Origin: Mesaphorura yosii
Lineage: Eukaryota > Arthropoda > Collembola > Poduromorpha > Tullbergiidae
Assembly (NCBI GenBank): GCA_009869945.1
Contig: WIXG01000147.1
Span: forward strand, 112,261 to 176,260
Direction: 5' to 3'
Length of the DNA: 64,000 nucleotides
Part shown: piece after piece, positions 1-64,000 of the stretch
Layout of the letters: the number at the start of each line of letters is the position of its first letter
How positions within the stretch are numbered: position 1 is the stretch's first letter
Made by a program: the position numbers and the translations under genes
The notes under the pieces: generated by a model
What the model saw: the letters and a program-made list of their open reading frames with translations, nothing else
The model's database searches: none
Told to the model about the DNA's origin: nothing

Positions 1-74
1 CTTTTATATTTTTGTTATTGGTAGGCCTTAGTGTCTAGAATAAAGCCCACTCCAGCCTAGGGTCAAATTCAGCA
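1..74 (+). repeat. Left arm of terminal inverted repeat
   Basis: This arm matches 853-928 in reverse complement at roughly 95% identity. It may extend beyond the window start. Confidence 0.8.
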
Positions 75-852
75 TTCAGCGAAAGGAAATTCAGAAGAAA
101 ATGATGGCAGAGCTGATACGGATTGGAACGGAAATTGAGGAGCAAACTCACAGGCGACGCAATTGAATTTCCCTTCAACGAAAAAGGCGATAAGAATTTC
201 TTTACCGGCGAGCAGGTAGAAAAGATAAGAAAAGGACCAAATAAGATAAGTTCCCGGACGGTTCAATCTTAGTGATAGCTCATTTTAAAGCTAAGCTAAT
301 AGCATGCCGATTTTAATTTTGGCCTCAACTCAGTCCTGTGATACTACTCAGCGATATTTGCTCGAGTTGGGGAAAATAAGCAAAAAAAGATCTTGAAGGA
401 CCATTATTTTCAAATCCCTCAAGTGCATTGATCCTGATGAACAAGTAGCACTCCTTCACAGAAGAAAATCTCACTTTACCCCAGCCTCAAACTCCATATG
501 TAAGAGTTATGGCTGGCCAAAGGCTGCATCCCAATTTCCTACCTTCTGGGCCTGGGCGTGTTTATTAACCAAACCTTGTGAGTGAGTAGCCCTTGGGCAG
601 GGATGAAAATAACAACATACCCCAACTCGAAATTCGCTTGCAAGTTCTGCCAAAAATTGGCGAAGTTTCCGACTTTGAACTTTGACCTCGGATATCTCCG
701 GTCTGGGATGGAATTTCAGGTCCCTTTCTTTTGGGTTGTGTTTCATCATATTAGGACTACATTACGAGATACCACAGGTTCCTGAAATATGGCATAGGAA
801 AAAGTTTAAAATTGGGGGCCAAACTTTGGAGTGACCTTTTCCCTAGGCACAG

Positions 853-928
853 TGCTGAATTTGACCCCAGGCTGGACTGGGCTTTATTCTAGACAATAAG
901 GCCTACCAATAACAAAAATAAAAAAAAG
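853..928 (-). repeat. Right arm of terminal inverted repeat
   Basis: This is the inverted partner of 1-74. It ends in an A-rich tract at about 917-928, just after the shared block containing the palindromic core taggccta-like sequence. Confidence 0.8.
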
Positions 929-1352
929 TTTGACCCAAACCTACCCCTTAATGTATATGATCCTTTAAAGTGAAAGTGGTAGAAGCAGTTCACGTTCGTG
1001 TTGGCCTCGTTTAAACGGTATTAACTTAATACTGCAATGCCACGATACTTTATAAAAGTGAAACATATTTCATTATTCATGCAATGATTGCGAATATTTA
1101 GGCGATCTTGACAATCCGTACGTAATAAGGTCGTGGGCTTTCTCTTTGCGTTAACTTTATTCAAGCTATGCATTCGTTCTAGATTTTTGTAATGTTTGTC
1201 GTAGTGTTTTGTAGCTTGATTGATATGAAAAACTTGCAGACTGAGTAATTTTTATTTGACGAAACCATGTGAAGCGTGGCAAAGTTTATGTCTGATATGT
1301 CTCACTTGTTAGTGTGCTTTCCATTGATTAGGTGCTTTCTCATTTCTTTCAG

Positions 1353-1755
1353 GTCGACGAAGGAGAAATGGGCTCAACACAACAATCACAACCATCATCA
1401 TAACCCACACAATTCGATTAAGTCGAAGGCAGAGCACGTCAATGAGACGACTACGACTGCATCCGATACCGAGACACACATTCCCTCCGAGGAAAAGCCC
1501 TCAACCTCATCTTCAGTGAAAGCCAACGGTCACGGTCCTCCAAAGGCAGCTGCTGTACCGGTGCAGGAGCCTGAACCTGCTCCTGAGTCTGCTCCAAGAC
1601 CTGAACCTACGCCAAAGCCGGCACTTGAACCTCCGCCAGCCGTACCAGGACCTTCAACATCCCATCCTCATCCCCACACTCCCAATGTCATCCCAATCGC
1701 AGTGATAGCACAAAGTTCGTCCTTTACATCGTCAACTGACAGTGCAATCACATAG
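1353..1755 (+). CDS. Last coding exon of an unidentified plus-strand gene (partial; 5' part outside window or unrecognised)
   Basis: A pyrimidine-rich tract ending in AG at 1351-1352 is a good splice acceptor, and an open frame runs from it to a TAG at 1753-1755. The exon enters in the last base of a codon. The encoded tail of about 134 residues is low-complexity and probably disordered: first a His/Asn-rich stretch, then Thr/Ser/Glu-rich sequence, then a Pro-Glu-Ala repeat-like stretch (PEPAPES, PEPTPKP, PALEPPP) and a Ser/Thr-rich end. An AATAAA lies at 1932-1937. I do not recognise the protein; such tails are common on cytoplasmic ends of channels, transporters and adaptors. An upstream in-frame ATG at 1288 lies before the acceptor and is probably intronic. 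Confidence 0.6.
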
Positions 1756-1931
1756 TACAATTCGACCGTGCTCTTTTACCTGGAACTACAATATAAGACT
1801 GGATCAATTAAAGTGAACTCGAAACGCCTACACCGACCGGTAATAATGTATACTCTCGAGTTAATTCATGCCCACATTTGTATGAGCTAATATTGTGTAG
1901 GATTTATAGATGTACAGTAAAGAATGTAAAG

Positions 1932-1937
1932 AATAAA
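1932..1937 (+). terminator. Polyadenylation signal AATAAA of the 1353-1755 gene
   Basis: A canonical hexamer lies about 180 bp after the stop codon. Confidence 0.6.
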
Positions 1938-1939
1938 TT

Positions 1940-3070
1940 CTTAAGGTATTGTAATTATAAGAACGATGGAATCAGTTAGACGTAGACACGCCAACGCCAA
2001 GCAAGGAGAGCTGGCACACATTTTGCGTCGGTTGGTCGTTTGCTTTCACGATTTTACGCAATCCTCATATTCACATTCCAAAAAAACAAAGAATCTAAAC
2101 CATTATTTTATAAACCAAATGAGCTCCACGTCCATTTGTCGTAAATTCTGAAGCCTCTTATCTGTACTATTTACATCAGAGACAATTTAGCTCAAGGTGG
2201 GCAATAATGAGAAATGTTTATTTTCGGAACGCTTCTGGAGCACAAAAACAGTTCGTCAAAGTTATTGGACACATGACAGTCAAATCATTAACCACTTAAC
2301 AGACGTTTGACATTGAATTCCGCATTTACGAGCACGTTAAGCACGCATTTCTTATCACCTCTTGTAAAATTATTCAGTGTGTCAGGAATTGAAATGTTGG
2401 CAACGTCGTAAAACTGTCCATACTCACCTGGGGCAATCGCGTGTCGCCTCTTCGTATGTGACAGACTACGACACAGACTTGTATCGTCATTTTGACCACG
2501 GTTGCTTGTCCAAGAGCAGAAGACGATTACAGAAGGCTCGAACCACCACAGACTGGAGGCCCAGACGATAAGCGAGAAGTGGTTTTGCTCTGACCGGCTA
2601 TACCGAGGCAGCGGCGAAGGCGGTCGGTGACGATGGTGCTCCCGACTCGTACCCACGACTTAAACGATGAGGTTTGAATACGGTAGCACTGAAAATGTTC
2701 TGACGAGTTCTCTGCATTGAAATATTCATGGTGAAAGATCTGTGTTTATGAACGGATTCGAAAGCTCACAGAACACCGCATTACATCATCATATAACTTT
2801 CATTTTAGTTTTGTAAAAATGATAAACGTTTATGACAAAGATTCCTTGCGATTGCTTTCATTGTGGAACCCGACTGTCTATTAACTTGGTAGCATGACTT
2901 GGCTTTGACACAAATTAAAAGCAAGCACTATGGAAAGAAGTAAATTGAAACAAACAATTTTAATCTTAAATCCAAACGTTTCGCATATTTTATTCACCTT
3001 TTAAATTAAAGACAAAAACAAACGCACAACTTGCATTGACAAGTTACATAAAAAAGTTAGAGACAAGATC
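1940..3070. other. Intergenic stretch, no gene supported
   Basis: This interval holds the 3' flanks of the 1353-1755 exon and the MYND gene. A minus-strand frame (2288-2656) contains a good GTGAGT donor near 2431 and a possible acceptor near 2365, but the frames do not join into a recognisable protein. The minus-strand polyadenylation signal of the MYND gene (TTTATT on the plus strand) is at 2989-2994. Confidence 0.4.
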
Positions 3071-3861
3071 TCATGCGGTAGGCTCAGACTTCACTGCTTC
3101 AGGCATCGGTTCTGTTTTCTCTCCGGTCGGAGTCGGATCAGCCTTAACTTCAGCTGTTGGTTCAGCCTTAACCACTGTGGCGGGTGGTGCCGCCGAAGTT
3201 GAGGGACCAGCCGCCGATGTTGATGCTACGGGCTCGGAAGATGAGCTGGCACCGGCACCTTGTTCAGGCAGTGGAGGGGGATACTGATTCTTGACGACGT
3301 CCGGATTCTCCTTGAACCAATCGTAGTTGTCACATTTTTCACTACGTTTCTCGTACTCCGTAGTGATGAGCTCTTTCAAGTTTCCAGTGATGCAGGCCTC
3401 ATGCAATCTAACCAGATCGCGTTTAAGTGATACAATCAATCCAGCGTATAGTCTTAATAGCTTCAACTCTTCGGCTTCATCTTTGCAGTTGACAAAACCA
3501 TAATCACGCCGAACGTCTTCACCACTTGGTGCAGCATCTTTCTTGGCGGCTTCATCCAGCTGATTGACCGACCACTCCTGGACTGTCGTTGCACTGAATC
3601 AGAAACAAACGCTGTTTTATGTTCGGTGAACTAACTTCACAGTTTGATTATGGATTTATAAAGATCTATCTGTAGTGTCGCAACTTACAATGGTGTACAT
3701 GTCGGCCTGTGATTTTTCCAGTCTTGTTTTTGATGGTCAACCGTGCAGTAAAAGATCTTCTTGCATCTTGTGCACCTGTTTCTTGATTCAGTAGAGCAAA
3801 CTGGGCAATTGCCAGATTGCGGAAGGGTCTCCAACACCCTCTTAAGCTGGCGCTGGAGCAT
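3071..3861 (-). CDS. Small MYND-type zinc-finger protein
   Basis: Two exons: 3689-3861 and 3071-3593, joined across a GTAAGT...CAG intron inside a codon, giving 231 residues. The ATG at 3861 opens directly into the finger. Residues 19-55 have the MYND spacing C-x2-C-x7-C-x2-C-x5-C-x3-H-Q-x3-W-x2-H-x3-C; the sixth ligand is His rather than Cys, as in other YCxxxHQ-type MYND fingers. Residues of about 58-155 are predicted helical with many Leu, Glu and Lys. The tail after residue 155 is a disordered Pro/Ala/Glu-Thr-rich segment. MYND fingers bind proline-rich peptides or sit beside enzyme domains, but no SET or hydroxylase domain follows here, so the likely role is protein binding. I cannot name the ortholog. 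It is divergent with CCDC174 (about 800 bp between the ATGs). Confidence 0.85.
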
Positions 3862-4664
3862 AATTTCTTAACTTCGATGACCGTTCAGTCTTCAGTATCC
3901 CCTTTTGTGTAGTTGATGGAGTGAGTTGTACGACCAATAATTAGGACGAAGTTGCTGGCAGCAAAAAGAGAAGCACATAAGCAAAATTAGGTTGATTGAG
4001 GAAACCAGGAGGAAATATTTTATATGCAAAATTACCTGTGTTCCCTCCTTAGATTCTGGATGATTCCTGTTATAATTAAATTATACCGATGATACAAAAG
4101 CCACTTGCATGGGTTTGAATTTCGAGCAACAATTTCTTTCTTTATGCCGTACTTTTTATGCTGATGTAGGTCTTCAACAAAGATGAACACGGACACAACC
4201 TCGCCACAATTATTGATGGGACTGTAATTTAAATGAAATCACACTAATTAATTACAGTTAGTTTAAGTCAAATTATGCAATTGTGCTAGAACTTGAACAC
4301 ATCCGTACTCAGTACGGCCGAGGTGGAAACTTACTATCGCTTGGGAAACTTTTGCATCGGTATTGTAAACAGAACGCATTCGTCCTTTACAATTTGAATA
4401 CGAAAGTGGGAATATGCGAATTCCCAAGAAGGCAACAGAATACGACAGACATCAAATCAAGTTTGTTGCCGATTCGTTTCTTCAATTTTTTCTCCAATAT
4501 AGAAATATGTCTCTAATATAGGATAGAAATCAGATAGCTTCATGATTATTTCGTTCGTTGAATTGGTTCAGCAAAGGTAAATTGGGAATTTGACTACGCC
4601 CTGCTCAAACTTGGAGGACATACCGCTTTCTGGCGCGGAAGTAATTAGTCCTGATTGACCAAAG
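3862..4664. promoter_or_regulatory. Shared divergent promoter region of the MYND gene (-) and CCDC174 (+)
   Basis: There are 803 bp between two oppositely oriented ATGs. I see no convincing TATA box at a useful distance from either start, and no reading frame with support. Calling it a bidirectional promoter rests on position only. Confidence 0.4.
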
Positions 4665-7600
4665 ATGAATACGAAGAAGGTTATTGATGTTGGAATCACT
4701 TCGGTGAGTACCTTTTGTCTCAAAATTCAGTCATGCATTTGAGAGACATTTAGATGCCCCAGCTTTGCAATAGAGAGCAAAAGACATTTTATATTGGCAA
4801 GATGCTGATCCTTAATTGGATTAATGAATACTGATTCCTTTGATTTTATTTGGCTTACAGTCCCTCGTCGAATTAAAAGCCGAGGTACTACGAAAGCAAA
4901 GCGAGCTTAAGGCATCAGCTCCTTCGACGTCAAAGGCGTTCGGAGTTCAAAAAACGGTGAAGAAATTACCTAAGGTGGTGAGAAATGCTGGCGTTGAGAA
5001 GCGAAATGAAAGAGATAAGGACATGGACGCAGAAGAGGACAAGTCTATCGAACGGGCAAGGTAATTACTAATTGCGATTCAAGTGGCTGCTCACAACGCA
5101 GGTTGGCTTAATTGTCATTCACAATTCAGATATGTGCTCGAAGAGAAGGCAAAGCTTTATGACAAGATGAATCGCCGTGAGACTCTGGGGTATGATGACA
5201 AGGAGCATCCCGTACTTGCAAATTCACTGGTTGACTTCCAGCGCAAAGTAATCGACAACATTTCCGAAGATCCACAGCATTATGAGCGTCCTGACAGATA
5301 TGCTGACGCTATCGCTTCGAATGAAGAAGAGTACGAGGTCGACGAGGCTGAATGGACGGAATTTACCGACAGTTTGGGAAGAACTCGCCGTTGTCTCAAG
5401 TCTGACTTGGCAGAATTTATTTCCCGGGATGAAGAGATGGTGAAGATTACAAAAGATGAGCCGACCATCTCGCCAGAAGATGAATTGTTAATACGCAAGC
5501 ATGAAGAGTGGCAGAAAAAGGCGGAAGAAGTTGCAATGAAAAGTCATGTGCATTATCAGGATGTTCTATACGACGGTAAGTCACTGTTTAATTTATGCAA
5601 ACTGTGGTGTGATGGTGGTAGTAGCGATGAATCAATTCCTTGCTCAATACCAATATTATATTACCCAATGTCTCAACCAGCTCGAGGGATTCAGTATCAA
5701 TTAGCGCTTTGCAATTCGTGAGGATTGAGATCTGAATTCTAGTCACCAGTCACTTCACTTGGCTCATATATTTTCTATATTGATTTCATTTTGTCTCACC
5801 AAACCCGCATTTTCTCCTACATCAGAACCAGACATCATTGCGAGATAAATGGTGTCATTTTACCTGTACCAATCGGCGTTGTGTTTTGTGGGTTCTTTGG
5901 ACAATTGTCAGTTAAATAGTTTCGTATGGTATTATTAGTGGTCGAGTTGAGTCCTTAGTTCAATCAGAGATTGAACATCCATTCAAAGTTTAATAGGCGG
6001 ATACTCATGCCAATCCTGAAATTGTTCCGCTGAGATACTCTGATCATGTGAAGTCTCTACGCGCGTTCTACTACCGCAAAAATAGTATCGCATTTCGCAT
6101 TGTTATCGCATCACAAGATATATTACGCATACCGGGCATTCAATTCCAGCGCAGGCTGACAGGCTATTAAATTGTGTAACATTATCATCATCAGTTGTTC
6201 AACTGGAAGGACCACACAGTGCGGAGCCGTACCGAGCAAACTTATACCGATTTGAGTTATTTATGGCCTCTGCGAACATAAAGACGAAAGTTTATGGCTA
6301 CTTTCAGCGTTCTGTCTGCTACGGTGAATATGAATGCGGTAAGTGGCTGTGTTCAACCAGAAGCACATCCTTCTCGGGCCGCAGACATTGTGCAAGCTCG
6401 CTCCGCTTTCTCTGAGAGTTTTCTTTCTCGTTTCGGTTTCATGTGCCCACTTATTTGGTTGCGTTGCCCGACTGACTTTTCGCGAATTGTGAAACTCTGG
6501 GCAAGGTCGAAGCAGGAAAGGAAGGAAACCATCGCACCGTAGGAAAGCGATATTTTCATAGAGCCGAAATGCAAAGGGCGGAGAAAATGAAAAAATAACC
6601 AAATATCGAGATAATTTAATAAGCATTATTATTTTGCTTGCGACCTTTCTCCAAAAGTTCGATATTTGGACTTGAGTAGGGAAATAACGTCCATAATATT
6701 CTTGGTCCGCATGACGTGCTGTTGGACAGGGGCGTTTGTAGCTTGGAGTCAATCCATTTGGATGAGTTAATAGCCCGACACGAGAGCAAAGTAGCAGCAA
6801 ATGTATTCCCAAGGTCCTTGGACATATTGAGCCTGTCCAAGCGCCGTGCTTGCTGGATAGATGAAACGAACCTTGAAATTAGGTTTTTTAAAATTGCAAC
6901 GTTAGGCCAAGAACGAGGCAGGGATGGCGGCGAGTCCCAGACGCTATTTGGAATGCAATGAATGAAGAATGGATTAAAGAGGTTTTACGAAAGCATTGGC
7001 GTTCTTGAGTCTCGCGTTTTGCGTTACTTTGTACAGTTCGAGGCGTTCTTGAGAAATCCAACTTTTACCACGAAATCGAGCTCACCAAAGTGTAATTGCC
7101 AATTATTGCGTGCGTGTGTCCTTGCAAGTTGTCGGTTTTTCGTTCGTTCGTGCCGAATTTGGTGTTACCAGGATGGAAGGACGCATGTACTCCTTTTCTC
7201 CACAGGCGTACAAGCTCATTGTTGTTTCATGATGAAGAAGACACAGGGACTAATCATTCCCATTTATTAAATGATATGAGCTTTAATTAATAACACACTG
7301 GGGTCCTGACATGCTTCCGAATCGATTTACGCAGTCTAACACTGCGACCCAGTGTCAAAAGCCATGCATTCAGGCTTTGCAGGGTTGGAAAGGGTAACGA
7401 GAAAATGTTCATCCTGCGAGTGGCTCGGTACTGTCGTTATCTGTCTGCATCGACCTACATTGCGAAATGCTCACGTATCGCAATAGAGCAGAGAAAGCCA
7501 GAGCAGCACAACGGGCAATCGTTTTAGGCGACCATAAAATGTAATTTAAATCCCAATGCGCAATGCAAACGCGAACGAACTGGAAAAGTTACTTTCGAGA

Positions 7601-10600
7601 AATGAGCATGTAAGTTCTGGCTACATATTTGCATACCGAATTTCGGATTACGCACAAAGTTTTCCACTCACGATGATCACGAATTTGGATTCGCACACGA
7701 GGCGATGGAACGAAACGAGAATGAGATCGGGAAAAAATATGGTAAAAGCCTGCCACGAAATTCCAGGGCTTAAAAGTTTATTTAATTCCGACGCAAACGC
7801 TTCGCATAGCTTTGGCTGCAAAGACAAACTTATATGGAAATGTGAAACAAATGAAGCTCGAACGTGCTAGGGCCAAATCATGTGCAAAATTCTAAAGATA
7901 AACGGAAAGACAAATAAATTCCTGCCGAGCTGTCTAGCTAGACAGAGAAAAAGGCAAAGAAAAGCTGACTCTGGCTCTGGTTGGAAAAGATTGGACGTGC
8001 GGACGAGATTAGCTGTCTGAGGACTAATTTGAAGCAATATTCATATTTGTAGACTCTTAATTAGTAAACTTTTCCCCATTTGAAGTTGATGTTGATGTCG
8101 TTTCCTCTTCCTTCCCCTGCCTCTGCCTAGTTAGGTGCTGCACCAGATTTCCAGCTTCTTCATTAATATACAGTTCTTTAATTTGAACTTAACTTTGCTT
8201 CATGAAATGAAATGAAGTGCGGGCGATGAATAAAGTTTGCCAATTAAGGAGATTCAGGAACAGGAAGTCGGTGAATAGGAATTATTGAATGACTTTCTTG
8301 CTTTAATTCACTCTCAACATGAATTCCGAGTAAAATTTTGTACGAACCAAACTCGATAAATATTTGGAATTTAATAACAGTAATACATCATTAATATTCT
8401 GGAGTTTGATATGGGCGTGGTTAAAATATGTATTTTCGGCTTTCGTTCGCTGGCGCTGGTATTTTTCCGACTGTGAACACGCTACACATGTGAAAGATCT
8501 TTCCTCTTCCATGCTAATCTGTTTTGACATTAACTAAAGACTTAAGGCTAGAACTTCACTACCATTAGGCTATATGGTTAGGATCACATTTGCTTTCATT
8601 CCATTCACAACTCACGGTCACAGCAATCCACACGTGCTTCGAAGTAAATAAATATATTTTGTCTTTTCTATACAATATTTCGGTATTTGGAGATTATTAA
8701 TTTCACTAATGATGTATTACGTTAGGTTGATAAATTAAAAATGGAATACTCGCCTACTTCCTACAGACTATACAAAAGAAACTCGTTGGGACTAGTAAAT
8801 AATATTTGGTTCATAAAAAGGCGTAAAAATGAACAAAACGTGTTACGACGTCACATAGGATCATAGAATGTAAAAATATTTGTGAAATTAATAACGCTAA
8901 CTCACATGGAATTGTGTTACGGTTTTAGCAGCGTGGCTATTATGTAAACTATTGGGAGTGGTATGCACAGGTTGGCAACTAATATTGCAGCCACAGCTCC
9001 GGATTTGGCTTCATCTCCGTCTATGCGATTCGTGTTGGTGGGGTCATGCCGACTGCTTTTTCCGTCCATGTCAATGCCGTTGTTCGGTGAGTTCTCCTTT
9101 GGCCTTGATGGATCGGTGCTGCCCGAATCCACCGGACCGAACCCGCTTCCATTCTCTGAGTTTGGTCCAAGCAGGTCCTCGTCATCCGTCTCGCCGTCCT
9201 CGAACAGTCCATTGTCGTTTGCAACCTCTGAACCACGTGGGACCACCGACCGGCTCGCATACGACGGTGGTGGTACTGGCAAGGGGAAGTTGAATTTGGA
9301 GCGGTCCTTGTTGCACAGTGAGCCAGTGCAGTAACAGAGTTCAACTGTGTTTGCTACCTTACAGTCGTTGGCGGGGAATTGAGCACAGGTACGAGCGACG
9401 TTGGAACCTGGAGGAATGGAAAGAAAACAGAGTAGATTTTAGTCCCATGCAATTTGTCATATTTTGAGGAGGTGTTTGTCGCCACGAGTTATGAGGCATG
9501 AGGCAAATCTCATATGCAAGTTTGTCATTCGAATTCAGTCTATTTTTGCCTATCTATTGTCTCGTGAGCCGAACTTGTGTCACATATGCTTGTTTTGACT
9601 GATTTGGCATGGCGTGACAGTGAGAAGATGGGATCGGATCACATTAATGCCAAATTTCTGTACTCCTGGAATTCCATTTCAATGATTTGTACAGAACACA
9701 AAAGACACAGGAACTCGAACATTGGTGGTGGGTCGCGGAGAAAAATTCCAAGATGCGGCATGGCGAGTAGAAGTGACGGTATGTGCGTGTAGGCGTAATG
9801 AGAAAGGAAGAACGAAAGAAAAATGCGGGTCTTAAGATGTCACCGTCTTTCCATTTCTCATACTGCGCTTTGAACTATAGTGATATGATTTGAGTTCTCT
9901 TTTATTTCCGAGCGTGGAAGCCGCAGCTTCCACGCTTCGCCTTTGGCATTTCGTTTTCGGGAGTGCGACCGGTGAAAGCTCATAAATACAAATCTCGGTG
10001 GGCTTTTCTCTCTTTAAATTTTGCTTACTCACAGCAGTGACTCATAAGAAATGCAGGTGGGTGGTTGAAATATTCTGTGAGTTTGACAATAGGCGTAAAA
10101 ATAGAAACGAGGCTCATTGATCATCGCCGCTGAGTCTTGTCAGTGACAAATCTTTGAAAACGCCTTCTGACCGTGAGTCTGCTAATTTGTTATTTGCAAG
10201 CTGTTAAACGCGCATGAGATCACTCATCGCCATCGATGCTAATTTACAATGTCTATTAAAGTGAGCACAATGAGCCTCATCCGTCTTGTCTCATGAATAA
10301 ATTAGAACCTACGCAGAATTCCCTCGCTCGTGGCGTCAAATAGGTCGCAGAGAAAGGTTAAGACCAACTCGCATTCGCACACTCACCGTCAGTTCTTAGC
10401 AAGCATCCCGATGAATTCATGGGACAACTGAATATGAATTGCGTATGTGGGTTGAGATTCACATTCGTCTGTGAGTCGAAGTAGGAACAATCGCTGACAT
10501 TCTGCCCGGGAAATGTGGACACAATATCCTTGTAGATGGTCGAGCTCCTGTCCGGTGGGAGACACACGTAGCATCGGTGGAAGTGTGGATGGTAGTTGTA

Positions 10601-13600
10601 CACAGGATGTGGAGACTGTGCCTGCGAGGAGTCTGAAATTGTTGACGCATGGGCTTGGCCATGGCCGTGTCTTGAGTATTCAGGCGATGAGTTGGCTTCT
10701 CCTGTGGAAAAATGCAATCAAAGAATGTAATTAAATCAGGGGTAATTTTTATTGCTGCTGCGCTTTTACAATATCAACTCAAATTATGCCACTGCGACGG
10801 GGTTGGATTCGCAAATTAAACCAGGAACACGTACGATTGACATCATCAACGTGCATAATTTTATGCTTCAGAGAACTCGAGTCATGCCTGCCAGAACAGA
10901 AACTGGATCCCGAATGCATAAACTTTTGGTTTGGCTCACGTATGCATAATCCGAGTCCGTGAGAACAATGCAATAAAATCTACGCTCAACCTCCATCCGA
11001 CCATTGTGCGCTGAATGTATGTGGGAACTTGAATGCAGCTGAATTCAACCACATTTTTGCATCCGTACTTTTAATTTATGCTAATTTGTGTGAGAGTTTT
11101 GGATTTTCCGTAGGGTAATCGTCGACGCAGAGCGAACGCGCAAATATTTGGCAAAAAATCAAAAATAGAATTCTCCAGTTTCGGGCACCTGAGACTGGAT
11201 AACACACATGTGCACGAGCTAACATAGGAAGTCGTCAGGGTCATCATTACCATCATCAAACGCTCTGCTCAGGTCTTAACGTCAGAGTCACAGGTAAAAA
11301 CCGTACGTACGGAGGGCAATCGAAATGAGTCTGATTCAAGAATAGCAATAGCATTAATATTCTTATTATTGTTCCTTTCCACTACAATGGAGCGTTTTTT
11401 GCAGACTTTTTGTAAGTGTGATTGTGGACATGTACGTACAACAATGAATTAAACTTTAATGTACTATTTCAGGCGTCTTTTGTGCTTTGTAGTACCTCGT
11501 TTTGGTATGCGTTAAGCTGCGGCCTGCCCTGAATGCTGAATTAGCATTTATTGCCGTGATATGCCAATTATGTGAATCCTGCTTATCAATCGTCCCGCGG
11601 CGCGCCGATACAAGATTTATGTGCTGGGAATTTTAAATAGCTTCTTGGAATCACCATTGATGCGGCGCGATGCGATGTTGCGTTGTGAATTTCATTGTCA
11701 TTCTAATTTGCCTTCACATCGCTCGCGATTTGCCAGTCCACTTCCAGTGCATGGCACAAGCGCCACAATGTATGGCTTTGATTATTGATTGGTTGACATT
11801 TATTCCAATGCCAGGCCGGGCCAAAGCATACTACGCAATGCTAATGCTAATGGTGTGTCAAAATATTTCAAGCATGGCCACATTGTTATGTACACAGAAT
11901 GACATGAGGACATTAGTCAGTGTCAGAAATGTCCACGGCCAAGGAAGGACAAGGGTTGAATCACAAATTGAGTGTAAGTTCGCGTGGAATTGAGGACCGT
12001 AGAGCTTATGGCTTTGACATTGACATTGCAGCGCTTGTAATCAATTAAATCCTTTCTTTTCTTCTTGCTTTCCTACGCAAAAGGATTCTGTGTAAGTGTA
12101 AATGTGTTTTGTCTCTAAATGACATGGTGCGCTACGCTGCGTTGAAGGCTTAGGCTTAAAAACTCTACAGACTCACTCGCTCTCGCGTCATATTTCACGG
12201 CTATTTTAATGGAATTCTCTCGAGTAGTATTTGAACTGGGAAAGCGCTACGTCAAACGGCTTTAATTAAACACGGGTAATTTGAAGGAATCACACTTCAT
12301 AAGACTCTCATTTTATGCGCAAACACATTTGTGACAGGAAAGCTTAGAAATCCATGTTCAGAGCTCAGTTCCGTCAGACCAGCTGCAAATTAAGGATTTA
12401 CGCCTTTCTTTCTCCACGTGAATGTGAACCATGCCAAGCAATGAATCTAGCCAACGTAACCTAAATTATAGATATGGAAATGTACTTTTGTTTATTACTG
12501 CTCCAATTCAAGTCATGCCATCCCTTTACGGTTTTTCGGCATCAGCATCGACATCACGGTGGATCTATTTTTGTTCCCATTTAGGCTTATGCCCTAAATT
12601 AAGCTTAAGGCCATGCTCATCGCATTTGATATTCTCTTTGATGGTTGCAAATGAATTCTTTTTGATCTCCCAACAAAGCGTTCTACATCAGAGCGAATTG
12701 AGTGCAGATCCTGAAGGTTAATGATTTTGACGTGGAATTTATTTTTGAACACGCTGGCATGTGTGTTTCCGTTTCTCAAATCTCTTAATCAAGCTGCCGA
12801 CAAAATTATTTGATTTCTAAGGATTATTTAAGTTCGGCTCTTACGTCAGGTGCGTTTTGTCTTTGACCGATTTGTTGTCCTAACCTTAATTAGTCTAAAT
12901 GAATGAGCACCGACTTGACAAATGCAGTGTTAAGTGGTTTTATTGTGGGCCAAATTCGCCTGGTATCCAAGGCAAGAGAAATTCATGCTTTATATCAGTG
13001 GAATGTCAAAATTGCGGTAAAACAGAGAAACAAACCCATATTTGCCGTAGAAGAACGTTGCTGGCAAAATTCCAGTTCGAGATCCAGTTGGAATACAGCT
13101 GGATTTCATTCATGTAAATAATGTAAATTATTCTGACGCCTTTCCTCATTTCGCCTCGACCTGCATCCCGAACCATGCTTGCTAGTTGTGAGTGATAACA
13201 GTTTGTTTCTCATCTGTTACCAATAATAAGCAGTTTGCGGTTCGTGTTTGTGTATAATTTATGCATGCACTTTCACTCCTCCGTTCTCTAACATTTTTGT
13301 CTATGCAAAACCATTCCAATCATAAACTAATCTCTGTCTCTGACTGTGCTTTGCTGTGTGAATGTGAAGGCTGCTACATAACTCACTTGCACATACTTTT
13401 CAGAGGATTCTCATTTCTCAAGAGGACCCCGGAACTCAATGAACCGAGACACGATTTAGAACGTACTGCATTTGTATTCTGAGTCGCCCATCGCAGCGCG
13501 TCAGGGCGAGTTTGGGAGGAACTTGACTGGTGAATAGGAATAGTCACCTTTATCGTCTTTAACACAATGATTTATAAACGCATTCACGTATTTTAGAATC

Positions 13601-16600
13601 TCTCTTGAGACTTTTCTTTTCAGCATCCAGCGGCTATGCTCCTCACAAAGGCAAGCAGGGAACTAATCCTGTGTGTACTTTTTGGCTTAGGACAGACTGC
13701 GACTGCTGCATTGCAGTAGCAGGCTCAGCAGGGCATGGACCATGCATCAGAAAATGAATGAAAATGACATATCTCGAAGCAATTAGTAAGAATCACGACA
13801 TGTGATCTGTGATGAATCGTCCTTTCACACGCCATGTGATGCCATGCAAAGCATGTCACGACTTTCACACGACACTGAACTGTTCGCAGATGCAGAGTTC
13901 AACTGAATCTGTAATCTAGAATCTGTCACTTAATTTGCACCCTGACTAATGGCAATGGCAAATTATGAATGCACAGTTTCTTAACCTTCGTCCGTCATCA
14001 GATTTTATTGGGTGTCAGAGCTCATCTCTGCATGCGATAACACGACCTCGACTTTGTTTTTCTCGCCTCGACTGCTCTGATAACAAAAATGGCAATAAAT
14101 TAGAATTCTGCAGCGCTTTCTGCTGAACAAAGAAAACCAAAGTATTGCTATTATTCGCCAAGTGTGATTTTGTTACACAAAAATATCGCATGGTCGCCGC
14201 CGTCTGCGACACGAAGAATAGTTAAATGTGTTTGTAGTTACAAAAGGTCAGCAGGGAGTCCGTGCATGAAATGGATGCAGAAACTGATGCTGACGCTGGA
14301 TGATGTTCATTAGCTTGAGTATGAAAGGGCAACAGTGAGTCGAGTTGCTTACGTCCGCGGCGGCACGGCACGGCGGCGTCTGTCTTCTTGTATTAATCCC
14401 TCGCTTCTCGTTTGCCTAAGCAGTTATGACATTATTAATTTATTTTGATGGGCACTCATTCTGCTCCTGCCTGCCTGCTTCTTTGTGGCGCTTCTCTTCA
14501 TGAAGACAGATCGCCAAGCCAAAGCCCATCCGCGCAGCAGTCACGGTCATTATCATTGCTAAATTGTTATTGATCCTCGCCCAACGATTAAAAAGGTCTT
14601 GCAGAATTATAACGCAGACCGTTGCAAATTATCAGGATCAAGTTCAGCTGCAGCCCAAAAATTCATCCATATAAAGCACAGTTTATTATGTCGTATAACA
14701 TGCGCAAACAGACACAAAGTAATTTCAACTCGCCGAGTTCATAAATCTTTCCTACAACGGCAGAATGAAGTTGATTGCAAAAACCAAAATCAAGTTTCCC
14801 AAGAATTATGGCTATTGGATTCCAAAATTATGCGAGCGTTCAATCTCGAACTCAAAGGGACTGCACAAGCTGCATGCAGTAATGATATACTATTATTATT
14901 ATTATGCAAATAATTATATACGTGTCTGCCACTCATTGTTCTGTTCTGTTCACTGAACCAAATTAAAAACGAAGCGATGATGGAAGCAGAGATCAGAAAC
15001 AGGAACAACCACTTTTTGCACTGCCACTGCCAAGGCGAAGCTCTTGAACATCGCTCTTGTTCGCTTTAATTAATCTGGAATATGGAAATCCCGGCCACGC
15101 CAAATGGCCAAATATCGAGAATTTTCTTTTGCGAGACGACAGTTTGAGTTGACGTCTGCTTTCGATTTCGTTGGCGACTCGCTTCGCTTCTCCTTTGATA
15201 TTTTGCAAAGTTTCATATGAGCCATTTGTTGTACTTTATCTGCGTGTAAAATCAGAAAATCACGGCCGTAATTGGAATGGTTTTGACCACAAAGTACATG
15301 ATTCACATTGACGCACAAGCCACAAGATTTCCGCAGAGATGGTGATGATGATGGAGTTAGGTACAAGATCCAGTTTTTTCCACCCTATTCCTTTTTGCTA
15401 TTTGTTTTAATCTGCGTGTGAAATCGGTGCTCACGACTGAACAACATTTTTATTAATTGACCTTTAACATTTATTACCGTAAGGATAAATAATGTACTGT
15501 GCTGTGGATGAGCGGACGCATTCTTCAAATTACACGCAACAAACTCTTTTGCTCATGGAAATCACGTTCCTTTCGTACGCTGGCTGTGCTGGCGTGGCTT
15601 TTTGCGTTAGCTGTCAATAATGACTCGTTTCACACTTATAATTAGTTTACAGCCCTCGCCATTATCGTTGTGGTTGAGTTTAATTAATAGTACATTTTTA
15701 AAACCAGGATACAAAAGCGTTATTTTACTTTTCCCAAAAAGGCGTGTCTCGTGCAGCGGGCGAATGCCGCAGTTTTTATAATTGCAATTTCCTGTAATTG
15801 CATCGGAATTCGCAATCGCATTTCGCCAGGAAAGCATTGCTGTGTTGCAATTAAATTTAATGCCAAAACTCGAGTGTACGAATTTAAACTTTCTCTCTCA
15901 CGATTTTGACAGGTTAATGAAGGTTTTGAACTTTCATGGGGAAGTGGCGTGCCTCAGCTTTTTGAGATGGAAGTGTAGTTTTGTTCAAACATGCTGTAAT
16001 TTAGTTAAATTGCAACTGGCTATTAGCATGACGAGAGACTGATGCGTGGTGGATTTAAAACTAGTAATTGCAGGCAGAGCATTATCATGATAAAAAGATC
16101 ATGATTAAAGGGGATGATAGTCACTAATTCCACAGGCAGAGTTTGAATTGCTGAAAACTTCGGAATCTTCTTACCGAGAAATTCATCTTATTATAGTTGG
16201 TACTATTTTTTAAGTGGCATGCACGGGATCGTGCTGAAAATGATGACGGGTTTATGATCACTTGTCTTTTAACATTGCTTAGTTGAGCAAAGAACGTGCC
16301 CTACACAACGTTTACACTCATGGTTTAATTTTACGCATATTTGCAAAAAGCTCCAGATTTAACAACCAGAAAATTATTGTACGCGAACGACATGGTAAAG
16401 TATTAAGCTCAGCAATCAGTTTTGTCGTGTTTGCAAAGAATAAATACGTCTCGTGTGTGGTACACTTAAGATGCGATAATCTTGGATAAACATGTTTACG
16501 CTTTACACTCCGACCCGTGCCATACAGCAGTGTTTGCTTACTGGTTAAGAAAACAAACATTAAGCGAGTAGCGAGTGAATTGTGGATGAGAGGTTTTTTA

Positions 16601-19600
16601 CGATCTGTTCACTGTTAGAAATATGGTGCATGAAATTAGACTCGTCTAGGCTTTTACCTCGTTGAGCCACGGCCACGTGCACGCACGAGTGAATATTATG
16701 CCTATTATGAATCGGAGCCATAAATTTACGCTGTGAAAGAGATTTGGGAGAAATGAAAAGTGAAAGAATAAAGCGAGTCGCGGCAAAATTTCATCTTCTG
16801 CACCATTTCACGAACAACATGCTTCTTCAAGGCCTTAATATTTGCTGAAGAGGCTATTTAAATTTTCATACGAGATTTTACTGTTACTGCGTGCAAGTGC
16901 CCGTGCCCGTAATCCAGGCTACCATGGACAGGTTGGAGTTTCCACGGTCTAGAGAAAATTTACAGCTTCCCGTTTAGTTTTAATGACTTGAAGGGCCTTG
17001 TGAATATGAATATGAAATTGTATGTAAAATATGCAGTCTAGTCCGAGCGGTCCCAAAAGAGCAGGGTGGTACGGGCGGGAAAGAAAGTTAGAAGCAGCTA
17101 AAGCTGAAACTGGAGGAAGTTTATGGTTGTAATTGAAATTTTGTGGACCCAAGAGAAAGAACCACGTGAGTCTTATTTAAATTCTGCACGGACACTCCGT
17201 GGCTTTGTTCATTAGCGCCCGTGATCAAATTAATGTACGTTAATGAATGAAACAAGTCAATAACGATCTTTTGCGGAGATTATGCTAATGTCTTAACTAC
17301 TTTCAAGCTAGTATGGATTAAACGCTACAAACTGTAAAGTGAATACTTAATGCCTTTTGTACTCTTGCCACATTGCCGCGTTCACGTTTATAGCCCCACT
17401 CTTGAAGTCGAGTCATAAAATTTGTCAAATGTTTTATCGACCGTGTATCGCAACTCAGCACATGTGGGCATGTCACTGGCCGAATGGTCTTTGTGGACTT
17501 GTCCTTGTACCAACGCACATAAATTGCACCTGTTTACTACACTATCATGTGCACGGTTGGAGATGACGGCAGATGTGAATGATGATCATGACAAAGATAA
17601 TAGCATTTTCATGAACTAGACTTACCATAAGCAGTTCTCGTCGTAGCGGCGACCAAAAGCAGTAGCAACATTGTTACAGATGTAGACAATGTAGATGGAA
17701 GTGAACTTGGCTGTAAAATGGTCTCCATTTTGACGTTCGTTCAGGTTGTTGGATTTTTTGGATGTGGATCTTGAACTTTTTACGACTCTTTTCTTTGCTG
17801 ACTCGTCGGTCTTCTTATTGTCTTGGGATGAAGATTACGATGAGGTTCCCATGATTATCTATTCTTATGTCCAAGTGCAGATTTACGATAGCGCCTGGGA
17901 ATAATTTATAGAGTTGACGGTCACTGTCGCCGCGTCGAGAAACGAGATCGCAAATCAACCCTGAACTGTCACCAAGATCTGTGTGCACGAGCGTAACTCA
18001 AAATTGGCGAGGACAATGATCAATGCAGGTGGGCTGCCACACAAACCTCTGTCCTGTCTATTTCAGATCAATTCGAATTAAATCGTCACGTTCAAAGCTC
18101 AAGCTGGTCTTATGCTAATTTGTCGTTTTCCTCTTCTGATGCTTACGCTTGGGTAGAATCCCTGTTTTCATGCGTCTGTCGATGTTGATCGATCACTGGG
18201 AATGATAAGATAAGAACCGTAAAGAAAGACCAGCGTCAGAGAACATGTTGAGTTGTCGATGTGGACGTGACATTGACGTTGATGCGGGCATTCGCTTTGT
18301 TTTTCATGGAAAAGATGAACTATAAACACAGTTAACACATAATTGCCGAGGTAAAACGAGCAGTGAGCCCGGCGAGCAGATAAAGGTAACGATTCAAGAG
18401 TTAAAGGTCTCCAAGATGAGATTTTCTCGCGCTGCACTGCCCGCAAACGGCACTGGTCGATGAATTTTATAACACTTTCAACCTTTTGACCTCAGCTATC
18501 GGCTATCATCTTTAATGTGCTTCTCATCACTAGACTGATCAGTGATATGCGTCGGTTATGTAACGTTAAACACGAGAGCGAACAGCGAGCGTCTCGAGTA
18601 AGAAATGAGACGCGTCAAAGTTGAAACCAGAGTACTATACACGAGTTCTTGTGTACGCTTCAGAGGCTGGAGTGCCACTGAATGGGAACGAGTTGTTTCT
18701 CTGCTTGTGTTGGTCGTGCCGTGAGCCGCCATGTAACCGTGCGTGATCCGCAATGAATTGAAACGGCTCTGAGCTGAACTTTTGTCCGTGTACCGTGCAA
18801 TTGTTTATGTTAACTTGTATCAATTTTTTGCAATGTTGATCCGTTCTCAGCTCGAGTGGAAATGCAGCGTCAGGCTTGTATTATCTGTCCCAATTCCAAT
18901 ACACGTGCGATGTCTGATATGATTGAAATACTAAAATTCCAGACTCTTGTTTTGATCTGACAGGTCGCGTGTTGTGTATTAAGGAGAAATATCAGTGGTG
19001 AATCGGTGAATCCATGCATAATCTGAATCACAGTTGGATATTTAATTTACAAACGCGGCGGTGGTGCATCGTGCCCAGTACAATGTGAGAGCTTGTTTTC
19101 CTTCCTAAAAACGAGAGGATTTGCGTGAAATGCGAGTAATGCAATGAAAAAAGCGAGATTGGAAAAGCTGTCCATTAGAAATGCATGTAACATGTGGTAC
19201 CAGATGAAAATGGGACTTGTTTCTCGGTTATAGCTGTTGCCGCATTACTCTTATCTTTTATCATATCATGGACATGAATCACGACTCCCCGGGAGCCCAT
19301 GTAATGATGAAGTTGTAAATTAAACCGCAAATTGCAAATGCGTTATAAGCATGAATCCGTGTTCATAGTAAAGTGCACAGGGGCAAGACTATGCTGGACA
19401 TGGCGCAATGTAGCAGGGATATGATAACCCGGAAGATTAGAATTGCAATGAGCACATGATTAAAATCTAACTCCAGGTCCGGGATTCAAATTCCAGAATT
19501 GAATCTTTTGGGCTCGAATTAATCATTGAAACACTACAAAAGGTATGACGTCAGTATCAGTGACCTCTGCATTGAATTGACAAGCAGAGTTCAACAAATT

Positions 19601-22600
19601 CCCCATGCCTGCTTCTCTGCATGCGTCTTCATGACGCTCATGACTGTAATTCAATTAAAACCTTAATGTAATTAACAAGCAGAATGTAGGATTTTTGTGC
19701 AAAGTCGTTAAGCATTACATTAACATAACATTACGCACATGTCCCAACAAATTACCCGTGCGCGTTACAAATCAACCAAGATTTCTGACATTAACGGCTG
19801 TTTGTCGTAGAAAGCTACGTGGAGATGATTTACGTCAATAGGTTGAGTTCCTCCTGAAATATTAAATGCCAAAAATGTCTTGCGAATATTACATTTCATT
19901 TCGTACGTGCCTCTTTTGCTGCGCCACGCAGCGGTGTAATGTACCCTCGAGTCCTGTTTAATATCCGCTGGATTTTCATGATTTCAATAATAATTCGCTT
20001 GTGATGTGATGCGCTATGTAAACACAAGCACATTCATATTTATGAGTCGCTGCTGATTTGTGATTTTCTGCCCGTGCTTCTTACCTCATTTTCCTTTGTC
20101 GCTTGGCGCAACGCACGAGACGGCACTTCGGCAGCTGAATGACAGCCGTTGTGATATTTATTTGCTTTGCTCTGCTTTTATGATTACCATAAATCCCAAA
20201 TTACATTGTTGCTTCTTTACTTCGGCCTACTCCTCGAGGACAATACAAATATTAACTATTAAGGCGGTACATGGCTCAAACACAAGCACTGGCTCAACGC
20301 AATGCCGGCAGCGGTGTGATAAAAGGTGAAAGCCTGCCCGATCCTCAGCAAGTGTCTTTTGTGCTCTGCACATGTGCTTGCTGTACTCTATTGTGTTATC
20401 AAGTCAAAGAAAACAATTTCCATTCAAGGACTGTCCTCCCTGCCTGCCTACCATAATACAATAGCAGGATGTTCCTTTTGTCCTGCTCCGATTCTTATTC
20501 GCACAAGCCTTAAGTGGAATAATGCCGCTCGTGGCCAGAAATCATAATTGAAACAAAAGTCGGACCTTTTGGCTGGCTTGACAAGATGAATCCAACCTTG
20601 TCCCAGTTATGCGTATAATGGGCCTAAATATTTAATGTGCTCAGCAAGCTATAATTGAGTTGAGGACTTTAAAAAATCGGTGCGGTGGCATTCGCGAATG
20701 CGGCGCGCGTGCCTTTGTAGTTGCCGTCTATCACTCCAAAGTAAGAGAGCATGAGCATTTTGCAAAGCGAAATTCAATTTTCAACCTTGGAATTTCCAAT
20801 ATTTCTAGTTTAGCGGATGGCAGATTGAATTCAGGGCACGACAAAGGCGGCAGGCAGGACAGGTATATGATAAATTAACAACTCGTGGTGTGTGGAATGT
20901 AGAACAATAACAATGCTTCGGCTGCTCCTGCTTCAGTCCTCGCAATTTTTGACAGCACAATAACAGCCACGCTACTGGTACTACGGTGTTTAAGTGGGCC
21001 TTGGACGCAAACATAAACAGGAAGGCCGTATTTGACGGAAGCGTTTGCGAGCCTGTCAGATGTTCCGTTTCCACGTTCCTCCTCGCAGGCGCGAAGACAC
21101 TACAGACTGGCTCCATAATTTATCGCATGTCGGCATGACCTCAATTTCCGAGTCCTTGATCGTAAAAATCAAACCCTGAATATTCCTCAAGCCATTTCTG
21201 AAAGCAATTTCAAGTTGCGGGTAAAATGATACGCCTCCACCTGCCCTGCGTCTGCACTTGTTTTGACACTTGAGTTTGTTCCGATTTCCTCTTCCCTCAC
21301 TTGATGGAATTACTTAAAACTTAAAAAGCAGGCCTGGCCTGCTCCCTTCCTCCTTTGTTGGTGGAGACATTCTGTAATATTCATCTTTATCTCTCAAATC
21401 TTTAAATTACTTTTTCTTACGACTGCGACTCGGCCTTTTGTTGTCTCCTGAGAATTGTTTTGTTGTGGTGTGCTATTCAGACTGCGGTATGATGCTCAGG
21501 CTTATTTTATTAAAACGTCTAAATTATACAACAACGCTGGCTGCGCTTTTCCTAAATTATCGACCCGACCGCAGTGCGTAGATGTACCCGCTGATATTGA
21601 CACAAATCGAGGCAAGGGGTTGAAGTGAGGAAGAACAAGCCCGTTTGAAACAGGAACACTTAATTTAAAATTTAGTACCACGCCAAGCCGGGCCATTGTG
21701 ATGTGCTGCGGTTAATATTTCATACTACACGCACCAGTATCAGATTCCCTTGAGAAAACACTCACTTCGTCCTGGATTTAATAATAATGATCAGCTGCTA
21801 ATCCTGTTTCAAAGACAAGAGCAGCTCGAGCTCGAGAACTTGATTTTGGCTTGCTCGTGATGGTAATCCATCATTTTACCTGTACATTCTTGGCATGCAG
21901 ATTTCCATGCGAGATACGACATCATTAGCTATTAATCCATCTCATGTGAAAATCTCTGCGATTGTGAGCCGAAATATTTTCTCAGATCATCATCTGGTAG
22001 GAGACAAGTTGTTCGTTGAGTGGTGGAAGTAAATTGGATTTCATGGTTACGTTGGTGTAAAATTGCGCTGCGTGTGCATCCAGACGAGAGTCACAGAGGC
22101 ACGGCAGAATTCATTATTTACGAGTTTACGACAGAGAGCAACGCGTACATGCTAACTCATTAATTTAGGGTTGATTGTGCGTAACTTCTACTCGCCTCTC
22201 CGTTTGTTTGGCGGTCGGTAATGATAATAAATGAGAAAAGACAATAATTATGCGAGGGTGAATTTCATGAGTTCATGGCTTCATTCATTCCATCCATTCA
22301 CTGCTTGATTATTATATTGCGTTGCGTGGAACTGCGTTTAATTTAATGTGATCTGTGTTCATTGACTTGCCGGCTCGAAGGCGAAGGTTTAGCAGCGGAT
22401 GTCCAAATCACTGTCAATTACGAGTGCCATTGAACTTTCTGCCAATCCGCGAAAAGTTCTCTTTGTAGTACGTTTAGGTGAAAAACTTCTTCAGAGGGTA
22501 AAAAAGGATGTCAGCACCGAATAAGATTTTGCAGGCTCTGTTAACAAAATTCTGGGAATTGCGGCTCAGTAGCCTTGAAAAATGTTCCAGAGATCAGCAG

Positions 22601-25600
22601 AAGCAGAAACAGAAGGCCATAACTCCGGTTCACAGAAAATAAACCAATTTGGAAGGTCTACAGCGTAAAGTGAGTGTTGTCTGGAATTCGTATGACCTGA
22701 CTGACTGTGATGTAATGCAGCACAGCAGCCTTGCATTGTTGGTCTCTAGAGTCCTGGAACTTAGAACATATGCCCCGATTGCGAGTGTGACTTTTTCTTT
22801 TCTTTCGCCGTGCTCAAGCTCTATGAAGTCATTTCATTTGATGATGATGATTATAATCATTAGTGTCATATCATCATAATAGTATGGGGTAATGTTATTT
22901 GTGGAACTCTACCATGCATGGCACGGCACAGAGGAAAGACAAGGTACGAAGGAAAGGTTTAAGATAATAATTGGATTCGCTGTTTGTTTGCGTCCTTGAA
23001 ACTTTTACTTTTTACGACTACCGCCGCGACTATAAGAAATGTCGTGGACGGAAGAAAGTTAGCCGACAAAACTCGGTCGAGCCTAATTCCCTTTAAAATT
23101 GAATGGCGACTGACAATCCTGGAGCTGAAACTGCCACGCATTTAAATGATGATCGATACTTAGCCTTAGCCCAAGTAATGGCCCACATCCTTGTCGCAGT
23201 TTGCAAGACCGTGAGTGGAGAATGAATCTAATAAGAAAAAGGTACGACCTGTACAAGTTGGATTTAAACTGTCAATTTCATTGCGAGAGAAAATGTATAT
23301 TGTCACCAGAGAGCCATTCTTGCCAATTCCTTTACGTGAGCCGAGAGCATAAGGAAAAGAAATTTCCAAACTATTTTATGCTCTCCTGCAACTGGAAAAC
23401 AAGACACCATGGTCAAAGTCTGAAAGTTAAAAGGTAGAAAAATCTGAGAGCCGCTGTTTTTTCTTGTTTCCCGAATTTCAAAGTTTGCGTTGCAGTTGCC
23501 AGCATCGCGTGTCCAATAATCTTTACATGTCTCGGGCTTCCTCTGACGAAACACTTTCCGTGTGTTACTTTTGCAAGAAAAACGCTGTCCATTGTGCACG
23601 CATGGATGCAAAAACTTATTATTGTGCTTGGACTTGGAATTGATCTTCGATTTTTTCTACTTCGATATTTGTCGTGCTAAGCTGCAAAGCGTTAGAAGAA
23701 TTCTTGGATTGGAATTCGGTCGAATGTCAGTTCTAGTCCGTAGGATTAAAGTAAAGACTGCAATTCAGGATCCTCGTTCACGTGTGAAGTGAAAAATGCA
23801 AGACAATGAAAAAAGTATTTGCCCGATTCCGCGAAGTACGGCACAAAAGGATGTCCTGCTGTATTTATTTGGTCCGTGGACGTGACACTTTCGTGGGAAT
23901 TTTTGTAGAGCCAGCGTTTTATTTCCAGCAGAGTTGCCTCGCCTTCGCCTTGCTTAACTCATCTGCCGCATTTGACCCATTATTCCTCCGCGTCCTGGCG
24001 TGGGACGGAAGGAAAGGCGTAATGGTTCTTTGAGTCAACTGAGAAACTCGAGAGAATGGAGAAAGTGAATTAAAAGGTTCATGTGCACAATGTGCTTTGT
24101 ATTACGCTGCACTGCGTTAAAGTGAGAGTGGGATGATTCTTACTTTCCTCGTCCCGTCTAGGCGATGGGTCGTAGCATCTTCATCTCGTCCTTTTGTTGT
24201 CTTAATTTGTTGAATACGAGTAGGATGACCCGAACATGCAGAAACGGCAGTGGAGAATTACGTACTTTCTCTTTTATGAACAATGCTTCTTCTTCTTAAA
24301 AATAAAAGTGCAGGAATGAAATTCAGAATAACCTCGGTAGATTTCATTGTTCTTGGAAATGCCCATGCGGAAAATTTTATTTTCGTCTGCCAAGAATACG
24401 GGGAAGTTATTGCTGGACGCTCCCACAATTGTGCTTCCAACTCTTAATTGTATTAGACGACGGGTTCCGGATTGCGAGGTTTAAGGAATCAAGCTTAAAT
24501 ATTTAGAATGCAAATTAAAATTCTTATCACGATCAAAAGGAAGGAGGAAACGAAATACATTCGGTGTTTCTGAGTTCGGAAATCGGATTTCGAAGTTCAA
24601 CTCAAAGAACAAACGCCGAGTTGAGCATCATTCATTCATGTCGTTCGTGTAAACACCATCCATCTTGTCTTAATTCATTTCCCAACACTCTCCAGGCGTT
24701 TCACTTTCGAAGTCCTGGCAGACGAAGTTTAGTCTTCGCTACTCAGAGTTTCAGAGCTTAGATTTTCTATTTGCTGCTGGCATTGGCGGCAGAACACGCA
24801 GCATAAGTGATAAGTGAATGTGGCAGTTAGAAAGATTGCAAAGCTGTTGGAGATTTCTTCTCATGACATGTCTACTGCTTCGCATGTCGGTGGTGTCCTG
24901 GCATGCGTTGGCAGTGCTTCTAGAAAGAACCTTATATAAATTTTCATTTACGCTGACGGCTTCGTTCTGGAATTGCATGAAAAGTCCACGATTTATAAGA
25001 ATTAGGGATTCTTATGAAGGGTACCCTCATCTGAGGCTGATGAATTCTGCTGAAACGATCATGCAAATAGTTATTGCTGTTTAATTTATTATTTCGTGCC
25101 CCATTTTTAAACTATACTTCTGTACCTTACTTTGATTTGATTCCATTTGGAACAAAGTCTCATGAATTTTTAAGGCCGAGTTTGTTCCGATTTTAAACTT
25201 TTCGTTTTCTTGTTCTCTTTCCAGAAATTCGCTCGCATGGTGTTGGTTACTTTAATTTCTCCACCGACGACGCTGTCCGCCAGGAGCAAATACGCAATCT
25301 GAAGAAGATGACTGAACTCACCACCACAAGTCGAGCTCGCGTGAAACAAGAACGGAAAGAGAAGCAAAAACAGCTCAAAGAGAGATTGAAAAGGATTCGC
25401 CAGAGGAAACGAGCAAAGTTGGGATTACCATCCGAGGAAAGCGATCACGAAGAGAAGAGTGACGACAAGGACGAAGACGATGACGATGAGAAGTTGGAGG
25501 AGGCGAGCACGAGTAACCCTGAACCAGACGACGACGAGAAGGCCAGATCCATGAAGCAAAAACAAGTGAGAGCATGGGATTTCGGGAAACCTGGTGTGTA

Positions 25601-26138
25601 CGGTCCCAAGCCAATTAATTTTGATGAGTTGGATGAAAAATGGTTGCGAGACAAACGGTCGGAACGTCATAGAGAGTTTGCACCGCCAGCCCTGTACAGC
25701 CAAGGCAGCAACATCAACCCACGAAGAACACCCGGTGGCTCAGCCTCAACGTCTGCCTCAAGTTCAAGTTCCAGCACGGGCGCCATGTATCCGAATTTTC
25801 TGAAGGGTAAAACTCTGGAAGCGAAACCACGACCACAGCAAAAGGTGTATGAGCCGCTGGCATCAAACAGCAGACCACAACAGCCGCCACAAAGGATACA
25901 AGATGAATTACCTTCGCCGAGTGATGAAGCCGACGAAGACTGGAAACGAAGTGAAGCCAGAAAACGGGCGGAGATCCCACCTCCACCGACTTTTGACTAC
26001 TATCATGGTGGAAGCACTGCACCTAAGCGTGGAAAGCCCATGGATGAAGAGGCGATTGCGGAGGCTGTCACGATGGGCTTGAGGAACTTGAAAAAGAAGT
26101 TGGACAATTCAGAATCTGGACCTGATGCGTCAAATTAA
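4665..26138 (+). CDS. CCDC174: CCDC174, coiled-coil nuclear protein (exon-junction-complex associated)
   Basis: Four exons, 4665-4703, 4861-5060, 5130-5575 and 25225-26138, join in frame with GT-AG borders to 532 residues. Conserved blocks match animal CCDC174: SSLVELKAE at the second exon start, LEEKAKLYDKM, LVDFQRKVID, DSLGRTRRC, and, after the long intron, GVGYFNFS. These are followed by a Lys/Arg/Glu helix rich in KQERKEK-type repeats, an acidic tract, and a tail with a conserved EFAPP block. Human CCDC174 is nuclear and linked to exon-junction-complex components; that role is taken from the family. The odd feature is the third intron, 5576-25224 (19,649 nt), while the other two are 157 and 69 nt. 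It contains a whole gene on the other strand. AATAAA follows at 26211-26216. Confidence 0.93.
5576..8916. other. 5' part of the giant CCDC174 intron, no gene seen
   Basis: The interval starts at the GTAAGT donor. Frames such as plus 6716-6961, plus 6962-7270 and plus 7556-7870 have no recognisable domain or paired splice sites. From about 8050 onward it holds the presumed 3' flank of the nested Ly6 gene. Confidence 0.5.
8917..17728 (-). CDS. Ly6/uPAR-type three-finger, putatively GPI-anchored protein, nested antisense in the CCDC174 intron
   Basis: Three minus-strand exons, 17626-17728, 10387-10701 and 8917-9407, join in frame (both introns phase 1) to 302 residues. Residues 1-34 form a signal peptide with a Leu-rich core (MLLLLLVAA). 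Residues 78-172 hold ten cysteines at 78, 81, 106, 127, 134, 147, 155, 164, 166 and 171. They start with C-x2-C and end with CYCTGSLCN, the closing C-N signature of Ly6/LU domains. A disordered acidic and Ser/Pro-rich linker (about 185-275) follows. A small-residue site and hydrophobic tail (SGAVAAI to the stop) then look like a GPI signal. Arthropod relatives such as Quiver/Sleepless modulate channels or receptors at the cell surface, but I cannot assign the ortholog. Intron 1 is about 6.9 kb and intron 2 about 1.0 kb. Confidence 0.88.
9408..10386. other. Intron 2 of the nested Ly6-type gene
   Basis: It is bounded on the minus strand by GTGAGT at 10386 and CTCCAG at 9408. Nothing else is supported in it. 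Confidence 0.75.
10702..17625. other. Intron 1 of the nested Ly6-type gene; no further gene seen
   Basis: A 6.9-kb stretch with only short unsupported frames. It is rich in TTAATTA-type words (for example near 12243, 15067 and 15680) and in ATTA/TAAT motifs, and it has a short TTA microsatellite near 14890. It may carry enhancers for the nested gene, but that is inference from length and position. Confidence 0.5.
17729..25224. other. 3' part of the giant CCDC174 intron, upstream of the nested Ly6-type gene; gene-free
   Basis: This is 7.5 kb without any frame that shows a domain or a consistent pair of splice sites. It would contain the promoter of the nested minus-strand gene just above 17728. 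A GATGATGAT-type simple repeat lies near 22843. The acceptor TTTCCAG is at 25218-25224. Confidence 0.5.
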
Positions 26139-26179
26139 TCAAATATTAACTAATCATTACAAAATGTTCGTTGAAGAGA

Positions 26180-26185
26180 TTTATT
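26180..26185 (-). terminator. Polyadenylation signal of CRCP (AATAAA on minus strand)
   Basis: TTTATT on the plus strand lies 62 bp beyond the CRCP stop. It falls before the CCDC174 signal, so the two 3' untranslated regions overlap in antisense. Confidence 0.6.
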
Positions 26186-26210
26186 TTACAAAGTTAATAG
26201 AAAGGTTCAT

Positions 26211-26216
26211 AATAAA
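26211..26216 (+). terminator. Polyadenylation signal AATAAA of CCDC174
   Basis: It lies 73 bp after the CCDC174 stop and only about 30 bp before the CRCP stop codon on the opposite strand. Confidence 0.7.
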
Positions 26217-26246
26217 GGAGTGCTAAACAAATGAACGTGTCATTAA

Positions 26247-26744
26247 CTATGCTCTTTTCTCAGGACTCATACTGCCCCTTGCTTGTCCAGTTGCGCTCGA
26301 AGTTTTCTCCGGTGGTGGTGGCAGCGTATTTTCAACAATCGCCAATATTTCGTCAATCTGCTCCTCGGTCAGTCTTTCTTCACTCTCCTCAACAATCGCC
26401 TGAATATCAAGAGGTTTGACCGGCCTTGTGTTCAGAATGCACAGCTTCTCCGGTTTTGTCAACTTGTACGGTTCAAGTCTTCGAACAAACTCGGCAATCG
26501 CCTCGACTGACTGCGCGGTGCATGGAGACGACTGGAAGAACTGGAGGGTTTCGTAGATTAGCGTGGGCATGTTCGTGTTCGGTTTTGGCAGGTACGTGTC
26601 GGGGTGTTTTGGCAGTTTCCATTCGATAGGCGTCGCCTGCCCACTCTCCTTCAGGTCCTTCATGAACTGGTATACCTCGTAATTACTCAGGTATCCGACA
26701 AATCGATTGTTCTTATCGATGACTTCCTCTTGCGGTTCGTCCAT
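26247..26744 (-). CDS. CRCP: RNA polymerase III subunit RPC9 (CRCP)
   Basis: One coding exon of 165 residues from the ATG at 26744. The frame stays open upstream to an acceptor (TTTCAG) near 26802, but the first ATG in it is this one. RPC9 pairs with RPC8 in the Pol III stalk, which helps initiation. Diagnostic features are YLSNYEVYQFMKDLK near the N terminus, the helical block ending in KPEKLCILNTRP, and IVEESEERLTEEQIDEIL near the C terminus, all characteristic of the Rpb4/RPC9 fold. The human protein is 148 residues; here there is a short N-terminal extension and a Ser/Pro tail. A 5' untranslated exon probably ends at a GTAAAG donor near 26878. The gene is convergent with CCDC174. Confidence 0.93.
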   Translation of the reverse strand: MDEPQEEVIDKNNRFVGYLSNYEVYQFMKDLKESGQATPIEWKLPKHPDTYLPKPNTNMPTLIYETLQFFQSSPCTAQSVEAIAEFVRRLEPYKLTKPEKLCILNTRPVKPLDIQAIVEESEERLTEEQIDEILAIVENTLPPPPEKTSSATGQARGSMSPEKRA

Positions 26745-26929
26745 TCTGAATTCTGGGATTGATGGTGTGTGAGTTGACGCCAATTGGAATTGGAATCTCT
26801 GAAATATTAGTAGAAACGTGGTTCAGAGAAGATTGTCCACCACCATTGTCACTACTCATTAGTACAAGGAACTTTACCTGGTCTGATCAGCTGAAACGAT
26901 GTGATTCTTCTCCCTGAATTAGCGAACGA

Positions 26930-28955
26930 TTAATTAAGCCAGATTTGACACAAACTCCTTCCGATGTTTGTAAATGCATGTGAACGTGAATCTGTACATG
27001 TTGCGCGCGATGACTGGTAAGAGCACATATTCCATCTGCCAGTAAAATCTCACTTCACCGCTGGCTTCTCAGCTAGACCAGTACCCGACAATTTTATCCT
27101 TTCCTTTTTCAGTAGGCACTGCACCTCTGTATTGTACCACTGCAAAAAAGCTGGAAACTGGATTTGTACCTCTACTATGAAAAGTCAACGGACTCATGAA
27201 TTCGCTGACTATGAATGCGGCATCTCATTCATTTGTGCTCGCAGTGCATCTTGCACGATGGTAAACAATTTACACCTCAGCACGAACAATGTACTCGGCA
27301 CGGCATGCAGGCGAGAATTATTGACATAAGATAAAAACTCGTCGAATGAGTTTTATTTAGCTTAAGCGAGTGAATAGAGATACTGTGAATCAGCATTCTG
27401 TAAAATAAAGGCCATATTGAGGCCAGGCCAAAGGCTAACCAGTAACACTTCCCATTAATATCGAGCAAGGTTCGTCTCGTCGTCAGTGTCTGGCTTGGGA
27501 TCACAAGAATTTGACTCTAATCTAGGAACTTCGATGGAGCGAAGGCGGTAACTACTAATTACAATTACATCACTCCAACACACATCAATCAGATCGTGTA
27601 TCCTCTTGCGTAATTTTTAACATAACCGCTGTGTGCGTATGAATACGTACGAGCAGGCGATTGCATTATTACTTTCTAATTCACTAATGCGAATTAATGC
27701 GGACGCGAATATAACATAAGCATTGTTTTTGTCTTTTGCAGTTCACAGGTCAGGTGCACTGCAATGGTACCGATGTTGCAATTTATCGATCACTGAAGTA
27801 TACTAACTATACTCGTTAAATGGGAAAGAGTATGGTCGATAGAGTGACATTTACACAGCTCCTGTTAAGAAGACTAAAACTGGTGGAGGCTGCTGCCAAC
27901 AGTTAACAAATCTCCAATCTTAGCAACTGTAGCCTGTAACATCTTCGACACTTGTCAGCTGGGTGAGTTGGTGAACTCGTCAACGTCAAGTGACCACTGC
28001 ACTTCATTGAGATTCGCCGGTCGGTGTGTGAGGCCGTAAAATCAGGAATTCGAGATCGTTGAGACATACAGGTGATTGATATTAATTAATTTTAACGATC
28101 TGTGCCACTACTTTTGCTAAATACAAAAACCTGCATCGAATCAGTAGTTGTAGTTGTAGGCGGTAGACGCCAGTAGCATCTCACTAATGTTTGCCAAGTC
28201 TAAAGTCCAAGCCATAATCCAGTTAGTTGGGAATTTTGATGACTTCATTATTAAATATGTGACCTCCTTGGAGGAATCTAATCGTAAGCACAAGAGCGAG
28301 CTTTAATAATTATAAGCTAAGGTATTTCATGCGTGCTCAGTTAAAGCAGAAGACTTTGAGAGCGAACATGAAAAGAATTCTTTGTTTAATATTGGAGGAC
28401 GCACGTCAGCGCACTTTAGAATTGGCTGAAGCGTGCATCAGAGCGAGATGATTAATTTTATACCTCCATCAGTAATCAGTCCTCTCGTAATCGTAGGCAG
28501 AGTACGAGCAGCCGTAGTAGCACAGATTTGCTACTGAGAGTCTCGGAAGAGGCCTCAGGTCTGAGGTCATGAGTCAGGAATCAAAGGCAATTCATAGATT
28601 CCTGAGCTGCACGTTCGCTATGACTCTTGAGTTCTGTTATCTGGCTTGCATGTGCCTTTTTATATGTAAATTTAATTAACGATGACTTGGCATTTGACAT
28701 CAATTCGATGGCGTGATCACATCCATCTAGCATGCTCACTTCAGCGTGGACTTGATAAGAAATTTAAGAAATGGAGACAACGCTAATGATTTTGGTCTTG
28801 AACCATTTTCAAGGAGCAAGACTATTGCTCATGCCTCAGCCTAGCTGTAGACTGACTTCAACTCTTCTTGACTCCAGTTCTCAGTGAGAGTTCATTTTTT
28901 CTGCAGAGCGCAACTCGTCTTCCGTGGACCGTGAACGACACACGACTGAAATAAG
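26930..28955. promoter_or_regulatory. Divergent intergenic region between CRCP (-) and the TLC gene (+)
   Basis: About 2 kb with no supported coding frame. It must hold the CRCP promoter at its left end and the promoter of the TLC-domain gene at its right end. I see no clear TATA box close to 28956. Confidence 0.4.
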
Positions 28956-29859
28956 ATGGACATGGACACGCTGATTTCTCCTTTGGGACTAACAGGACTC
29001 ACACCTCATTATGGAATCATTCTGACGGCTCTTTCGACGTTGATTTGTTTTGTGATGAGCTCCACACTCAAAAATAGCAGACTAGCTCCACCACAGGCGA
29101 GGAAGAATTCGTATGAACTCTGGTATTGGAGCAGTTACATAATTTCCTTCGTGCACGCGACTGTAGTTGGAATCACCTGTTTTGGCTGGTAAGAGACTTA
29201 TTTCTCGGGAGAGCTTGCCTGACGTGGGGAACTTACTAATGGAGATTCGTTTGTTTAGTGCTGTGTATGACAGAAGATTGCTATTCGAGATTGATCGCTT
29301 CAACAGTGTGTCATACTTGGCCATTTGCTTTTCAACGGGGTACTTCATCTACGACTTAATTGATGAGATTCAGCACCGACACGAAACGTCTGTGGGACAA
29401 TATGTGATTCACCATATTCTTGTACTTATCGTTCTTCTCCCGTGCATGCTGGCGCAGAGGTAAGGCAGAAGCAAAAATTTCTTTGGACCGAATTGACGGA
29501 TGAACTCCCGATACGGATTCTGAAATGCATTGTTTACTTCCAGATTTACTGGTGTCGCGAACACTGGACTCATAACGGAGTTTCACAACATGTTCCTGCA
29601 CTCGAGGATAATTCTAACCTTTTATGGATTTGATAAGGACAAGCTCCTGAAGAATTCTCTGGGCATCGCCAACCTGCTAACCTGCCTCGTATTTAGACTA
29701 ATCCTCTTCCCTTGGATTGCGTACATCGTTACCGTGAGCAGCATGTCAACACCAGTCGTAATAGTCTTCTACTTGGAATTAGTGTACATTTTCTTCTATA
29801 GTATCTACATTTTTCGCCTGTCACTGCGTACCGATTTTCCATTCATTAAAGCTTGCTGA
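28956..29859 (+). CDS. TLC-domain multi-pass membrane protein, TLCD1/TLCD2-like
   Basis: Three exons, 28956-29188, 29259-29459 and 29544-29859, join in frame to 249 residues. At least five hydrophobic segments are visible, beginning with one at about residues 20-37. The central part carries the TLC-fold pattern GYFIYDL, then VIHHILVL, then a helix with E-x-x-x-x-FLHSR, then FRLILFPW, and a C-terminal RTDF. This order and the spacing resemble TLCD1/TLCD2, proteins that limit long-chain polyunsaturated lipids in membranes and so affect fluidity. TLCD4 or another TLC member cannot be excluded. The HH pair in VIHHI is the conserved histidine region of the family. The start is the first ATG, followed directly by an MDMDTL N terminus. 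Confidence 0.8.
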
Positions 29860-30589
29860 TGTCATGCTTGGCTTTGCAACATTCGAGATTAGTGAGATTA
29901 TTTTGTTACAAGTTGTGAGTGTTGTAGTTGTTAAGTTTCTAATCTTAAAATCTGAATGATTGGAGAGAAGACCGAATTCTGCATTTATATCGAGTAGAGC
30001 CTAGCAATAGTTCGTACTTAAGTAAGGGTTGGTAATTCTGCAATTTCTACCTCAAGGAATGAAATGAACCTGTTTCTTTGCTCAATAATATGTAAAAAGA
30101 CGTAAGCAATATGCAATAATACAAGTGGAATTAAGTGAAGTCATGTTAAGGTTACCGAAACGGATTACCCCATTGGTGGCCGAAGAACTGCACAAGTCGG
30201 ATCTTTATGAGACGGTTATGAGAAAGTTAAAATTAATTAATCAGTTAATTAACTTACGATTACTTTGGAATTGTAGGAAAGAGGCTTATTTATTTCGGTT
30301 TATTGCTCTCAAGGTAAGATTATGTGATGCGAATAAAATCGTTTGGTTCATTCGACTAAAATTACACGTTCAAAACTGGGAATCTCATCAAGGACATTTT
30401 GACATTTCATACTTCGGATTCACACTATAAAATGTGCTAGTAAAATTACAAAATTGGAATGATTGATAATATTGGTGAGTACTTTGTACTTGGTACCGCT
30501 TACTTTATGAGACTTGGTACGAATTTCTGGACGCGGTCCAAATGCGTTAAGTTTGAAGAGACAAGATTCTTATTAAAGTGGACGGTTCC
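29860..30589. other. Convergent 3' region between the TLC gene and DYNLT1
   Basis: It holds the 3' untranslated regions of both genes. A plus frame at 30125-30430 is AT-rich and has no recognisable domain, so I do not call it. Confidence 0.4.
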
Positions 30590-31185
30590 TTAGATAGCGA
30601 GTCCAAATACCGATACGATACAGAAAAGGGATTTGTTCTCCCACCTAACGGTACAGCAGCCATCGGTAGTATTGTCCCAAAAGCATGAACTGGCAGTGTG
30701 AAGTCCAGCACCAGATTTCTGCATGATGGTGCAATTAACTGCAAGTTGAAAATGAAATTGGTTTATCTAGCACGATTCAGTAATTCAGCAAGCTAAAATT
30801 ATATAAATCCATACCAATATACTTAAATGGCTTCTGAAGGGCAGTTAAACCAGCAAGGCAGCCTTCAACTACTGAAGATGTCCATTGGGCAACTTTTGCG
30901 TTGGAATAAGTCTGACCACCAATTGTGTTTTCAACCGTATCTGAAAAATAAAGGCGATGATGACAAGTGTCCGTCATTCAAACTCTGATTTGCTTTTAAC
31001 CAATTTGCTGTTGCTTACCTTTTACAATAGCACTGACTTCATCAGCAATAAATTGAGTCTAGAAACAAAGGAAACAGATAAATTAAATTAGTAGCGAATC
31101 AGAAATATTAGCATTTCGAATATCGTAAATTAAATATTTTAAAATTAGTTCACATTCTTACCTCCTCATTGAATTCATCAGCCAT
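30590..31185 (-). CDS. DYNLT1: Dynein light chain Tctex-type 1
   Basis: Four minus-strand exons, 31162-31185, 31019-31058, 30815-30940 and 30590-30738, join to 112 residues, against 113 in human DYNLT1. The protein starts MADEFNEE. It carries the family core [16 protein letters not shown], then [11 protein letters not shown] and the C-terminal [14 protein letters not shown], and ends [13 protein letters not shown]1 dimers bind the dynein intermediate chain and link cargo to the motor. Every splice join keeps the frame, and each exon boundary has a good donor and acceptor. It lies head to head with SDHAF2 at 420 bp. Confidence 0.96.
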
Positions 31186-31605
31186 GATGGTGACTGATAA
31201 TGATAGCTGGCTAAACTGCGGGCACAGATATGATACGGTTATGTGTGTAATTATTCCTAAAAGGAATTTAGTTAAAGTTGGAAGAGAGATCCAACTTTCA
31301 CTTAAGAACTCGTACGCTGTTTTCCTTTACTGTTTATTTTCAACAACACGCAAGCAAAACCATAGCACGTGATCACGTGTGTAGAAATGTGAAGCTCTGT
31401 GCTTCTTCGGATTGAAAGTTAGCAGTCGAGGTGCTCAGTGATTCAGTGAATTTTGTTGTGTCCGAAGTTCGGTCACCAACGGAGATTTAGGTATACCACA
31501 GGTCAGAGTCAAGCAGAAGTTACAAAATTTGTATGCGTAAGACTGAATTCGAACGGTTCGGTTCGGCAGCTCATTAGCCACACAACACAACGGAACAGAG
31601 GGAAG
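31186..31605. promoter_or_regulatory. Shared divergent promoter of DYNLT1 (-) and SDHAF2 (+)
   Basis: Only 420 bp separate the two ATGs. A palindromic ATCACGTGT-type E-box (CACGTG) lies at about 31366-31378. No TATA box is evident. Confidence 0.5.
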
Positions 31606-32182
31606 ATGTCATTATTCAGCCGGGCTGCGGAAATCGGTTTCAAGATACACAGTATCAGAGGTAAACGATCGAGATATGATATAAATTATGTCATGGAGCT
31701 TCAAATAAACATGGTGCTCAACATAAATTCGTTCCTCCGTAGGATTTGCCTGGACTTTATCAAACCTATCAAAAAGCCGGAAACTTTCGTCAACACAGTC
31801 GTGGGGCGGAGAAGAGAAACCATCAAAGGAACCATTTATCCCAGCGTATCAGCCAAAGAATCAAGACGAATCTATTGAAACTGTCCGAGCTAGACTTCTC
31901 TACCAGTCCCGGAAACGTGGCATGCTGGAAAATGATTTGCTGTTGAGCACGTTTGCGGCTAAGTATTTGAATTCTATGAACGAAACTGAACTGAAAGAAT
32001 ACGATCATTTGATTAATTGCCCGTCCAATGATTGGGACATTTATTACTGGGCGACTGGAGTGAAGCCGCTTCCGTTGGAGTTTAACACGCCGGTTATGCA
32101 AAAGTTTATTGAACATGTTCACAACAAGAATCGCGAAGTAAGAATAAGACAGCCCGAGTTAGAGCCGACTCCTCGAGACTAG
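31606..32182 (+). CDS. SDHAF2: Succinate dehydrogenase assembly factor 2
   Basis: Two exons, 31606-31660 and 31743-32182, give 164 residues. The first 45 or so residues are basic and Ser-rich without acidic residues, as expected of a mitochondrial targeting sequence. The conserved body includes [20 protein letters not shown], then FAAKYLNSM, and [15 protein letters not shown]2 helps attach FAD to the flavoprotein subunit of succinate dehydrogenase in the matrix. The stop is TAG at 32180-32182. Two bases later a GTAAGT donor begins, and an AATAAA lies at 32204-32209. The next gene starts within 140 bp on the same strand, which raises the question of a shared transcript. Confidence 0.95.
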
Positions 32183-32203
32183 GAGTAAGTAAAATCTTGC
32201 GTC

Positions 32204-32209
32204 AATAAA
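32204..32209 (+). terminator. Polyadenylation signal after SDHAF2, inside the SDHAF2-IRAK1BP1 spacer
   Basis: The AATAAA lies 22 bp after the SDHAF2 stop and within the possible 79-nt intron 32185-32263. Confidence 0.6.
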
Positions 32210-32319
32210 TTGCATTCTGCATCCTTTCACTAATTCCATGAATCTTTTAAATTTGCTTTGCAGTTTGGACCTCAATCCCAACCCATTAGATTATCAAACA
32301 ATAGGCATTAATCCACGCC

Positions 32320-33358
32320 ATGCACACATCCCACACTCGACGCTACATCACGGAAAACCAACTCCCCGTACCCAATCCGTCGACAAGAGTAAATTCAAGC
32401 GGTCAACCTCCCCACGGCTCATTTCTCACGCAAGAATACTTCAAAGGCAATATTACGAACCCTCTCCCATTACCGACCGATCCTCCTGGAGTCTATTCTG
32501 TACTCATTAGCGAACGTGATTTAACGGTATCGAAGAAGGAATTTGTCAAGGTCACTGGAACTAGCGAAATAGAGGTTGAACCAGACCGAGTTAACTTTGT
32601 GATACAGATTAAAAGTATTAAGCCAGACATTCGGGATGCCCGGACATCGATAAAGAAAAGGGAAGACTACATTGTGAACGTTCTCAAAAAGCATTGCATA
32701 CCCGAATCAAGTTATAAGACGATAGAATTAGTCGAGAAAATTCAACGTCTGGACGAAGACAACAATGTGCCCAACTTGACAGCAGAGCAAGCGAAGGGAG
32801 CCGAGGAAGTTACGGCTTCCAACACCAAAATTCCCGTTCAACAAGCCAATGCATATAAACTGGCGAAGGAAATCAATGTGAACACCGATAATTTGATGAA
32901 ATACCTGCAAATCTTTTCTTTGTGCACTGAGAAACTGGATGAGCAAGTTGTCATTAGTCAGCCTATTGTTAAGTTCAGCCAAACGTTACTTCAAAGAAGC
33001 ATGTAAGTATGTTCACTGAATTTCTAGACGAGTACATGCTGTTCGTACAGTCAGTGCAATGTTTTCTTCTACTTCCAGGCAGCAGGCGCTTCGACAGGCC
33101 ATGGCGAGTTCCCAAGCAAAAGCAAGAGAATTGGTCGGAAGCTACAAGCATCAAGACGCTGCTGGCGTCACACACTTAGCCCTTGGACCATTGATATACT
33201 CATACGAAGACTCGCTCCTAGTACAGAAAATGAAGGAATATGAAACCACGGCATCACTCTTTGAAACCTTCAAATGGAAACAGTTCAACCAAAGAATTTC
33301 GTGTCAAATTACATCTGCATTTGAAATTGTACATACAAAACCCAAGAAATGCATTTAA
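32320..33358 (+). CDS. IRAK1BP1: IRAK1-binding protein 1 homolog (SIMPL/DUF541 domain)
   Basis: Two exons, 32320-33002 and 33079-33358, join in frame to 320 residues. The first ATG after the acceptor at 32262-32263 is 32320, chosen as start; an N-terminal Pro/Ser-rich stretch of about 85 residues precedes the domain. The DUF541/SIMPL domain begins with a VTGTSEIEVEPDRVNF motif, as in bacterial and animal family members, and contains the helix ARTSIKKREDYIVNVLK. The second exon continues with QALRQAMASSQAKARELV. The human protein (about 260 residues) affects NF-kB signalling through IRAK1. An acidic insertion near DEDNNVPNL and AEQAKGAEE replaces a loop. The 5' end lies only 54 bp after SDHAF2's AATAAA. 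Confidence 0.85.
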
Positions 33359-33722
33359 ACCCATTGTTATAGCCTACTACATAAACAAAGGACGGATTCA
33401 CAAGTTTTCTGTTTATTGTATCAAAATGCTCATAAAATGTGGTTCAATCGAAATGAATTAAAATTGGTAGCCCACATTTTTATAAACAACTCATAAACCT
33501 AGTTCCTCGACTTTCGGCACAATATTTATAAGCTTACACATTGCATTTATTAAAACGTAAAACCTTAGCTGCTCAATGGTTCCGTATAAAACATATAAAA
33601 ATTAAAATTAACCTAAGAACTTAAATCTTCACAAAATCCAGAAAGTAACATATCTAGCAGCGCTTAAATATGGTATTGCTGATAGTTTACAGCTCAGCGC
33701 GAGCACATTACCCTTAATCTAC
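33359..33722. other. Convergent 3' region between IRAK1BP1 and SPSB3
   Basis: This AT-rich stretch is about 360 bp. The SPSB3 polyadenylation signal (TTTATT on plus) is at 33546-33551. I see no coding potential. Confidence 0.5.
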
Positions 33723-36722
33723 TTAATCAATTGGAGTGATTGATGCTGAGCGCAAACGAATGCGTTTGCTATCACGCGACTCTGAGTCGGATGAGCCTGG
33801 GGACACGTCCCCGTCAGTATTGCCATTAGATTGAGATTCTGGAATTGCTGAGCTTGTGCTAGGAACCGCCGAGTTGCCACTGCCGCTAGGTCCAGTTGCC
33901 TCCCCTTCGCCCGCCTCCACAGAAGGAAGCACCTTCTTGCGTCTCCAGATCTTGATTGGATTTGGGGGCCTAGAAGCACTTTGTTGCTGTTGATCTTGCT
34001 CCAACTGGTTCTCCTTGTCTGCCGCCATCAGCAACGCGAACAGCGGGTCGATGTGCTTGCCACCTGAGATCCACCAAAACAGCTTCTTCACCTGCGTCTT
34101 CAAACCCGGCGGGAGATGCTCGCAGTTGGCGATGGAAGTGTTTGCAGGAAGCGACTTCGCCAAAGAGAGCAATGCTTGAAGCTGGAGTGTTGGCGCAAAG
34201 GAACGGCAGTAAGTCAGATTCATTCCGGAACGAGCAGATGTGCTGGATATCATTGCGTACAAAGTCTTGTTCTGGAGTCCAGTAAATGCTATGCCTGCAA
34301 ATTGATGTGCCAGTAGTAAATACGCATCGCATAATCGCTTCGTAGTGTCATAGGTCATTGGACTACTTACCACATGGCCTGCGATTAATGTAGTACTCCA
34401 GCGTTCCAGCCCACAGATCCACATGTACTCCGATGTACGAGCCCTGACTGAATGGACTCGAGTAGTGACGCACTTGACCACCATGGTGCAGATCACCCGA
34501 ATACGACAGACCCCAAGATTCCTTATCGTACCCCAGGAAATGCACGAAACTGTGAGAAAACTGTTGCAGGTTGACTTTGTCCGTTCCAACTCCAATCATC
34601 TGCGAGTTCAACAAAACAAAGAAACATTATATAATTACAACAAACTGTAAACACCGGATGGAAGTTTCAATTTCCCTTTTGCCTATGATCGTATATTGTG
34701 CGAACCATGAGTCATGACCATTATTTGAGCCGCGCCGTGGGAAAACAGGAACAATTAAGTGGCTATTAAGATGTCTGTATTCTTGCGTGGAATGCACAAC
34801 ATTTTAATGCTTGCCATTAATATCTACATGCTTGTATTTTTTATACGAGCAGAAGCAAGCCCGATTTATAATAGCATTTCGTATTCTGTCGTAAGTTTAA
34901 CTGGACATGAAAGTGTCTAGTGTCATGGAAGATGGAACGAACTCCATACTTGCATACTGCGTGTATTTCGCCTTCAATACGTAAGATAATGATGATGTCA
35001 TTGCGATTCGATCAGTACGAACGTACAAAAGTTGTCTGCGGGTTCTGGGAAATAATTTCTGTGACTCAAAACAGTTCCTCAGAAATCAAAAGAGCAATGT
35101 GCGAATTTCTTTAATTCATTTTCATTACGAATCGCGACTCCGGATCGTCTTCCTTACCGCACTGCCGTGTTATTCGCATCATCTTTATCCTATCTCAAAT
35201 GTGATGTTTTCATTTCAATCCTAATCTATTGCGAATTTGCGACAAAAGCGGCGACTCAACTGTACACTCTGCACTTTAGTCGGATAAAGATAATAAATAA
35301 CATGTTGACCTTTATCTAGGTTAAGCTCTACCTCTGCGTGTCTTGCAGTCTCGTACACAAATATTACGCATTCATATTTCATTCGTTGAACCAGGAAACT
35401 TGAAGTTAATCTTTGTGTGATAAATTCCCTCAATTCTGAATTGCCAAATGCCGTGCTGGAAAACTTCTCAAGAATGGGCAATTACGAGAAGCGCACACGT
35501 CTCGCTTATCTCGGAGACTTGGAGCTGAGCTTCGCAGTAAACACAAGAATGCATTGCACTTGAAGGTGCTTCAATGTCATCAGAGCTCCTGGCTCACAAA
35601 CAAGATTGACAGCGAGAGTGATTCGCTTCGTGATGCGGTTGAGTAGAGCGCAAACATGATGCGTCATTTTTTATCGTGACAGCCAATAGCCTATGCCGCC
35701 GCTGTACCTGACTTTTAATTACTACTACGTAAATTACCCTCAAACCAAGTTCAATTTACTCAAAAATAACAAAAGCATGAGATTAAAGTGTAAAATAATA
35801 ATGAGTTGCAATTCGCATCTGTGAATTCTATATGATTACGTGGAGTACAGTGCAGTGCACCTGAGAATTGAATGTTGAGAATATGATCTTGAACCTGAGA
35901 AGACAAGGTGAAAGGCACGCATGGTATACTTGCAATCAATCATGCAAGCCAACAAGGCAAAGCACTGTGCACTGATGGCGCAACTGCATTTAGTATGCAT
36001 TTTAATCAGCGGTTGCGCAATTTGTTTATTTGATGCAATCTTGCTCCACGGGGAGGCAATTTGCCTCACGAGAAGTAAAGCAAGCGTTGGAGCGAGTTGG
36101 TGTTCCTTACCATATCAGTTCCATAGACTTCAGTGTTCATCAGAATCTCGAAGAAATGATGCTTCCCAAGCTCCAGGGGCTTTGAGCCTCGAACTGCTCC
36201 AGTGCCAACACTGAATCCAGGATTGAACAATATGTTTCGGTTTTGCTCAGCAAATATGCTGGTCGTGGGAAGTACATTGGTTTTGTCCCAACTCCATTCG
36301 AAATCTGTTAAACGCAAGATCGAACAGAGTGAATAGTATCAGGTGGAAATCCAGTTCTCGTTATGTCGATCCTGTGACAAATTCAACTTACAATCTTCGT
36401 GTTTACACTCTTCACATTGAAGTCTTTTGTTGTTTTCATCTATTCCAGTCCTCCTGGCATTTATTTGAGTCATTCTGCTCGCTCTGGTGTCGACAGTCCC
36501 GGAGCCGCTGCCAGGATAATTCTGGTATTTGTACTGACCAAACTGGGAGTATTGTCGACGGGCAGGTGGGATCGGTGCCCCGGAATCACGCTCCCGTGCT
36601 TGGTAGCTTGAGCTTGTCCAGCTTGCTATTGGTGCTGTTGAGTCACGCTTGTCGTCAGCATTGCCGGTTGGAGATTCTGTGACCGTTGGCATCACCTTCG
36701 CGCAAAAGCAGTTCCGGTACAT
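33723..36722 (-). CDS. SPSB3: SPRY-domain SOCS-box protein 3 homolog
   Basis: Four minus-strand exons, 36392-36722, 36111-36304, 34371-34599 and 33723-34294, join in frame to 441 residues. Residues 1-105 are a disordered N terminus that ends in a Cys-rich LQCEECKHEDY segment. The SPRY domain starts at FEWSWDK and shows GTGAVRGSK, VYGTDMMIGVG, DKESWGLSYSGDLHHGG and SYIGVHVDLWAGTLEYYINR, matching SPSB3 rather than SPSB1/2/4. Downstream is the degenerate SOCS-box-like LPPGLKTQVKKLFWW. The C-terminal tail is Gln- and Ser-rich and ends with a basic patch (SKRIRLRS). SPSB proteins act as substrate adaptors for cullin-RING ubiquitin ligases. The human protein has 355 residues, so both ends are extended here. 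Confidence 0.92.
34600..36110. other. SPSB3 intron 2
   Basis: A 1.5-kb intron bounded on the minus strand by GTAAGG and CTCGCAG. No internal gene is seen. Confidence 0.75.
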
Positions 36723-39410
36723 CTTGAGTCGACAGTCTTGACACAGTCTCTGTCCAGTATTTGATCACTGATTGATTTCTAATCACGATTACATGAATGG
36801 AGAATCACGAAACCGAGCAGCAAGAAATGCTCTTTCCAGAATCACAGTTCAGTGTCTTGACACTAATCCTGACCAATCACTATTGCATGCGACTTAACTA
36901 AACTCGTGCCTTTCCAGCCGCTGCGTTGAATCTTCGCCATTAAATTAAATTGAGTTGTTTATGTTTACGTTTGTAAATCGCAATTACAACTCAGCGTGGA
37001 AGAAAACTCGTTTCTCAGAGCTCTCGAGTGCGATTCGCTTGTTTACGCGGCTGTGTAACTAAACTCCTTCTGTGTGCAAACAGAACTGCACTGGACACTG
37101 CTCACTTTGTTAATGCGCTGCTGTCGCTGCAGTGTTTTCAACTAGAGTTCAATATCACTGGCATGGCCTGGCAAAGTAGTATCACCGACTACGAGCACAT
37201 TAAAACTGTGTTGCTGCTGTTCCACCAGTTTTTGTAACTATACTGCTCGGAACCGTACTCAAGAGTCAAGTTTTTGTCTTTGTATGGCGAATTCCGAGAG
37301 CTGCTGCGCCTTGTTTACTTGTAGTTTCGCAAAGCCTTCAGCAACTTCAGCTACGGTTGAAACTTGAACGGACGCTGGAGGACAACGAACTTCACTTGAA
37401 TCTCAGCTTCAGTTTCATTCAACGTGAGAATTGCTATTGCGAATTATGCAAGCATCGTCCCCAGCGGGCCCTAATCGCTCTTCATATTTGCAATATTAAT
37501 TCGGTACAAGGGTACAGAGCGTTAAGTACAAAGACGCGCATTTGGCTGTATTAAAATTGCAACGGTTCTTGCATGGCCATAAATCGCAATAGCGGGCTTA
37601 TGTGTGTAGACACGTCTGGTTCGCTGGTTGATGCTGGGTTCATTGTCATCACTCATCACCACCGCCTTCAAAATTGCATGCAGGATTCTGCATGTTGCTA
37701 ACACGGTAGGATGCAACAATGGACCCAAAGACCGCAAACGTACATGGACATCGACGCAGACGACGCGTAAATCCTCTGCTCGTAAAATTGTTAATCTTAC
37801 CTGCTAACCTCCTCGAATTAATTTTAATGGCAAGTGCCATCAAATCTTCCGACTTGAAGGCTGATAAGAAGCGTTCAAGTGTACAACATTCAATGTATGC
37901 GTATTTAACACTTACACCAGACTTCCACTGGAATAATCTAAAATTGAAGCTGACTCTGATTTCCTACTCACCAGTCTCACAATAAGTCTTGTCAGACGAT
38001 TGTATTTGATGCACAACAAAAGAAAATTGAGCCGAAAGTGTTCTTAATTTTCAGTCACTGTCTTGTGACTTGTGAATGCAAGGCGGTCCAACGCCAAGTA
38101 AAAGTGAAAATGAGGGCAAGCCAATGCCAAGATCAAGTCGAGCCAACCCAAGCAGTCAAATTATGAATTCAACTTAATTTTAATGATGTTAATCATTCGC
38201 CTCACCTCGCCAAGCATTTTTGGGTACAAAAAGTGACTGTCCACTCAGAGCAATAATGCAGAGTAAACCAAAGACCTTAACCTTTCGTTCCACAACGCGC
38301 AACAAGTGCGAACTGCACGGCTCCACGACACAAAAACAAAAACTCGTTTTGAGAACTTTCAAATTTTAATTTGCGCATATAAATTACGGACTCTTGACTC
38401 TACTGTACTTGTGTTTTGACTTTACTGTAAATGCATCGTGTGGTTATTTATTGCAATTGCACAATTCTTTCTTTCATCTCTTCGAGCCCACGACTCGCAA
38501 CCCACGATGAATTGCCATCCATTGCATCTCGTCTCCTTGAACTAGAAACGTAAGGCCAACTGTAAAAGGCAAGGTTAATTAAATTGCAAATTAGGCGTGT
38601 TGGGTCCAAGTCCACGAGTCTGTATCCGAAGTCGCCGAAATGCCAGCTAGCCCGTGGTGGGCTGATGGCAACGACAATGAGGAGACGCCACTAACAGATT
38701 CACAATATAAGCAATTTATCATGTTGGGTATGATTAAAGATAATTATTAAAGAATGTTGGAAATACCATGGAAATGGTAAACGATGAAGATAAAGTACAA
38801 GACGCAGATTTGTAGACTAGACGTGCTAGAATGAAAAGTAAAAGCCTGTACTTGTGTAAAGACGTGCTTATGCACGTTCCTCCTTATAACATCAAACCAC
38901 CATCAACCAGATCACCCACCAAGTTCAAGATTGCAATGACATTGATACGCAAACAAAGGGAAGGTATTGGAAAGCTGTCAGCAATAAATTAATTCTGATC
39001 AAGCGCAGCCGCTGATAACTGGTTTGGATTTAATAAGCAGATTAACTTGGTCCCATGCAATACAAAATTCATTTCCCAGGTTGATTGCTATATTCAGGGA
39101 AACTTTGCGTGGAATGCAAGGCTCCCAAATTGAATGAATAGTGGCCATTGTCGACGTTATAAACTCTTTGTCTCACCTCTCTTCCTTCGCCACGCTGCGC
39201 TGAGATTTGCTTGGTTCGATTCATCTTGCTTGTGGACGAGGATGGCGGATATCTCAAGCCGCTACTCCACAGTCGCTAATTTGTCTTCGCGTTTCTTAAA
39301 CACAGCACTTCGTTCCCGTCATTTCGAAAGGGAACTGGCTACCCTAGAGCCCTTGAAATTGACAAATCTATCACTACTCCCCTGCATTTAGCATTCAGTT
39401 GCGATCAGGG
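36723..39410. promoter_or_regulatory. Divergent intergenic region between SPSB3 (-) and CPSF3 (+)
   Basis: About 2.7 kb between two oppositely oriented starts. A frame at 39134-39391 (plus) ends just before the CPSF3 start and is probably 5' untranslated or promoter sequence. No domain, tRNA or repeat is evident. Confidence 0.4.
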
Positions 39411-41858
39411 ATGGCGGCACTTCGAAATATCCGCAAAGTTGGACCCGATGGCTCCCTTGCGCCGGTGGAGGAGTCGGAGGAACTGCTGATTCGTCCGCTG
39501 TAAGCCACATTATGAATTATAATAAATTAGTTCTTGACGATTTATTCACTAATTTCTGTCACTTCGAATTGTCAGAGGTGCTGGGCAGGAGGTCGGAAGG
39601 TCGTGCATCATGCTGGAGTTCAAGGGAAAGAAAATAATGGTAAGTAACAACTAACAATTTAAACAGCTTTCAAGTATTACGAGTAAGTCGACAATAACAA
39701 CTCTTTAATGTACAGTTGGACATCGGAATTCACCCCGGCCACAACGGAATGGAGGCGTTGCCCTTCGTCGACATGATTGAGGCGGACGAGATTGATTTGT
39801 TGCTCGTATCCCAGTAAGTCAGCTCAGCTGGTTCAAATAGGACATTAGGTTATCCCGGAATTTATTTGGCTTGCTTGATAGTTTCCATTTGGACCACGCT
39901 GGTGCTCTGCCTTGGTTCCTGATGAAAACCACTTTCAAAGGGCGATGTTTCATGACCCACGCTACCAAGGCCATTTATCGATGGTTGCTTGCCGACTACA
40001 TCAAGGTGTCAAATATCTCCTCCGATCATATGCTGTACACCGAGGCTGATCTCGAGGCATCGATGGACAGAATCGAGCTACTCAACTTCCACGAGGAGAA
40101 GGAAATTAACGGCATCAAATTCTGGGCCTATCACGCAGGGCACGTTCTCGGAGCCGCCATGTTCATGATCGAAGTGGCTGGCGTGCGGGTACTTTACACA
40201 GGTGACTTCTCCAGACAAGAGGACAGACACCTTATGGCAGCAGAAATCCCTGCGGTCAGACCAGACGTTATGATTGTCGTAAGTACCAATTGTACCAAGA
40301 AAGCCAAGATAAGCTACTTGACAATCTGCAAGAGCTCTTCACTCACTTAACTCTTTTTTGCTATCAGGAGTCGACGTATGGGACTCACATTCACGAGAAG
40401 CGTGAGGAACGGGAGACTCGCTTCACTTCGATCGTGCATGACATTGTGCAACGTGGTGGTCGGTGTCTGATTCCGGTCTTTGCCCTGGGACGTGCCCAAG
40501 AGTTATTGCTGATTCTGGACGAGTACTGGGGCACGCATCCTGAACTGCACGACGTGCCCATTTATTATGCTTCCGCTCTCGCGAAAAAGTGCATGGCAGT
40601 CTATCAGACCTACATCAATGCAATGAATGACAAAATCAGGCGTCAGATCGCCGTCTCGAACCCCTTTGTCTTCAGGCACATATCCAACCTAAAGAGCATA
40701 GAACACTTCGACGATGTCGGACCCTGTGTCGTCATGGCCTCTCCAGGCATGCTGCAGTCGGGCCTCTCGCGTGAGCTGTTCGAGATGTGGTGCACCGATT
40801 CGAAGAACGGAGTCATCATCGCTGGCTACTGCGTCGAAGGCACTCCCGCCAAGCTGATTCTTTCCGAGCCGGAAGAGATAACACTCATGAACGGGATCAA
40901 AGTTCCGCTCAAGATGTCGGTGGACTACATTTCCTTCTCTGCCCACACCGACTACGAACAAACTTCCGAGTTCATCCGTGCGCTAAAGCCACCGCACCTT
41001 GTTTTAGTCCACGGAGAACAGAACGAAATGAGTAGACTCAAGGCTGCACTCACCCGTGAATATGAGAACGACCCGCATAAACTGGAAATCTACAATCCGA
41101 AGAACACTGTGCCCATCAAACTCCGCTTCCGGGGTGAGAAGATGGCCAAGGTCGTGGGATCGCTGGCGAGCAAGAGTCCGGCTGAGCTGAAGACTTTGAG
41201 CGGAGTGCTCGTCAAACGCAACTTCAACTACCACCTCGTCGCGCCATCAGACCTGCCTAAGTACACTGATCTCAGCACAAGCGTTGTCACCCAACGACAA
41301 AGTGTCTCCTTCTCAGGCACCTTTGACCTCCTTAAGCATATGCTTGTTCAGCTCGCCAAGACGGTGACCGTGCGTGAGGGCAAGACCAGGGAAAAGCGCG
41401 TGATCACCGTCTTCGGGGTCATTGACGTCACCTATGAACCACGTCTCGTAACGCTGGAGTGGGTCGCCTCCCCGGTCAACGACATGTACGCCGACGCCGC
41501 CCTCACCGCCATTCTCACGGCTGATTCCATTGACCATCACCCGGGCGAGTTTCCCCCGGACCCGGAGGCCAACGAGGAGCATTTTCGAGAATGCCTGATC
41601 GATACCCTTCAGGACATGTTCGGTAAAGATTGTGTCCCAAAGACGTTCAAGGGCGATTTACTCTCCGTCGTGGTAGATGGGAAAACGGCCACAATTGACT
41701 TGAGCACGCTGGATGTCAAGTGCGCACAGGACGAGGCTTTTGAGCAGGTGGTGCAAGCTGCCGTGTCCCGACTCCACAACATTCTCACCCCGATCGTCGC
41801 TCCTCGACTAAAAGAGAAGCTTGAGGCCAAGACCAACACCGCCTCGGCTGCGGTGTGA
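39411..41858 (+). CDS. CPSF3: Cleavage and polyadenylation specificity factor subunit 3 (CPSF73), pre-mRNA 3' endonuclease
   Basis: Five exons, 39411-39499, 39576-39639, 39716-39813, 39882-40278 and 40368-41858, join in frame to 712 residues. This is the metallo-beta-lactamase/beta-CASP nuclease that cuts pre-mRNA at poly(A) sites and histone mRNA 3' ends. The zinc motif HFHLDH is at residues 84-89, its first His restored across the intron at 39813/39882. Other hallmarks are [46 protein letters not shown], the beta-CASP block [16 protein letters not shown], and [17 protein letters not shown]-terminal domain with YTDLSTS and NDMYAD follows. The N terminus is about 13 residues longer than in human. 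AATAAA lies at 41946-41951. Confidence 0.97.
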
Positions 41859-42307
41859 AATGCTAATTTTGTTTATGTTATTTTAATGTGCGTAACTTCA
41901 TTTAATACACTTCTATTTCCAGTATTTTAATATTGAATTCAATTGAATAAATACATTTGCTATTGCAGAATGCTGGGTACGCTGGCAAAGGGAAATCTCG
42001 TTAACTTTTTGTTAGCAAGCGTAGTGAGTCATTTGAACACACATACGCGTTGTTCCGTTCATGTTCGATTCATTTTTGTTTATTCAATCGACTTTCTTTT
42101 GTTGAATAAAATGTTTAACATTTTGAAAATTGGAAGACTATGCTAAAAACTTGAGACTGAAACATTTCCATCAATTTCGATTCAATTCTAATTCTTTGGT
42201 TTCTTTATACTCTCTGGATTACATGATGGAATGCCCGAACAGATTTCAGATCTTCGATAAAAGATGTGTGTTCATCCCATCAGTATGACCGTGACCCTTC
42301 TCGTGCG
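41859..42307. other. Convergent 3' region between CPSF3 and OPLAH
   Basis: It contains the CPSF3 signal at 41946 and a TTTATT at 42079-42084 that could serve OPLAH on the minus strand. No coding frame is supported. Confidence 0.5.
41946..41951 (+). terminator. Polyadenylation signal of CPSF3
   Basis: AATAAA 88 bp after the stop codon. Confidence 0.65.
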
Positions 42308-45300
42308 TTACTGCTCCGGAGTTCCATACCCTCCGCCTCCAGGAGTGTAAAGCCAAAGTTCGTCCTGCAACACACGGAATTTGAAAATTTAATTTAATTT
42401 AATTTCTAGATTATTTGAGCCTGCTAATTGAGAATTACTTAGTACCTCTGGATTCACATCGACTGATGTTTTGCCTCCGAGATTGATCATCTTGGATGTG
42501 TCGCCGTTCCTTTTGAGCCTGCAAGGTTACAGAAACCATGATAAAAATGTAAATTGTGTGAAGGTTGAGGTCGACAACAGCTTACAAAAGATTTCGCCCT
42601 CGTGATCCAGGAAATCCTCCAGCTAAACCGTACGGCTGGAAGACACGACGGTCAGTTAAAACGGACACTGTCAGCTCCTTCCGGAAAATCAACTGCCGCA
42701 GCACGCCATCTCCACCATTGTACTTTCCACGTCCGCCGCTTCCAGGAATGAGGCTAAAATGCTTCAGTATTATGGGATAGCGAATCTCAAGAATTTCTGG
42801 ATCGGTTATTCGCGTATTTGTCATGTGCGTATGAATTCCACTTCGTCCGTGCCAAGTCGGGCCCTGATAGCAAAAGCATTTGGTATAACATTTTCTCCCG
42901 GCAACATGGCATGAGTACTTACGGCTCCAGCTCCTCCAGCAATTGTTTCGTAATAGCCCATCTTTTCATCTCCGAACGTCAAATTGTTCATGCAGCCCTG
43001 CGACGCAGCTACAGCTTCGAAGGCACGAAGTATCACGTCTACAACTCTTTGGGATGTTTGCACATTTCCTCCTACGACGGCGGCATCCTCAGAAGGGCTC
43101 AGGATGCTTCCTTTCGGCAGAATGATCTTGATTGGTTTCAAGCACCCCTAAAAATCAAGACTCCATGCTTAGATTCCGATGTTAAGTTGTGGGACAATGA
43201 TTAAGCTGGTAAATTACCTGATTTAAAGGAATATCTTGACCAACCAAACATCGGAGACAGTAAATAATCGCAGAAACTGTGATGGCGTATGGCGCGTTGC
43301 AATTTCCCCACACTTCGTACCCGGTGCCACTAGATTCATCGAGTATTCTTACATTTGTTCATGTGGATGAGAAGTTAAATAAAAAAAAACATACGTGAAG
43401 TCAAATGTAGCACTCCCGTCGGTGCCGTTGATGTCAACGCACAATTTGATCTCGGTTCCGTCATCCATAAAATCCGATGCAACCAGGCGATGTCTGCCGA
43501 GTTTCTTCCCAAACTCCTTCAGCATGTCTCGCACCGACAGCTCAGCGTTTGTCTGAATGTAGTTCATGTAAACCTGCACGACTTCTAATCCGTAGATTGA
43601 GATAAGCTCCAGTATTAAGTTGATTCCCTGATTGACACTAATTAATTGAAAGGAACGTCTCGAAGGTGAGGGCAGTTTATGAGGGAATCATACCTTTTGG
43701 TTTGCAGCAACTTGCGCTCGCAAGTCGGACAAATTATCATTCAAGTTTCGGGTCCCAGAGCAGCCCGGGTATTTGCGCGGCTCCATTAACCTATCAATCA
43801 GCTCTGCCTCGCGAAATCTTCCTTCCGAGACGAGTTTAAAGCTTTTGAAAGTTGCACCTTCTTCCCATAAAAACTTGGAATGTGGGGGCATCGACCCGGG
43901 CGTGATACCACCGATGTCGGCATGATGTCCGCGACTTGCAACAAAGAATATTGGTTTCGAACCGCCCCTGGAAATAACACCATGCACAACTCAGCTCAGC
44001 AGCAAAACTCAGAATGCAAAATGCGAGACGACTTACGGTTGAAACACTGGCGTAATCACAGTCAAATCCGGAAGATGCGACCCTCCCGCATAAGGGTGGT
44101 TACTCAAAATGACGTCGCCGGCTTTCAGCTCGTTTCCAATCACACTCAATTGATATTGAACAGCTTCTTGCATCGCTCCCAGGTGCACTGGAATATGCGG
44201 AGCATTCGAAACGAGCCCACCGTCCGGGCCAAACACGGCACAGGAGAAGTCCAGCCTCTCCTTGATATTGACCGAGATCGCAGTGCGTTGCAAAATTCTT
44301 CCCATTTGTTCCGCGATACTCATAAAGCGATGTGAGAAAATGCTGAGTTGGATTGGGTCGAGTTCGGTAGATATCGACTGCTTCTTCTCAACGTTTATTG
44401 AGATTTTGATGTCGCCATTCAGTGTGATCACACCACAACATTCGGGTTCGATTAAGATCGTGCTCAATTCATCCATAATTATGGCGGGACCTTGAACCGT
44501 GTCGCCTCCATTCAACTCGTTCAGAACGAAGACCGGGGTTGGTGTCCAGCCGACAACTTCGAAGTACACTTTCTCCACCTGGACATTAGACATATTGCGG
44601 TGGGTGAATTCGTACCTTGTTTCCTCTAAGTGTTTTGTATTTTTAAATATTAAACGACGCGACGTACGCATTTTGGCTTGGGTGTCTCATTGCTTGCAGC
44701 CGTAGCATCGATCGTGTTCGTATCAATTCCGCTGTGCCCAATTGCTCGGACTCGAATGTCATCGACAATGATTGAACGGTCAGGAATGATGAATCCAAAC
44801 TCCTTTTGGTACCTGCAAAATAATCCAACCGTTTAGCCGTCTCACGCCTGATTGCAAAAGACCTCGTTCATTGCTGAATTTAACCTCTTGTCAAAGCTTT
44901 CGGCAAAATCTCCGTATGCGCTCATGACAGAATTCTGCGTGTTAGACGCTCCAGCAAGAGTTGGCTGACACATTAAGGCGCAGTCCGTTCCTTCATATCT
45001 CAAATGAAGAAACACATCGATAGTGACTTGCGTGAACGATTGTTTTGCCAGCAAATGTTTTCTGGACTCCTCAGATAAAATTCTTAGTCGCTCATCTATG
45101 AACTTCATATTTTCCTTGTCCAGTGGTTTGCCAGCCGGCTCCTGCACCTCGTAGACAACATCCGCCAAAGCCAAGCCGAATGCTGACAAGATACCGGCGT
45201 ATCTTGGAACAATCACAGTTGAGATGCCAAGTGATTTGGCAACTGCGCACGCATGTTGTCCACCCGCACCACCGAAGCAAGCGAGTGCATGTACGGAAGT

Positions 45301-47230
45301 GTCAAAGCCTTTTCCCTGTGTTATTGTGCGAATTGGTCGGCACATTGCTTCGTTGGCGACGTGTGTGAATCCCATGATAACTTCTTCCCAAGTCATTTTC
45401 GGCGATCCTTGACCCTAATACAATAATTCGTGTGACAATGTCGCCTTGTTTTAGGTCTCGCTGTTATTTTTTTGCCTCACAGCTAAGAACGCATTGATTT
45501 CTTCAGTAAGTTTCTGCACAGCCTGCAAACTTGCTTCCTTGTTCAGTTTTTCGTTCTCCTTTGGTCCGAAAATTTTCGGAAAGAATTCCGGCAACAATCT
45601 TCCAAGGCACAAATTGGCATCTGTTACGGTCAATGTGGAGCCACCTTTCTTGTAACAAATTGGTCCAGGCAAGGCACCTGCGGATTCTGGGCCAACTACG
45701 AACAACCCAGATCTGAAGAACAACTTCGATCCTCCACCAGCTGCGACAGTCGATATTTCCAATTGTGGGGCTTGAATAGTAACACCGGCAGTGGATGACT
45801 CGTATGTGTGTTCATAATTCCCATCGTACCTTGAGACGTCAGTGGAAGTGCCTAGCATAATTTAAACGTTTCCTCTTGTTTCAACTTGACTCCTTTCCGT
45901 TTTATGTCTTTTGAGCGGATACCTCCCATATCAAAGCCAATGACTGGCTTCTTTTCAGTAGGATCATAGCATGTCTTTGCGTATCCTACCACGCCTCCAG
46001 CTGGCCCGCTTAATATTGCTCGTGACCCATAAAACCTGTCCAGAGAAAGCAAAACTTTCGTTTCCTGAGCAAATTCAAGATACCGCAGATTAAATTCAAC
46101 CTTACTCTTCCATTGGAGTCAGTCCTCCATCGCTTTTCATAAACAGCACTGAGAAAGTGTCCAGATTCGTAAATCCTGCAGAGAATCCCTGCGACCATTT
46201 ATAATTTATTTGTCATAACACACGCAACTAAAACCCCGGATGATCCTTAGACGAAATTGACCACCAACCTCAACATACTTTTTTATCAGCGGTGTCAAGT
46301 ATGCGTCTGCAGAAGTCGTAAATCCTCTTGAAACGATTCGCACCATTGGCATTACCTCGGAAGACAATGAAATATCCTTGAAGCCGATTTTCTCTGCTAA
46401 TTTACCGACTTCCTTTTCGTGATTTGGAAACCTGTTTATTAATGTCAGCCAAATACGTTCAAACTATTTAAAGGATCATTTTCTACACTGTAACATTATT
46501 TTCTCACTTGTAGGAATGTAGAAAAACGATTGCAAGGCTTTGGATTCCTTTCTGTTTTATTCGCTCCAGTTCAGATCTAATTAGTGGCAGATCCAGCTTC
46601 TTCGACACAAGAACATTCTCGCCAGTTGTGCTGATTTTATCTTTTGTCCAGTTTTTCTTAGAACTCATTTCACAGTCTTGCCGGTCCACAAAAACTCTCT
46701 CATCCACTTCCAAAACTTCCTCGTACAACGTTTCCGGCATTTCGATTGACTGCAAAGAGCATACTATTATTTACTCGTCAAAATAAGACGATTGTCCGAT
46801 TGTCCTTTACCAAGTCGAAGATCTTTGGCCTTGCTTGGTTTCCAATATACAACAAATCTTTGAAGCCTTTCGTAATGATCAGAGCCATTCGCTCTCCTTT
46901 TCGTTCCAAAAGCGCATTTGTGGCGACAGTTGTGCCCATGCGAATCCAGTCGATATACGTGCCATCGATCAATTGATTTCGTGGGATTGGAATTCCAGTT
47001 TCCTAAAATACATTGCAGCTAAAGTTATGCATGCTTATCACCGTTCTCAATGGCTGAACAAAGGCCCCACGTACTCTCTCAATAGTCCTTCGTATTCCTT
47101 CAAGTGGTGCGTCTGGATAAGCCGAGTCCACCGACAGTAGCTTCATCACGGACACTTTTCCAGACGGCAAGATCCGAGTGTAAATGTCGGTGAAGGTGCC
47201 ACCGCGATCAATTGCAAATTGGAACTTCAT
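42308..47230 (-). CDS. OPLAH: 5-oxoprolinase (ATP-hydrolysing)
   Basis: The gene has many short exons on the minus strand from the ATG at 47230 to the TAA at 42308. It converts 5-oxo-L-proline plus ATP to glutamate in the glutathione (gamma-glutamyl) cycle in the cytosol. The HyuA half starts with the actin-like ATP motif DRGGTFTD (residues 8-15). It continues with [49 protein letters not shown] (joined across an intron near 45850/45930), and [18 protein letters not shown]. The HyuB half has [76 protein letters not shown] and the C-terminal GGGGYG. The first intron donor is GTACGT just after RRTIER. No break is seen. It is divergent from EXOSC4. Confidence 0.95.
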
Positions 47231-47692
47231 TGTTGTCGGCGTTCTCTTTGTTGCGGAATTCAATTCGACTGTATTGTCAAAAACTGTAGCACAGATGAAG
47301 CTGGATGTGCTTGAGATTTGTCTCTCACATGTCCTCTCGAATTTTACGGTTAATGTTATGTAAGATTTGAATTGCATAATGACTCAAGGAATATTGGAAC
47401 CTGTCAGCCAGTCACGTAATCCACGTTCACCACAACAGATTCGGAGACATCATCTCCACCACAAGAAGCAGTGAGATAACTTGAGACACATATTTCAAGC
47501 GGGTTGAACGTGTACCACAAACTTTGAGTCGCGACCGTAGTAGATTCATGGAGTGAGCTGTAACTGACACAACCAATTTAACTCTAATTACATTGCATTA
47601 CATTGTGTAAGTTCAGCTGATAATTTCTAGTTTTGGTCATCATCATTGAATATTGTTTTGATATTGTCACAGATATTGTCCTTCGACAGGCT
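47231..47692. promoter_or_regulatory. Shared divergent promoter of OPLAH (-) and EXOSC4 (+)
   Basis: There are 462 bp between the two ATGs. Minus-strand frames continue upstream of the OPLAH ATG but the DRGGTFTD context places the start at 47230. No TATA box is obvious. Confidence 0.5.
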
Positions 47693-48689
47693 ATGGCGCT
47701 GAAAACACACCTTGACGACTTGTGGGACCTGAAAATTCGTGCTGACGGAAGACTCCCAAATGAGCTTCGACATATTCAGTGCAAAATGGGCATCTTTCAT
47801 CCACAGGCTTCAGGAAGTGCTTCGTTCAACATTGGCAACACCAAAGTGGTTGCTGCTGTTTATGGACCGCATGAGGTGAGTTAATGACATCATGACCTCT
47901 GCTGTACCACTGACTCGAACTTAATTACATTTGACATCGTGTTACAGACTCGCTCAGCGCAAAGAAAGACTGCAAACCCTGACAAAATGGCCATTAATTG
48001 TGAGTACAGCTCCGCATGCTTTGCGTCGAATGAAAGGAAGACATCCACGAAGAATGACCGAAAGTCGATGGAGATTTCAGCCAACCTGCAGAATGTGGTC
48101 GAAAACTTAATTGTACAAGACATTTTCCCTGGTTCACAAATTGATGTTTATGTAGAACTGGTACAAGATGACGGTGGAAGCTACGCAGCGTGTAAGTTGC
48201 CTCCAAACAATTTTAGCATTCAGATTCAATCCGTTACTTAATTCCATTTTTCATTGATTCATTCATTTACCATTAATGTCTAGGTATAAACGCCACAACT
48301 TTAGCCCTGGTAGACGCCGGGATTCCAATCCGCGATTTTGTTACAGGTATGTCAATTTGCTAATTAATTTTCGGAGCCACGCGACAAGGTATTAATTTTA
48401 CAACAAATTCACAGCTTGTACTGCAACTCTGGCCCATTCCACTCTGATGATTGACATCAACTCCTTCGAAAGGGGATACGGCGGAGGGTGTCCTGAGATA
48501 ACTGTTGGTATTCTTGCATCTGACTCCAAGCTGCTGGTCCTGGAACAGTCCAACGTACTTCAGTTACATTACCTAAATGACGTAATTCAAGTTGCCGTTG
48601 ACGGCTGTAAAAGGATCCATTCCATTCTGGAAGCAACCGTACGGCAGAAGTTTAACCGATTGGAGCAATCGTTAAACCCGGTCGTATAG
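47693..48689 (+). CDS. EXOSC4: Exosome complex subunit RRP41 (EXOSC4)
   Basis: Four exons, 47693-47875, 47948-48191, 48284-48346 and 48415-48689, join in frame to 254 residues. This is an RNase PH-fold ring subunit of the RNA exosome that degrades and processes RNA in nucleus and cytoplasm. Signatures are IRADGRLPNELRHIQCKMG at the N terminus, GNTKVVAAVYGPHE, SSACFASNERK, SQIDVYVELVQDDGG, and CINATTLALVDAGIPIRDFV. The ring of six RNase PH subunits is catalytically dead in animals. The second half is somewhat divergent from vertebrates, which is common in invertebrates. AATAAA lies at 48724-48729, convergent with the potassium channel. Confidence 0.95.
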
Positions 48690-48723
48690 AACTTTTGTAA
48701 CTTTGTATAGGCTGCAATTTCGC

Positions 48724-48729
48724 AATAAA
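48724..48729 (+). terminator. Polyadenylation signal of EXOSC4
   Basis: AATAAA 35 bp after the stop codon. Confidence 0.7.
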
Positions 48730-49071
48730 AGAACACTTCCACCTTTCCAAATCCGAATTTTAGGAGTTTAGTTCATTAACACAAAACGTCCGGTGCAGCG
48801 CCGTTTGCTATACTCGGTTTAACCAATTGGATACGTGTTTCTTTTCAGTTAACTTTGAAAGTCTTTGAAACTTCGAAGTGTCGCGTTCTCATATACAAGC
48901 TTATGTGTATGAAAATAATTTCGCATTTAATGGCTTTAGTTTAACCTTAACAAGTACGAAATGGCAAAAAGCGATACAGTACAAATGTGGTCTTACTAGT
49001 AATTAAATACGATAAAAAGCATGAACAAGGAGGATAGGAACTATGTACTCTTTACTAATACAATGGAGTCA
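48730..49071. other. Convergent 3' region between EXOSC4 and the K2P channel
   Basis: About 340 bp of AT-rich sequence with no frame of interest. I see no canonical minus-strand AATAAA close to the channel stop. Confidence 0.4.
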
Positions 49072-50506
49072 CTACACTATTGCCTTTCTCCGGCTCACCA
49101 CTCCTGGCCCCGGTATGTGTTCATGGTCCTCCGTGCAGTGGCCACACTCATTCCGTACGTAGTGGAACATGTAGTGAACGTCGGCCTTCAATTCTTTGAT
49201 CTTGGCCAGCACTTCCTCCTTCAACAGGTTGTAGCACATGGCCACGAGGCCCAAGCCCAGCAGCAAGTAGATGAAGTTGATGATCAGCTTCGTCTGGTTG
49301 GACTCGAGTTCTTCCTGGATGTTTGTACCGGGTACAAAATCCCCGAGCCCGATCTTGCACAGACTGATTACGCAGAAGTAGACCGAGTCCAAGTACTCCC
49401 AGCCCTCCCACTCGGCGAACATAATTGTGCCGATTATTATGTAGACGATGAGCACGTACACAGAGGCCGTGCTGGGCACGACTACGACGGAAGAGTCCTT
49501 CGACGTGGTGGCGGATCCCGGTCCAGAATGCTTGGTCGTCGAGGGAGTGGCCAAGTACTCGTCACCGAGCGCATTCTTGGCTGCGCTTCGTCCTTCAAAC
49601 CAGAATACACTTTCACCTCAAAATCTCATATGCACACGCTAACAGTTGGTACTTTGGCACTTACGAAGTTGACAGGAACTTAATTTGATGTAAATCCATT
49701 TAAATGCCTTGGACAGTGCTCGACCCATGTTCAGAAAGTAAAGGACATAAAGTGGAATACCAAAAACGGCATAAAACATGGTGATGACTTTGCCCCATTC
49801 CGTTCGAGGCACAAGATTCCCGTACCCAATCATTGTGAAAATGGACAGCGTGAACATGAGGGATGATGGAAACGTCCACTTCTCTTCCACCAGGCGACCG
49901 TCATAGCCCTTCTTGAATGCAGCAACAATTTGAGCCTAAACGGAGACGACAGACAGATGGATTCAGATTTTGAACTGTTGAGTCAAAAGGCTCCACACTG
50001 ACCTGAAAGGACCTGAGCGTCATATTGGCCGCTTCTTGCCAGTCATCCTCATTAAACTGCAGATTCATATAATGCTGGAGCAGGTTTTGGGCAGTGGCAT
50101 TCCGTAGCCTGGAAATGGCCATGACTTGCTCATTCCCCTGTGGATTTCCAGTGGTCTCCAATGCGATGAACATGAACGCGCCCAGCAGAGCGTAGCACAC
50201 GATGATGCCGCCAACTCCGACTTGAGTGCACATAAACGTGGTAATGGAACGACAGCACGTCTTGAACTGAAGGTTACGGGCTGAGGTAGCTCCCGTGCCC
50301 TGACCATCTTCCGGAATTCCGGGGTAGGGCGAGGTGGAGGGACCGTGTTCAACGTTGTGCCACGAGTGGCCACGCTGATAGGCAGGATGCAGGCGACTGA
50401 TGTGGTTGCTTGGCAGTGCTGCACCGCCGTGCTGAAAAGCGGGAGTCGGTCGATTACGGACCGAGTAAGAACGAATTGGGCCGCGATCCCGGCGTATGGA
50501 AGACAT
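49072..50506 (-). CDS. Two-pore-domain potassium channel (K2P, TWIK/TWK-like) with atypical filters
   Basis: Three minus-strand exons, 50003-50506, 49665-49935 and 49072-49616, join in frame to 439 residues. The order is a cytoplasmic N terminus of about 100 residues, M1 (VGGIIVCYALLGAFMFIALE), an extracellular cap with N-glycosylation sites (NATA, NMT), P1, M2 (GKVITMFYAVFGIPLYVLYF), a loop, M3 (VYVLIVYIIIGTIMF), P2, and M4 (IINFIYLLLGLGLVAMCYNLL). The tail is short, ending RRKAIV. K2P channels carry background potassium current. Here the filter in P1 reads M-I-G-Y-G-N (203-208) and in P2 K-I-G-L-G-D (346-351). Family filters normally read T-I/V-G-Y/F/L-G, so both threonines are replaced. 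All flanking family features are intact, so the gene does not look like a pseudogene. Confidence 0.92.
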
Positions 50507-51871
50507 GATTACTTAATTAAGATTTATTGCATCCACTTCACATTCACAATGGTCTCACAATGGAGCCAGTTCTCTTTTTCGAGTTAGCCTTCCACATCCG
50601 AAAGGAATTCGGCACAATCAACCATCAGCGTGCAGCAATGGCGAGAGTAATTGGCTGGTGACAGATTATGAAACATAAAAATAGCTCGAGATGGTGATGA
50701 GATACGCGATGAAGGAGATAAAGACTCACTCACACTTGCACTGCACTGCACAGAGTTTCTTTGATCTGAGTTCCTGTGGCGGAGTCGTTAAGTTATTATT
50801 TATGATTATCGACTGGCAAGTGCTGAACTCTTGACTTGTATTTTGTGCTCAGGAATGAAAATTGGAAATTTGCAGATTAAACAAATAATAAATGAGTGTT
50901 TGGGTGTTGGGGTCTCGAGTCTCGGGTGGTGGACCTTGGTAAATAAATAAACGTACGAGACGGAGATCACAACATGAAGACAGTGGCTGGCTGGCTGGCA
51001 CGCGCTCCGAAGCTCTTGTCGAGTGGTAGTATTATTATGGAGTGATGAGAATGATTATTATTAGATAAGAAGGCTGTGGATGTGAGATTTGAGATGAAAA
51101 TGAAGATGATGGCCGTGTTGACGAGATCCAAGCTCCGAGCACCGAGGCTGTTTCTTACTCGTGCTCCTACAGCGAGCAGTCTCCATCCCCGTCATCTTCG
51201 TCACGGTTCAAATAGTACGCTAGATGAAGAACCATCTCGCTCGCATTGTATTCTTCAGTTCCTGACTCAGGCTCCCATCTCTCAGGCTGGTATTAATAGA
51301 AGGAGACGCGAAAGCAGAAGACTCGCACTCTTTATGATTATTTTAAGATTTCCCAAGACAAAGTTCTATTTTTAAAATCATATGGAAGTTTAATGGTGTT
51401 GGTGCTCTTGCTCTCCTGCGCTGCTCCGAGATGAGCACATGTGTATTTATGGTGCGTGCGTCAACCGACACGAACAACGATCGAAGTCTTCAAAGAATTT
51501 TGAACATGTTTTGTTGTTTTGAGTCTCTTGGGATTTGATTTCACGTTTCAAAGCAACGTCTCGCATTTCTGCCATTCACGCTCTGCTTTTCTTCCGTATT
51601 GCTTTCTTAGATTTCTTTGAATTTCTTCCTCAGTTATTGAATCCCAATGAGTCGATGCCAAATTGCAATACTACTACACAAAGGATCCAACCTCCAAGCT
51701 CCTGGCTGTGCTGCGTGGCTCGAACGATGTACGCATAAATCAATCTGAGACATTTATTACACTGAAATGAATTGGGAATAGAAGAAAGTATACATGGCTA
51801 TTTACGATCAATTACAACTTGGAATGCAATTCAGCAGTGCAGCAAGAAGATTCTGAGTCACTACGCCAGCG
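50507..51871. promoter_or_regulatory. Upstream region of the K2P gene and 3' flank of PTRHD1
   Basis: This 1.36-kb stretch has no supported coding exon; a 5' untranslated exon of the channel is possible. The PTRHD1 polyadenylation signal (TTTATT on plus) lies at 51753-51758. Confidence 0.4.
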
Positions 51872-52295
51872 CTACGTATACAGTTTTAAGTGGCCGATGA
51901 ATTCCTTGAGCTCCTGTTTCGTGTAAGGCTTAATGGCGATGCACGTTGGAATATTTTCCGGCTGCTCGATCCACAGCTTGTGATCAATCCCGTTCTTTTT
52001 CAGCTTATCAGCAACTTCTTCCAGCGCAGGCAGGTCGGGTGCTTGGAGTACCACCTTGTGCATGGAGTCCAGTGACGCGAAGTACTGTTCCGTACTTTTA
52101 TCTGAGCCGAACAAATGGAGGACTGCAGTTGACGCATGACAAGCTTGAGCTGTTGGAACGAAAACAGAGTCATATCATCTGTCATGGTTGTGAATAACTC
52201 TTTATGACTGCCTGCTTACCTATAAGAGCACCTAAAGGCCACTTCAGCGTGGTTTGTAGATCCTTCCGTATAATAATGTACTGGATGAGGCTCAT
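51872..52295 (-). CDS. PTRHD1: Putative peptidyl-tRNA hydrolase PTRHD1
   Basis: Two minus-strand exons, 52220-52295 and 51872-52149, join in frame to 117 residues. The start is the ATG before SLIQYIIIRKDL; the frame remains open upstream without another ATG. The PTH2 fold is shown by QYIIIRKDL, WPLGALIAQACHA (joined across the intron), MHKVVLQAPDLPALEEVADKL, and IDHKLWIEQPENIPTCIAIKPY. Those blocks match animal PTRHD1. PTH2-type enzymes release peptides from stalled peptidyl-tRNA, but whether PTRHD1 itself keeps that activity is uncertain. The human protein is 140 residues, mainly because of a longer N terminus. Confidence 0.93.
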
Positions 52296-52630
52296 GTTGG
52301 GGTCTGCCAAAGCTGTTTGGATTGAATCGATTCTTATCAACTTAATCACAGTGAGACTTCTCCAACTGCCAGAAAGATTCACAGAGGAATTGATGGCCAA
52401 TGGAATACTAGCACGGGTCTAAATTGCTAAGCTCAATTATGACATTAGCGACCACATTAGCCGGTCAACTCCAGTCGCAGTCGCAAGAGGTTTGAAACAC
52501 GACGAGTTGACGCCAAAAGAACAAAGTTGACAAAGACAAAAAATAAGCATCCCCAAATCAGTAGCTAAGAGGAAATGTTAATTTGTAAGTGTGGTGTTTG
52601 GTGTTTCTCGAAGTGTGTTTTGTACGTTTA
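52296..52630. other. Short spacer between PTRHD1 and the unknown membrane-protein gene
   Basis: Both neighbours are on the minus strand. It must hold the PTRHD1 promoter and the 3' end of the upstream gene; nothing distinct is seen. Confidence 0.4.
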
Positions 52631-54310
52631 TTATACCGCAATCTCTTCCAACGTATGATACCGATCATTATCAAATGAAAGCATCGCCATGCTGGGCTCG
52701 ACGCTCCTGTCCGGCGTACTACGCCCATTGAAAATGAACGCTGATGGTGTACTCGATTTATGGCCCGTGACGAGCCAGCAAAGTCCAGCCAGCACGAGAA
52801 CGGGTCCAATGACAATCGCCATCACCCCAAGTGCTGTCACTATTTTCTGGAGAACTTCCCCAGGCAGGAATTCAAGTTCATGCCATCCGCCCTGATCCCA
52901 TCCACCTGCGCTGATGCTGCCTCCGACCCATCCTGCAATTTCATGAGGAATGGAGTCGAAAAATGTGTTCGGCGACTGCTGCTGCGGGAGCCAGGAATTC
53001 CAACCAGTTTGGATGGGATGCTGTTGAAATGGTGCTGGAACTGAAACTGCAGGCGGTGGTCCATGAAAATGTTGACCTTGTTGATGTTCCTCGGAGGAGT
53101 GCTCATCCTTGTTCTTTTTCTTCTTCTTGCCTTTCTTCTTACCCTTTTTGATTTTCTTCTTAATCTTCTTGATCAGTTTCAAGATGCGGCCGTGGGGTGC
53201 GCCAAGAGTGTCGTAATCAGTGTCAATGTCTTCCTTGGTATAAATTAGAGGCGCTCCCAGTGTTTCTGCCGGTTGTGGACGCTGGAGCAGCTCAAGTCCC
53301 GATGATTTTGTGGCTTCACCTTGGCACAAGTGATTCCTCTTTCGTAGCAACACGGCTGTTACACTATCAGGAACAAATTCTGTTGCGTTCGCAAGTGACG
53401 GAGTGATTCCCTGCCCGCTACCGCTGTCGTTTCGATTCTGATATGGTGGAACTTGAAAGAAATGCAGCTCCACTAGGTAATAGTAAGGATCATCATCGTC
53501 ATAAATTGGAAGTGCATGACCTCTTAAATTTCTCTGCGCCCGCATCTGCTTCTGGACTTTCCTCACAATTTGGTACACTGACGCCCGGGTACTCTCAGAC
53601 AAGAACGATGTCGAGTCGAGGTCTCTGTGCCTGTTCTTCCATCGTGCAGGATTTGACAAGTACAGAGTACCTTGAATCCACTCCTGTCGAACGAGTCCCA
53701 ATTTCCGACTCAAGGTGCTCCGACTCCAGAATTTTAGCAAAAGAGGCACGAGTTTCTTTGAGTAGCCGAATGTGGCAGCGGAACACTCTCCACTTGGAGC
53801 GGGAGTGGTTTTCGCCGCTTCTTCTGCCCGCCTCACGCTGGCAGTATGTTGAAGAGTAATATTCTTCACGAAGAGATGAATGGGTTGGTTTTCTGCAAGT
53901 GGCAGTCCCTGCAGCATCGTGGAATTTGGCGAAACCAAAGTGGGAGGGTGGTAAATGCTCAGTTCCGGGGGCTCCGTCCTTATAACTAAGGACCGAGACG
54001 TAGCTGCTGGCGTTGGTAGGCCAATTAACCCATTTCCGGCTTTGACGAATAAGAGAATGGCCGACGCCAATAACTAGAAAATGATTCATGCCTGTTAGAC
54101 ACGCAGGTGATAAAATGAAGGGATTGATTACCATGTTTCGTTGGCACGCGGGCCGTCCGCTAGCCTGAGCTGGCCAAGTTGGGTCCGTGCTGCTATCCGA
54201 ACACTCGTCTTGGGACTGGCGGTGACCCGATTGATCCCACCTACATTTATAACATTTTCCTGACTCACAAGTGAAGTGGCATTCAATTCGTTACGAGATG
54301 AGGTCAGCAT
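52631..54310 (-). CDS. Unknown single-pass membrane protein with a long extracellular region and a Lys tract
   Basis: Two minus-strand exons, 54269-54310 and 52631-54073, join in frame to 494 residues. The strong GTGAGT donor after ATG plus 14 codons was preferred because it alone connects in frame to the second exon and yields a signal-like core (SLLLASAILLF). The ectodomain carries NxS/T sites (NST, NIT, NDS, NAT) and a Tyr/Asp-rich DDDDPYYY. It then has a Lys-rich stretch (about 25 residues, at plus 53100-53185) followed by a Pro/Gln/His-rich segment. A hydrophobic helix near the C terminus (VTALGVMAIVIGPVLVLAGL) is followed by a short Ser/Thr-rich cytoplasmic tail ending TLEEIAV. I recognise no domain. 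The gene could be lineage-specific. A longer first-exon frame (54128-54334) ends in a stop if read through. Confidence 0.6.
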
Positions 54311-54781
54311 GAAGAAACTGAAAGATGCACACATTCAACTAATTTTCATTATGCGTCGTTAGTCTCGTATGAATTATGCTTGATGTGTCGGATTGGGTCC
54401 GGTTAAAACAAAGCCCCAGCCTTAATCCGAGTAACGTGCTACACGAAGTCTCAACAAAAGCAATACTTCACGAGATTAGCAAGGCTTAATTTTAATTTCT
54501 CGATTTATTGTTTTCACTGTCTTTGAACCAAGGCACGCTTCTGAACGATTTAGACTTTGCCTTTCTCCATTGCCGAATTATGTCTTAATTAGTTGTGTAA
54601 TTACTAACTTCACTGAATTAGCAAATTCGCTGAGAACCTCAAAAAGTGATCAATGAGAACGCACTTGAAACGATATTGTAAAATCGTTTATTACGTATAA
54701 AGAGGCCATGAACAAAATTTATATTATATACAATGTCGGTGTAATTAACACTAAAATTAATACATAAGGAAAGGTTCCGGC
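54311..54781. other. Spacer between the unknown membrane-protein gene and SF3B6
   Basis: About 470 bp, with the SF3B6 polyadenylation signal (TTTATT on plus) at 54687-54692. Possible 5' untranslated sequence of the unknown gene sits at the left. Confidence 0.4.
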
Positions 54782-55352
54782 TTAATGGTCCGGCGTCTCC
54801 AATCCATACTTCACCTTCATATTCTGAATTTCTTCTAGCTTCTTTTCCGCATCGAGTTTCTTAAACGCCTTAGTGGACTGATAATAAAGGACGACCAGAT
54901 AACGATTACAGACGTTGAATCCGGAGAGGTGATCACAGGCGTTCTTCGCGTCGAAAATGTCCTCGTACACAACAAAAGCCGTGCCACGGGTTTCGGGTGT
55001 GTTGCCACTAGAAAATTAAATAGAGTACATCTATTAGATCAACACTCTAGTACGCTCGGCTATAAAGCTATATATAATTAATAATTCCTGGTGAAATAGT
55101 AGAGAATCTTACACTCTAATTTGCCGTATCGCCCCGTACTTTCCAAATATGTCGTACATTTCTTCAGCAGTGATCTTGTAGGGTAGGTTGCGAATGTACA
55201 GGACGCGGTTTACTTCTGGAGGAAGGCGAACCTGAAACCGAAATTAGAGACAAGATTAGCTGATAAGACCTTTAGTGCTTTATATATTGATAAGGATGTA
55301 GTAAAATGTTAATGGAGCTTACGTTCGTCCGCCGCTGCATCGCCATTGCCAT
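54782..55352 (-). CDS. SF3B6: Splicing factor 3B subunit 6 (SF3b14/p14)
   Basis: Three minus-strand exons, 55323-55352, 55113-55231 and 54782-55007, join in frame to 124 residues, about the 125 of human p14. It is an RRM protein of the U2 snRNP that contacts the branch-point adenosine and SF3B1. RNP2 reads VLYIRNLPY and RNP1 reads [10 protein letters not shown]; the C-terminal helix ends [11 protein letters not shown]. The first exon encodes only [10 protein letters not shown]. It lies head to head with eIF3c at 517 bp. Confidence 0.96.
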
Positions 55353-55869
55353 TTTGTAGTAAACCACTGGTTAATTAACTGGAAAAATTAGGATATTTCC
55401 AAACTACTACCATCAAGATTCCAATGCTAAATCAAACCCCGAAACTTAAACCCGTAGTTTAAAAAAAATACAACTTCTAGGGACTTCCGTTTATAGCTTC
55501 GACTTGAAGTCAACTTTCAAAGATTCGCTGTCCCTTCTCCATCTATCTTGCATCGCTATACTTGTCTATTCCTCATTCTCATATGCATGCTCATGGTAGC
55601 AATCGTGTACCAAAATTGCGGCAACACGGCTTCATCTCGTCCTGCAGTAGACGCGAACCCTTTTTATGCAACGCCGCTACTACTCGCGTATTTCGCACGT
55701 TTTGTAGTTCTGTGAACGTACGAAGATTTGGATAGGGAACCATGCATGCCTTCATAAAAACTGAACTGCAGCCGGTGCGGTGTTCAAATTCAGACAGCTT
55801 GAATTCCTTGCCATCGGATTGTGCGAATTAAATCAGTGATTGTTCAGTTATTCAAAAAGTGACACAACA
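55353..55869. promoter_or_regulatory. Shared divergent promoter of SF3B6 (-) and EIF3C (+)
   Basis: There are 517 bp between ATGs, including a pyrimidine-rich stretch. No TATA box with good spacing is visible to either side. Confidence 0.5.
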
Positions 55870-58800
55870 ATGAGTAAGTTCTACGGACGTGGATCAGACT
55901 CTGAGTCTGAGAGTTCATCGTCGGAGTCAGAAAATGAGCAGACCATCAAGAAGCCAATCATTGCAGCAACAGCATATGATGATGTAAATGGCACGACTTG
56001 ATAATTAACTGATACGCGATTGCAGACTTCAGGACATTGGTAAATTAATTGAAATCTTTCAATTTCAGCTAAGCGATGATGACGAGGAAAGCAGCAAGCG
56101 CGTGGTGCGGTCGGCTAAGGAGAAACGATACGGAGAAATCTCTGCAATTCTCAAGAGGATCAGGAATTACCGGAAGAATAATGATGTTTCAAACATTTTA
56201 GATTGTAAGCTAAACTTCAATCTATCTATCAAAGCGAAGTTTAATGAAAATATTATAGTAATGAAATCATTTACTTCGCAGGTTTCGAAGAATTAATTCG
56301 AGCTCACCAGAAAGCCCTCCCTATCATAATGAAAGAGGAAAAAGGCGTGACTCCACAATTTTACCTTCGCACGTTGGCGCAACTGGAAGTTTTTGTAAAT
56401 CAACAATGGGAAGCTAAGAAATCAGCTGCTGGAGCAAAGAAGCCAGTTAATAAGAGTTTAGGACCACTGAGGCAAAAGTTACGGAAGTACAACAAGGATT
56501 TTGAAGAGGAATTGGTTAAATTCCGAGAGAATCCCGATTTACTGGAAGAGGATGAACTTGACGACGAGAAAGAAGGTGGAGAAAAAGATGAAGACGCGGA
56601 AGAGAGTGGAAGCAGTTCCAGCGAAGACGAAGCCGAGACCAAAGCCAAGAAGAAGGCAGATAAGAAGAAAGTGAAGGTAGCTGCTACTTTGCTTTCCTCA
56701 GTTTACCTTTTTCCTAATTCTACCTAATTGCTAGAAATGGAAAAAAGTAGGCACTGTATTGATATGTTGCGGTTTTTTGTAGATCGAGGGAGAAGGAGAT
56801 GAATCAGATGATTCCTATTGGGATTCCAGCTCGGAGTCTTCCAGTTCGTCCGATGACGAGACACAATACGCATCGCTCCGAGAAAAGTTCTTGAAAAAAC
56901 CAGGAAAAGATTCAGAGAAACCACGAAAAGAGAAAGAAGGTAAAAGAAAGAGGGAGAGGCGAATTATTAAAGAAGAGTCGCTGAGTGATGACGGTCCGGA
57001 GTGGGAGATCGTTAACCGAGGTGCACTTGCCGAAAGACCAAAAATGTTCAACAAAGACGAGGAGATTAATACTGGAGTTGTTATCAAGAAACTTAATGAA
57101 ATTACGGCGGTTCGTGGTAAAAAGGTACAACCTTGAAACATTTCAGCAAATTATCCGACTGTTAAGATATTCTATAATAATTCGTTTTCATGTAGGGAAC
57201 CGACCGAAGAGAACAAATTGACCTCCTCGTCGAGCTGGAATCAATTGCAATTGCACACAACTTGGGTCCCGGAGTTCAGCTTAAGATCGCCTTCTCTCTT
57301 GTGGCTGCAATTTTTGATTACAGTTTGAAAGTGCACGAGTTGCAAAAGGTTCACTTCTGGATGAAGTTACTTGATAAAGTGACTGAAATGTTGAACATTG
57401 CAATCGAATCGAAGGATTTTCTCACAGTAAGCATGACCTGACTCAGACCTGCATTGTGCATAGCCTTTGACTTTGATACACTAATAATAATTCTTCCCAT
57501 GCGGTGCTAGGTTGATGAGGACGTTCCAGAAGACGCAGAAATTTTAGATCGACCTCCCGCAGGACAGAAAATCAAAATTCGCGGATGTTTGTTGACTGTT
57601 TTTGAGCGAATGGATGAGGAGTTCTTGAAAGTGTTAAAGGTGAGAGAGTGAAAAGGTGGTGGATTGCCAGGATTGCTTGTCTGTCCCGCTGTAACAACCT
57701 AATGGCATGAACCTGTTTCATTGCAGGAACTGGATTCACATTCGTTTGAGTACGTTGAACGAGTGCAGGATGAGAAAAGAGTTTGTGAAATTCTGGACAA
57801 GCTTATTGGATATCTGGAAAGCACCGAATTGGTGAACGATAAGGGGCTCATGTGCCGCGCCTATTACAAGAAGATTGAACACCTTTACTATAAGTTTGAT
57901 ATTCGAGTACTCAAAAAGAAAAGGGTAAGAATTTTGGAGACTGACTTTAATCGATGCACTACTATGCAGTACGATCGACTCTTTAAATGAGACATTCGTA
58001 AAGAAAAGGGTGCTAGAATAAATCTCAGCTACACTCAGATCCCGGAATCGAATTTTAATACAATGCTTGATTCCGCTGCTTGGGAGTGTGCACAATAATT
58101 TTTCGAAAAGATTCGAATACCAAAACCCACAGCTAGTGCTTACAGATGTTTTCATCTGTTTTCCTTCTGTTATCTGTAGGGCGAGTACACCGGCGAGACA
58201 ACCGTTGACGAACTGCAACGCTTAGCAAGCTACATTTACGCTAAGGACACGACGGATCGCCTACGAACTCGTGCAATTCTTTCGCACATATTTCACCATG
58301 CTCTTCATGATAACTGGTTTGAAGCTCGAGACTTGCTTCTGATGTCACATTTGCAAGAAGTTATCCAGCACTCTGATCCGCCAACGATGATCATTTACAA
58401 CCGTGCGATTGTGCAACTCGGCATCTGCGCCTTCCGCCATGAATCAATCCTGGAGGCCCACAATTGCTTATCCGATTTGATGATGAGTGCACGAGTGAAA
58501 GAGCTTCTGGCCCAAGGGCTCATGCCACAGCATCGACATGACAGATCGGCGGAGCAAGAAAAGATCGAAAGAAGTCGCCAAGTTCCGTTCCACATGCAAC
58601 TCAACCTGGACGTCATTGAATGTATCTATTTGGCGTCTGCGATGTTGATTGAAGTTCCATACATTGCTGAGCATGAGTTTGATGCGAAGAGAAGACCCAT
58701 TTCGAAAACATTTTACCATCAATTGCGAACACTCGAAAAGCAGTCGTTGACCGGTCCACCGGAATCGATGAGAGAGCACGTCGTGGCCGCAGCAAGAGCA

Positions 58801-59519
58801 ATGAAAAAGGGTGACTGGAAAGGATGCTACAATTCGTTGGTGAATGAGAAGATGGATCGGAAAGTGTGGCAGTATTTCACAATTTACGAATACACTCAAG
58901 GCGAACGAAGGTGACACAGTCAAAGGATTGTTTACTGCATTGATTTTGACCAACTGATGAATGCTTTGGTATTGTCTTGCAATTCCTTTCAGATTTGGCG
59001 TTAAGGAAATGTTGATGAGGAAGATTAAGGCAGAGACGCTTCGAACCTATTTGTTCACGTATTCTCACGTGTACGACTCCATATCGCTGGCACGATTGGG
59101 CGAACTGTACGAAATGGAGTACAAGCAAGTGCACTCCATCGTAGCCAAAATGATCATAAACCAAGAGTTGATGGCTTCCATGGACGAACCAACTCGTTCG
59201 GTAGTGCTGCATCGTACTGAACCAACTCGTCTTCAATCCATGCTTCTTCAAATTGCTGACAAGGTTTGCATTCTGAAAATTTTTTCACCAATCCCTCGCC
59301 ATACCCTACTGTATCATTTGTATGGTATTTTGTTCACAGGTGAATATTCTTCGAGAAACTAGCGATCGAAGCATGGAAACCAAAATCCAAGGTGGGCCAG
59401 GCACGCTAGGACCTGGAGGCAAAGGGCAAAGATTTCAACGAGGAGACTGGAAAGGAGGCAATCGTAGACAACAAAGACCACAGCAACAAATGCAACCACA
59501 ACAATCGGTTCAGGAGTAG
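55870..59519 (+). CDS. EIF3C: Eukaryotic translation initiation factor 3 subunit C
   Basis: Ten exons join in frame to 908 residues (human about 913): 55870-55983, 56069-56204, 56282-56676, 56783-57124, 57196-57426, 57511-57639, 57727-57924, 58180-58910, 58993-59263 and 59340-59519. It is a core scaffold of eIF3 on the 40S subunit, contacting eIF1 and eIF5 through its N terminus. The start [14 protein letters not shown] is a family hallmark. Acidic Ser/Glu-rich stretches follow, then the helical repeat region with [10 protein letters not shown]-like and [14 protein letters not shown] blocks, and the PCI domain with [18 protein letters not shown] near residues 770-790. The tail is Gly/Gln/Arg-rich. 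AATAAA lies at 59523-59528, just 4 bp after the stop. Confidence 0.97.
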
Positions 59520-59522
59520 CCC

Positions 59523-59528
59523 AATAAA
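59523..59528 (+). terminator. Polyadenylation signal of EIF3C
   Basis: AATAAA directly after the stop codon, implying a very short 3' untranslated region. Confidence 0.7.
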
Positions 59529-59529
59529 A

Positions 59530-61222
59530 GTTGCGCGATTTTGTATAACATTTTTGAAGTTGATTCTTTCTCGCAACTGCACCAGATAGAGTCAATTGAA
59601 TTTTTTTAACAATTGTTTTTCGTAGCTCTAAGCTGTAAGCATAAATAAATGGATATTAGTATTTATTTAAAAGGACCTTACCGGTTAAGACCCGATTTCT
59701 GGCCAACCTCTCGCGATTGACGAGTCATATATCAATCGAAAGCTTATAGCCTAAGGACTTAAGAAAAAAATATTTCACATTAAAATTCGAAGGCCTGCGC
59801 CCACAGTGGCCGATCGCATTTTGACCAAGTTCGACCTTTTGACTCTAAATAGCTCGAAAATGAAGAGTCATGTTAAAAAAGTTATTGAAGTAGACAAACA
59901 TCTTTCTTGGTGTAGATTCTGAGAAAAAAATCAAATCGCCGTTCTCACCTATTGTAACCCATTTCACGAGGGATTTTTTGAATTTATGCACTGTTTTTTG
60001 GTCCCACACATTTTTCGTGGAACTGTTGAGCAACATGGGATTCATTTCCATAATCTGCCATCAATGACCAAAATCCGACCACAAATAGCTGAGATATGGC
60101 CAGTCCACGTTTTAGGCCCAAACCCTGTAGGATCTTTGAGCCTCCTTTTAACAGTCTTCCATTTTTCATTGGTTCAGCCCCATTCATTCGGGTGTGGGTT
60201 TGGGACATGAACGTGTTTTGGATTGTAGAGTCTGTGAACGGGCGAATGAAAAATGTCCAGGTTTTTCGACCATGTCATCCCGAATATCTGCTTGGCTCAA
60301 GATAAGCTTGGCCACCTTCTCCGAATAGCGAATACCGGTAAGCTCCTTTACATGAACGAAGAGTCTACCTTCATTCCGATTGTGATTCCATGAACAGAGG
60401 GCATTTTTAGCAATAATGTCAAGCAAGACAGAAAAATAATGACCCGTGTGTGTCGTCAATGATCATATTGCCATTGCGTTGCGGCTAAATTGGAGAATCC
60501 ACTTAGCGACATGACGCCGTAATTGCATTATAATTGTGCTCAAGGTCCTTCAACCTATTGAGAGAATCATTGAAATGATTTCACTCCTAAGCAACCTTCA
60601 CCTATTGTGTTCATGTTTCACGAGTCCGAACGGTGAAGTCGTAAAGTTCAATTTCCTGAGATTCTCGAGCACGATAATCGACGACGCAGGTTTCATTTGG
60701 GGTTTACCACGTCCCACGCCTACTTTAGATAATTGAATCACGAAATTGGAAAACCTAACATTTGAAAGCAAGTATTCTTCAACAGGGACAAAGACAATTC
60801 AGCTATTTCGTTCGTGGAAATGGCAATGTGTGTCACATGAAACCAATTCCAATTAGACGACCACAGACAGAGCAATAATATTTATCAAGGGTGTGTGCGC
60901 TTGTCTTTTCCGCTCAGATCCCCATGTTAATTAGATCCTATAGATATCACACGTGCCGCAATCCTGTCTGATAGCAGGCAGCAAGCAGCGCTAGACAAGG
61001 TCCGCAGGAAAAGCCAACCGGAGAAAGCCCATGGGAAAATATTTACTGTACTTTTCCGTGCTTAATTGGATGAATCTTTCCGTGTCAACAAGTTTCACAG
61101 GCGTCTCGCCATAAGTTCTACGTCGGACAAAGTAATGCTCGTGTTCCATACTTGTGAGGACAAGCTTCAGTATCACGTTCAAGTGAATCCTTCTAAGTCC
61201 CATCCTCGTTGAAGGTGAAGGC
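59530..61222. other. Intergenic stretch between EIF3C and the gustatory receptor; possibly repeat-derived
   Basis: About 1.7 kb. Minus frames at 60184-60459 and 60991-61203 are open but carry no domain I know. The block 59690-60480 mixes short direct and inverted words and could be an old mobile element; this is not established. The right end contains the receptor promoter. Confidence 0.3.
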
Positions 61223-61229
61223 TATAAAT
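61223..61229 (+). promoter_or_regulatory. TATA box of the gustatory receptor gene
   Basis: TATAAAT lies about 77 bp upstream of the chosen ATG at 61300, so transcription starting about 30 bp downstream leaves a roughly 45-base leader. It is the clearest TATA box in the window. Confidence 0.55.
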
Positions 61230-61299
61230 TGGGCTTTCACCATAATACGTAGTTTAGTGTCAATAAAATATTTCACTGTGCTGAAAGGTGAGGTGCAAG

Positions 61300-62921
61300 A
61301 TGAGGAAATTCTACTTCAACGAAATCGTTCCAATTTACCCCAAGACAAAGGTAATTTCAGTGACTAGTCAGGAGCCTCAGCATCCAAACGACCGTCATAA
61401 CCAGGAGAAGTCGGTCGAGAGTTTGTATCCCAGTCGCCACGCGTCCGCAAAGGATGAGGCACTGGAATACCTCAGCGTCTTCTTCAACTTTGGCTACTTC
61501 TTCCACTACTTGCCGTACCGTTTTAAAAGATCCCCAGGCACGGGCGCGTACACAATCCACACGAGCCTGGCACACAAGATCGTATGCGCCCTTGTTCACG
61601 TGCTGACGTTATTCCGTTTCATCACCGTCCTCCGTGAAGTGCAGGTGACTCACGCGGATCCAACCTCCTACTTTGTCATCGCACGGAACTTCGCTACCTG
61701 CATTTACATGTTTACGTTCATGTTCTCCTTCTGGAAGAATCAACTCGTGTTTCAAGACATTTTCAAAGAAATCGGCAGTAAGAGCCAGCTCTTTAGAAGG
61801 GACCAACAAGTTTCTGCAAATGGCACCATTTTCAGCATTCGGACCATTGCCTACTTGCTCTGCATTCTGTACACATTAATTTCGTTAATGAATGTCGTTT
61901 TTGGGCACGGACTGCTGCGTATGTCCGAATGGAGCCTGCGTGGTCTGCTGGAGAAACATGCGACATACACGAGATTCATGTTTTTTATGGAAGGGAACGC
62001 AACGGGCTCTGACTTGGACTTGGACAGCGTGGGTGGTGAAGTACACGAAATCTCAATGGATTCGATCACAATTTATTTCCTGACAATTGTGCACCTCTGC
62101 ATTCATTTCTACTTCAAGCTGGGTGCTCATTACGCGGATTTGAGCATCTTAATTTGTGCGCTGACCCTCCAACATTTGACGCGGCGGTTTACGGCTTCCT
62201 TTCAGCATCACGGGCAGGATCAAATCTCCACCGTAAGTGAGCTGGTTCAGTCTCCAACTAATTTAATCCTGGGACTGGCCGTACTGGATCTAATGCCACT
62301 GTACCCTTTAGATTCTGGATCAATACAATGCTCTGAAGGCGGTTGCTCGGAAGATCAACATTGGAATCGGGGCGATCACGCTCTGCTGCATGCTTGAAGC
62401 GATGCCGTACTACGCAACACACATTGGTGACATTCTAAACATATCACAAGATTGGTTTGTCCGATTTCGGTACCTCTTCTTCATTGCCAACTTTTGCTCC
62501 ATCATTATTGTTTCGGCCGATATTTCGCACAAGGTTCGACTTTGTTTTACTATGATGACTTGGAGAGGTTTACAAATTGCTCATTTCCAAGTGACTAATT
62601 TATTCGTCTGCGTTTGTAGGTTGGCTTATTGCAGGAATGGCTAAATGAAGACTTCAATTACGTTTCGATTCCACAACAAAAACTTGTTGTGTTGACAAAC
62701 GAGCTAACGTACTCCAGAATTGGGCTTTCGGCTATGGGACTTTTCAACATCACTTACGGATTCATTGGATCGGTAATTATGTCATAACCACATCTTGCTG
62801 TTCGACCTGAGACTGATTTCTGAATGATAATTTGCAGCTCATCAGTATTGTCGTCATGTACGTGGTCATCATACTGCAGTTTAAAACCTCACTAGAAGCA
62901 TGTCAACCAATTCACCATTGA
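61300..62921 (+). CDS. Gustatory receptor (arthropod 7TM chemoreceptor family)
   Basis: Four exons, 61300-62232, 62312-62533, 62620-62772 and 62838-62921, join in frame (all introns phase 0) to 463 residues. Seven hydrophobic helices are spaced over residues of about 85-450. The last exon reads ISIVVMYVVIILQFK, a variant of the TYhhhhhQF signature of arthropod gustatory receptors, with M in place of T. A late phase-0 intron just before TM7 is typical of the family. These proteins have an intracellular N terminus and form ligand-gated cation channels in sensory neurons. The ligand cannot be inferred. The N terminus has a long soluble part (about 70 residues) before TM1. AATAAA is at 62991-62996. 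Confidence 0.85.
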
Positions 62922-62990
62922 AAATCACTCTTTTACTGCTTTGTTTTGCCAACTTCTTCATTGAGCAATGTATCAGAATAATATTTCGAA

Positions 62991-62996
62991 AATAAA
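62991..62996 (+). terminator. Polyadenylation signal of the gustatory receptor gene
   Basis: AATAAA 70 bp after the stop codon. Confidence 0.6.
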
Positions 62997-63125
62997 CTTA
63001 TCTGTAGAACTTTGACATCTGACATTTCGAGTTTCTCGATAATTGCAACGCCTCGGTTCTTGTCGTCTATTTAAAGTGGTACAAACGGCGATCCGGCAGC
63101 GGCGTTTCGATTACCAGGAGATTAA

Positions 63126-63424
63126 ATTGTGTAGATGCAATTCTGACTATGCACTAACAGCCAGCGGACATTGTGGTTATAGACACGGTCAAGATTGCAA
63201 AGCTAGAACATGCAGCGACTTGCTTTCTTGTGTGGAGGGCAAATGTAGCTGCAAGTACCGTCCAGTTGCAGTTAGACACCCTGCCCAAATGCGATACCTT
63301 GGCTGGACTGCGATGCCGAGATGTTGTCTGTTCTTGTCCGGACGACTTCAAAACATATGACCAGAAGCTAAGGAAATGTGTTGATCTGGTTGGCTCACGT
63401 TGTGGACTAAACGGGTCAAGCTGA
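63126..63424 (+). pseudogene. Broken EB-like cysteine-rich secreted protein gene (frameshift)
   Basis: Two plus frames each encode clear cysteine-rich EB-like modules. In one, KLCRCNSDYALTASGHC is followed by CSDLLSCVEGKCSCK (to about 63255). In another, LPKCDTLAGLRC, VVCSCPDDFKTYDQKLRKC and GSRCGL run to a TGA at 63422-63424. They must be joined by a frameshift near 63255-63270, where no intron long enough could fit (the GT and AG available are about 12 bases apart). No signal peptide is found directly upstream. It is therefore probably a decayed or misassembled relative of the neighbouring gene at 63668. A sequencing indel is an alternative. Confidence 0.55.
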
Positions 63425-63667
63425 GTCAGGAATGCAAAGTGCAAAGCATCCACAAAGTTCGATAAATTTTGACACGTCCATGACCTGTTGGATGTTGGAC
63501 CATGTTATTAGCTATCAGGCCCCATTCATGTTCAGAGAATTCATCTCCTGCCTACTCCACTTGATACTTGTTCTTCGTCCTCATTCTCCATCTACTCAAC
63601 AATCAATTCTGTCCGAGAGAAGCAGCTGAAAAGGCAACTCATACTTGCGTCGGTTCTGTCAACAAAG
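63425..63667. other. Short spacer before the EB-like gene
   Basis: This 243-bp stretch presumably holds the promoter of the 63668 gene. No coding support. Confidence 0.4.
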
Positions 63668-63931
63668 ATGGAGACCAAATTCTTCGTCTCCATCATTATA
63701 ATTTGCGCTGCCTTGATCCTGATTAGTGCACAAGTTGAAGGAGGTGCATTGCGAAGTGGATTCGGCGAGCCCTGTGACCACAATCTCAAATGCAACAAGA
63801 GCCAGTGGTTGAGCTGCCAAGAGGGAATTTGCGACTGCACCAAGCCAGACGAAATGATCTTCGATATCTGGAAGTCAAAATGCGTCTCCAAGGCCGGTGG
63901 GAGACCAAATTCTTCGTCTCCATCATTATAA
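63668..63931 (+). CDS. Small secreted cysteine-rich EB-like protein, 3' end disrupted by a repeat
   Basis: The ATG at 63668 starts a signal peptide (hydrophobic IIIICAALILISA core, cut probably after QVEGG), followed by a module with six cysteines: C-x5-C-x7-C-x5-C-x-C and a later C in KSKCVSK. This spacing and the WLSCQEGICDC core resemble the EB module found in expanded arthropod secreted families. In relatives a further Cys-containing stretch follows. Here, after KAGG, the frame runs into a copy of the gene's own 5' end out of register and stops at 63929-63931. The last 10 or so residues are therefore artificial or rearranged. The true 3' end is missing from the window. Confidence 0.7.
   Translation: METKFFVSIIIICAALILISAQVEGGALRSGFGEPCDHNLKCNKSQWLSCQEGICDCTKPDEMIFDIWKSKCVSKAGGRPNSSSPSL
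63670..63770 (+). repeat. 101-bp direct repeat, first copy
   Basis: Identical over 101 bases to 63900-64000 (period 230 bp). It covers the signal-peptide coding part of the EB-like gene. Confidence 0.95.
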
Positions 63932-64000
63932 TTTGCGCTGCCTTGATCCTGATTAGTGCACAAGTTGAAGGAGGTGCATTGCGAAGTGGATTCGGCGAGC
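63900..64000 (+). repeat. 101-bp direct repeat, second copy, reaching the window end
   Basis: Exact copy of 63670-63770. It may extend past base 64000. The offset of 230 bp is not a multiple of three, so it breaks the reading frame. Confidence 0.95.

Follow-up and report, generated by a model that had tools for sequence, protein, structure and literature searches.

A gene on the minus strand of the window (the 64 kb stretch of DNA analysed) encodes a two-pore-domain potassium (K2P) channel subunit in which the threonine at the S4 site of the selectivity filter is replaced in both pore loops, by methionine (Met203) in the first loop (P1) and by lysine (Lys338) in the second (P2). The explanation that we propose for it, namely, that the animal genome codes here for a real K2P subunit, with the gene intact, and that this subunit pairs with another K2P subunit, is in our estimate about evenly balanced between being right and being wrong as a whole. 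The features on which it is built are collected in Table 1.

Table 1. Parts of the K2P gene and the replaced filter residues (positions in the window)
Feature	Position	Strand	Content	Basis
Exon 1	50003..50506	-	N-terminal cytoplasmic region, TM1, most of extracellular cap	Gene model, translation, hydropathy, sequons
Intron 1, 67 nt	49936..50002	-	GT-AG: donor GTCAGT, acceptor CGTTTAG	
Exon 2	49665..49935	-	Cap end, pore helix 1, filter 1 T-M-I-G-Y-G-N, TM2 with GIP motif	
Intron 2, 72 nt	49593..49664	-	GT-AG: donor GTAAGT, acceptor at 49593	
Exon 3	49072..49592	-	TM3, pore helix 2, filter 2 C-K-I-G-L-G-D, TM4, C-terminal tail of about 47 residues, stop included	
Met203, ATG codon	49831..49833	-	S4-site threonine position, filter 1	Gene model and alignment to KCNK3/9/13
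Lys338, AAG codon	49354..49356	-	S4-site threonine position, filter 2	Gene model and alignment to KCNK3/6/9/13

The three exons join into 431 codons without an internal stop. Introns were picked by eye on donor and acceptor quality, and many further GT-AG pairs keep the frame open. Among the combinations listed, alternatives for intron 1 affect only the end of the cap and those for intron 2 only the TM2-TM3 loop; for example, the alternative acceptors of intron 2 at 49617 and 49581 are in frame and change this loop by +8 and -4 residues, respectively. Both filters are identical in every splice combination listed. GC content by codon position within the frame is 0.52/0.42/0.65, which looks coding-like, and that of the window ranges from 0.40 to 0.48. 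The view of the earlier note that the channel is well preserved agrees with the open frame, the GT-AG sites and the coding-like third-position GC, by which the gene looks intact.

The only Pfam family detected in the protein is Ion_trans_2 (PF07885), with two matched stretches (E-value = 1.9e-31; 108.2 bits against a cut-off of 22.5). Among the best 60 of 137 matches to solved structures, the lowest E-values per gene belong to KCNK13 (1.1e-21), KCNK3 (4.7e-21) and KCNK9 (5.4e-21), followed by KCNK2 (4.9e-19), KCNK10 (5e-18) and KCNK6 (5.3e-18), and then, more weakly, by KCNK1 (2.2e-17), KCNK4 (2.3e-17) and TASK2 (4.9e-16). Since the distance to several vertebrate subfamilies is similar, no vertebrate orthologue is evident. 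The Pfam match and the matches to KCNK structures bear out the initial assignment of the product to K2P channels. Five hydropathy segments exceed the threshold (residues 87-120, 215-239, 291-323, 358-384 and 328-347), the last of which corresponds to the second pore loop, and the remaining four were placed as the K2P membrane helices. TM1 lies within residues 87-120, and the filters are located between helices, as expected. The region from TM1 to P1 spans about 70 residues, lacks cysteine and contains two glycosylation sequons (N136-A-T and N161-M-T), a third being present at N357. TM2 carries the motif GIP followed by L-Y-V. With regard to charge, TM2 (residues 215-243) has no acidic residue, and TM4 (356-384) has only E384, at its cytoplasmic end; the acids E324, D327 and D343 are found in or adjoining the P2 loop, and are assumed to lie on the outer side. 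An AlphaFold model of exon 3 alone, the coverage of which excludes the cap, had a mean pLDDT of 57.1 and a pTM of 0.30.

Both filters align without gaps to solved K2P channels. P1 reads T202 M203 I204 G205 Y206 G207 followed by N, and P2 reads C337 K338 I339 G340 L341 G342 followed by D. In alignments with solved structures, threonine stands opposite Met203 in nine of nine distinct P1 sequences (KCNK3, 9 and 13) and opposite Lys338 in all nine distinct P2 sequences (KCNK3, 6, 9 and 13); these counts cover the printed alignments of four genes, with several sequences being variants of one gene, and leave out KCNK1, 2, 4, 10 and TASK2, which were matched without printed alignments. The clearest P2 pair is that of KCNK6, SLSTIGLGDYVPG aligned over SLCKIGLGDFVPG of our protein, and in P1 TTIGYG of KCNK3/9 stands above TMIGYG. 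Compared with the canonical T-x-G-Y/F/L-G filter, therefore, the S4 threonine is missing from both loops (Met203 and Lys338) and the glycines are in place (I-G-Y-G and I-G-L-G). The replacement of both filter threonines, as proposed in the earlier note, is confirmed by these gapless alignments. Of the two filter positions given there, that of P1 (49825-49845) overlaps the right place, whereas that of P2 (49373-49390) misses it by some 30 bases and falls on codons of the pore helix.

Could the replaced codons be an artefact, or the gene a decaying one? Each of the two filter codons is one base away from the threonine codon ACG, and a sequencing error at these codons, or a pseudogene, could in principle produce what we see. 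An artefact would, however, take two independent errors on exactly the two equivalent codons, and both an artefact and a pseudogene are at odds with a frame that is open over 431 codons, available GT-AG sites and a coding-like third-position GC. We consider this explanation very improbable. A six-frame scan for filter-like motifs across the 64 kb retrieved three, two of which are the filters of the K2P gene. No exon with a normal filter that could stand in for either of them turned up. The third motif, HSGVGLGHE at 60188 (+), has surroundings unlike a pore loop and was judged to be due to chance. A-to-G editing back to threonine was likewise rejected: a single-base change of this kind yields Val, Glu or Arg.

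The window is eukaryotic and intron-bearing. The K2P gene has an RNase PH-family gene (plus strand) on one side and a PTH2-family gene (minus strand) on the other. The former (47693-48689; PF01138) is compact and multi-exon, convergent with the K2P gene, and ends about 380 bases from its end; we take it to be most like the exosome subunit Rrp41/EXOSC4. The window also contains CPSF73, eIF3c (in separate pieces), Rpb4 and hydantoinase-type genes. In addition, a 370-residue open frame with hydrophobic stretches at 61285-62397 (+), without a Pfam match at an E-value of 0.001, presumably resembles an insect-type gustatory receptor, and a 480-residue open frame at 52631-54073 (-), also without a Pfam match, contains the lysine-rich low-complexity stretch KKIKKKIKKGKKKGKKKKKNK. 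Neither Rfam families at the gathering threshold nor tRNAs (ARAGORN, bacterial setting) were detected in the window.

How common the pair of altered filters might be was considered from published text and from sequence searches. Some insect K2Ps may carry TMIGYG and SLCKIG in their two loops. Together with the atypical filters of worm K2Ps (see below), this keeps us from calling the filter pair unique; if insects do carry these motifs, the pair is common among them and the gene belongs to a subfamily that already exists, though perhaps one that has gone unnoticed. Exact-text searches of the running text of open-access papers, which do not extend to figures or supplements and miss broken motifs, retrieved no paper for KIGLGD or MIGYGN. 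The same kind of search, again of open-access running text only, retrieved none for TMIGYG, SLCKIG, CKIGIG, CKIGFG, KIGFGD or KIGIGD, and four papers for KIGLG, none with a title about ion channels. Protein pattern scans of viral contigs with exon 3 and exon 2 gave 27 and three stretches, respectively, none of which was confirmed by tblastn. Degenerate DNA patterns had zero matches for L-x-K-I-G-L/F-G-D-x-V-P-G in microbial genome contigs, for its shorter form in viral contigs, for T-M-I-G-Y-G-N-x-V-P in viral contigs and for the TM2 block in both collections; the matching threonine control pattern had a single match in viral contigs, and these microbial and viral zeros are uninformative on animals. 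A plasmid search with exon 2 retrieved six records, all bacterial and 34-40% identical, two of them with a potassium channel family annotation and four unannotated.

The weight given at the outset to the S4 threonine accords with published mutants, which affect both ion occupancy of the filter and gating (PMC4771873). According to that paper, the hydroxyl of this threonine is the sole side chain of the K2P filter that touches K+ (PMC4771873). The TREK-1 mutants T157C and T266C conduct and lose voltage gating, and similar results were obtained with S4 Thr-to-Cys mutants of TRAAK and TASK-1, -2 and -3 (PMC4771873). In simulations of TRAAK with both P1 threonines exchanged for cysteine, S1 and S4 no longer bound K+ and permeation fell, and exchange of one of them raised permeation (PMC4771873). 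The latter outcome is in keeping with a heteromer of one subunit with the threonine and one without it. Loss of the threonine alone is thus no proof of a dead channel, because the cysteine mutants at the S4 site conduct.

The main rival to a heteromer follows from the same mutants: a homodimer might conduct through its altered filter, with Lys338 swung down into the cavity, and either form a leak that has lost the ion-flux voltage gate or differ in selectivity (e.g. be permeable to Na+). We regard such a conducting homodimer as rather unlikely. It is in line with the retained filter glycines and following N/D, and with the Na+ permeability that small filter changes can bring about, as described for TREK-1 I267T and for TWIK-1 under some conditions (PMC5376757). 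Nevertheless, cysteine is a much milder substitution than a charged lysine in the loop that gives two of the four S4 ligands, and the membrane segments of TM2 and TM4 offer no acid to pair with Lys338. In a homodimer, the S4 ring would consist of two methionines and two lysines, the ammonium groups of which would be placed at the site of K+ entry from the cavity. As TM2 and TM4 have no acid within their membrane segments to offset the charge, the homodimer would most likely be near-silent, passing little or no K+.

Pairing with another K2P subunit, on the other hand, is the most likely way for our subunit to work; the outcome would be a working K+ channel, altered in its rectification or gating, for which Sandman plus Galene of Drosophila would be the model. 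Each of these two is reported to be silent alone, and together they produce a K+-selective, outwardly rectifying current (PMC5362267); TASK-5 is likewise described as silent alone and functional in heterodimers (PMC11364637). These precedents and the larger, charged change in our protein favour an obligate or preferred heteromer. Against a heteromer stand the acids E324, D327 and D343 of the P2 loop or its immediate flanks, and the conducting S4 mutants, in light of which the homodimer might conduct as well; what was tested at that site, though, was cysteine rather than methionine or lysine. On balance, the reading that we prefer is a subunit with a variant filter, a poor conductor by itself, that functions in a heteromer with another K2P subunit, with the scales standing level between it and everything else. 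An unlikely rival reading is that the subunit does not conduct and, in a regulatory or dominant-negative role, assembles with other K2P subunits and lowers their current or surface level. Precedents are TASK-5, in the presence of which surface expression of TASK-1 and TASK-3 falls, and subunits with a dead (EYG) filter, the effect of which is dominant-negative (PMC11364637), whereas in our protein the glycines of both filters are intact and the partner is hypothetical only.

A natural subunit without the S4 threonine in both loops, and with a charged lysine in one, amounts to a ready-made test of how much alteration the filter of a K+ channel tolerates, and of whether partner subunits rescue an altered filter. 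It matters because mutants of the S4 threonine differ in ion occupancy and lose voltage gating (PMC4771873). More tentatively, the gene may represent a naturally occurring class of K+ channel subunits that carry a filter lysine, possibly arthropod-wide and unremarked, in which the fixed positive charge at S4 would replace an ion and set the rectification or gating of an obligate heteromer.

Among solved channels, KCNK3, KCNK6, KCNK9 and KCNK13 share the two-pore frame and gapless filters with our protein (whole-protein best E-values from 1.1e-21 to 5.3e-18), and differ from it in having threonine at S4 in every printed alignment, where our protein has Met and Lys. The TREK-1 mutants T157C and T266C are changed at the same two structural positions; they are laboratory-made and carry cysteine, whereas the replacements described here are natural, to Met and Lys. 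Among worm channels, a filter cysteine of UNC-58 (C. elegans) reportedly gives Na+ permeability, according to a 2024 paper. That change is one to Cys, in contrast to Met plus Lys in our protein, a pair that is not known from worm K2Ps. Sandman (CG8713) and Galene (CG9194) are, like our protein, invertebrate K2P subunits, and were compared with it via primer ends and the TM2 motif only. Their N-termini in printed primers (MSSRR and MSGRRA, respectively, against MSSIRRDRG) are too short to count, and their C-termini, also from printed primers, are unlike that of our protein. The TM2 motif of Sandman is given as GMP in PMC6377628, as opposed to GIP here. Among the 66 channels compared in that source, valine at TM2.6 is listed for TALK1, TWK-14, TWK-18 and TWK-29 only (PMC6377628), and our protein also carries valine at this position.
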